A DNA stretch of 37,782 bases, taken from NCBI GenBank assembly GCA_022827345.1, contig JAJDTB010000067.1, forward strand, positions 1 to 37,782. The letters run 5' to 3'. The notes beneath the pieces are model-generated. The model was not told the origin of the DNA. It ran no database searches and saw nothing but the letters and a program-made list of their open reading frames with translations. The stretch is from Gemmatimonadota bacterium (GTDB taxonomy: Bacteria; Gemmatimonadota; Gemmatimonadetes; Longimicrobiales; Gaopeijiaceae). Of this stretch, positions 1-37,782 are shown one piece after another (position 1 is the stretch's first letter; each line of letters starts with the position of its first letter). The position numbers and the translations under genes are program-made.

Positions 1-417
1 CGCCCGGTTGGGAACGGATGCGCCGAACGCCTGGATCGCGGACGCCCCGTCCGGATCGGTGGCCGTCACCGTCACCCGGGCCGTTCCCCTCGCCACCCCG
101 GTCAGGGTCAGCGTCGCGCCCGACACCGACACCGCGACCACTCCCGCGTCCGACGATGCGGCCGCGTACGACAGTGCGTCGCCGTCGGCGTCGGCAAAGT
201 GGACCGAGACATCGACCGCAGCCGTCTCGCCGACGTGGAGGGTCTGATCCGGGATCGCACCGACCGCTGTGGGCGCGCGGTTCGCGGGCGGTGCCGTTAT
301 GTCGCCGCATCCGGTGACCAACACGGCGGCGAGCGCAACGGCCGAGCATCGGGTCCGCAAGCAGCGCGGGACGAGAGTCCCTGTCCGGTCACCACGGTGC
401 GGACGGTCTCTCCACAT
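1..417 (-). CDS. Ig-like repeat lipoprotein, 3' end beyond window
   Basis: The frame opens at ATG 417 and stays open to the left edge (139 codons), so only the N-terminus is present. Residues 1-20 are basic. A short hydrophobic stretch ends in VLVTGC near residue 35, a plausible lipobox for lipoprotein sorting. It is followed by a first Ig/cadherin-like module with the motifs VGAIPDQTLHVGET, DADGDALSY and TDPDG, ending in VPNR, the linker that opens each new module. The same module is tandemly repeated in the two larger minus-strand genes to the right, so this is a third paralogue. It starts 11 bp after the stop of the small gene at 429-743 and is probably cotranscribed with it. The C-terminal domain, which would show its function, lies outside the window. 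Confidence 0.8.
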   Translation of the reverse strand, partial: MWRDRPHRGDRTGTLVPRCLRTRCSAVALAAVLVTGCGDITAPPANRAPTAVGAIPDQTLHVGETAAVDVSVHFADADGDALSYAAASSDAGVVAVSVSGATLTLTGVARGTARVTVTATDPDGASAIQAFGASVPNRA

Positions 418-428
418 GCCGATTGATC

Positions 429-743
429 CTACGTCGTCTCGCAGTCGAATTCGGCGCGCCAAGAGGCCGCGCCCGGATTCCTGCCCGCCTCGCAGAGGCC
501 GAGCGCATCGCCGCTCAGGCCCAGCTGCGCGCAGGCAACGGCAAGCGCCCCATCGCGCGCCTCCTGTTCGGTGGAGCCCGATCCAGAGTCGGTGGCGGTT
601 CGCTGATCGTTCATGGTGAGAGTCACGTCGCACCGCCACGCCGATGTACCGGTCAGTTCTCCGCATGTGGCGACGGCCAGGACGAGCAGGGCGCCCAGCG
701 TCGTTCGCCGGGCGCGATTGCGGTTCATCTTGTTCATCGGCAT
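429..743 (-). CDS. small secreted cysteine-containing protein, unknown function
   Basis: This is a protein of about 104 residues that I do not recognise. ATG 743 is chosen because AAAGGA lies about 5 bases upstream; ATGs at 737 and 728 are alternatives. The N-terminus is basic (MNRNRARR) and is followed by a hydrophobic segment (LGALLVLAVATC) like a signal peptide. The Cys there is preceded by Thr, so it is a poor lipobox and Sec cleavage is equally possible. The mature part is small and has four further cysteines that could form two disulfides. A Ser/Gly/Thr-rich stretch sits in the middle, near TDSGSGSTEQEARDGA. It is followed 11 bp later by the Ig-like lipoprotein at the left edge, which suggests shared transcription. 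Confidence 0.6.
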   Translation of the reverse strand: MPMNKMNRNRARRTTLGALLVLAVATCGELTGTSAWRCDVTLTMNDQRTATDSGSGSTEQEARDGALAVACAQLGLSGDALGLCEAGRNPGAASWRAEFDCETT

Positions 744-864
744 TCGTTCCTTTCGATATCGAGCGAGGTGTTCTCTGCCGTCTGCGACCCTGGACGCGGT
801 GACGGTTGGGCTCGCCACGACGTTTCTTGGGCGCTCGGAGGGGTACATGGGATCGATCCCGTGC

Positions 865-3624
865 CTATCGCCGGGGCACTGGATGCGTGATCCAGGCGCG
901 GATCACCGCGCCTCGGGCCGCGTCGTCTCCGTCTCGTGGGCGCACGATTTCCATGCCGGTCGAGCGGATGGTCCAAACCGCCGCCGCCGGCTCCGCAATC
1001 AGACTGCCGCCCGATTCGGCACGCGCTCTGATGCTGCCCCGGGTTACACGCCGGTTCACGATCTCGCATCCGCTGCTGCTCAGGCAACTGTAGCGAATGT
1101 TGTTGTGGATCATGTACGAGCTTGTGCCGGTAAAGCGCACCGTCACGACGCCGCCCGAGATCGAGACACTGGCGCCGCCGGCCACCGTGTTCGGGAACCA
1201 GGTGCCCGTCGGCAGCGTCGCGATCGTCTGGCCCGTGGTGTAGGTGGTGTCGGCGCCGCTGCCGCCCGTTTGCACTGTGACCGTGATCGCCGAAGAGCAG
1301 TTGTTGTTGGTGTTGGACTCTCCGGAGACGGGGGCAACGCAATCTCCGATGTAAACCGTTCCCGGGGGGGCTTGCGCATTGATCGTGATCGTAAACGAAC
1401 CTTTGGCCTCCTCCGACGGATTCAGGGCCGGCACGGTCTTGGGTTGCCCCAGGGGGGTGTCCGTGGTGGAGATGGTCGAATTGTCCGAAACGTACGTTTG
1501 GGTCGTGGTTGCGGCCGATCGGGCGTCGCCCTGGTTGCGCACCGTCGCGTCGTACGAGAAGCTGCCTCCTGGCGCCACCGTCACGCTGGACGGCGATACG
1601 CCCGCCACCAGATCGGGTCCGCCCCCAGACCCCCCGACCGTCACCCGGACACCTCGCGAGCAGTTGTTCGTCGTGTCGGATTCGCCGGAGACGGCGTCCA
1701 CACAGAGTCCGAAATAGAAGGTGCCGGAGGCTTGGCTGGACAATTGGACCGTCGTCGGGACGGTCCTGCTCTGTCCTGCCCCGAGACTGGGCGTGGAACC
1801 GCGACCGATCTCCGTGTCGCTGGTCGAGATGGACGAATTGGTGGACTGGTAGACGCGGATCGTGGTGGCCGATGCCATCGCGTTGCCGGAATTCCGCAGC
1901 GTGAAGGTGGCTCGCACCGTGCCGCCCGGCGACCCCGTAACCGAAGTTGGCGTGACGCTGGTGAACTCCAGATCCGGTGCGCCCGACGACCTCACCGTCA
2001 CGCTCGCCGTCTGCGTCGCGGTCAGCCCACCCGGGTCCCGGGCCGTGATCGTAATCGTCGCGCTCCCGGCGGCGACCGCCGTGATCGTGACGGTCGAACC
2101 CGACACCGAGGCCCTGGCCACGCTCGAACGCGATGACGTCGCGGCGTAGGTCAAGGCGTCCCCGTCCGGATCGCTGAAGTACTGGGACGCGCTAACGGTG
2201 GCCCTCCCGCCGGGGGCCAGCGTGCGGGCAGGGATACTCCCAACCGCGCGCGGCGCACGGTTTGATTGGCTGACCGTAACCCTCGCCGTTTGAGTCGCAC
2301 TCAGTCCACCCGGATCCCGGGCCGTAACCGTGATCGTCGCGCTTCCGGTCGCAACCGCAGTGATCGTGACCGTCGAGCCCGACACCGAAGCCCTGGCCAC
2401 ACCCGAATTCGATGAGGTCGCGCTGTATCTCAGGACGTCTCCATCGGGATCGCTGAAGTACCGGGACGCATTGACGGTGCCTGACCCGCCGGGAGCCAGC
2501 GTTTGCACGGGAATGGACCCCACCCGGCGCGGCGCCCGGTTGGGCTGCGGCACCGTCACGCTCACCTGCTGGGTCGCCGTCGCCCGCTCGTCGTCCCTCG
2601 CCGTGATGGTGACGGTCGCCGTGCCCGGCCCCTGCGCCGTGATGGTGACCACGCTGCCCGACACGCTCGTGCGGGCAACCGCGGGGATCGAGGAGGCGGC
2701 CGTGTAGGTCAGCGCGTCGCCGTCGGGGTCGTCGAACGAAGCGGCCACGTCGAGGGTGGCCGACTGGCCCACCTCGACCGTTTGCGGCTGAAGCGCGCCC
2801 ACGGGCGCGGGCGGCCGGTTGGGCACCGTGAACCGGAAGGACTGGGTGGCCGAGAGCCCTCCCGGGTCGCTCGCCGTGATGGTGATGGTGGCGCTGCCCT
2901 TGGCCTCCGCCGTGACCGTGATCGTCGAACCCGCGACCGTGACGCTCGCCAGCGCGCCGTCCGACGCGCTGGCCGCGTAGGTCAGCGCCTGTCCGTCCGG
3001 ATCCGAGAAGTACTGGCCCGCGTCGACCGTCGCGGTGGCGCCGACGCGGACGGTGACGTCCGGCGGCGTGCCGCGCGGCTGCGGCGCCCGGTTCGGGACC
3101 ATGACCGCGAAGCTCGACTGGCCCTGAAGCCCGTCGGGGTCGCTGGCCGTCACCGTGACCGTCGTGTTGCCGGGCGCGATCCCGGCGACGGTGATCGAGG
3201 GGCCGGAAATCGAGGCCGTGGCCACGGCCGGGTTCGAAGACGCAGCCGTGTAGCTTAGCATGTCGCCGTTCGCGTCGTTGAAGCAGGCGGCGACGATCGC
3301 TGTCTCGCCGACGTTGACCGTCACCTGCGGGAGCGGGCCGCAGGCGGCCGGCGCAACCGGACTCTCGCAGGCGGCCGCCCACAGTGCGATCAGGAGAACT
3401 GGAACAGTCCGCAGAAGGCGGCGAGCACCTGCCACGCGGTGTGTTGGGGCCGGCAGGGCATCGGTCGGGTACGTGGATCGGTCGGTCATGGGTCGGTCGG
3501 TCATGGGTCGGTCGGTCCTCTTGCTGGACGTGACAGGTAGGGCATCGGTTGGGCAGGCTCGCGGTGCGGCGAGGGACGCGTTGCGGTCGCGGACGGAACC
3601 GGGGATGCGGGCTCGAACGTTCAT
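865..3624 (-). CDS. lipoprotein with five Ig-like modules and two CARDB domains
   Basis: A surface-anchored, probably adhesive or scaffold protein of 919 residues. A hydrophobic stretch ending in LIALWAAAC (about residues 76-86) is a lipobox signal. Five Ig/cadherin-like modules follow, each with a [FY]xDPDG(D/Q)xLxY core and a TASDP(D/G)GL strand and separated by VPNR-type linkers. Then come two CARDB-like domains (start motifs PDLEFTSVTPTSV and PDLVAGVSPSSV, each with SGESxxxNNC) and a C-terminal domain of about 130 residues with two cysteines that I cannot assign. The start at 3624 overlaps the upstream stop as ATGA, implying translational coupling. However, it leaves an n-region of about 70 residues before the signal. 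ATG 3504 (with AGAGGA about 12 bases upstream) and ATG 3489 lie in a short tandem repeat and give a more normal signal. No catalytic motif is seen. Confidence 0.85.
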   Translation of the reverse strand: MNVRARIPGSVRDRNASLAAPRACPTDALPVTSSKRTDRPMTDRPMTDRSTYPTDALPAPTHRVAGARRLLRTVPVLLIALWAAACESPVAPAACGPLPQVTVNVGETAIVAACFNDANGDMLSYTAASSNPAVATASISGPSITVAGIAPGNTTVTVTASDPDGLQGQSSFAVMVPNRAPQPRGTPPDVTVRVGATATVDAGQYFSDPDGQALTYAASASDGALASVTVAGSTITVTAEAKGSATITITASDPGGLSATQSFRFTVPNRPPAPVGALQPQTVEVGQSATLDVAASFDDPDGDALTYTAASSIPAVARTSVSGSVVTITAQGPGTATVTITARDDERATATQQVSVTVPQPNRAPRRVGSIPVQTLAPGGSGTVNASRYFSDPDGDVLRYSATSSNSGVARASVSGSTVTITAVATGSATITVTARDPGGLSATQTARVTVSQSNRAPRAVGSIPARTLAPGGRATVSASQYFSDPDGDALTYAATSSRSSVARASVSGSTVTITAVAAGSATITITARDPGGLTATQTASVTVRSSGAPDLEFTSVTPTSVTGSPGGTVRATFTLRNSGNAMASATTIRVYQSTNSSISTSDTEIGRGSTPSLGAGQSRTVPTTVQLSSQASGTFYFGLCVDAVSGESDTTNNCSRGVRVTVGGSGGGPDLVAGVSPSSVTVAPGGSFSYDATVRNQGDARSAATTTQTYVSDNSTISTTDTPLGQPKTVPALNPSEEAKGSFTITINAQAPPGTVYIGDCVAPVSGESNTNNNCSSAITVTVQTGGSGADTTYTTGQTIATLPTGTWFPNTVAGGASVSISGGVVTVRFTGTSSYMIHNNIRYSCLSSSGCEIVNRRVTRGSIRARAESGGSLIAEPAAAVWTIRSTGMEIVRPRDGDDAARGAVIRAWITHPVPRR
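3478..3515. repeat. 15-bp tandem repeat duplicating a start codon
   Basis: About 2.5 copies of a 15-bp unit (GGTCGGTCATGGGTC on the plus strand). On the minus strand it encodes the repeated peptide MTDRP and so gives the 865-3624 gene two extra candidate ATG codons, at 3504 and 3489. The unit length is a multiple of three, so copy-number change would keep the reading frame. A looser repeat flanks it, encoding PTDALP on both sides. Confidence 0.8.
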
Positions 3625-5951
3625 GGACGGATGACCCCCACCACGCGTCCGTTCCGGTCACGCACCTCGACGGGGATGCGGATCACGTCGTCGCCGAGAT
3701 CGACAGCGCGCATCCGATGGACCCGAAGTGCAGCCGCGTCCGGGAGGCGAAAGGCGTCGGCGAGGTTCGTTCGCACGGCATACCCGAGGTCCGCGAGCGA
3801 CGCGGCCGTCACCGCACTTAGGGGACTCGATCCGGGCGCAATGCTTGGGGTCATCAGCTCCGGGCCGAAGACGCTCTTGCGCCAGTGCACATCGTCGCTC
3901 CCCCGTCGCGTGCCCCGGTTCGCCACCGGCACCTTCGCGCCCGCCGTGTAGGAAGCGCCTCCGACCTCGTCGAACGCCCGGATCGCCCGTGCGCCCGCGA
4001 AGTGGGTGTCCACCTCCCTCTCCGCCGCCAGCGAGGGATTGCGCAGCAGGCCGAAGGCGCCCCACAGCGTCCCGATCCCGAGCACATGGCCCATCTCGTG
4101 CACGATCACGTTTTCGAGGGTGCCGTTCGCCTCCATCCGTTCCAGATCTGCGGCGTCGAACTCCATCGCGCCGAGCCAGGGCAGCCGCGACTCCTCACGG
4201 ATGCCAGCGGGGCCGGCTTGGCCCAAGGTCTCGCCGACACCATCGATCTCGGCAACCGCCGCGATGATCATCAGGTCGTCGACGACGCTCACGCTCTCCC
4301 GATACGTCCTGCCGTCGATCCGGACCTCGACCACGCCCTCCGGAACGGGCATGTCCGGCAACTCCGTGTCCGCCAGCAGCGCCATCCAGCGCGCCGAAGC
4401 GCGCTCGAACGCCGCCTTCTGGGTCGAGCTCATCTCAGTGGCAAGGCGAAGCTCGATCCGGAAGGAGCCCGGCGGTTCCTCGCCGCCCACCGTCGCCCGG
4501 AACGACAGCGTGGCCGCCAGCCCGCCCGGATCGGCCGCCGTCACGGCGATCTCCGCCACGCCCTTGCGCGCCCCCGTCAGCTCGAGCGTCGATCCGAAGA
4601 CCTTCACGGCGGCGATCCCGGTATCCGAGGATGAGGCCGAATAGGTCAGCGGATCCCCGTCGGGGTCGGAAAAGTACGCCGAAACGTCGAGCGCGGCCGT
4701 TTCGCCGACACGGACGTTCCGGTCCGGAATCGCGCCTGCCGGCTCGGGGCCGCGGTTGGCGACGGTTGTCTCGAAAGCCTGCGTGGCGCCGAGGCCGCCG
4801 GGATCGGTGGCCATCACCTCGATGATGGCCGAGCCCCTCGTCACCGCCGCCACCGTCACCGCCGATCCGGAAACGGAAACGGTCGCCACCGAGGGATCCG
4901 ACGAGGACGCCGCGTATCCGAGCGTGTCCCCGTCGGGGTCGTCGAAGTAGGCCGAGACGTCCACGGACGCCGTCTCTCCCGGCCGGATCGACCGGCGCGG
5001 GATCGAACCCACGGGGCGCGGAGCGCGATTGGGCGCCTCGGCGCCGAAGCTGTGGGTCCCCGTCAGCCCGTCGGGGTCGCGCGCCGTGACGGTGACCGTG
5101 GTGCGGCCGGCCGCGAGCGCGGTCAGCCGAAGCGCCGCGCCGAAGGCGGCCGCCGCCACCGCGCCGGGACGCGACGACGACGCGGTGTAGGTCAGCGGGT
5201 CCCCGTCGGGATCGTCGAACCAGGGCACCAGATCGATCACGCGCGTCTCGCCGCGCTCCATGACCTGGCCCTCGATCGAGCCCACCGCCACCGGTCCCCG
5301 GTTCGGCACCTCGAATCCGAACGTCTGCACCGCCGCCAGCCCGCCCGGATCGGTGGCCGTCGCCGTGATGACGGCCTCCCCCTTCGCCAATCCCGCCAAG
5401 GTGGCGCGGGCGCCGGACAGCGCCACCCCGACCACCGCCGCATCGGACGGGACGACCCGGAAGGATAGCCTTTCGCCGTCCGGCTCCTCGAACCAGGACG
5501 CCAGATCGACGACGACCTCGCGCCCGGCCTCCGCCCGCTGGGCCGGGATGCTCCCGCGTGCCCGGGGTGGGCGGTTCGGAACCACGACCCGGAAACTCGC
5601 CCGGCCCTGAAGTCCGCCGGCGTCGCTTGCCGTAAGGATGATCTCCGCGCTGCCCGGCGCGACCGCGATCACGTTGACGACGCTGCCGGCCAACGACGCC
5701 GTGGCCACCGAAGGGTTGGAGGACGCCAGCGCTAAGCCCAGCGCGTCGCCGTTCGGATCGTTGAAGCACGCCGTGACGCTCGCCGTCTCGCCGACATGCA
5801 CCGTGACCTGCGGGAGCGGGCCGCAGGTCATCGGGGCCATGGGACTCTCGCAGGCGGCGAGGATCACGGACGACAGCAGCGCCCCCGCCATCGGCGCCGG
5901 ACGGACGCGAAGGCGTCGCGCCGCAATCGCGGACGACTCTTCAATCACCAC
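3621..5951 (-). CDS. lipoprotein with five Ig-like modules and a leishmanolysin-like zinc protease
   Basis: A predicted exported zinc metalloprotease of about 776 residues. The signal ends in LLSSVILAAC (lipobox). The next residues, CESPMAP and CGPLPQVTV, nearly match the neighbouring 865-3624 protein, so the two are duplicates at the N-terminus. Five Ig/cadherin-like modules fill about residues 35-510. The C-terminal domain has HEMGH (about residue 618), then a far-downstream third histidine in DDVHW and a Met-turn-like ELMTPS. This is the split HExxH...H arrangement of the leishmanolysin (M8) metzincins, rather than HExxHxxGxxH. The start is uncertain: GTG 5951/5948 gives a normal signal n-region, ATG 5891 (MAGALLSS) is also possible, and the frame is open further upstream to 6743 through the minisatellite. 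It overlaps the start of the next gene by ATGA. Substrate unknown. Confidence 0.87.
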   Translation of the reverse strand: MVIEESSAIAARRLRVRPAPMAGALLSSVILAACESPMAPMTCGPLPQVTVHVGETASVTACFNDPNGDALGLALASSNPSVATASLAGSVVNVIAVAPGSAEIILTASDAGGLQGRASFRVVVPNRPPRARGSIPAQRAEAGREVVVDLASWFEEPDGERLSFRVVPSDAAVVGVALSGARATLAGLAKGEAVITATATDPGGLAAVQTFGFEVPNRGPVAVGSIEGQVMERGETRVIDLVPWFDDPDGDPLTYTASSSRPGAVAAAAFGAALRLTALAAGRTTVTVTARDPDGLTGTHSFGAEAPNRAPRPVGSIPRRSIRPGETASVDVSAYFDDPDGDTLGYAASSSDPSVATVSVSGSAVTVAAVTRGSAIIEVMATDPGGLGATQAFETTVANRGPEPAGAIPDRNVRVGETAALDVSAYFSDPDGDPLTYSASSSDTGIAAVKVFGSTLELTGARKGVAEIAVTAADPGGLAATLSFRATVGGEEPPGSFRIELRLATEMSSTQKAAFERASARWMALLADTELPDMPVPEGVVEVRIDGRTYRESVSVVDDLMIIAAVAEIDGVGETLGQAGPAGIREESRLPWLGAMEFDAADLERMEANGTLENVIVHEMGHVLGIGTLWGAFGLLRNPSLAAEREVDTHFAGARAIRAFDEVGGASYTAGAKVPVANRGTRRGSDDVHWRKSVFGPELMTPSIAPGSSPLSAVTAASLADLGYAVRTNLADAFRLPDAAALRVHRMRAVDLGDDVIRIPVEVRDRNGRVVGVIRP

Positions 5952-6060
5952 CCGGAAGCGCTCGGGTGAATCCAGTCTGCGGACGGCGAACGGGCCTGCC
6001 GCTCGATCCCCTTGTCTTCGCCGCCCCGAACGCGCGGGGCCAGCGCGGTTACTGCATATG

Positions 6061-6147
6061 GACGGCTGGACGGCTGGACGGCTGGACGGCTGGACGGCTG
6101 GACGGCTGGACGGCTGGACGGCTGGACGGCTGGACGGCTGGACGGCT
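6061..6147. repeat. 8-bp minisatellite, about 11 copies
   Basis: A perfect tandem array of GACGGCTG, 10.9 copies in 87 bp, immediately upstream of the protease lipoprotein gene. The unit is not a multiple of three, so slippage would shift any frame read through it. All three plus-strand frames are open here and encode the same 8-residue period out of phase; the minus strand reads AVQPSSRP repeats. No interspersed spacers are present. Confidence 0.97.
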
Positions 6148-6984
6148 CCCTGCCGCGAGCCTACGGTACCCACCGACCCGGCGCAATAGCTTGCGCGGAC
6201 CCTCAACTTTTTGCACAGGCCCTCAACCTTTCCGTGCCGATTGACACCGATTGACCCACGGTGCCTTTTCGCGACCTGCGTGTCGCCAGACGCTACGTTC
6301 ATGGTAGCCGCCCCGGTTGGCAGTTGCAATGAAGCGAGGCTCGATCTCGGCACGCCCAACAATCCGGTCGGCCACTCTGTCGCCGACGCGCGCGATTGAC
6401 GGTGCTCCGCCGCCTCGAAGCGGCGCTGAACGGCCTTGCGGCACGGATCGTTGGTGCCATGGGCGACCCGGTCCCTCAACCGCAAGCAGGACCGACTGGA
6501 GCGCGAGGCTGTCTCCACTGTCAACCGGTAAGGGAGCCGTGCCGGTCGGGTTTTCGCCGGATGCCGGGGACGAATTGCGTGGACGGTGGACAACCCGGGC
6601 GACACGGGATTGCGGAGGCCGCCATGCCGGACCTCCGGCAGACCGTGGACCTGAACACCTTCCGTTGGCCCCCCCAACCGTCTTCCCCTTTGGTGGTGAG
6701 AAGCCTCCGCAGTGGTGTCGAGCAGCGTTGGTACCCAAGCCAACCAACTGAAGCTTGCTCACGGTGGTCGGCGGCATCGTATGGATTCGTTCCCCGGGAC
6801 ACACAACCGACTGTTGGTCATGGTCTTGGAGCAACAGCGCCGGGCTTCCCCCGTCCGGCGAAGACGCGCTCCATCCTCTTGCAGCCGCCACATGGTGGTT
6901 TACATCATGGTAGGGTATGGCACTCTGGAAACGCCCCCCGAAAACGGAAGCCATGCGGTCGGCACTCCGCGGAAGGAGGTGGAA
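6148..6984. other. gene-poor stretch, no supported gene
   Basis: More than 800 bases with open frames on both strands but nothing I can recognise as a protein. The frames look like products of high GC: low-complexity, rich in Arg, Pro and Gly, and lacking ribosome binding sites. Small features are a near-duplicate CCCTCAAC-T-rich motif at about 6199 and 6222 and a GATTGAC direct repeat near 6240-6255. It may contain decayed sequence, or the promoter of the minus-strand lipoprotein pair. Confidence 0.5.
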
Positions 6985-7512
6985 ATGAGAAAGTTCTTCG
7001 AGGCGTCCAGCGCAGCGTGGGCGCTTTGCGCCACCTTGGTCTCCGCTCTGATTCTCCTTGTGGTGGTGTTTCCGGCCATGCCGGTAGGCGGCGAAATGCT
7101 CGACGTCATGGGCGGCTACACGCACTCGGAGGCTCTCGCCGCGCTGGAGGGCTACGGCGAAGCGGGGCGGCGGGTCTACGCATTGGCCAGCTTGACCCTG
7201 GACACGTTGTTCCCGGTCGTTTACGCCAGCTTGCTGGCCGGCCTCATCTATCGCTTCCGGCCAACGGAACGGATGTGGAGGCTGGCATGGCTGCCTCCTG
7301 CGGTGGGAGTGATCGACCTCGGCGAGAACATCCAGATCGTCCTCATGCTGACCCGGTATCCCGACATCTCGGCGGGGCAGGTGGCCGGCGCCTCGCTGTT
7401 CACGACGCTCAAGGGATACGCGGTCTCGGCCTGCTTGGCGCTGGCGGTCTCGCTCGCGGTTGTCGCGTTGGGCCGCCGTGTTGGCGCGCGGATTCGATGT
7501 CGCACGTCGTAA
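6985..7512 (+). CDS. four-helix integral membrane protein, unknown function
   Basis: A 175-residue protein preceded by a near-perfect Shine-Dalgarno sequence (AAGGAGGT, 6 bases before ATG 6985), the strongest in the window, which fixes the start. Four hydrophobic helices are visible: about residues 12-33, 66-90, 97-122 and 140-163. Helix 2 contains LDTLFPVVYASLLAGLIY. Helix 3 carries polar DLGEN within VGVIDLGENIQIVLML, an unusual charged pair inside a membrane segment that may be functional. The loop after helix 1 holds the only long soluble part (MGGYTHSEALAALEGYG). I recognise no named family. It stands alone in a gene-poor island with no operon partner on its strand. Confidence 0.85.
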   Translation: MRKFFEASSAAWALCATLVSALILLVVVFPAMPVGGEMLDVMGGYTHSEALAALEGYGEAGRRVYALASLTLDTLFPVVYASLLAGLIYRFRPTERMWRLAWLPPAVGVIDLGENIQIVLMLTRYPDISAGQVAGASLFTTLKGYAVSACLALAVSLAVVALGRRVGARIRCRTS

Positions 7513-7773
7513 CCGAGGCTGGCGGGTGGCGGTTGCAAACCGGGAAGCCGGTGGTGGGCCGGCAGCGTCCGACGGTACGATTCAGGCAACCTCAACGAGC
7601 GGCCAGCCCTCGTTCCCGCGTTCAGTTGAGCGATAACGTCACGAGGACAGGTTCTATGCCGCGATGTCCAAAAGGGTCACGAGGACGCTATCAGATCAAA
7701 ACCTGGACGACCAAAGATGGGCTGCATGTGAGCAGATCCGCTTCCGCGACCTGCGACCGAAAGACGAATGGGT
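7513..7773. other. intergenic stretch, no supported gene
   Basis: Between the orphan membrane protein and the dispersed repeat I see no gene: open frames lack ribosome binding sites and recognisable motifs. Together with the following repeat and hairpin it makes a 520-bp gap before the PQQ dehydrogenase stop. Confidence 0.5.
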
Positions 7774-7903
7774 GGGCGAAAGTCCCGCCATTCAAGTGCG
7801 TGTTTCCCGCTTTCGCGGCGCGTTCCAACAGGGTCCAGTCCAACGGCAGGAAACGCAGATCGTGCAGCCCTGTAAGACTTTAGACGATTCCCTGCCGTGA
7901 TTC
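7774..7903 (-). repeat. degenerate dispersed repeat, copy A (inverted relative to 32334-32462)
   Basis: Read on the minus strand, this 130-bp segment aligns without gaps to plus-strand 32334-32462, at about three-quarters identity by eye. Many differences fall at third codon positions of one shared frame. That frame reads GLHDLRFLPL-W-LL-RA-K-G in both copies, so the repeat seems to be a decayed coding fragment. The protein of origin is not recognised. Confidence 0.7.
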
Positions 7904-7919
7904 AGGCCCTCGGCGATCC

Positions 7920-7936
7920 GCCGTAACGTCAGGGTT
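7920..7936 (-). repeat. 17-bp motif shared with 31773-31789
   Basis: On the minus strand this reads AACCCTGACGTTACGGC, identical to plus-strand 31773-31789. Similarity continues weakly for about 10 more bases outward (GTAG then ACC). It lies only 16 bp from copy A of the dispersed repeat, whereas at the other locus the two parts are 544 bp apart. Confidence 0.65.
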
Positions 7937-7958
7937 TGGTGGCCTACGGTCGCATTCT

Positions 7959-8005
7959 GGCATCGCTACTGCCATTTTGCGACCGAAATCGGCGGTAGTG
8001 ATGCC
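7959..8005 (+). other. long hairpin downstream of the PQQ dehydrogenase gene
   Basis: Arms GGCATCGCTACTGCC (7959-7973) and GGCGGTAGTGATGCC (7991-8005) enclose a 17-base loop. As plus-strand RNA all 15 pairs form, two of them G-U. As minus-strand RNA the same two positions become A-C mismatches. There is no T-tract on either side, so it is not a standard intrinsic terminator. It sits 28 bp past the stop of the minus-strand dehydrogenase gene. Confidence 0.5.
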
Positions 8006-8033
8006 AAAGACCCTCAGAAAACGGGCCTTGCCC

Positions 8034-10046
8034 CTACTCCGGCAACCTCAACGCCACCAGCCTCCCCGGCCGCCCCACCTGCACCACCACGTGCTGCTGC
8101 CCCTCGTGCCGGTACGTCATCATCCCGTACTGGCCGGCGCCCGGCATCTCGACCGTGCCGACGGGCTCGCCCGTCATCTTGTCGAAGGCGTTGAGGACCG
8201 GCGGCCCGTTCGCGCCCTCGGTCGTGTAGAGCAGGTCGCCCGCCACCATCTGGATCGAGAGGCCGCCGCCCCCGGCGCGTGACAGGTCCACACCCTGCGT
8301 GGCCGGGTGGTCGCGAATCGCTTCGGCCACGTCCCCAATCGGGATCCACCAGAGCCGCTCGCCCGTGTTCATGTCGTAGGCGGAGAGGCGGTTGTACGGC
8401 GGCTTCGGGATCGGCAGCCCCTGCACGCGCGGCAGTCCGCCGCCCGCGCCCGCGACCCATTGGGATATGGTGATGCCCGTGGTCCTGGGATTGTCCTGGT
8501 CGTCCGCGTCGGCGCCGAGACCCACGCGCCCGCCGCTGCAATTGCGCCGGTGCGACGCGTACAGGATCCCCGTCGTGGGGTCCAGCGTGGCCGGGTGCGT
8601 GATGTTCAGGCCGCCGTAGCAGCGGATGTTCTCGGCGACCGGGCCGCTGTAGCCCTCGTAGAGGCGCGGCACGAATGGCCCGCCGACCCGGTAGCGGCCC
8701 AGGATCTCCATCGCTTCGGCGCGCAACTCGGGGGTGAAGTCGATGATGTCGTCCTCCGAGAGGCCGATCGGCTCCATCGGTTCGGGATGCGTCGGCACCG
8801 GCTGCGTGGCCGCCGTCCAGTTGCCGGGCACCTCGGTCTGCACGACCTCCACTTCCTCGATCGGCCAGATCGGCTCGCCCGTCTCACGGTTGAACGCGAA
8901 GATGAGTCCGGTCTTGGTGGTCTGGACCACCGCCGGTACCGCCTCGCCGTCCACCGACAGGTCCACGACAATCGGGACATTGGGCAGGTCGTAGTTCCAC
9001 TGGTCGTTGTGGACGATCTGGTAGTGCCAGACGCGCTCGCCGGTGGTCGCGTCAAGTGCGATCACGCTCGTGCCGAAGAGGTTGTGCCCGGGGCGGAAGC
9101 CGCCGAAGTAGTCGATCGTGGGCGGATTCGTGGGGATATAGACGATGCCGCGCTCGTAGTCGGCCGACATCGGAGCCCACGAGGACACGTCGCCCGTGTA
9201 CTCCCAGGCGTCGTTCTCCCAGGTCTCGTGCCCGACTTCGCCGGGGCGCGGGATGACGTGGAACTTCCACCGGTGCTCGCCCGTGCGCGCGTCGAAGCCC
9301 AGGATGTCGCCCGGCACGTTCTCGATGCGCGTCTGGTAGTACCCCTGCTCGGCGGAGTTGCCGACCACCACAACCCCGTCCACCACGATCGGCGGCGACG
9401 AAGTCGTGATGTACCCGAGTTCGCGTGGAATGCCGTAGTCCGGATTGTAGTCCTCCTCGGCGCCCTCCCACGGTCCCCAGCCGTCGAGGAGGGGCGGCAG
9501 CATGTCGACGACGCCCGTCTCCGGGAAGCCGTCGATCGGGACCGGCTGACCGAATCCCTCGATGTGGCGCCCGGTCTTCGCGTCGAGGGCGTGCAGGAAG
9601 AACGCGGGCGACGTGTAGTAGATCACGCCGCGGCCGTCGAGTTCGCCGTACGCGACGCCCTTGCCGTAGTTCTGCCGCATCGACCGCTCCCAGCGCATTG
9701 TGTTCGGCTCGCGGTAGGTCCAGACGGTCTCGCCGGTCGCGGGATCGATCGCGGCGATGGTGCGCCGCTGCCCGGCGACAGTGTACAGCATCCCGTCGAT
9801 GTACGTCGGGGTCGACTTCATCTGCGGGTCGACATCGGGCCCGAAGTTGTTGGCATGCCACACCCACGCCACCTCGAGGCTCTCGAAGTTGCCGGCGTTG
9901 ATCTGGTCGACGGGCGAGTACCGGGTGCCCCACGCGTCGGCGCTTTGGAAGCGCCATTCGCCGTCGGGATTCTGGCGATCCTGGGCGAGGGCTGTGGCGG
10001 GCGCGGCGAGCAGAAGGGCGGGGACGATGAGCAAGACGGACCGCAT
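8034..10046 (-). CDS. periplasmic PQQ-type quinoprotein dehydrogenase
   Basis: A 670-residue exported enzyme of the PQQ-dependent glucose/alcohol dehydrogenase superfamily. It probably oxidises a sugar or alcohol in the periplasm and passes electrons to the respiratory chain. Start ATG 10046 has AGGAG 8 bases upstream and gives a clean signal peptide (RSVLLIVPALLLAAPATALAQ); ATG 10064 is the alternative. Beta-propeller repeats are visible as A(I/L)DxxTGxxxW motifs (AAIDPATGETVW, ALDATTGERVWHYQ, AFNRETGEPIW). The HNDQWNYDLPNVP and QTTKTGLIFAFNRETGEP stretches match the glucose-dehydrogenase branch. No N-terminal membrane helices and no fused cytochrome c domain are seen, so it needs an external electron acceptor. 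It lies about 100 bp downstream of, and in line with, the molybdenum hydroxylase genes. Substrate unknown. Confidence 0.9.
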   Translation of the reverse strand: MRSVLLIVPALLLAAPATALAQDRQNPDGEWRFQSADAWGTRYSPVDQINAGNFESLEVAWVWHANNFGPDVDPQMKSTPTYIDGMLYTVAGQRRTIAAIDPATGETVWTYREPNTMRWERSMRQNYGKGVAYGELDGRGVIYYTSPAFFLHALDAKTGRHIEGFGQPVPIDGFPETGVVDMLPPLLDGWGPWEGAEEDYNPDYGIPRELGYITTSSPPIVVDGVVVVGNSAEQGYYQTRIENVPGDILGFDARTGEHRWKFHVIPRPGEVGHETWENDAWEYTGDVSSWAPMSADYERGIVYIPTNPPTIDYFGGFRPGHNLFGTSVIALDATTGERVWHYQIVHNDQWNYDLPNVPIVVDLSVDGEAVPAVVQTTKTGLIFAFNRETGEPIWPIEEVEVVQTEVPGNWTAATQPVPTHPEPMEPIGLSEDDIIDFTPELRAEAMEILGRYRVGGPFVPRLYEGYSGPVAENIRCYGGLNITHPATLDPTTGILYASHRRNCSGGRVGLGADADDQDNPRTTGITISQWVAGAGGGLPRVQGLPIPKPPYNRLSAYDMNTGERLWWIPIGDVAEAIRDHPATQGVDLSRAGGGGLSIQMVAGDLLYTTEGANGPPVLNAFDKMTGEPVGTVEMPGAGQYGMMTYRHEGQQHVVVQVGRPGRLVALRLPE

Positions 10047-10150
10047 GCGGGGACTCCTGTTCATGGGGAGCTGGGTGTCACCCCTATGGTAGGGTGGGGC
10101 GTGCCCGTGCGCTATGTGGCAAGGGGGCCAAACGTCATGTACCCAGGCGG

Positions 10151-12646
10151 CTAGCCTGCCGCGTTCCAGCGGACCCCGGTTGACATGATATCTCCCCGCA
10201 CTTTCAACTTGCCCCGCAAGCTGCCCATCAGGCTGCCCGGGTCCTGATCGAGGGACGACGCCCGCGCCAACTCCGCCAACACCCTTTCCGGCCTGAGCGG
10301 CAACCGCCGCATGCGCACGCCCGTCGCATCGTGGATCGCGTTGGCGATCGCCGCGGGCACCGTCCGGTGCGACGGCTCGCCCGCCCCGTACGGCAGCAGA
10401 TCCGGGCGGTCGGGGTTCGGGTCGCCGTTCACGATGACGACGTCGATGTGCTCCGGGCAGTCGGTGTGCGTGATTGTGGGATGCGTGCGCCAGTCCACGC
10501 TCGTGACCTTCTCCCCGTCGAACTGCACCTCTTCATGCAGGGTGCGGCTGATTCCGTGCAGCAGGTTGCCCTGAACGGTGCTCTCGAGCCCGTCCGGGTT
10601 GATGACGAGCCCGCAGTCGTGCCCGCACACCATCCGCCGAACCCACACGCGCCCGGTCTCGCGGTCCACCTCGACCTCGGCGATCGTGGCCACCGTCGTG
10701 CGGGCCCGGTACGCGTACGCGATCCCGCGCCCGGTGAGAATGCGCTCGCTGCCCACCGGTTTGGGCGACGGACGCGGGTCCCATCCGTACGCTTCGGCCG
10801 CGGCCTCCACCACCGCAATCGAGCGGGCGCGGCGATGCGCTTCGTCGTCCTGGGTCGAGCCGCGCAGCAGCCTCAACCGGAACTCGACCGGGTCGGCGCC
10901 GGCGGCCGCGGCGAGTTCGTCGATGAACGATTCGCCGGCGAAGGTCGTCTGCGGCCCGTTGGGGTCGCGCAGGTTGCCGGTGCGAAGCGGGGTCTCGAAG
11001 GCCTGGCGGAAGCGGACCGGCAGGGTTTCCTGGCGGCGGTTCGGGATGTGGTACATGTCGTCGGGCCCGCGGCCGCCGCCGGGTGAAGGCCGCTCGGGAC
11101 GCAGCCCCATCAGCTGGGCGATCAGCACAGTCCGGGCCTGGTTGTAGCCGACGTGCGCGTAGTTGGCGATGCGGGCGCGGTAGTCCAGCGCGACCAGGTT
11201 GCCCTCGGCGTCCAGCCCGCCGCGCAGATCGAAGGCGAAGGCCGGACCCTTGGTGTCCCACGCCGTCTCCTCGTGGCGCATCCACTGCATGCGCACGGGG
11301 CGGCCGAGTTCCTTCGCCAGGTAGGCCGCCTCGAAGCCGGCGTCGTCCGCCGCGGTGCGGCCGTACAGCTGCGGGCCCTCCATCCAGATCACGCGCACGC
11401 GGTCCGGCGGCATGTCGAGGAACTCGGCGATGCCGGTGCGGTGGCTGTACGGCTTCATGTCGTTGGTGTAGATCGTCATCTGGCCGTCGGAGGGGTCGGC
11501 CAGGGCGTGCGCGGGACCGATCGCGGTGTGCCCCTGGAAGGGGACGTCGTAGGCGGCCTCGACGACCGTCGCCGCGCTGGCCAGGGCAGCCTCGGGATCG
11601 CCGACGGGCCGCGGCGGGGGACGTCCGCCACCCGGCACCGCCACCGGATCGGCGCCCCGCATGTAGTCGAACAGGTCCTCGGAGCGCGGGAACGGCGCCG
11701 CCTCCGGCTTCTCCCACTGCGCCACCAGCCGGTCCGCCGCCTCGATCGCCTGCTCCTCGCGCTCGCACACCACGGCGACGTAGTTGCCCCGGCTCACCAC
11801 ACGGATGAACCCGGGCAGGCCGCTCACCGACGACTCGTCGACGCCCACCAGGGTCGCGCCCACGAACGGCGGCCGCACGTTGCGCGCGTGCACCATCCCC
11901 GGCAGCGCCACGTCGACCGCCCATTCGAGCGAACCGTCGACCTTGCCCGGGATGTCGTACCGGGGGATCGACTGCCCGACCAGCTTGAGGTCCTGGACGG
12001 GCTTGACGCTGGCGACGCCGGTCGTCGCGTTGACGTTGCCGCCGGTCAGCGCGATGTCGAAGCGGCCTCCGCCGACCAGCTCGCCATACGTCACCGTCCG
12101 CGCGGGGTCGTCCCGCACCGAGATTACGCCATCACTCACGTCCAGCGCACCGACGGGGACGCCCCAGCGCTCCGAGGCCATCTCGAGCAGCACCCGCCGC
12201 CCTTCCGCCGCCACGCGGCGGGCCACCATCGCATCACGCTCGATCGCATCGGATCCGCCCGACCCGCCCTGATCGACGGTCTTGTCGGTCCGGCCCATGA
12301 CGAGCTTCGCCATGTCGTAGGCGATGTCGAGCTCGTCGCACATGATCTGGCGCGTGGCGGTGCCGGTGCCCTGACCGCCGTCGGTCTTGCCGACGTAGAA
12401 GGTCGCGGTGCCGTCCTCGTGCACGACCAGCCATGAGTCGAGCTGGAGGAAGTCGGGGTCGGGGTAGAGGGGAGGCTCGCCCCGCTCGTCGCCGGCGGCA
12501 CCGCGGCGCAACCCGGCCGCGCCGAAGCCCGTGAAGCCGAGGACGAAGAGCCCGGACGTCTTGAGGAAGTCGCGGCGTGAGGAGGTGCCGTCCCAGGGCG
12601 CGAGGGCACGGTCCACCTCGGCGGGAAGCTGATTCCGGCCACTCAT
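10151..12646 (-). CDS. Tat-exported molybdenum hydroxylase large subunit (isoquinoline 1-oxidoreductase beta type)
   Basis: An 831-residue molybdopterin-binding subunit of the xanthine dehydrogenase superfamily. It hydroxylates a heterocycle or oxidises an aldehyde with electrons leaving through the 2Fe-2S partner. Start ATG 12646 is set by GGAGG 7 bases upstream and overlaps the partner's stop as ATGA. A twin-arginine signal (SSRRDFLKTSG, about residues 22-32) followed by a hydrophobic segment shows export already folded, as in periplasmic IorB-like enzymes. Molybdenum-site features are YVGKTDGGQGTGTATRQIM (about 75-95), the VDQGGSGGSDA loop, and the catalytic-glutamate region GAGEPSHRTVPAAIANAI near the C-terminus. 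The single-chain Tat form distinguishes it from cytoplasmic XdhB. The usual companion cytochrome c is absent here. The substrate cannot be read from sequence. Confidence 0.92.
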   Translation of the reverse strand: MSGRNQLPAEVDRALAPWDGTSSRRDFLKTSGLFVLGFTGFGAAGLRRGAAGDERGEPPLYPDPDFLQLDSWLVVHEDGTATFYVGKTDGGQGTGTATRQIMCDELDIAYDMAKLVMGRTDKTVDQGGSGGSDAIERDAMVARRVAAEGRRVLLEMASERWGVPVGALDVSDGVISVRDDPARTVTYGELVGGGRFDIALTGGNVNATTGVASVKPVQDLKLVGQSIPRYDIPGKVDGSLEWAVDVALPGMVHARNVRPPFVGATLVGVDESSVSGLPGFIRVVSRGNYVAVVCEREEQAIEAADRLVAQWEKPEAAPFPRSEDLFDYMRGADPVAVPGGGRPPPRPVGDPEAALASAATVVEAAYDVPFQGHTAIGPAHALADPSDGQMTIYTNDMKPYSHRTGIAEFLDMPPDRVRVIWMEGPQLYGRTAADDAGFEAAYLAKELGRPVRMQWMRHEETAWDTKGPAFAFDLRGGLDAEGNLVALDYRARIANYAHVGYNQARTVLIAQLMGLRPERPSPGGGRGPDDMYHIPNRRQETLPVRFRQAFETPLRTGNLRDPNGPQTTFAGESFIDELAAAAGADPVEFRLRLLRGSTQDDEAHRRARSIAVVEAAAEAYGWDPRPSPKPVGSERILTGRGIAYAYRARTTVATIAEVEVDRETGRVWVRRMVCGHDCGLVINPDGLESTVQGNLLHGISRTLHEEVQFDGEKVTSVDWRTHPTITHTDCPEHIDVVIVNGDPNPDRPDLLPYGAGEPSHRTVPAAIANAIHDATGVRMRRLPLRPERVLAELARASSLDQDPGSLMGSLRGKLKVRGDIMSTGVRWNAAG

Positions 12647-13125
12647 CGCTCCACCTCCCCATCGGCCATCGCAACGGCCGCGCGCTTCACCGCCGCCTGG
12701 ATCCGGTAGTAGGTCATGCAGCGGCAGAGGACGCGGTTCATCCCCTCGCGGATCTCGGCGTCGGTGGGGTTCGGGTTGTCGTCGAGCAGCGCCCTGGCCG
12801 TGAGGATCTGGCCGTTCTGGCAATAGCCGCACTGCGGCACCTGCTCGTCGATCCACGCCTGCTGGACGGGATCGAGTTCGCCGTCGGCGGAAAGCCCTTC
12901 CAGCGTCGTGATCTCGGTGCCCTGCGCCCGCGCGACGGGCCGTGAACACGAGCGCACCGCGTTGCCGTTCATCAGCACCGTGCACGTCCCGCACTGGCTC
13001 AGGCCGCAGCCGAACCGGGGCCCGCGAAGGCCGAGATCGTTGCGCAGAACGTACAGCAGCGGCGTCGACGGATCGACATCGACCGTGTGCGTCTCACCGT
13101 TGACGCGAAGTGTGATTTCGCTCAT
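12643..13125 (-). CDS. 2Fe-2S subunit of molybdenum hydroxylase (isoquinoline 1-oxidoreductase alpha type)
   Basis: A 160-residue electron-transfer subunit with two [2Fe-2S] clusters. The N-terminal plant-ferredoxin-like cluster is formed by GCGLSQCGTC and a later SC. The C-terminal helical-bundle cluster is formed by CGYCQNGQ and LCRC. Order, spacing and total length are those of the small subunit of the xanthine dehydrogenase family. ATG 13125 is chosen for the AGGAGG 8 bases upstream; the frame is open a little further, but the added residues are not conserved-looking. There is no Tat signal of its own, so it would be carried out together with the Tat-tagged large subunit, whose start overlaps this stop by four bases. 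Confidence 0.93.
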   Translation of the reverse strand: MSEITLRVNGETHTVDVDPSTPLLYVLRNDLGLRGPRFGCGLSQCGTCTVLMNGNAVRSCSRPVARAQGTEITTLEGLSADGELDPVQQAWIDEQVPQCGYCQNGQILTARALLDDNPNPTDAEIREGMNRVLCRCMTYYRIQAAVKRAAVAMADGEVER

Positions 13126-13240
13126 CGAGCCGCCTCCTGTCTTGCAAATGCCCCTGCGAACCATGTGTCGCTACCGTCCGGCCGACGGCCTACATTTTGC
13201 CGCCGAGGACAGTTCGCGGGCAAGCAACCGGAGCCACCCC

Positions 13241-14344
13241 ATGAAACGCTTTGTCGTCATCGCTTCCGCTTTCCTCGCCTCCTGTGACGGGCCCGCCGGC
13301 GACGATCGCTCCACCGCCGGCCCCGCGGCCACCCTCGCCATCCTCGGCCAGGCGCTCATCGAGCACGACCCGCGGCAGTACCTCGCCGACCCCCTCGCGA
13401 CCGTCGTGCCTGTCCTGGACGCGGCCGATGCCGTCTTCACCAACCTCGAAGTCGCCATCGCCGGCCCCGGGTGCCACTGCCCGCCCACCCGCGACGACAT
13501 CTACTTTCACGGCGCCGGACCCGAAGTGCTCGACTACCTGTCCGAGATCGGCGTATCGCTGCTCGCGCTCGCCAACAACCACTCGTGGGACTACGGCCCC
13601 CAGGGCGTCGTGTCGACCTTCGAGGAAGCCGCCCGGCGGGGATTCGCCTACGCGGGGACCGGACGGACGCTGCAGCACGCGCTGGCCCCGGCGTACCGCG
13701 AAGTGGACGGTCTGCGCATCGGGCTCGCGGCCGTCGCCACCGTCAACGCGCCACCCGAGGCCGCCGCGACCGACACCGGAATCGGCGTCAACATGATGGC
13801 GCCGGGCGACGCCGCCGCCCGGGACCTCAACCTCGAGGCGATCCGCAGGGCCGCCGCGGGCAGCGATGTCCTCATCGCCTACCAGCACTTCCAGACGGAC
13901 GCTCCCGAAGGCTGGCAGGAGCGCTGGGCGAAGGCGGCGATCGACGCGGGCGCGGACCTGTACGTCAGCCACGGCGAGCCGCGGCTCTCGGGTGTCGAGG
14001 CGTACGGCGATGGGCTCATCCTCTATGGCCTGGGCAACTTCATCTTCCACACCCGCACCGAGGTCGGGAACTACCCGCGGGACGCCTGGGAGAGCGTGAT
14101 CGTCATGGTGTCCGTGGGCGAGAACGGGGTGCGCGAGGCCGTCTTCACGCCCATCGCGCTCGACGAGGGGGTCGACGACGAGCTGTTCTTCGAGCTGCGC
14201 GGCTATCCCGAGGTTGCCGGGGGCGAGCAGGGCACGGCCATTCTGGAGCGACTCGCGTCGATGTCGGCCGCGTATGGGACGCAACTCGAGATCCGGGACG
14301 GGCGGGCGCACTGGAGGGCCGAGCGGCTGGCCGGGCCGTCATGA
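13241..14344 (+). CDS. CapA-like metallophosphatase-fold lipoprotein
   Basis: A 367-residue protein of the CapA/PgsA family, a metallophosphoesterase-like fold linked in some bacteria to poly-gamma-glutamate or capsule handling. The signal ends in ASAFLASC (lipobox, Cys about residue 15). Family motifs present are NLEVAI, ALANNHSWDYG (metal-binding NNH), AYQHFQTDAPE in place of the usual HWG, SHGEPRLSGVE and YGLGNFIFHT. The first family motif (usually GDxM) is changed to GQALIEHD, so the metal site may be altered. It is transcribed away from the molybdenum hydroxylase operon, and no other capsule genes lie nearby. The real substrate is unknown. Confidence 0.85.
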   Translation: MKRFVVIASAFLASCDGPAGDDRSTAGPAATLAILGQALIEHDPRQYLADPLATVVPVLDAADAVFTNLEVAIAGPGCHCPPTRDDIYFHGAGPEVLDYLSEIGVSLLALANNHSWDYGPQGVVSTFEEAARRGFAYAGTGRTLQHALAPAYREVDGLRIGLAAVATVNAPPEAAATDTGIGVNMMAPGDAAARDLNLEAIRRAAAGSDVLIAYQHFQTDAPEGWQERWAKAAIDAGADLYVSHGEPRLSGVEAYGDGLILYGLGNFIFHTRTEVGNYPRDAWESVIVMVSVGENGVREAVFTPIALDEGVDDELFFELRGYPEVAGGEQGTAILERLASMSAAYGTQLEIRDGRAHWRAERLAGPS

Positions 14345-14402
14345 CGGACGCCGACCGCGGCGGCGAGGCGATGAGGGAGAGCGCCGAGAGAGTGGCCTGC
14401 GC

Positions 14403-15611
14403 CTACGCCAGGGACTCGCTGGACGAGCCAGCGCCGCTGTAGCCGTCGCGCCACTTCCGCGCCTCCGCCACGACCCGCGCGACATCGTCCTCGTTGTTGT
14501 AGACGCCGACCGAGAAGCGCAGCGTCCCGCTCCGGATCGCCAGCCGAACCCCGGCGGCGCGCAGGTGCGCGTGCAGCGATTTCATCGCCGGATCGTCGAC
14601 GCTGTAGTGCCGGCCGCCGCCGCTCTTCCCCACGCAGACGATGTGCGCCAGGTGGGGTCCGGGCCGTCCGCCGGCCACCGGAAGCCCCAGATCGAGCAGT
14701 TTGTCCGCCAAAAAAGCCGCATTCTGGCGGACAAACGCCTCAATCCGGTCGACCCGCCACTCTGCGAGCAGTTCCAGCGCCGCTCCCGCCGCCGCCGCGC
14801 CCAGGTAGTTGTAGTTGCCGATGTCGAACCGCAAGGCGCCGAGCGCGTACCGCAGTTCGTCGTCCACGTACTCGGTCTCGTGAGCGCCCAGGGCGACGCC
14901 GAAGCGGGCGAGATGGGCCGGAACCAGCGTGTCGGCGAGTTCCCGCCGGACGTAGAGGAAGCCGAAGCCGTACTCCGCCAGCAGGCACTTCTGCGTCGCG
15001 ACCGCCAGCGCGTCGATGCCGAGTTCCTCGACGTCGGTGCGCAGAGCCCCGACCGACTGCGCCGCGTCGACCAGCGTCACCGCGCCCACGCGCCGCGCCG
15101 CCGCCACGATCCCCTTCACATCGGTGACGAAGCCCGGTGCGAAGGAGATGCTGGGGATGGTCACGAGCCGGGTGCGCTCGTCCATCGCCGCTGCCATCGC
15201 CTCGACCCGAACATGACCGTCTTCGGGGGCCACCGTGCGCACCTCGATCCCGCGCAGCCGTGCCAGGTTGTGCCACGGGTAGATGTTGTTGGGGTGCTCG
15301 AGCGCGGGGCACAGCACCACGTTGTCGTCCGCCTCCCAGGGCAGGCTCGTGCCGAAGAGGTTCAGCCCCTCGGACACGTTCTTGGTGATCGCGATCTCGT
15401 CCCCGCGCGCCCCGATCAGCCCGGCAAACGACGACCGCGTTTCCTCGACAACCGCCCGCATGGCGTCCTTGTCGCCCCCGCGCAGCATCCGCATCCGCAG
15501 GTGGTCCGCAATCGCCGCCCGCACCGGCTCGGGCACGAGCGCACGCGCGGAGATGTCGAGGTAGACCTGCTCGTCCGCGCCGGGAAACAGCGCCCGAATG
15601 TCGGGATTCAT
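14403..15611 (-). CDS. class V aminotransferase (cysteine desulfurase-like PLP enzyme)
   Basis: A 402-residue cytoplasmic PLP enzyme of fold type I, class V. The N-terminus (YLDISARALVPEPVRAAI) matches the family opening. VDAAQSVG contains the aspartate that pairs with the PLP ring nitrogen, and ATQKCLL holds the likely Schiff-base lysine. SPEG-type small-domain motifs follow, with LRFSVGVYNNEDDV near the end. The cysteine-bearing loop that delivers sulfur in NifS/IscS enzymes is not clear, so an isopenicillin-N-epimerase-like or other transaminase/lyase role is as likely as desulfuration. The gene lies 67 bp after the symporter gene on the same strand and converges with the CapA-like gene. 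Confidence 0.9.
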   Translation of the reverse strand: MNPDIRALFPGADEQVYLDISARALVPEPVRAAIADHLRMRMLRGGDKDAMRAVVEETRSSFAGLIGARGDEIAITKNVSEGLNLFGTSLPWEADDNVVLCPALEHPNNIYPWHNLARLRGIEVRTVAPEDGHVRVEAMAAAMDERTRLVTIPSISFAPGFVTDVKGIVAAARRVGAVTLVDAAQSVGALRTDVEELGIDALAVATQKCLLAEYGFGFLYVRRELADTLVPAHLARFGVALGAHETEYVDDELRYALGALRFDIGNYNYLGAAAAGAALELLAEWRVDRIEAFVRQNAAFLADKLLDLGLPVAGGRPGPHLAHIVCVGKSGGGRHYSVDDPAMKSLHAHLRAAGVRLAIRSGTLRFSVGVYNNEDDVARVVAEARKWRDGYSGAGSSSESLA

Positions 15612-15678
15612 GCTTGTCTCGCCTCCGTCATCGTCATGCCGGCCCGCTCACCCTCGGGCGCGCCCTGAAACCCCCGTC

Positions 15679-16905
15679 TCAACCCCGCTTCGCCTCCGAC
15701 CTCGCCACCAGCGACGTTCCCACCATGTCGCCCATGATATTAATAGTCGTGTTTCCGATGTCGACCAGCCTGTAGATCCCGCCGACGATCGCCGCGACCT
15801 CGATCGGCAGCCCGAACGCCTGCACATAGATCAGCGCGATGACCAGTCCGCCGCCGGGAATGCCGCCGGATCCCTCCGACAGCAGCAGTCCCAGCAGCAG
15901 GATCGCGACAAAATCGGCCGGCGTAAAATCTACACCCGCCGCTTGCGCGGTGAAGATGAGGACCGCGCCCAGCATGGCTGCCGTCCCGTCCTTGTTGAGT
16001 TGTGCCCCCAGCGGGAGGGTGAACGAATACACGCCGCGGGGCAGGCCGAGCCTGCGCGCCGTCTCCATTCCCACGGAGAGCGATGCGAGGCTCGACGTCG
16101 TGGCCGCGGTGGTCGCCCAAAGGGACCCCGTATCGCGCAGGAAGCGGCCCGGGCGGAAATCGCTGAAAAGGCGCAGCAACGTCATGTACCCGGCGAAGAT
16201 GACGAGTTGCGCGGCCCACAGACCGCCCAGAAAACGCGCCATCGGCCCGATCAGTTCGGCCCCGTAGCGTCCCACCGTCACCGCGACGAGGGCCCCGATC
16301 CCGACCGGCGCCGTCCACAGAATGAGGTGGACCAGGCGCCGGAACAGGCCCGCGAGGTCCTCGTACGCGGTTGCGAGACGTTCGCGCGCGCCGCCCCGAA
16401 GCGCCATTGTCGCGACCCCGAGCAGCAGCGCGAGGACGACCAGCTGCACCACGTTCCCGTCGCTGAACGCCCTGAAGACGTTCGTCGGGATCATCCCGAG
16501 CAGGATCTCCGCTACCCCCGGCACCTCGCCCACCGGCCCCACGACCTCCTCGGTGAGCTGCATGCCGTCGCCCGGCCGCAGCAGCGAGGCGGCCCCGATC
16601 CCCAGGGACAGCGCGATCAGGTCCGTCGTCAGGTAGTAGCCGAGCGTCTTCCCGGCCAGGCGGCCCAGCGTGCGCGTGTCCCCGAGGGCGGTCAGCCCCG
16701 CGAGCAGGTTGAAGAAGACGAGCGGCACGGCGGCCAGAACCAGCAGGTTGATGAAGAGGTCGCCGACCGGCTCCAGGACTGCGACCCGTTCGCCCATGAC
16801 CGCGCCCACCGCGACCCCCGCCAGCATCCCGATGAGGATGCGGGTGCCGAGGCCGGTGCGGCGCCGGCCGTTGCCGGGGTCCGACTCGGCAGGCGTCGTT
16901 GTCAT
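15679..16905 (-). CDS. dicarboxylate/amino acid:cation symporter (DAACS, GltP family)
   Basis: A 408-residue inner-membrane secondary transporter that imports acidic amino acids or C4-dicarboxylates with Na+ or H+. Eight or so hydrophobic segments are visible. Family signatures are the serine-rich hairpin TTAATTSSLAS (HP1), LPLGAQLNKDGTA in TM7 (family NMDGTA; here Lys replaces Met), LLLSEGSGGIPGGG (HP2) and VDIGNTTINIMGD in TM8 (family NVxGD). The Met-to-Lys change in the TM7 motif touches the Na+ site and could point to proton coupling. ATG 16905 begins 13 bp after the stop of the S41-like lipoprotein gene; no clear Shine-Dalgarno is seen, which fits translational coupling. Confidence 0.93.
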   Translation of the reverse strand: MTTTPAESDPGNGRRRTGLGTRILIGMLAGVAVGAVMGERVAVLEPVGDLFINLLVLAAVPLVFFNLLAGLTALGDTRTLGRLAGKTLGYYLTTDLIALSLGIGAASLLRPGDGMQLTEEVVGPVGEVPGVAEILLGMIPTNVFRAFSDGNVVQLVVLALLLGVATMALRGGARERLATAYEDLAGLFRRLVHLILWTAPVGIGALVAVTVGRYGAELIGPMARFLGGLWAAQLVIFAGYMTLLRLFSDFRPGRFLRDTGSLWATTAATTSSLASLSVGMETARRLGLPRGVYSFTLPLGAQLNKDGTAAMLGAVLIFTAQAAGVDFTPADFVAILLLGLLLSEGSGGIPGGGLVIALIYVQAFGLPIEVAAIVGGIYRLVDIGNTTINIMGDMVGTSLVARSEAKRG

Positions 16906-16918
16906 CGCGCGGACGAGT

Positions 16919-18577
16919 TCAACCCTCGGCCCCCTCGACTCCCATCAACTCCAGCACCCGCGCGAGCATGTCCTCGTAGTAGGTGAACACGTTCTCCGGC
17001 GTCAGCGGCATCCACTCGTCCACGTCCGCCGGGTTGCCCTCGGCGATCTCGCCGTTCGGGCGGATCGTGTGGCCGATGTTCCACATGAATCCGACGACGG
17101 GCTGGTCGGTGCCGGGGAAGGTGAGCACCTCCTCCCACTCCCAGGTGTTGGAGTAGCCGCCGGGTGGCATGCCGACCACCGGGCCGAGCCCGTTGTCGAC
17201 CACGATCGAGACGAACTGGTCGAGGTGGGAACCGCCGGTGGGTCCTGAAATGATGCCGAGGGGGCCACGGAAGTGCACCGCCGCCGGCTGGAGAACGCCG
17301 TCCGAGTCACGCGGAGCGTGCGCAAGCTTGAAGGGGACGTTGTTGCTGTACGCGTCGCCCCGCTCGAGCGCGCCGAGGACATCGTCCTCCAACCACTCCA
17401 TCAGCCATGTGCCGTCGTCGATCGTCTCGGGCACGCCGCTGTCGTTGATGTCGCGGGCGGCGAAGTCGCGGCGCTTGTCCTCGATGAAGGGGAGCGTGAC
17501 GTCGCTGATGCGCAGGTTGCCGAAGGTGGTCCTGAAGGGGCGGGGCTGCAGGCGCTGCATGGCGTAGGCGCCGAGCGAACCGCCGCGGCTGCGGGTGACG
17601 TCCATGACGAGGGCGTGGTCGAGGAGGCCGCGTTCGGCGGCGAAGGCGATGAGGGCGTCGACATCGGCCACCATCGTTTCGCGGAAACCGCGCCAGACGA
17701 GGACGAGGAAGGGGCGCCCGTCGTCGGGGATGAGGAGGTCGAAGGTGGGGGTGTGCAGGGCGAGGGACAGGCCCGGGTAGGAGGGCTCGCCGGTGCCGTT
17801 CCACGTGAGGTCTGCGGGGTCCACGAAGGGGAGTGGGCTGCGGGCGGTGACCCGCCCGTCGTGCTCGCGGAACTCCAGCCTGAGTGTGTCGCCGCGCAGA
17901 TGTGGAGGCAGCGCCGCCGTCGACAGGGTCATCGCTTCGGCCAGCTTCCACCGCAGCGCGGCCCGGGTGGAATGCCGCATGAACGCAGCGGCCGAGTCGT
18001 GCCAGGCCTGGACGGGCATGCCGTTGACGCTGACGATCCGTACGCCCGGAAGATGCTCCGCCCAGCCTTCGACGGCCGACTCCTCCCCGTCGAACGCCCC
18101 CGAGGCGACGCCACCCACGAAGTAGTCCGCCTCCCCATGGCCATCGGAATAGTCCGGGAAGATCCTCAACGGTGCCTGCCTGGGTGGCGCGGGATCGGGT
18201 CCACCCGAGACATCCAGCCCCGCGCTGTCCGGGAGGGTCAGGCCGCCCGGCACGAGGAAGAGGTCCAGGTGGCGGTCGCGGCGGGCGTGGCTGAGGCGGG
18301 CGAGCGCGTAGTAGAGCGCCTCCTCGGTGTCAGCGCCGACGACGTCGTCCCGCAGCGCCCGCATCGCGGCGAGCGGATCGAAGGCGAGGCGCTCGTTCTT
18401 GACGGGCGAGAAGGCTTCGCGGCGCTCGGTGCGCGCGACGATCGTGTCGAAGAGGGCGCCGCGCAGGGCGGGGGTGCCGGCGGGGCCGGGGGGATCGCCG
18501 GGAGCGGTGCACGCGGCGATCTGCAGCGCAAGGAGGGCGGCAGCGGCGGTCCGGAACTGCGACTGGTGTTCGTTCAT
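16919..18577 (-). CDS. S41-like peptidase-family lipoprotein
   Basis: A 552-residue predicted lipoprotein. The signal MNEHQSQFRTAAAALLALQ is followed by the lipobox IAAC. It resembles C-terminal processing (S41) peptidases: an N-terminal helical part, a PDZ-like piece (LPGVRIVSVNGMPVQAW, about residues 180-200) and a core with VMDVTRSRGGSLGAY (the S41 D-x-R-x-x-GG turn) and GPTGGSHLDQF at the expected place of the catalytic Ser. Since the surrounding TSSAE-type motif is degraded, activity is uncertain. The ATG 18577 start is chosen for the clean signal; the open frame extends upstream without conserved features. It heads a likely operon with the symporter (13 bp gap) and class V aminotransferase, which suggests release, uptake and use of amino acids. 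Confidence 0.82.
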   Translation of the reverse strand: MNEHQSQFRTAAAALLALQIAACTAPGDPPGPAGTPALRGALFDTIVARTERREAFSPVKNERLAFDPLAAMRALRDDVVGADTEEALYYALARLSHARRDRHLDLFLVPGGLTLPDSAGLDVSGGPDPAPPRQAPLRIFPDYSDGHGEADYFVGGVASGAFDGEESAVEGWAEHLPGVRIVSVNGMPVQAWHDSAAAFMRHSTRAALRWKLAEAMTLSTAALPPHLRGDTLRLEFREHDGRVTARSPLPFVDPADLTWNGTGEPSYPGLSLALHTPTFDLLIPDDGRPFLVLVWRGFRETMVADVDALIAFAAERGLLDHALVMDVTRSRGGSLGAYAMQRLQPRPFRTTFGNLRISDVTLPFIEDKRRDFAARDINDSGVPETIDDGTWLMEWLEDDVLGALERGDAYSNNVPFKLAHAPRDSDGVLQPAAVHFRGPLGIISGPTGGSHLDQFVSIVVDNGLGPVVGMPPGGYSNTWEWEEVLTFPGTDQPVVGFMWNIGHTIRPNGEIAEGNPADVDEWMPLTPENVFTYYEDMLARVLELMGVEGAEG

Positions 18578-18693
18578 CCCGACAACTTGCGCTCTGGACG
18601 GGCGGCTGGCCAACTTCGAGCGGGCGCGTCGGCACCGACCGCCGCTGACTCGCGCGTATTGATACCCATTGCCGTGAAACAAGAGAGACCGGT

Positions 18694-19431
18694 ATGACCC
18701 ACACCCGCTTTGCCCGGCTGGCCGCGGCCGCTTGTCTCGCCCTGCTTCCCCCGGGCGCGAACGCCCAGTCGATCGAGGACGCCAATGCCGCCTACACCGA
18801 AGGCCGTTTCGTCGAAGCAGCCGATATGGGCGAGGCGCTGGGGACCTCCGACGGCTACGCCCTGGCGGCGAAATCAATGGCGGTGTACGCGCACTACGAG
18901 GCGTCCGACGAGGAGTTCAGCGAGGCCGTCGAACGCGCGATACGGATGGGCGAGGAGGCCATAGCCGCCGACCCGAACAACCCGGACGCGCATTACCAGT
19001 CCGCCCACGCCGTCGGCCGCTACGCTCAGCGGGTGGGTGCGTTCACCGCCCTTCGCGAAGGCCTCGCCGGCAAGATCCGCGAACTGCTCGAAGCAACGCT
19101 TGCCCTCGATCCCGACTATGTCGATGCAATGCTGGCCCTCGGCGGCTGGCACGCCGACATCGCGGCCGAGGGCTTCGTAGCACGAACGATGTACGGGGGA
19201 AGCGAGGAGGAAGCCGTCACCCACTTCGAGAGGGCCCTCGAACTGGCCCCGGAGTCGAGGACCGTCCTGCACGCCTACGGGATCAGGCTGCAACGACTCG
19301 ACAAGGAGAGGGGCACTGAACGGGCCAGGGAGATGCTGGAGAGGGCTCTCGCCCTGCCGCTGGGGGATGCGTACGACGACTATGTGTACCTGGATGTCCT
19401 GGACGGTCTGGACGCGCTGAACGAAGGCTGA
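18694..19431 (+). CDS. secreted TPR-repeat protein
   Basis: A 245-residue protein with a Sec signal (ARLAAAACLALLPPGANAQS, cleavage after ANA). It is followed by tetratricopeptide-like helices: an ANAAYTEGRFVEAADMGEAL repeat at about residues 28-50, AIRMGEEAIAADPNNPDAHYQ at 83-105, LLEATLALDPDYVDAMLALG at 128-150, and HFERALELAPESRTVLHAYG near 180. This is the usual architecture of a periplasmic TPR scaffold that binds peptides or partner proteins. No catalytic domain is present. It has AGAGA about 10 bases before ATG 18694. It is transcribed away from the S41-like gene, with a 116-bp shared upstream region. A specific partner cannot be named. Confidence 0.85.
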   Translation: MTHTRFARLAAAACLALLPPGANAQSIEDANAAYTEGRFVEAADMGEALGTSDGYALAAKSMAVYAHYEASDEEFSEAVERAIRMGEEAIAADPNNPDAHYQSAHAVGRYAQRVGAFTALREGLAGKIRELLEATLALDPDYVDAMLALGGWHADIAAEGFVARTMYGGSEEEAVTHFERALELAPESRTVLHAYGIRLQRLDKERGTERAREMLERALALPLGDAYDDYVYLDVLDGLDALNEG

Positions 19432-19514
19432 GCACCGGCTGGCGCGGAACCAGGGACAGTCGAACCGATTCGCCGCCGCCCGCGCCTCCAGTCACCCCTT
19501 CGGGCGCGCCCCCG

Positions 19515-20186
19515 TCACTCGCTGACGATCGTCGCCCTCACCACGTAGTCCAGCCCGGGGAACTCATCGTTCAGGTACGCGTTCCCGCGGAACTGAATCA
19601 GGCCCTGCATCGGCCCGCTGCCGCTCGGCGCACCTTCGCCGTACCCGGAATAGATCTGGTCGACGACCTCCATCCCCTCGACCACCTGCCCGAAGGGCGG
19701 GAATCCCATGCCGTCCAGCCGGCTGTTGTCCCCGAAGTTGATGAAGACCTGGGTCGTGCGGGTGTTGGGCCCACCCATCGCGTAGCTGACGAACCCCCGG
19801 GTGTTGCTCTGCACCACCTCGTCGTCGGGGATCCGCGCCTCGCGCCAGGCGGCCGCAACCGCCGAGTCCCCGTGGATCCCGAACTGGGCCATGAACCCGT
19901 CGATCACCCGGAAGAAGCGCACGTCGTCGTAGAACCCGTTGGACACCAGGTTGTAGAAGCGGTCGGCGCCGTTCGGCGACCAGTCGCGGTTGACCTCGAT
20001 CACGAAATCGCCCTTGCTGGTCTCGAAGCGGGCCTGGAAGACATCGGGGGCGGTGGCGGTGAGTGCGTCGGGGGTGAGTAGCATGGGATTGTAGGCTGGT
20101 CCTGATTCGCAGGCGGAGAGTTGAGCGGCGCCCGCGAGTGCGAGGGCGACGGCGAAGAAGCGGATTTTGGGCCGTGCGGTGGTCAC
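19515..20186 (-). CDS. lipoprotein peptidyl-prolyl isomerase, cyclophilin type
   Basis: A 223-residue exported proline isomerase that helps fold proteins in the periplasm. GTG 20186 is chosen because GGAGG lies 6 bases upstream and gives a proper signal (ARPKIRFFAVALALAG then AAQLSAC, a lipobox). Further upstream the frame is open but has no signal-like start. The cyclophilin core runs from about residue 55 and includes the TSKGDFVIEV strand, RFFRVIDGFMAQFG (catalytic Arg, Phe, Gln), TTQVFINFGDNSRLDG and FPPFGQVVEGMEVVD. The usual tryptophan that confers cyclosporin binding is missing, which is common in bacterial forms. It converges with the TPR gene and is divergent from the beta-propeller gene. 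Confidence 0.92.
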   Translation of the reverse strand: MTTARPKIRFFAVALALAGAAQLSACESGPAYNPMLLTPDALTATAPDVFQARFETSKGDFVIEVNRDWSPNGADRFYNLVSNGFYDDVRFFRVIDGFMAQFGIHGDSAVAAAWREARIPDDEVVQSNTRGFVSYAMGGPNTRTTQVFINFGDNSRLDGMGFPPFGQVVEGMEVVDQIYSGYGEGAPSGSGPMQGLIQFRGNAYLNDEFPGLDYVVRATIVSE

Positions 20187-20403
20187 GTTGGCCTCCGGGG
20201 CTCGGGTGCATGGGCCTGGATGGTGCCCGGCGCATGCAAGGGCACCAATCCATCGGCGTATGAAATACCTGATCAATAATGTCGGACAACCGGGCCCGAC
20301 GGGTAGGGTGTCCAAGGAAGAGGCCGACCGCCCGGTCGCGGCTGGCGCCCCACCATCACCGGCCCCCATCAAGCCACGTCAGACCTGCAGGAGACGACCT
20401 CCA

Positions 20404-21768
20404 ATGAACCCGGCCCGCCTGAACGCGATCATTCCGACCGCCGTCGCACTCACCCTCGCCGCCACCGCCCTGCCAGCCCAGGAGGTGGTTGAACTCCCGG
20501 CCCGCGACCAGCGCATCGACCCCGATTTCGACGAGGTCTTTCGCGTAGGCGTCCTCGACGGCGAATCGTGGGAGATGTTCGGCGAGGTGGCCAAGGTGGC
20601 GTTCGACGCGCAGGGCAACCTGTACGTCTTCGATCGGGCGCCGGACTTGCGGGTACTCGTGTTCGACGCCTCAGGTGCCTTCGTGAGGGAGTTCGGCACC
20701 TCCGGCGAGGGACCCGGCGAGTTCAACCTGCCCATGAGCTACGCCGTCCTGGGCGACGGCACCACGGTCGTCGGCGACATGGGCCACCGCGCCTACCAGA
20801 TCTTCGACGCGTCGGGGGAGTTCGTGCGAATGGTGCGGCCTGATCCCGGCACGACGGAGACGGGACCGGGGGCCGCGCGGTCGACAATCGGCGTGGCGAG
20901 GAGTATTCAACCGGATCCGCGCGGAGGCGCCGTCTATTCCGCGTCGTCGGGCATGAGCATCAGTCTCGGGGCCGGCCAGTCCGACCGTGAGGCGCCGTCC
21001 ATCCGTCCGATCACCCGATACCGGCTCGTCGGGGAGGCCGTTCAGGCGGACACGGTCGTGCGGGGATGGTTGCCGCCGCGGGTCGAGGGACAGGATGTGC
21101 TCAGCGGCAACATGGTCACTGCAGGCGGACAGAGAGTCGACATCGGCGGCATGCTCAGCGGGCTGTCAGCGCCTTCCACCTTCGAGCCGCGGTTGCTCAT
21201 GGGCGTCCTGCCCGACGGCGGCCTGGTCTACTCCGATTCGTCCGCGTACGCGTTGAAGATCACCCCGCCGGGGACCGGCAGCATCGCGCGAACCATCACG
21301 CGGCCCTACGAGCCGGAACCGGTGACCGAGCGGATCGAGGAGGAATACCGCGAACTGCGCGAGGAGAGGCGCGCGGAGGGGCAGGGGAATACTGGCGGCG
21401 GAGGGGTGAGGATGGTCGAGTTCAGGACCAGTTCCAGCGGGGGCGGGGGCAATCCCACACAAAACACTCCGGCGTCGATGACGTTCAGCCTGGCGGATCC
21501 CCCCTTCTACCACGAGATCCCCGTCCTGCGAAGCCTGTTCACCACGTGGGAAGGGCGGATCTGGGTGACGCGGCAGGGGGATGACCTCATGAGCGACGGG
21601 CCTATCGATGTCGTTACCGCCGCGGGCGAATACGTCGGCACCTACCGCACCGGCGCGACAGAGATGCCCGACGCCTTCGGCCCCGATGGGCTGGCGGCGT
21701 TCATCGAGCTTGACGACTTTGACGTTGCCAGTGTGGTGGTGCGGAGGCTGCCGGCCGAGGTTCGCTGA
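20404..21768 (+). CDS. secreted 6-bladed beta-propeller (NHL-like) protein
   Basis: A 454-residue exported protein. ATG 20404 has AGGAG about 10 bases upstream. The signal is followed by TALPAQ, a Sec cleavage site. Propeller blades are seen as VAFDAQGNLYVFDRAPDLRVLVFDASGAFVREFG (about 60-95) and further VxDxxGxxVR repeats, typical of 6-bladed propeller proteins that are numerous in some environmental diderm bacteria. A low-complexity, Gly/Ser-rich stretch (SSSGGGGNPTQN) interrupts the C-terminal third. No enzymatic motif is visible, so binding or sensing is the default guess. It precedes the serine hydrolase on the same strand by 112 bp. Confidence 0.85.
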   Translation: MNPARLNAIIPTAVALTLAATALPAQEVVELPARDQRIDPDFDEVFRVGVLDGESWEMFGEVAKVAFDAQGNLYVFDRAPDLRVLVFDASGAFVREFGTSGEGPGEFNLPMSYAVLGDGTTVVGDMGHRAYQIFDASGEFVRMVRPDPGTTETGPGAARSTIGVARSIQPDPRGGAVYSASSGMSISLGAGQSDREAPSIRPITRYRLVGEAVQADTVVRGWLPPRVEGQDVLSGNMVTAGGQRVDIGGMLSGLSAPSTFEPRLLMGVLPDGGLVYSDSSAYALKITPPGTGSIARTITRPYEPEPVTERIEEEYRELREERRAEGQGNTGGGGVRMVEFRTSSSGGGGNPTQNTPASMTFSLADPPFYHEIPVLRSLFTTWEGRIWVTRQGDDLMSDGPIDVVTAAGEYVGTYRTGATEMPDAFGPDGLAAFIELDDFDVASVVVRRLPAEVR

Positions 21769-21880
21769 GTTCCTGCGGCGCCTGACGCCCACCTCCACCG
21801 GCTGCCCGGTGCGCGGCCCACACCGGCCGCGTTGCCCGCACCGCAATCCGTCATGCATGCAGCCCGGAGAGATGTCCGTC

Positions 21881-23122
21881 ATGCCCAGCCATCCCCTGCC
21901 GAACCCGCCCCGCGCACTCCTCGCCCTCGTCACGCTCCTCTTCGCCGCGGCGAACGCCTCCGCCCAGACGTACTTCCCGGACCGCCATCCGAACTGGGAG
22001 CGCCGCACCCCCGCGGAAGCGGGTTTCGACCCGGCACTGATCGAGCGCGCCGTCGAACTCGCGATCGCGGGCGAGTCGCAGTCACCCCGCGACCTCGCCT
22101 TCAACCACCTCGGCACCTTCGGGCGCGAGCCCCTGGGCGACGCCGTGGGCCCCTTTACCACCCGCGGCCCCCAGTCCGGGCTGATCGTCCACAGGGGCTA
22201 CATCATCGCCGAGTGGGGCGACCCGTCCAAGGCTGACAACACCTTCAGCGTCTCGAAGAGCTTCCTGTCCACCTCGGTGGGTCTGGCCTGGGACCGCGGC
22301 CTGATCGGCGACGTCAACGACCTCGTGCGCGACTACATGCCGCCGATCGTCCTCGACCCAGGCGACGGCGAGCCCGGCGACGAGAACGGCCGCCGCCCCA
22401 AGCTCCTCTTCGAGTCCGAGCACAACCGCAAGATCACCTGGGACCACCTGCTCAGGCAGACCAGCGACTGGGAGGGCACCCTCTGGGGCAAGCCCGAGTG
22501 GGCCGACCGCCCCGACCAGGACCGCTCCACCTGGGGCACGCGCCCGCGCAACGAGCCCGGCACCGCCTACGAGTACAACGACACCCGGGTCAACCTGCTG
22601 GCCCTGGCCGCCACCGCGGTCTGGAGGCGTCCGCTCCCCGAGGTCCTGCGCGAGCACGTCATGGACCCGATCGGCGCGTCGTCGACCTGGGGCTGGCACG
22701 GCTATCACAACTCGTGGGTCACCCTCGACGGCCGCCAGGTCCAGTCGGTGAGCGGGGGCGCGCATTGGGGCGGCGGCATGATCCTCAGCGCTTACGACCA
22801 GGCCCGCTTCGGCCTCTTCACCATGCACAAGGGCAACTGGGACGGGAAGCAGCTTCTCGCGGAGGACTGGTTCGACATGGCCACCACCCCCGGCGAGGTC
22901 AACCGCAGCTACGGCTTCATGAACTTCTCGCTCAACACCGGCCAGCGCCGCTATCCGAATGCTCCCGAGTACACCTGGACCCACACCGGCGCCGGCTCGA
23001 ACCTGATCTACGTGGACCCGGAGAACGAGCTGGTGATCGTGTGCCGCTGGATCCAGGGCGGCGCGTTCACCGACGTGGTGCACACGGTGCTGGAGGCGAT
23101 GGGAGAGGTGGCGGAGAACTGA
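21881..23122 (+). CDS. exported serine hydrolase, class C beta-lactamase/DD-peptidase fold
   Basis: A 413-residue periplasmic enzyme of the serine beta-lactamase-like family (esterase, D-aminopeptidase or penicillin-binding relatives). ATG 21881 has GGAGAG 9 bases upstream; ATG 21872 is the alternative. The signal (LLALVTLLFAAANASAQ) is clear. Catalytic motifs are SVSK (Ser123, Lys126), YEYND (Tyr of the YxN motif), and HTGAGSN in place of KTG. The His for Lys substitution is seen in non-beta-lactamase esterase-like members. WGWHGYHNSW is an aromatic-rich loop near the active site. Substrate unknown; antibiotic hydrolysis should not be assumed. Confidence 0.9.
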   Translation: MPSHPLPNPPRALLALVTLLFAAANASAQTYFPDRHPNWERRTPAEAGFDPALIERAVELAIAGESQSPRDLAFNHLGTFGREPLGDAVGPFTTRGPQSGLIVHRGYIIAEWGDPSKADNTFSVSKSFLSTSVGLAWDRGLIGDVNDLVRDYMPPIVLDPGDGEPGDENGRRPKLLFESEHNRKITWDHLLRQTSDWEGTLWGKPEWADRPDQDRSTWGTRPRNEPGTAYEYNDTRVNLLALAATAVWRRPLPEVLREHVMDPIGASSTWGWHGYHNSWVTLDGRQVQSVSGGAHWGGGMILSAYDQARFGLFTMHKGNWDGKQLLAEDWFDMATTPGEVNRSYGFMNFSLNTGQRRYPNAPEYTWTHTGAGSNLIYVDPENELVIVCRWIQGGAFTDVVHTVLEAMGEVAEN

Positions 23123-23168
23123 GGGCGCGCGCGGGCGGCTCGACGATTGTCGACGCCACGCAGTCCTT

Positions 23169-24068
23169 TCACCTCACCCGCAGCGAAACCCCCGTGGCCG
23201 TCCGCACGATGTCGGGCTGAATCCGCGGGATCGCGCGGCCGCGGAAATGCGCCAGCAGCTCCTCGACGGTCGCGAAGTCGCAGAGATCCTCCAGCGTGCG
23301 GATGGTCGGAAAGATCATCGGCAGGCGGCCGCGCCGGTGCCGGGCCAGCGCAGCGCTGGGCGTGAGCCACACCGCATCGGTCATCTCGCGACGGTCGTAG
23401 ACGGCCTGTGATCCGCGCGGCACCCTCGCCGCGAAGAACCGGGTATCGTAGCGGCGGGGTTCGACGGAGGGTGTGACCCAATGGGCGATGTACTCGATCG
23501 CGGCACCATCCAGGCGCGCCCCCAGATCCTCGAGCACGGCCGCGAAGGATGCCCCGCCCCCCAACAGGGCTTCCCTCGCCTCGCTCACGACCTCGCCACT
23601 CGGCGGCCCGTTCACGGCGACCACCCCAGCCAGCAGCCCCGTCTCCTCGACGGCTTCCCTCAGCGCGGCGGCGTAGTACGCGATCGCCGGCGGGTCCGCG
23701 TCGCAGGCCAGACCCAGCCGCCCCGCCGCCGCATCTCGCGTCAGCCCGTCCCAGCGCCGCACCAGCGCGTCCTCCCCATCACCCGCATCCACCCGCCCCC
23801 CCGGGAACACATACGCCCCCGGCACGAACCCGGTCGCGCGATTGCGCCGCAGGAGCAGCACCTCGGGCCCTCCCTCGCCCTCACGCATGAGCACCACCGT
23901 AGCCGACGCGTGCGGCACGGCCGGCGTGGCGGGCACATGGTCGAGCGTCTCGACGAAGCCCGGCGGCAGCCGCTCTTCGGGGATTTCGTACGGCGGTGAA
24001 CTGCCGCCGTCCCCCTCAGCGTCCTGCTCCATGCCCGCGCGTCCGCCGCCGGTCATCGGCCTCGCCAC
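23169..24068 (-). CDS. NUDIX hydrolase, NUDT7/19-like
   Basis: A 299-residue pyrophosphohydrolase that cleaves nucleoside-diphosphate-linked compounds; relatives act on CoA or its esters. The Nudix box is split: GAYVFPGGRVDAGD is followed by an insert of about 40 residues before ALREAVEETGLL. That arrangement is characteristic of the NUDT19 type, where the G-x5-E part is separated from REUxEExGU. Start options are GTG 24068 (GGGAG 10 bases upstream), ATG 24056 and ATG 24032; the first residues are not conserved. It follows the gamma-glutamyltransferase stop by 15 bp on the same strand, so the two are likely one operon. No signal peptide, hence cytoplasmic. Confidence 0.9.
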   Translation of the reverse strand: MARPMTGGGRAGMEQDAEGDGGSSPPYEIPEERLPPGFVETLDHVPATPAVPHASATVVLMREGEGGPEVLLLRRNRATGFVPGAYVFPGGRVDAGDGEDALVRRWDGLTRDAAAGRLGLACDADPPAIAYYAAALREAVEETGLLAGVVAVNGPPSGEVVSEAREALLGGGASFAAVLEDLGARLDGAAIEYIAHWVTPSVEPRRYDTRFFAARVPRGSQAVYDRREMTDAVWLTPSAALARHRRGRLPMIFPTIRTLEDLCDFATVEELLAHFRGRAIPRIQPDIVRTATGVSLRVR

Positions 24069-24083
24069 GGCGCCCGGCTCCCG

Positions 24084-25736
24084 TCAATTCCCCGCCGCAT
24101 GCCCATCCTTGCGCGGCTCCGACGCCGCCGCCCACCCCTTCTCCAGCCGCAGGATCACCTGCGCCCCCCCGAAGTCCGTCCGCCGCCAGTCCGCCAGCTC
24201 ATGCCCCCGCGCCTCCAGATCGGCCGCCACCTCGTCGCTGATCCGCTCGATGGCGACGCGCGTGCCCGACAGGTGCCGGAACCGCGCGGCATCCACCGCC
24301 TCCTGCGGGTCCATCCCGAAAACCAGCATGTTGAGGAGCAGCTGGGTGTGACCCTGCGGCTGCATCGAGCCGCCCATCAGCCCGAAGGCCATCAGCGGCT
24401 CGCCGTCCTGCGTGACGAACCCGGGGATGATCGTGTGGAAGGGGCGCTTTCGCGGCGCGACCTGGTTGGGGTGGCCGTCGTCGAAGACGAAGCCGGCGCC
24501 GCGGTTCTGCAGCGCGAAACCGAGCCCCGGGATCACGACGCCGGAGCCGAACCCCGAGAAAACCGAGTTGATGAACGACACCATGTTGCCGTCGGAGTCG
24601 GCGACGGAGAGGTAGATCGTCTCGGAGTCGGTGACCGCGCGGCCCGGATTGACCCGGTCGGCCGCGACGCGCGGGTCGATCAGCGCGCGCCGGGCGTCGA
24701 TGTACGACGGGTTGAGGAGCGACATCGGGTCGATCTCCATGTGGTCCGCGTCGGACACGTACCTGTGGAGGTCGGCGAAGGCCAGCTTCTTGACCTCGAT
24801 GAGGTGGTGGAGGTAGTCGGCCGAGTTGTGGCCCATGCCCGCCAGGTCCATCGGCTCGAGGAGCTCCAGCATCTCCAGCGCGGCGATCCCCTGTCCCGCG
24901 GGCGGCAGCTCCCAGACGGTGTAGCCGCGGAAGTCGGTGCTGAGGGGCTCGACCCAGCGGGGCTGATGGGTGGCGAGGTCTTCCAGCGTCAGGAAGCCGC
25001 CCAGTTCCGCAAGCCCATCGACCAGCTCGCGTCCCAGCGAGCCGCCGTAGAGGACGCCGGGGCCCTCGTCGGCGATCCTCTGGAACGAACGGGCGATGTC
25101 GGGATTCGTGTGCCACTCCCCGGCGCGCGGCGCCCGCTCGCCGTCGACCAGGTACGTCGCGCGGGCGCCCTCGTCGCGGGCCAGCTTCTCGGTCGCGCCC
25201 GCCCACTGGCGCGCGATGACCGGCGTGACCGGGAACCCCTCGCTCGCAATGCGGATCGCCGGCTGGAGCACCTCGCCCAGCGTCAGCTTCCCGAACCGCT
25301 CCACCAGAGCGTGCCATCCCGACACCGCGCCCGGCACCGTGACCGCCTCCGGCCCCGACCCCGGCACCCGGTCGTGCCCGCGCGCCCTGAGCGTCTCGAC
25401 GGTCATCCCGCTGCCGCTCCGCCCGCTGGCGTCGATCCCGAAGAGTTCGCCGGTCTCGGCCCACCACACGATCGAGAAGGCGTCGCCGCCCATCCCCGTC
25501 ATGTGCGGTTCGGTCACGTTGAGCACGGCAGCGGCCGCCACGGCGCCGTCGATCGCGTTGCCCCCCAGCTGCATGACCTCGAGGGCGGCGGCAGTTGCGA
25601 GGGGCTGGCTTGTGGCCGCGACGTTGCGCGGCGCGTAGACGGTGGAGCGGCGCCCCATGTCGGGCTGTTGCGAATTGAGGTTCATGGGCAGTGTGGCCGT
25701 CACGGCGACGGCGAGAAGGAGGTGTCGGGTCGGCAT
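24084..25736 (-). CDS. ggt: gamma-glutamyltransferase, periplasmic
   Basis: A 550-residue Ntn hydrolase that removes gamma-glutamyl groups from glutathione and similar compounds and cleaves itself into two subunits. ATG 25736 has AAGGA 8 bases upstream and begins a signal peptide (RHLLLAVAVTATLPMNLNS). The large-subunit region holds GGNAIDGAVAAAAVLNVTEPHMTGMGGDAF. The autocatalytic nucleophile is Thr373 in SETIYLSVAD, aligning with Thr391 of the E. coli enzyme, although the usual next residues T-H are I-Y. SFINSVFSGFGSGVVIPG and GGSMQPQGHTQLL match the substrate site. Both cleavage and activity therefore look intact. It is divergent from lon, with the 398-bp operator-bearing region between. 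Confidence 0.92.
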   Translation of the reverse strand: MPTRHLLLAVAVTATLPMNLNSQQPDMGRRSTVYAPRNVAATSQPLATAAALEVMQLGGNAIDGAVAAAAVLNVTEPHMTGMGGDAFSIVWWAETGELFGIDASGRSGSGMTVETLRARGHDRVPGSGPEAVTVPGAVSGWHALVERFGKLTLGEVLQPAIRIASEGFPVTPVIARQWAGATEKLARDEGARATYLVDGERAPRAGEWHTNPDIARSFQRIADEGPGVLYGGSLGRELVDGLAELGGFLTLEDLATHQPRWVEPLSTDFRGYTVWELPPAGQGIAALEMLELLEPMDLAGMGHNSADYLHHLIEVKKLAFADLHRYVSDADHMEIDPMSLLNPSYIDARRALIDPRVAADRVNPGRAVTDSETIYLSVADSDGNMVSFINSVFSGFGSGVVIPGLGFALQNRGAGFVFDDGHPNQVAPRKRPFHTIIPGFVTQDGEPLMAFGLMGGSMQPQGHTQLLLNMLVFGMDPQEAVDAARFRHLSGTRVAIERISDEVAADLEARGHELADWRRTDFGGAQVILRLEKGWAAASEPRKDGHAAGN

Positions 25737-25865
25737 CGCATGTTTCCTTGGCGTGCTGGGGGTGGGTGCCGGAGGCGCCGGCGGAGTGCGAGCGACGATG
25801 GATCGCACACTTGCCAGCCCACTGCAAGTTAGGCCCCGGCGCGGGCTGACGGCCACCCGGGGCCT

Positions 25866-25938
25866 GCCAAAATGGCCGCTTTCAGCCGCGGGTCCTGCCA
25901 TTATGGCCGACTTGCTGATGTGTTTCTGCCAGTATGGC
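25866..25938. promoter_or_regulatory. three phased GCCA-N3-TGGC palindromes upstream of lon
   Basis: Site 1 is at 25866-25876 (GCCAAAATGGC), site 2 at 25897-25907 (GCCATTATGGC) and site 3 at 25928-25938 (GCCAGTATGGC). Site 3 extends to CTGCCA-GTA-TGGCAG. Centres are 25871, 25902 and 25933, so spacing is exactly 31 bp twice, about three helical turns. All three are preceded by CT and differ only in the 3-bp spacer and flanks. The set lies between divergent ggt and lon, about 200 bp before the lon start. It matches neither the CIRCE nor the HAIR heat-shock operators nor the CtsR site. The regulator is unknown. Confidence 0.75.
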
Positions 25939-25970
25939 AGTACTATGACGGGTAACCAATGGCCCGGCTT

Positions 25971-25982
25971 CCTCGTACGAGG
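25971..25982. promoter_or_regulatory. 12-bp perfect palindrome between ggt and lon
   Basis: CCTCGTACGAGG is its own reverse complement. It lies 33 bp after the last of the three phased palindromes and about 150 bp before the lon start, so it could be a further protein-binding site. No known operator is recognised. Confidence 0.4.
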
Positions 25983-26103
25983 TGGCAAGGTTCGTGCAGG
26001 TTCACGCGTTCTTCCGGTCGCGCGGACGAATCCTGGTGGCCACTGCGGTGTATGCCACCGGGTTCGAACAGCGACAACCGACACCGGGCACTGCCCGCGA
26101 ACG

Positions 26104-26117
26104 CGCCCCCGGGGGCG
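26104..26117. promoter_or_regulatory. 14-bp GC palindrome just before the lon ribosome binding site
   Basis: CGCCCCCGGGGGCG is a perfect palindrome ending 3 bp before AGAGGTGA, the Shine-Dalgarno sequence of lon (ATG 26135). It has no loop and so would make a poor hairpin. It might bind a protein or may simply reflect GC richness. Confidence 0.3.
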
Positions 26118-26134
26118 ACGAGAGGTGATAGAAC

Positions 26135-28687
26135 ATGAGCCGACGGTTTTCCTTGCCGGTGCTCCCACTCCGCGACACGGTGGTGTATCCGGGGGTGGCG
26201 GTGCCGATCTCTGCCGGGCGTGCCGGAACGGTCGAGGCCGTCCAGGAGGCGCTCGAAGGCGACCGCCGACTTTTCGCTGTCGCGCAGAACGAGAATCAGG
26301 ACGACCCCGATCCGCGGATCCTGTACGCGGTCGGAACCGTCGTTCGGATCATCCAGACCCACCGGGTGCGGGGAGGAATCCAGCTCCTCGTCCAGGGCGA
26401 GGCGCGCGCCCGCGCGATCCAGTATGCCGACTACGGCGAGTCGATGCTCCAGGCCACCCTGGTCAACATCGACCGCCATGGACCCGTCGACCAGAATGAC
26501 CCCGGGTTCAAGGCGCTCGACGAGGAGCTCAGGGAGCGGGCCGCCGAGCTGGGGACCCGCCGCGGCGTATCGGCCGAGGCGCTCAACCAGCTGATCCAGG
26601 GTGTCGACGAGCCGGGCGCGTTCGCCGACCTCGTTGCCTTCTACCTGGATCTGCCTACGGCCGAGAAACAGCGGTTGCTCGAAACCCTCGGCGACGAGGA
26701 CCGGATGCGCGCCGCGCTCGTTGCGGTCGAACGCGAGCTGGTCCGGATCGACGCCCACGAGGACATTCAGGCGAAGGTCCAGGAGGAACTCGGCGAACGC
26801 CAGCGAGAGATGCTCCTGCGCGAGCAGATGAAGCAGATCCGCAAGGAGCTCGGCGAGGAGGGCGAGCGCGACGAGGCCGACGAACTAAGCGACCGGATCG
26901 CCGCCCTGGAGCTCAGCGAGACCGCGCGCAACGAAGTCGAGCGCGAGCTGCGCCGGCTGAACCGCACGGCTCCCCAGTCCGCGGAGTACCAGGTCATCCG
27001 CACCTACCTGGAGTGGATCACCGAGCTGCCCTGGAGCGAGCGGACCGACGACAAGCTCGATCTCCACCGCGCCGAAGAGATCCTCGAGGAGGACCACTAC
27101 GGGCTGGAGGACGTGAAGGACCGCGTGCTGGAGTTCCTGGCTGTGCGCAAGCTGCAACAGGAGCGTTTCGGGGGAGACGCGGAGGAAGACGACGTCCCGG
27201 ACGATGACGACACCGCCGGTGCCGAGGGGGCGTCCGATCCCGACGTCACTGCCGATGCGGCCGATGCGACCGACTCGGAAGACGGATCCTCCACCGACGA
27301 CTCGTCCTCCCTCGACGATCTCCTGCCCCACGACGGCGGCAAGGGGCCGATCCTGCTCTTCGCGGGACCGCCCGGGGTCGGCAAGACGAGCATTGCCCAG
27401 TCCATCGCGCGTTCGGTGGGGCGCAAGTACGTGCGCATCTCACTCGGCGGGGCGCGCGACGAGGCGGACATCCGCGGTCATCGCCGCACCTACGTGGGCG
27501 CGATGCCGGGGAGGATCGTGCAGGGGATGAAGGAAGCGGGCACCAAGAACCCGGTCTTCCTGCTGGACGAGGTCGACAAGCTCGGCGTGTCATTCCAGGG
27601 CGATCCGAGCGCGGCGCTGCTCGAGGTGCTCGATCCCGCGCAGAACTCGACCTTCATCGATCACTACCTGGGCGTCCCCTTCGACCTCTCCGAGGTGCTC
27701 TTCATCGCGACGGCGAACTACGAGGACCGGATCCCGGCTCCGCTCCTGGACCGCATGGAGACCGTCGACTTCCGCGGCTACACCGAGAAGGAGAAGCTGG
27801 AGATCGCGCGCCGGTACCTGCTGCCGCGCCAGATGCGGGAATCGGGCCTGCGCGAGGAAGAGCTCAGCATCGGCGACGATGCGATCCTGAGCGTGATCCA
27901 GAGGTACACCCACGAGGCGGGCGTGCGCCAGCTGGAGCGCGAGCTCGGCAAGCTCGGACGCAAGGTGGCCCGCAAGATCGCCGCGGCCGAGAGCGAGGGG
28001 TTGGAGATCACATCCGCGGTGGCGAAGGACCTGCTGGGGCGTCCGCGCGTATTCCCGGAGCGGAAGGCGGCCGAGGACGCGGCCGGCGTCGCCACGGGGA
28101 TGTTCTACACGCCCATGGGCGGGGACATCATGTTCGTCGAGGCCAGCGTCATGCCGGGCGAAGGCGGCCTGGTGCTGACCGGGCAGCTGGGCGACGTCAT
28201 GAAGGAGTCAGCCCGGGCGGCGCTGTCCTACGCGAAGAGCCACTACGGACCGCTGGGCATCGAGGAGGACGCGCTCGACAAGCGCGAGATCCACATTCAC
28301 GTGCCCGCAGGGGCGGTGCCGAAGGACGGGCCGTCGGCCGGGATCACGATGGCGACCGCGCTGATTTCGGCGGTGTCGGGGCGCAAGGTGAGGGCGGACC
28401 TGGCCATGACGGGCGAGCTGACGCTCACGGGCCGCGTGCTGCCGATCGGCGGCGTGAAGGAGAAGGTGCTGGGCGCGGTGCGGGCCGGGATCCAGGAGAT
28501 CATCCTCCCCCAGGAGAACGAGTCGCACCTGGAAGACCTTCCCGACACGGTGCGGAATACGCTGACGGTGCATCTGGTCGAGGATCTGCACCGGGTGGTG
28601 GATCTTGCGATCCGCCGTCCGGCGAAGAAGGCGCTGCCGGCGCGGACCACGGTGACGACGGAGGAGGTGGCGCCGATTCAGGCGTGA
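26135..28687 (+). CDS. lon: ATP-dependent protease La
   Basis: An 850-residue cytoplasmic AAA+ protease that degrades misfolded and regulatory proteins. Start ATG 26135 has AGAGGTGA upstream. Domains in order: LAN substrate-binding domain (from LPVLPLRDTVVYPG), coiled coil (about 200-300), AAA+ module with Walker A GPPGVGKT (411-418) and Walker B VFLLDEVDK, and protease domain with the Ser-Lys dyad Ser734 (PKDGPSAG) and Lys777 (KEK). The gene is intact. Its odd feature is an acidic, Ser/Asp/Glu/Ala-rich insert of about 55-60 residues (346-405) between LAVRKLQQERF and the Walker A strand. This part is short in E. coli Lon. Upstream lie three phased palindromes, suggesting specific control. Confidence 0.97.
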   Translation: MSRRFSLPVLPLRDTVVYPGVAVPISAGRAGTVEAVQEALEGDRRLFAVAQNENQDDPDPRILYAVGTVVRIIQTHRVRGGIQLLVQGEARARAIQYADYGESMLQATLVNIDRHGPVDQNDPGFKALDEELRERAAELGTRRGVSAEALNQLIQGVDEPGAFADLVAFYLDLPTAEKQRLLETLGDEDRMRAALVAVERELVRIDAHEDIQAKVQEELGERQREMLLREQMKQIRKELGEEGERDEADELSDRIAALELSETARNEVERELRRLNRTAPQSAEYQVIRTYLEWITELPWSERTDDKLDLHRAEEILEEDHYGLEDVKDRVLEFLAVRKLQQERFGGDAEEDDVPDDDDTAGAEGASDPDVTADAADATDSEDGSSTDDSSSLDDLLPHDGGKGPILLFAGPPGVGKTSIAQSIARSVGRKYVRISLGGARDEADIRGHRRTYVGAMPGRIVQGMKEAGTKNPVFLLDEVDKLGVSFQGDPSAALLEVLDPAQNSTFIDHYLGVPFDLSEVLFIATANYEDRIPAPLLDRMETVDFRGYTEKEKLEIARRYLLPRQMRESGLREEELSIGDDAILSVIQRYTHEAGVRQLERELGKLGRKVARKIAAAESEGLEITSAVAKDLLGRPRVFPERKAAEDAAGVATGMFYTPMGGDIMFVEASVMPGEGGLVLTGQLGDVMKESARAALSYAKSHYGPLGIEEDALDKREIHIHVPAGAVPKDGPSAGITMATALISAVSGRKVRADLAMTGELTLTGRVLPIGGVKEKVLGAVRAGIQEIILPQENESHLEDLPDTVRNTLTVHLVEDLHRVVDLAIRRPAKKALPARTTVTTEEVAPIQA

Positions 28688-28702
28688 GGGGCGCGCGGCG
28701 GG

Positions 28703-29764
28703 TTAGGCGACCTCGATCCGTCCGACAGGCCCCTCGGTCACGCTCCCGAACACGGCTCCCTGCTCACCCCTGGCTTCGAGCTCGGCGAGCAGGGCGGCGG
28801 TGCGCCCCGGCGGGCTGGCGATCACCAGGCCGCCTGACGTCTGCGCGTCGGCGAGCAGGGTGCGGGTCGCTTCGTCGACCTCGGCGGCGTAGCTGACGCT
28901 CTCGGCCGCGTCGTCCTGGTTGCGGCGCGTCCCGCCCGGCACGTGGCCGCCCGCCACCAGGTCCACCACGCCATCGAGCACCGGGACGCTCGCGGCATCG
29001 ATCCGGGCCGCCCCTCCCGATGCGCGCAGCATGTTGCCGAGATGGCCGATCAGCCCGTACCCGGTGACATCGGTGGCGGCCCGCGCGCCGGCAGTCAGCG
29101 CCGCTTCGGACGCGGCCCGATTCAGGTGCGCCATCATCTCGACCGCGGCCCGCAGAACGCCGGCCGGACACGCGCCCGCCTTGATCGCCGTCGCCACGAT
29201 CCCGGACCCGAGCGGTTTGGTCAGCACGAGATCGTCGCCGGCCCGGGCGCCGTCGTTGGTCAGCATCGCGTCCGGGTCGACCTCGCCGACCGCGACCATC
29301 CCGTACTTGGGCTCGGCGTCGTCGATGGAATGGCCTCCCAGCACCGGGATCCCGGCCTCGCGGGCCTTTTCGGCGCCGCCGCGCACGATCTCCTCCGCCA
29401 GTCCCTCCGAAAGGAGATCCCGCGGGAAGGACAGCAGGTTGAGCGCGAAGAGCGGCCGCCCTCCCATCGCATACACGTCCGAAAGGGCGTTGGCGGCGGC
29501 GATGCGCCCGAAATCGTACGGGTCGTCGACGATCGGGGTGAAGAAGTCGAGGGTCACGACCAGGGCCCGCCCGTCGGCGAGACGATACACGGCGGCGTCG
29601 TCCCTCTGGCTGGCGTCCACCAGAACCCGAGGGTCGTCGGAGGGGATCATGTGACGCAGCACCTGCGCCAGCTCGGCCTGCCCGAGCTTACACGCTCAGC
29701 CGGCGCCGTGCGACAGGGTGCTGAGCCGGATCCGCCCTCTCTGATCGCGGTCTTGACTGGTCAT
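28703..29764 (-). CDS. selD: selenide, water dikinase, predicted selenoprotein with in-frame TGA
   Basis: Makes selenophosphate from selenide and ATP, the selenium donor for selenocysteine and selenouridine. Read through TGA 29698-29696, the frame from ATG 29764 gives 353 residues (E. coli: 347). The N-terminus reads RIRLSTLSHGAG-U-ACK, matching RLTQYSHGAGCGCK of E. coli. The TGA (codon 23) takes the place of catalytic Cys17 and Lys26 matches the essential Lys20. The rest is complete: DDAAVY (about 55), TLDFFTPIVDDPYDFGRIAA, DVYAMGG, GGHSIDD, TKPLGSG, ATDVTGYGLIGHL, VPGGTRRN and DAQTSGGL. Without readthrough the protein would start after the catalytic site and be dead. A stem-loop directly follows the TGA. 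It converges with lon (15-bp gap) and is divergent from the SirB1-like gene. Confidence 0.93.
29670..29688 (-). promoter_or_regulatory. candidate bacterial SECIS stem-loop in selD
   Basis: Starting 8 nt after the TGA, the minus strand folds as AGCTCGG - loop GCAGG - CCGAGCT, a perfect 7-bp stem with a 5-base loop containing G residues. Bacterial SECIS elements are small stem-loops inside the coding region just after the UGA, with guanines in the apical loop, read by SelB. Distance from the end of the UGA to the loop is 14 nt, slightly shorter than the usual 16 or more; opening of one inner pair would adjust this. Assignment is inference from position and structure. Confidence 0.6.
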
Positions 29765-29858
29765 GGTGAGAATGTAAGCGAATGGTGCCGCGGCGGGGGG
29801 TTTACATCGACCGATGCGGTGCCCATCCTCATGGCATGATGACGGCAGGATTCAACCC

Positions 29859-30707
29859 ATGAACGCACCCGCCTGGTCGGCCCGCCAGGAGTTCGCCCGC
29901 GAGGTGGAGCGCCCGGAAGAGGAACTGAACCTCGCCCGGGCGGCGCTCCTCGTCGCGCAGGAGGAGTACGTCCAGCTGCCGGTGGACCGCTACCTGGTGC
30001 GTTTCGACGTGCTCGCCGAGGAGGTTCGCGACCGCCTAGGGTCGGAGCGGGCGCAGCCGATCGTCCTCACCGAGGCGCTCCGGCATCTCTTCGCGGTCCG
30101 CAAGATGCGCGGGAACCGCAACCACTATCACGACCCGCGCAACTCCTTTCTGAACGATGTCCTCGACCGGGGCCTCGGGATCCCGCTGACGCTCGCCATC
30201 GTGCTCCTGGAGGTGGGATGGCGGCTCGATCTGCGGCTCGAAGGCGTGAACTTCCCGGGCCATTTTCTGGTGCGCTATCCGGGCGAGGCGGTGGAATTCC
30301 TGATCGACCCCTTCCACGGCGGCAAGGTCCGGCTCCGGTCGGAGGCGCAGAAGATCCTCGACCGGCAGCACGGCGGGGTGGTGCGCCTGGACGACCGTCA
30401 CCTCAAGACCGCCACCAAGCACGACATGATCGTGCGCATGCTGCTCAACCTGAAGGGGATCTACCACCGCACGCGGGACCACGGCCGGGCGCTGGCCGCC
30501 GTGGAACGGATTCTGGTTCTTCGCCCGACGGCGCCGTCGCAGATCCGCGACCGGGGCTACCTGCTGGCGCAGCTGCGGCGGCCCGAGGAGGCGGTCACGC
30601 AGCTGGAGACGTACCTGACCTTCGCGCCGGCCGCGCGCGATGTGCAGCGGGTGGAAGCGCTGGTGCGGGAGCTGAGGGCGAACGGCAAGCCCGGCAGTCA
30701 GTGGTAG
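29859..30707 (+). CDS. SirB1-like transglutaminase-core and TPR protein
   Basis: A 282-residue cytoplasmic protein of the SirB1/YchA family: an N-terminal transglutaminase-like core followed by TPR helices. Core motifs are HHDPRNSFL-like HYHDPRNSFLNDVLDRGLGIP, and VNFPGHFLVRY, DPFHGGK with the Asp-Pro-Phe of the family. The TPR part begins near ILVLRPTAPSQIRDRGYLL and RPEEAVTQLETYL. ATG 29859 has AGGA about 9 bases upstream. The catalytic triad of true transglutaminases is not evident, so the molecular activity is unknown. Its stop overlaps the GTG start of the YgfZ gene, so the two are coupled. Confidence 0.88.
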   Translation: MNAPAWSARQEFAREVERPEEELNLARAALLVAQEEYVQLPVDRYLVRFDVLAEEVRDRLGSERAQPIVLTEALRHLFAVRKMRGNRNHYHDPRNSFLNDVLDRGLGIPLTLAIVLLEVGWRLDLRLEGVNFPGHFLVRYPGEAVEFLIDPFHGGKVRLRSEAQKILDRQHGGVVRLDDRHLKTATKHDMIVRMLLNLKGIYHRTRDHGRALAAVERILVLRPTAPSQIRDRGYLLAQLRRPEEAVTQLETYLTFAPAARDVQRVEALVRELRANGKPGSQW

Positions 30708-31780
30708 GGTCGCCGCCGAGGCGGCACTATGGGGATCCCGCGGCGGAGTATCGGGCGGCGGTGGAGGGGTGCGGGGTGGTGGTGCGCGGGGATCGGCGGC
30801 TGTTGCGGGTGCATGGGCGGGCGCCGGTGCAGATGTTGGATGGGATCGTGACGAGTCGGATTCCGGGGGCGCCGGTGGTGGGCGGCGACCTGGCCGATTC
30901 GACGACCCTCACTGGCGATGCCGTCTACGGGACCATGCTCACCGCCAAGGGGCGCATGGTCAGCGACGTGGTGACCCTCTGGCTTGGGGCGGGTGAGGAG
31001 GAGGGGTTGGGATTGAGTGTTGCGGAGGTCGCCCACGAGGCGGTCCTGGCGCATTTCAGGCGGTTTCTCCCTCCGAGGCTTGCGCGATGCGAAGACCTCG
31101 GCGAGGGGACGCGGCTACTCACGGTGGTGGGGCCGGGGGCGGGTGAGGTCATTGCGGCGGTGTTTGGTGATGCGCCGGCGGACGGGTTCATGCTGGTTGA
31201 CGGTGGGCCGCTCGGTGGCGGGGCGCTGGTGGCGCGAGGGGTGCGCCAGGTGCCGTCCTGGGATGTGTGGGTTGCGGCGAACGCGCTGTCAGGCGTGTGG
31301 GGGGATCGGCTGCGGGAGCACGGTGCGATCCCGGTGGGTGCGGGAGCGTGGGACACGCTGCGCGTCGAGGCCGGCTTCCCGGAATTCGGCATCGACATGG
31401 ACGACAGCACGATCCCGGTCGAGGCGGGGCTGGTGGACGTCGCGTTCGATCACGCCAAGGGGTGCTATACGGGACAGGAAGTCATCGTGCGGATCCGGCA
31501 CCGTGGGCGGGTGAACTGGCACCTGAGGGCGCTGCGGTTCGGGGATGCCGCGGCGCGGCCCGGGGCGCAGCTGTTCGAGGCGGGTGGGACGAAGGTGCGG
31601 GGTCGTGTGACTTCGGTGGCGGATTCGCCGCGGTTCGGGCAGGTGATCGGGCTGGGGTATGTGCGGCGGGAGGTCGAGCCGCCAGCCGCGGTGAGGTTGG
31701 GAAGCGGGGAGGGGGCGGAGGTTGGGGTGGAAGAGTTGCCGGGCAGTGGAGCTGCTCCTGCAGTAGCCGACCAACCCTGA
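30701..31780 (+). CDS. ygfZ: folate-binding protein YgfZ, iron-sulfur cluster repair
   Basis: A 359-residue protein of the GcvT-like fold. It binds tetrahydrofolate and helps repair or mature certain 4Fe-4S enzymes such as MiaB. The hallmark KGCYTGQE (family KGCYxGQE) with its reactive cysteine is present, about residue 254, in HAKGCYTGQEVI. N-terminal features RLLRVHGRAPVQMLDGIVTS and LLTxxGRM-like LTAKGRMVSDV match the family. GTG 30701 is chosen because it overlaps the SirB1-like stop in another frame and keeps the family's opening Y-x-x-AVxxG region. The C-terminal 30 residues are low-complexity and end at the shared 17-bp repeat motif, so the tail may have been altered by the rearrangement described there. 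Confidence 0.9.
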   Translation: MVGSPPRRHYGDPAAEYRAAVEGCGVVVRGDRRLLRVHGRAPVQMLDGIVTSRIPGAPVVGGDLADSTTLTGDAVYGTMLTAKGRMVSDVVTLWLGAGEEEGLGLSVAEVAHEAVLAHFRRFLPPRLARCEDLGEGTRLLTVVGPGAGEVIAAVFGDAPADGFMLVDGGPLGGGALVARGVRQVPSWDVWVAANALSGVWGDRLREHGAIPVGAGAWDTLRVEAGFPEFGIDMDDSTIPVEAGLVDVAFDHAKGCYTGQEVIVRIRHRGRVNWHLRALRFGDAAARPGAQLFEAGGTKVRGRVTSVADSPRFGQVIGLGYVRREVEPPAAVRLGSGEGAEVGVEELPGSGAAPAVADQP

Positions 31781-31789
31781 CGTTACGGC
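31773..31789 (+). repeat. 17-bp motif shared with 7920-7936, at the ygfZ stop
   Basis: AACCCTGACGTTACGGC is identical to the minus strand at 7920-7936. It contains the TGA stop of ygfZ (31778-31780). It marks the left side of the segment that holds the integrase fragment. See the repeat copy at 32334 for the right side. Confidence 0.65.
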
Positions 31790-31883
31790 ATGCGTTCTCA
31801 AATCTGTATCTCGTTCAATCACTGATTGTTACGCGCTCCGTCGGCCAGATTCCCGCTAAATGACTCCCGCTGATCCGTGAGCT

Positions 31884-32333
31884 TCAGCCGCCGGGTCTCC
31901 GGCGGGCTTCCAGTGCCTTCCGAAGCTGTCCCTCGTCGGCTCGCTGATAGCACTGGAGCACCGTCTTGGCGGTCTTCCAGCCGCCAAGCTCGCAAAGCAC
32001 CTTCAGCGGCTGGTCCATGAGGTCCGAAGCAAACTTGCGCCTCAGCGAGTGCCAGCCCCGTCCGGGCTTCGGCTCCAGCCCCGCGAGCGTCTGGGCCTTG
32101 TACCACCACGCGCGCACCACCGACCGGCCCGCGCACTTCGAGGCCTCCCTCGGCGCGGGCAGCACCGGAGTGTCGTCAAGTCCCGAACTCCTCTCCCGCG
32201 CTTCCTCCAAGGCGGCCAACGCTTCGACCGTCACCGGCGTCCGGTGCTCGTAGCCGGTCTTCTCGTGCTCCGCCCGCCACCGCACCACTCCGCCTTCGAG
32301 GTCGATGTCCGCCCAGCGGATTGTAGGCAGCCG
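31884..32333 (-). pseudogene. tyrosine recombinase (phage integrase) C-terminal fragment
   Basis: A 149-residue open stretch covering only the C-terminal part of the catalytic domain. It starts at RLPTIRWADIDLEGGVV, a typical integrase strand, and includes KTGYEHRTPVT, HSLRRKFASDL (the HxxR pair), LGGWKTAKTVLQCY (tryptophan in the second-histidine place, then the nucleophile Tyr). The first catalytic Arg, the N-terminal core-binding and arm-binding domains are gone. Homology stops exactly where the dispersed repeat at 32334 begins, and an in-frame TGA (32337-32339) follows. There is no start codon in the proper place. A CCGCCGG-GTCT-CCGGCGG hairpin at 31888-31905 overlaps its 3' end. A relic of an integrated element. 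Confidence 0.8.
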
Positions 32334-32462
32334 GAATCACGGCAGAAGATCGTCTAACTGTATACGGGACTGCACGATCTGCGCTTTCTGCCGTTGTACT
32401 GGATCCTGCTGGACCGTGCCATGAAACCGGGAATCCCGGACCTGATTGGCGGGATTTCCCCC
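32334..32462 (+). repeat. degenerate dispersed repeat, copy B
   Basis: Matches the minus strand of 7774-7903. The shared frame on the plus strand reads GLHDLRFLPLYWILLDRA here. Its left end abuts the integrase fragment precisely. In this copy the 17-bp motif is 544 bp away instead of 16 bp. The remaining 50 bp to the adhesin stop at 32512 show nothing recognisable. Confidence 0.7.
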
Positions 32463-32511
32463 GGTCGTTTGGGCTGGCACGCCGGTGTCCTTTCGCGGCG
32501 TTTCCGATCAA

Positions 32512-35500
32512 TCAGAACGTGAAGTCGAGCGCGAGTCTAAGTCCGAGGTCGGGTTGTTGACCGGGCAGTTGGCTGCGCGAGCCCTCGAAGCCGAGTCTGA
32601 GTGTCTGGCCGACCCGGTATCCCGCCCCGAGCGACCATGCCCGGTTCCCGCCGTGGGCGGAAAGCCGGGTATAGCTGTCGAGCGCGCCTCCGCCCTCGGG
32701 GTTCTTGAGCGCGTATCCGGCCTCGGCGTCGAGACGCCATTGTCCTTGCTCGTCGGTCGGTATGTGCCGGAACGCGTGGCCGTCCATGAGACCGTGGACT
32801 CCGCTCCGGTCGTGACCCTGGCTGGGGCTGATCGCGAGGCGGAACCCTTCGCCCCGGGTGCCGGGATCGAACGCGATCCTTAGCGCGGCGCCCCATTCGC
32901 GGTGTCGGCCGGAGCCGAGCGCGAGCCTTCCCCGGAGGTCGAGGTCGAGCCCGCGGCCCGCGTAGCCGACCGAGGCGCCGGTCTCGGCTCCGCCGCCGGT
33001 GTCGGCGTCGCCGCCGTCGTATCGAGCTCCGGCCTCGGTGGCGAGCTTGAGTCCTCCGATCATCCATGACGCTTCGAGCAGGGCGCGTGCGCGCGAGGCC
33101 ATGCCTTCGCGCCGCCCGTCGTCGGCGCGCATGCCAACCGTGAATGCGTCGCCCTTGAGGGCGAGCCCGAACGCGCCCTGTTGCGCGAGCGGCGCGTTGA
33201 GGCCGCCGGAGAGCATCCGGAGCGACGCGTCGCCGGTGTCCCCTCGATGGTCGTCGCCGCCCACCTCTCCGCCGCCGTATCCGGCCATGGCCCAGAGTCC
33301 GATGCCGGCGGAAGGCTGAACAAACAGGTAGGGATGCACGCTGTTAATAGCGTGTCCGAGCGAACCGGCGACGGACCGGTGACCGTAGTCGAGGTCGCCG
33401 TCGCTGCGCATGAGCGAGACCCCGAACAGCGCGGACGAGCCGATGCGGGCGTCGGCGCCGACGGTGAGCGCGCGCAGGCCGCCGTCGTACTCGACGCCCG
33501 GCTCGCCGCGGAACGATTGGGCGGAGCCTTCGGCCCAGAGCCCGAACCGTGGCATGCCCGGCGCGGACTGCGGCCCAAGGCCGGTGGCGAACGAGACGCT
33601 CGGCAGCAGACGGACTGCGGCCTCCCGCGCGCCGGGCAGTTCGGGCGCCCCGGAGCGTCGTCCGATCTCGGCGGCAGAGAACGGGTTGAGCGAGACGCCC
33701 GCGAGCGAGGCGAGCGTTCCCGCGGCGCGGCCCGCCCAACCGGATGGGGAACCGGTCGCGGCGGAGCCGCCCGGCGAGGGCCGCATGACGGCGTCGATGC
33801 GCGCGCCGACGGCCTGTCGCGCACCCTCGGCCACCGCGCGTCCGAAGACGGCGAGGCCGACATCGAACGCCTCGTCCCGGAGCGCGCCGTCGTCGCGCGC
33901 CGCGATCCGAACCGTGGCGGAGGCGGCCGTGCCCGCGTTCACGGCTTCGGGCAGCGCTCCGAACCCGAGCGCCATGAGGCCGGACGGGGCTTCGGCCGGG
34001 ATGTCGAGCGTGAACGCCGCGAGCGAGTCGCCGGGCTCGAAGACGACCGGCTCCGGGACGATGGGAATGGACACCCCCCGGTCCATGACGGCCGAGAGAG
34101 GCACCGCCACCCGCCGGTCGGCTGCGGGACTGATCCGCAGCGTGACTTCGGTCCCTCGCGCCCCGGCCGTCGCCGTGTACGCCGCCGCCGCGAACTCGAC
34201 TTCGAGTTCGGCGGGCTTACCGTTGTCGACCACCGCGGCGGCGGCCCTGTCGCTCGCAACCGCCGCGACGACGACTCGCGTGGTCGCCGGCACTCCCACG
34301 GCCACGCCGTCGGGCAGATCGCCGAACCGGACCTCGACGGTGTCGGACGCCGAGAGTCCCGCCGTGCCGACCGTGACGTTTGCCGAGCCCGCTCCGGGCT
34401 GGAACGTGGCTGTGTGCTTCGAGTCGCCCGCAACGACCTCGACGGAGAGCGCCGCCGAGCCCGCGGGAGACAGCAGCACCGAGACATCGACCGATGCGCC
34501 CTGGGCGACGGTGTAGGTGTCCGCGCCGAACGAGACCACCGGCGTGTTGGCTCCGACGACCGCCACCGCCGCGCTCTCCGCCCGCTTGCCGGGTCCGTGG
34601 CCGTCGGTGTAGGCGAACACGGCGCGCAGGTGTTTGCCCGCGTCGGCTTCGGCCGGCGTGTAGAACCGGGTCCGCGCGCCCGCGATGTTCGTCCACGACG
34701 CGCCGCCGTCGCCCGAGCGCTGCCAGCGCCGCGTCTTGCCCGCCTCTTTCGATCCGTCCTGGTCCATGAGCGTCGCGGCCAGCCGCTCGCCCACCCGCGC
34801 CACGTCCGCGCTCACCGCGATCTTGCCCGGATCGTCCGCGTTCGTGACTTGGATCCTGACCGACGCGGTGTCGGCAAGCTCGCCGTCGCTCGCCTCGACC
34901 TTGACGTTGTACAGCGTGTTCCCGCTCTCGTAGTCGAGCACCGCGCCCTCGGCCACGGTGATCTGGCCCGTCGAGGCCTCGATCCCGAACAGCGCCTCGT
35001 CCCCGCCGGGCACGAAGGCGTAGGACAGCGACGCGCCGTCGTCCGGATCGGTCGCGGCCACCGGAGCGCCGACCGCCGTCCCGCCCGGCGAGTTCTCCGG
35101 CACCTCACGGTCCAGCGCCGTGGGGAACGTCGGCGCCGTGTTCGCGGGCAGCACCTCGACCGCCTCGCTCGACGCCCGCTTGCCCTTCCCGTGGCCGTCG
35201 TCGTAGGTGAACACCGCGCGCAGCCACCGGCCCTCGTCGTTCGTGCCGGGCGTGTACTTGCGGCCCGATGCGATGTCGTTCCACGAGCTGCCGCTCCTGG
35301 ACCGCTGCCACTTCCGCGTCCTGCCCGCGCTCCGCGCGCCGTCCTCGTCGGTCAGCATGGCGGTCAACTCGACGCCCACCCGCGCCACCGCGGGGCTCAG
35401 CGTCACCACGCCCGGATCGTCCGCGTCGGTCACGCGGATCGCCACCGACGCGGTGTCGGCCAGTTCGCCGTCGCTCGCCTCGACACCGACCGCATACAGT

Positions 35501-37782
35501 GTGTCGCCGCTCTCGTAGTTCAGCAACGCGCCGTCGGCCACCCTGATCTGGCCCGTCGAGGCGTCGATCCCGAACAGCCCGTCCTCGTTCCCGGAGGCCA
35601 AACTGTAGGACGGCGGCGTGCCGTCCGGGTCGGTCGCCGCCACCGGCGCGCCGACGGCCGTGCCGCCCGGCGAGTTCTCCGGCACCTCGCGCTCGTACAC
35701 GGCGGGGAACTTCGGAGCCGCGTTCGCGGCCAGCACCTTGACCGGCGCGCTCACCGCCCGCTTGTTCGGCCCGTGACCGTCGGCGTAGGTGAAGACCATG
35801 CGCAGCCACCGGCCCTCGTCGGCCGTCACGGGGTTGTACATCCGGCCCTTGCCGATGTCGTTCCACGAGTTGCCGTCGCGCGACCGCTGCCACTTCCGCG
35901 TCCTGCCCGCGCTCTTCACGCCGTCCTCGTCGGTCAGCATCGCGGTCAACTCGACGCCCACGCGCGCCACCGCGGGGCTCAGCGTGACCTCGCCCGGATC
36001 GTCCGCGTTCGTCACGCGGATCGTGACCGACGTGGTGTCCGCAAGCTCGCCGTCGCTCGCCGCGACGTGGACCATGTAGAGCGTGTCCGCGCTCTCGTAG
36101 TTCAGCGCCGTGCCCCCGGCCACCGCGATCCGGGCCGTCGCCGCGTCGATCTCGAACAGGGTTGCGTCTCCGCCCGTTGTGAAGCTGTAGGCCAGATCGT
36201 CCGCGTCCGCATCGGTGGCCGTCACGGGCTCGCCCACCGCCGTGCCCGCCGCCGAGTTCTCCGGCACCTCGCGCTCGTACGCGTCCGCGCCGAAGACGGG
36301 CGCGCGGTTGGCCGCCTCCGTCGTCCCCTCGCCGGACTCCGACCACTCGCCCGCGCCTTCGGAACTCTCGGCGCGCACCTGCACGAAGTACGCCGTTCCC
36401 GCGCCGAGCCCCGTGATCTTGTGAGCCAGCACCGCTCCGAGCGACGACACGTCCGTCCAATCGTTGTCCTGGTTCGCACGGTGGCGGAGGTCGTAGTTCG
36501 TGATCGCGGGTCCATCGTTGGGCGGAGCGCTCCACGACACCGACACCTCGCCCGTTCCGCCCTTCACCACGGGCGCGTCCGGCTTGCCCGGCGCGGGAAC
36601 GTCCGTCACCCGGATCTTCACCTCGGTCGCATCCACGAGCTTCCCGTCACTCACCTGGAGATGGACCGTGTACACCTTCTTGTCGCCCTCGAAGTCGAGC
36701 GCCGCGTCGGCGGCCACCGTGATCTGGGCGCTCTCCTTGTCGATCTCGAAGAACGTCTCGTCTCCGCTGGCGATGAAGGCGTAGGTCAGGTCGTCCCCGT
36801 CCTCGTCGGTGGCCGTCACGGGCTCGCCCACCGCAGTGCCGGGCGCCGAGTTCTCCGGCACTTCGCGCTCGTATAAGTGCGAGCCGAATACCGGCGCGTG
36901 GTTGACCGCCTCCTCCGTCGTCCCCTCGCCGGACTTCGACCATTTGCCCGCGCCCTCCGAACTTTCCGCGCGCACCTGCACCTCGTACATCGCTCCCGCG
37001 TCGAGCCCGGCGATCGTGTGAGCCGACACGGCCCCCAGCGCCGCGAGCTTCGTCCACTTGTTGTCCTGGTTCGCCCGGTAGCGCAGGTCGTAGCCCGTGA
37101 TCGCCGGACCGTCATTCGACGGCGCACTCCACGACACCGATACCTCGCCCTCGCCGCCCGTCACAGTCGGTGCGTCCGGCCTGCCCGGCGCGGGAACATC
37201 CGTCAGCCGGATCGTCACCGGCGCCCGGTCCGAAAGCGTCCCGTCGCTCGCCTCGACTTGGACCGTGTAGACGTTCTTCTCGCTCTCGTAGTCGAGCGCC
37301 GCGCCCTCGGCCACCGTGATCCGGCCGCTCGAAGTGTCGATCTCGAAGGAGGCCTCGTCGCCGCCCGCGACGAAGGCGTACTTCAGGTCGTCGCCGTCCT
37401 TGTCGGTGGCCGTCACGGGCGCGCCCACCGCCGTGCCGCCCGCCGAGTTTTCGGGCACCTCGCGCTCGTAGGCGTCCGCGCCGAACGCGGGAGCGTGGTT
37501 GGACGCTTCCGTCGTTCCCTTGCCGGAGGCCGACCACTCGCCCGCGCCCTCCGAACTCTCCGCCCGCACCTGCACCTCGTACGTCGTGCCCGCATCGAGC
37601 CCGGTGATCGTGTGGGCCAGCACCGCGCCCAGCGCCGACAACTCCGTCCACTCGTTGTCCGTGCTCCCCCGGTAGCGAAGGTCGTAGTCCGTGATCGCCG
37701 GACCCTCATTCGTCGGTGCGCTCCACGACACCGACACCTGTTCCGTTCCGCCCGCCACCACCGGCGCGTCCGGCCTGCCCGG
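32512..37782 (-). CDS. giant FN3/cadherin/Ig repeat adhesin with C-terminal outer-membrane beta-barrel, 5' end beyond window
   Basis: At least 1,755 residues are present and the N-terminus lies beyond the right edge. From the right: alternating fibronectin type III modules (GEVSVSWSAPxNDGPAIT-YDLR) and cadherin-like modules (YEREVPENSxxGTAVG, ATDxDGD, LDYES, VTNADDP) three times. Then come Ig-like modules (VARVGVELTAMLTDEDG, RTRKWQRS, YTPG-DEGRWLR) alternating with cadherin modules, then a Calx-beta-like segment. The last 350 or so residues form an autotransporter-like barrel: FGLWAEGSAQSFRG, repeated amphipathic strands, and a terminal LALDFTF with C-terminal Phe, the usual signal for barrel insertion. 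It is probably a surface adhesin. The recombinase relic lies just past its 3' end. Confidence 0.9.
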   Translation of the reverse strand, partial: PGRPDAPVVAGGTEQVSVSWSAPTNEGPAITDYDLRYRGSTDNEWTELSALGAVLAHTITGLDAGTTYEVQVRAESSEGAGEWSASGKGTTEASNHAPAFGADAYEREVPENSAGGTAVGAPVTATDKDGDDLKYAFVAGGDEASFEIDTSSGRITVAEGAALDYESEKNVYTVQVEASDGTLSDRAPVTIRLTDVPAPGRPDAPTVTGGEGEVSVSWSAPSNDGPAITGYDLRYRANQDNKWTKLAALGAVSAHTIAGLDAGAMYEVQVRAESSEGAGKWSKSGEGTTEEAVNHAPVFGSHLYEREVPENSAPGTAVGEPVTATDEDGDDLTYAFIASGDETFFEIDKESAQITVAADAALDFEGDKKVYTVHLQVSDGKLVDATEVKIRVTDVPAPGKPDAPVVKGGTGEVSVSWSAPPNDGPAITNYDLRHRANQDNDWTDVSSLGAVLAHKITGLGAGTAYFVQVRAESSEGAGEWSESGEGTTEAANRAPVFGADAYEREVPENSAAGTAVGEPVTATDADADDLAYSFTTGGDATLFEIDAATARIAVAGGTALNYESADTLYMVHVAASDGELADTTSVTIRVTNADDPGEVTLSPAVARVGVELTAMLTDEDGVKSAGRTRKWQRSRDGNSWNDIGKGRMYNPVTADEGRWLRMVFTYADGHGPNKRAVSAPVKVLAANAAPKFPAVYEREVPENSPGGTAVGAPVAATDPDGTPPSYSLASGNEDGLFGIDASTGQIRVADGALLNYESGDTLYAVGVEASDGELADTASVAIRVTDADDPGVVTLSPAVARVGVELTAMLTDEDGARSAGRTRKWQRSRSGSSWNDIASGRKYTPGTNDEGRWLRAVFTYDDGHGKGKRASSEAVEVLPANTAPTFPTALDREVPENSPGGTAVGAPVAATDPDDGASLSYAFVPGGDEALFGIEASTGQITVAEGAVLDYESGNTLYNVKVEASDGELADTASVRIQVTNADDPGKIAVSADVARVGERLAATLMDQDGSKEAGKTRRWQRSGDGGASWTNIAGARTRFYTPAEADAGKHLRAVFAYTDGHGPGKRAESAAVAVVGANTPVVSFGADTYTVAQGASVDVSVLLSPAGSAALSVEVVAGDSKHTATFQPGAGSANVTVGTAGLSASDTVEVRFGDLPDGVAVGVPATTRVVVAAVASDRAAAAVVDNGKPAELEVEFAAAAYTATAGARGTEVTLRISPAADRRVAVPLSAVMDRGVSIPIVPEPVVFEPGDSLAAFTLDIPAEAPSGLMALGFGALPEAVNAGTAASATVRIAARDDGALRDEAFDVGLAVFGRAVAEGARQAVGARIDAVMRPSPGGSAATGSPSGWAGRAAGTLASLAGVSLNPFSAAEIGRRSGAPELPGAREAAVRLLPSVSFATGLGPQSAPGMPRFGLWAEGSAQSFRGEPGVEYDGGLRALTVGADARIGSSALFGVSLMRSDGDLDYGHRSVAGSLGHAINSVHPYLFVQPSAGIGLWAMAGYGGGEVGGDDHRGDTGDASLRMLSGGLNAPLAQQGAFGLALKGDAFTVGMRADDGRREGMASRARALLEASWMIGGLKLATEAGARYDGGDADTGGGAETGASVGYAGRGLDLDLRGRLALGSGRHREWGAALRIAFDPGTRGEGFRLAISPSQGHDRSGVHGLMDGHAFRHIPTDEQGQWRLDAEAGYALKNPEGGGALDSYTRLSAHGGNRAWSLGAGYRVGQTLRLGFEGSRSQLPGQQPDLGLRLALDFTF
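34555..37782 (-). repeat. modular repeat array, period about 580-595 bp, within the adhesin gene
   Basis: The DNA encoding EFSGTSR/YEREVPENS recurs near 35090, 35671, 36256, 36847 and 37441, intervals of 581, 585, 591 and 594 bp. The rightmost three periods are FN3 plus cadherin, the next ones cadherin plus Ig. High similarity between copies could allow in-frame gain or loss of modules. Confidence 0.85.

Follow-up and report, generated by a model that had tools for sequence, protein, structure and literature searches.

A giant adhesin gene with a predicted barrel anchor as probable cargo of multicopy tyrosine-integrase elements in Gemmatimonadota

Introduction

How does a bacterium come by a gene for a giant surface adhesin, and how does such a gene change? 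The question is raised by a 37,782-nucleotide stretch of DNA (hereafter the window) from a Gemmatimonadota bacterium (GCA_022827345.1, contig JAJDTB010000067.1), the right end of which is filled by a gene for a cadherin/FN3 protein. The window is the whole of contig C61, one of the 75 contigs of a 4.79-Mb genome (G000). Cadherin/FN3 attachment genes are enriched in sponge symbionts, where lateral transfer was inferred to be 'potentially mediated by MGEs' (PMC8163846). The genes described there are of the same kinds as the one studied here; the passages on them name no carrier, and the main text of that paper does not contain the word 'integrase'. We analyzed the gene, its flanks, and its relatives in other genomes, metagenome assemblies among them.

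Results

Extent and modules of the adhesin gene

The 3' part of the adhesin gene lies on the minus strand at 32512–37782 (1756 codons read, stop codon at 32512–32514). The reading frame is open on its 5' side, and the 5' end falls beyond the contig. Pfam profiles matched cadherin domains in five stretches (PF00028, E 6e-58, 193.7 bits against a cut-off of 28.8) and FN3 domains in three (PF00041, E 3e-35). All repeat units are on the minus strand. Five cadherin cores, placed by repeat family D1, Pfam, and motif positions, lie within 34825–37482 (37183–37482, 36586–36885, 35992–36291, 35410–35709, and 34825–35124). FN3 module 1 (37508–37782) is truncated by the contig end, and modules 2 and 3 follow at 36914–37188 and 36317–36591 (repeat family D2 and Pfam). 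A third, Ig-like repeat type has three copies within 34540–35838 (35716–35838, 35134–35256, and 34540–34662; repeat family D5).

A first-pass annotation of this DNA had described near-identical modules with a YEREVPENS motif. The modules are there: YEREVPENS or DREVPENS occurs at residues 105, 304, 502, 696, and 891, and successive modules are spaced by 597, 594, 582, and 585 bp. "Near-identical" was an overstatement, as the copies are 66–83% alike. Compared to a reference copy of each type, identity is 66–77% for the cadherin cores, 80–83% for the FN3 modules, and 67–72% for the third type, with one 300-bp pair at 83%. The longest exact stretch common to two modules is 33 bp in the window copy and 54 bp in a sister copy that begins contig C44 (copies A and B, respectively).

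In classical cadherins, a DxNDN motif forms the calcium linker between successive domains. This linker is absent after all five cadherin domains of the adhesin, which end in VTDVPAP/LTDVPAP, VTNADDP, or VTDADDP, so the protein does not qualify as a classical calcium-dependent cadherin. PEN, DxD, and LDYE-type motifs do occur in these domains.

The annotation had also proposed that the protein changes length by recombination between its modules. Copies A and B are identical at 4890 of 5271 bases (92.8%). Their alignment contains no indel, neither reading frame has an internal stop, and the proteins differ at 149 of 1756 residues. Four adhesin copies from three species align without a gap over 3737 bp. 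Length change by module recombination thus finds no support in the 3' part of the gene. As the main source of change, recombination between near-identical modules that alters protein length is unlikely. The modules are real, and the contigs break inside the gene, as longer identical repeats upstream would cause. However, modules that are 66–83% alike and two gap-free alignments, over 5271 bp and 3737 bp, speak against it, and the break is explained by the A/B pair itself. Contigs C61 and C44 end at the same base of the gene, where they have exactly 141 identical bases in common; because related records have contig names that start with k141, this is likely an assembler break at a shared 141-mer. 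What the copies do display is exchange and movement of the whole gene.

That the 5' part contains more modules, another expectation of the annotation, was confirmed by longer relatives. The relative in G011:C35 extends over 2872 aa before its contig ends too. The one in G009:C40 can be traced from its stop over ∼12.0 kb to a start; it contains a single frameshift, at about 405.6 kb, and has a length of about 4,000 codons. Its added 5' part contains Calx-beta, PKD, and further Ig-like domains, and its N-terminus, read by eye, resembles a signal peptide. We looked for the adhesin N-terminus in the window's own genome and did not find it: the 5' part common to the C61 and C44 copies is missing from the genome bin, and the gap between contigs presumably holds the 5' half of the gene.

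The C-terminal barrel

The C-terminal part of the adhesin (32515–33549, minus strand) is a predicted outer-membrane beta-barrel of 18 strands whose last residue is Phe. Such a barrel had been suggested from the sequence, and the structure prediction that we ran on the last 380 aa agrees with it: the model, built from 38 sequences with a mean pLDDT of 72.6, contains 18 long beta-strands, and its top structural matches are mostly outer-membrane barrels (CdiB, FhaC, Hbp, EspP, AIDA-I). The mitochondrial barrels TOM and VDAC are also among the best matches. The structural matches of an earlier, weaker model (pLDDT 61.5) were outer-membrane barrels as well.

Like type V autotransporters, the adhesin combines an N-terminal passenger with a C-terminal outer-membrane barrel, and the autotransporter barrels of Hbp, EspP, and AIDA-I are among its top matches (Z 15.9–14.8). 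However, a type Va barrel has 12 strands versus 18 in the model (pLDDT 72.6), and autotransporters are not the sole top matches. The autotransporter barrel profile PF03797 is not among the 16 Pfam families that matched at E up to 1, and NCBIfam gave no match for the barrel.

The domain content, the predicted barrel, the terminal Phe, and the signal-peptide-like N-terminus of the full-length relative all agree with the original suggestion of a self-anchored surface protein. We therefore predict that the adhesin is a giant multi-domain surface protein that anchors itself through its C-terminal outer-membrane barrel. After secretion, the barrel would hold the protein while its cadherin, FN3, and Ig-like modules project as a long rod for attachment.

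The ∼140-bp repeat behind the gene

About 40 bp past the adhesin stop begins a ∼140-bp repeat (32316–32454, minus strand), with an imperfect hairpin and the outer end ATCCG(C). We aligned 24 copies in the window's genome and found matches in all 23 genomes of the genus, at 3 to at least 36 per genome. In a sample of 298 genomes of the phylum, 40 carry the repeat (18 in the genus, 11 elsewhere in the family, and 11 in one genus of another family). Most copies have unrelated sequence on both sides.

Homology between adhesin copies ends at the outer end of the repeat. In 15 of 16 distinct adhesin copies, the repeat is located directly 3' of the stop, and these copies lie in 12 different flank contexts. 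The 16 copies are those in C61, C44, and G011:C35 plus the 13 closest loci (12 of 13 with the repeat), four of which are the same contigs as the G022, G013, G009, and G011:C138 copies. In about half of the 15, the repeat is divergent, matches the consensus only in part, or was found via a second seed. The two Latescibacterota loci (L168 and L169, 32% identity) were excluded from this count. A locus with a 54% identical adhesin (L167) is without the repeat.

Two readings of the repeat as part of an integron were tried and rejected. It resembles an attC site in its length class (120–140 bp) and hairpin, but the core motifs did not fit by eye, and the integrase scored 18.8 bits with the integron integrase profile TIGR02249, far short of the cut-off of 265. 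The same score speaks against an integron gene cassette. A search of the window against Rfam gave no match to a known RNA family. The fold of a consensus copy is only modestly stable relative to shuffles (z −1.98), and, read as a coding stretch, one strand is open in one copy.

A further right-end copy is found in the window at 7783–7921 on the plus strand, followed at 7922–7934 by the target half CGTAACGTCAGGG; its element would lie to the left. To the left of it are two large Ig-like surface proteins (868–3624 and 3624–6743), the second with a leishmanolysin-like stretch; the two may be cargo of a further element, truncated where the contig starts. Elsewhere in the genome, a DUF222 gene (L152:9734–10609) lies between two inverted right-end repeats (L152:9312–10699, G000:C51). 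A different barrel adhesin (L009:15040–19815, G000:C59; barrel 32% identical; Big_9, cadherin, and Calx-beta domains) has a right-end repeat directly behind its stop.

Anatomy of the tyrosine-integrase elements

Sequence comparison marks the ∼140-bp repeat as the right end of tyrosine-integrase elements that form a multicopy family. Each element is roughly 3.5 to 13.5 kb long and has an outward-reading integrase gene at one end and the repeat at the other. We compared 13 long stretches with 16 right ends in all. Inward of 13 right ends lies an integrase, which reads outward in all 13 cases. Two of these right ends share one integrase, and the three others had none in the stretch. Two integrases matched PF00589 with E 2e-17 and 8e-17, and an integrase fragment in the window matched with E 5e-10, which identifies them as tyrosine recombinases. 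Integrase matches (E up to 1e-40) numbered 38 in G000, 7 in G001, 9 in G021, 19 in G009, 19 in G013, 23 in G022, and 21 in G011, while right ends numbered at least 36, 10, 6, 20, 19, 29, and 23, respectively. Integrase copy number resembles right-end copy number across the seven genomes. In six repeat-bearing stretches from outside the genus, no integrase was seen in 1.7–7.8 kb of the inner side, so that transfer of whole elements between families is a tentative reading.

Two insertions compared with intact sites

We compared two insertions with the corresponding intact sites. The outer insertion lies behind ygfZ, a gene that matches the GCV_T profile. The close relative G009 has the intact site behind this gene (G009:C25), AACCCTGACGTTACGTTAGGGTT. 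In the window, the left half of the site, CCCTGACGTTACG (31775–31787), which is uninterrupted in G009, runs into the integrase end of an outer element. The left end of this element (31788–31886) carries paired TCCCGC motifs and is followed by a C-terminal fragment of its tyrosine integrase gene (PF00589; 31887–32321, minus strand), which is interrupted by the adhesin element. On the other side, in contig C41, the right half-site borders directly on a repeat copy, at the outer end of that copy. On G009:C25, the C61 and C41 half-sites overlap by 9 bp.

The inner insertion is that of the adhesin element itself. The right end behind the adhesin abuts the integrase gene at its RWADID codons, and in C41 a frameshifted N-half of an integrase stops at the same RWADID codons. 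Next to it lie a left end and a further integrase, which extends as far as the contig does. Because the two halves break at the same codons, the adhesin element must have inserted into the integrase gene of the outer element.

The sister copy has a different location. Its right end in C44 runs into a fragment of a gamma-glutamyltranspeptidase gene (intact relative PF01019), the N-half of which is found at C15:106406–107907; when placed on the intact gene of G009, the C15 and C44 halves have 13 bp in common. An integrase gene (C15:108012–109256) starts 105 bp inside the C15 junction. Locus L164, from another assembly, has the same gamma-glutamyltranspeptidase junction, which argues against an assembly error.

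Discrete ends, a short duplicated core, and an intact site elsewhere were thus found together at two insertions (9 bp and 13 bp). The duplicated core varies in length (9, 13, and about 15 bp, the last with one mismatch), so that the exact ends are uncertain by a few bases. A fixed 8-bp target duplication was considered and discarded since it fits the outer insertion only. The integrase is linked to the adhesin by the contig pairs C41/C61 and C15/C44 and by one complete element in the one-contig genome G001, in which a degenerate remnant of the adhesin 3' part lies immediately inward of the right end; none of the contigs contains both an integrase and an intact adhesin. In G009, no integrase was found over the ∼10.3 kb that separate the start of the adhesin from the end of its contig.

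Could the repeat instead be a MITE or a REP-like sequence that stood by chance behind an ancestral adhesin, homologous recombination having swapped the flanks with the integrases as bystanders? Tens of repeat copies, most with unrelated sequence on both sides, would be expected then, and recombination between repeats would also give each copy a different right flank. However, this does not account for the integrases, which lie inward of most right ends (13 of 16) and all read outward, nor does it predict two insertions with discrete left ends, an integrase just inside, and short duplicated cores. We consider it quite unlikely.

Taken together, these results make it highly probable that the adhesin, anchored by its own barrel, is cargo of a multicopy family of tyrosine-integrase elements, with one copy nested in another element behind ygfZ and a second copy in a gamma-glutamyltranspeptidase gene. 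Read from the sequences, the repeat is an element end, both insertions stand against intact sites, integrases occupy the other ends, and the gene has passed between species (see below). Insertion itself would be the work of the integrase, which would join a short core between the two ends of the element to a target. The target could be a palindrome between genes or a sequence within a gene that happens to match. The adhesin would ride just inside the right end.

At four adhesin elements (L162, L155, G011:C35 at L072:3500–3700, and window 32316), the right end abuts integrase sequence, as if the elements inserted by preference in each other's integrase genes.

Divergence and recombination of adhesin copies

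We compared the divergence of the adhesin with that of one core block, lon to ygfZ. The identity of this block to the window genome is 94% in G009, 82% in G013, and 77% in G022, while the adhesin is about 78% identical to the window copy in G009 and 93.4–93.6% identical in G022 and G013. Third-position divergence of Lon is 11.9% for G009, 35.1% for G013, and 39.5% for G022; that of the adhesin is 34.3%, 10.5%, and 11.9%, respectively, and 12.1% between A and B. The order for the adhesin is inverted relative to Lon, showing that the gene moved horizontally.

The four close adhesin copies support conflicting groupings, with 47 informative parsimony sites for A+G013, 41 for A+G022, and 22 for A+B. 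The conflicting sites are clustered along the gene (46 runs versus 71.3 expected, P about 5e-5), and the copies have therefore also recombined. That A, B, and the copies of other species are old, slowly evolving paralogues from an ancestral chromosomal duplication, with no need for transfer, is very unlikely: it would agree with A and B not being sister copies, since the sites favour A+G013 or A+G022 over A+B, but such paralogues should match core-gene divergence, whereas the adhesin shows 10.5–12.1% against 35–40% for Lon in the same genomes, in inverted order, and its copies sit in 12 flank contexts.

Carriers and other cargo

The barrel family occurs in all 23 genomes of the genus (the window's own included) and in none of 17 genomes outside. 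A single-protein search of named genomes returned 15 adhesin loci, the titles of which are mostly Candidatus Palauibacter or Gemmatimonadetes bacterium, with two Latescibacterota at 32% identity. Near relatives of the adhesin at L155, L159, and L166 are in bins labelled Alpha- or Gammaproteobacteria, which may reflect misbinning or transfer to other phyla. The carrier organisms probably live in sponges. The abstract of PMC10469786 lends support to this, and sponge hosts would be the setting.

Among the ORFs that adjoin right ends at the 24 copies, we selected ten and scanned them. Three had no match; the others contained a mechanosensitive channel helix, McrBC, a 6-bladed propeller, an SNF2 helicase, TPR, LRR with Big_1, and Big_2. 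Membership in an element is established for some of these neighbours only, such as McrBC in L041.

Discussion

In the open-licence literature, as far as titles and the opening lines of abstracts tell, we found no description of these elements. The nearest parallel for the cargo is Bap of SaPIbov2 in Staphylococcus aureus, where, like here, a giant multidomain surface adhesin is cargo of an integrase-bearing island. As described in PMC7785521, Bap is a Gram-positive protein accompanied by an ABC transporter on a pathogenicity island; here, in contrast, the protein has an outer-membrane barrel and the elements are small, with tens of them per genome. The tycheposons of Prochlorococcus and Methylophilaceae also combine a tyrosine recombinase with variable cargo, and, as a further likeness, casual inspection of some of the stretches studied here revealed no conjugation genes. 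According to PMC10872708, tycheposons are bordered by tRNA genes, whereas we found no tRNA gene in 11 loci of the elements studied here, which sets them apart; a right-end repeat and insertion into each other's integrases are features that we did not find described in the passages on tycheposons.

The ORFs beside right ends resemble the sponge-enriched, laterally transferred gene classes of PMC8163846, as far as that paper sets them out. The element family probably explains how attachment genes jump between related, apparently sponge-dwelling bacteria. A wider proposal is more tentative and, in our estimate, falls a little short of an even chance: that in marine symbiotic Gemmatimonadota these integrase elements, which accumulate inside each other's integrase genes, are a main vehicle for the spread of genes for host association and defence (giant cadherin/FN3 adhesins, Ig-, TPR-, and LRR-repeat proteins, McrBC, SNF2 helicases), and that this spread crosses genera and reaches at least two families.

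The carrier of such genes now becomes visible: the ends of the elements and their integrases can be seen, as can target sites with and without an insertion and two giant adhesin copies in one genome. Their position among repeats puts the adhesins at contig ends. PMC8163846 removed transfers at contig ends; surveys that discard them would miss these adhesins. The repeat provides a sequence tag for finding every such element, and with it one can count the symbiosis genes that move and the frequency with which they do so.

A last observation concerns the left part of the window. At 6059–6147, inside an ORF, the 8-bp unit TGGACGGC is repeated perfectly in tandem in 11 copies. Gain or loss of an 8-bp unit shifts the reading frame, and phase variation is therefore possible at this site.
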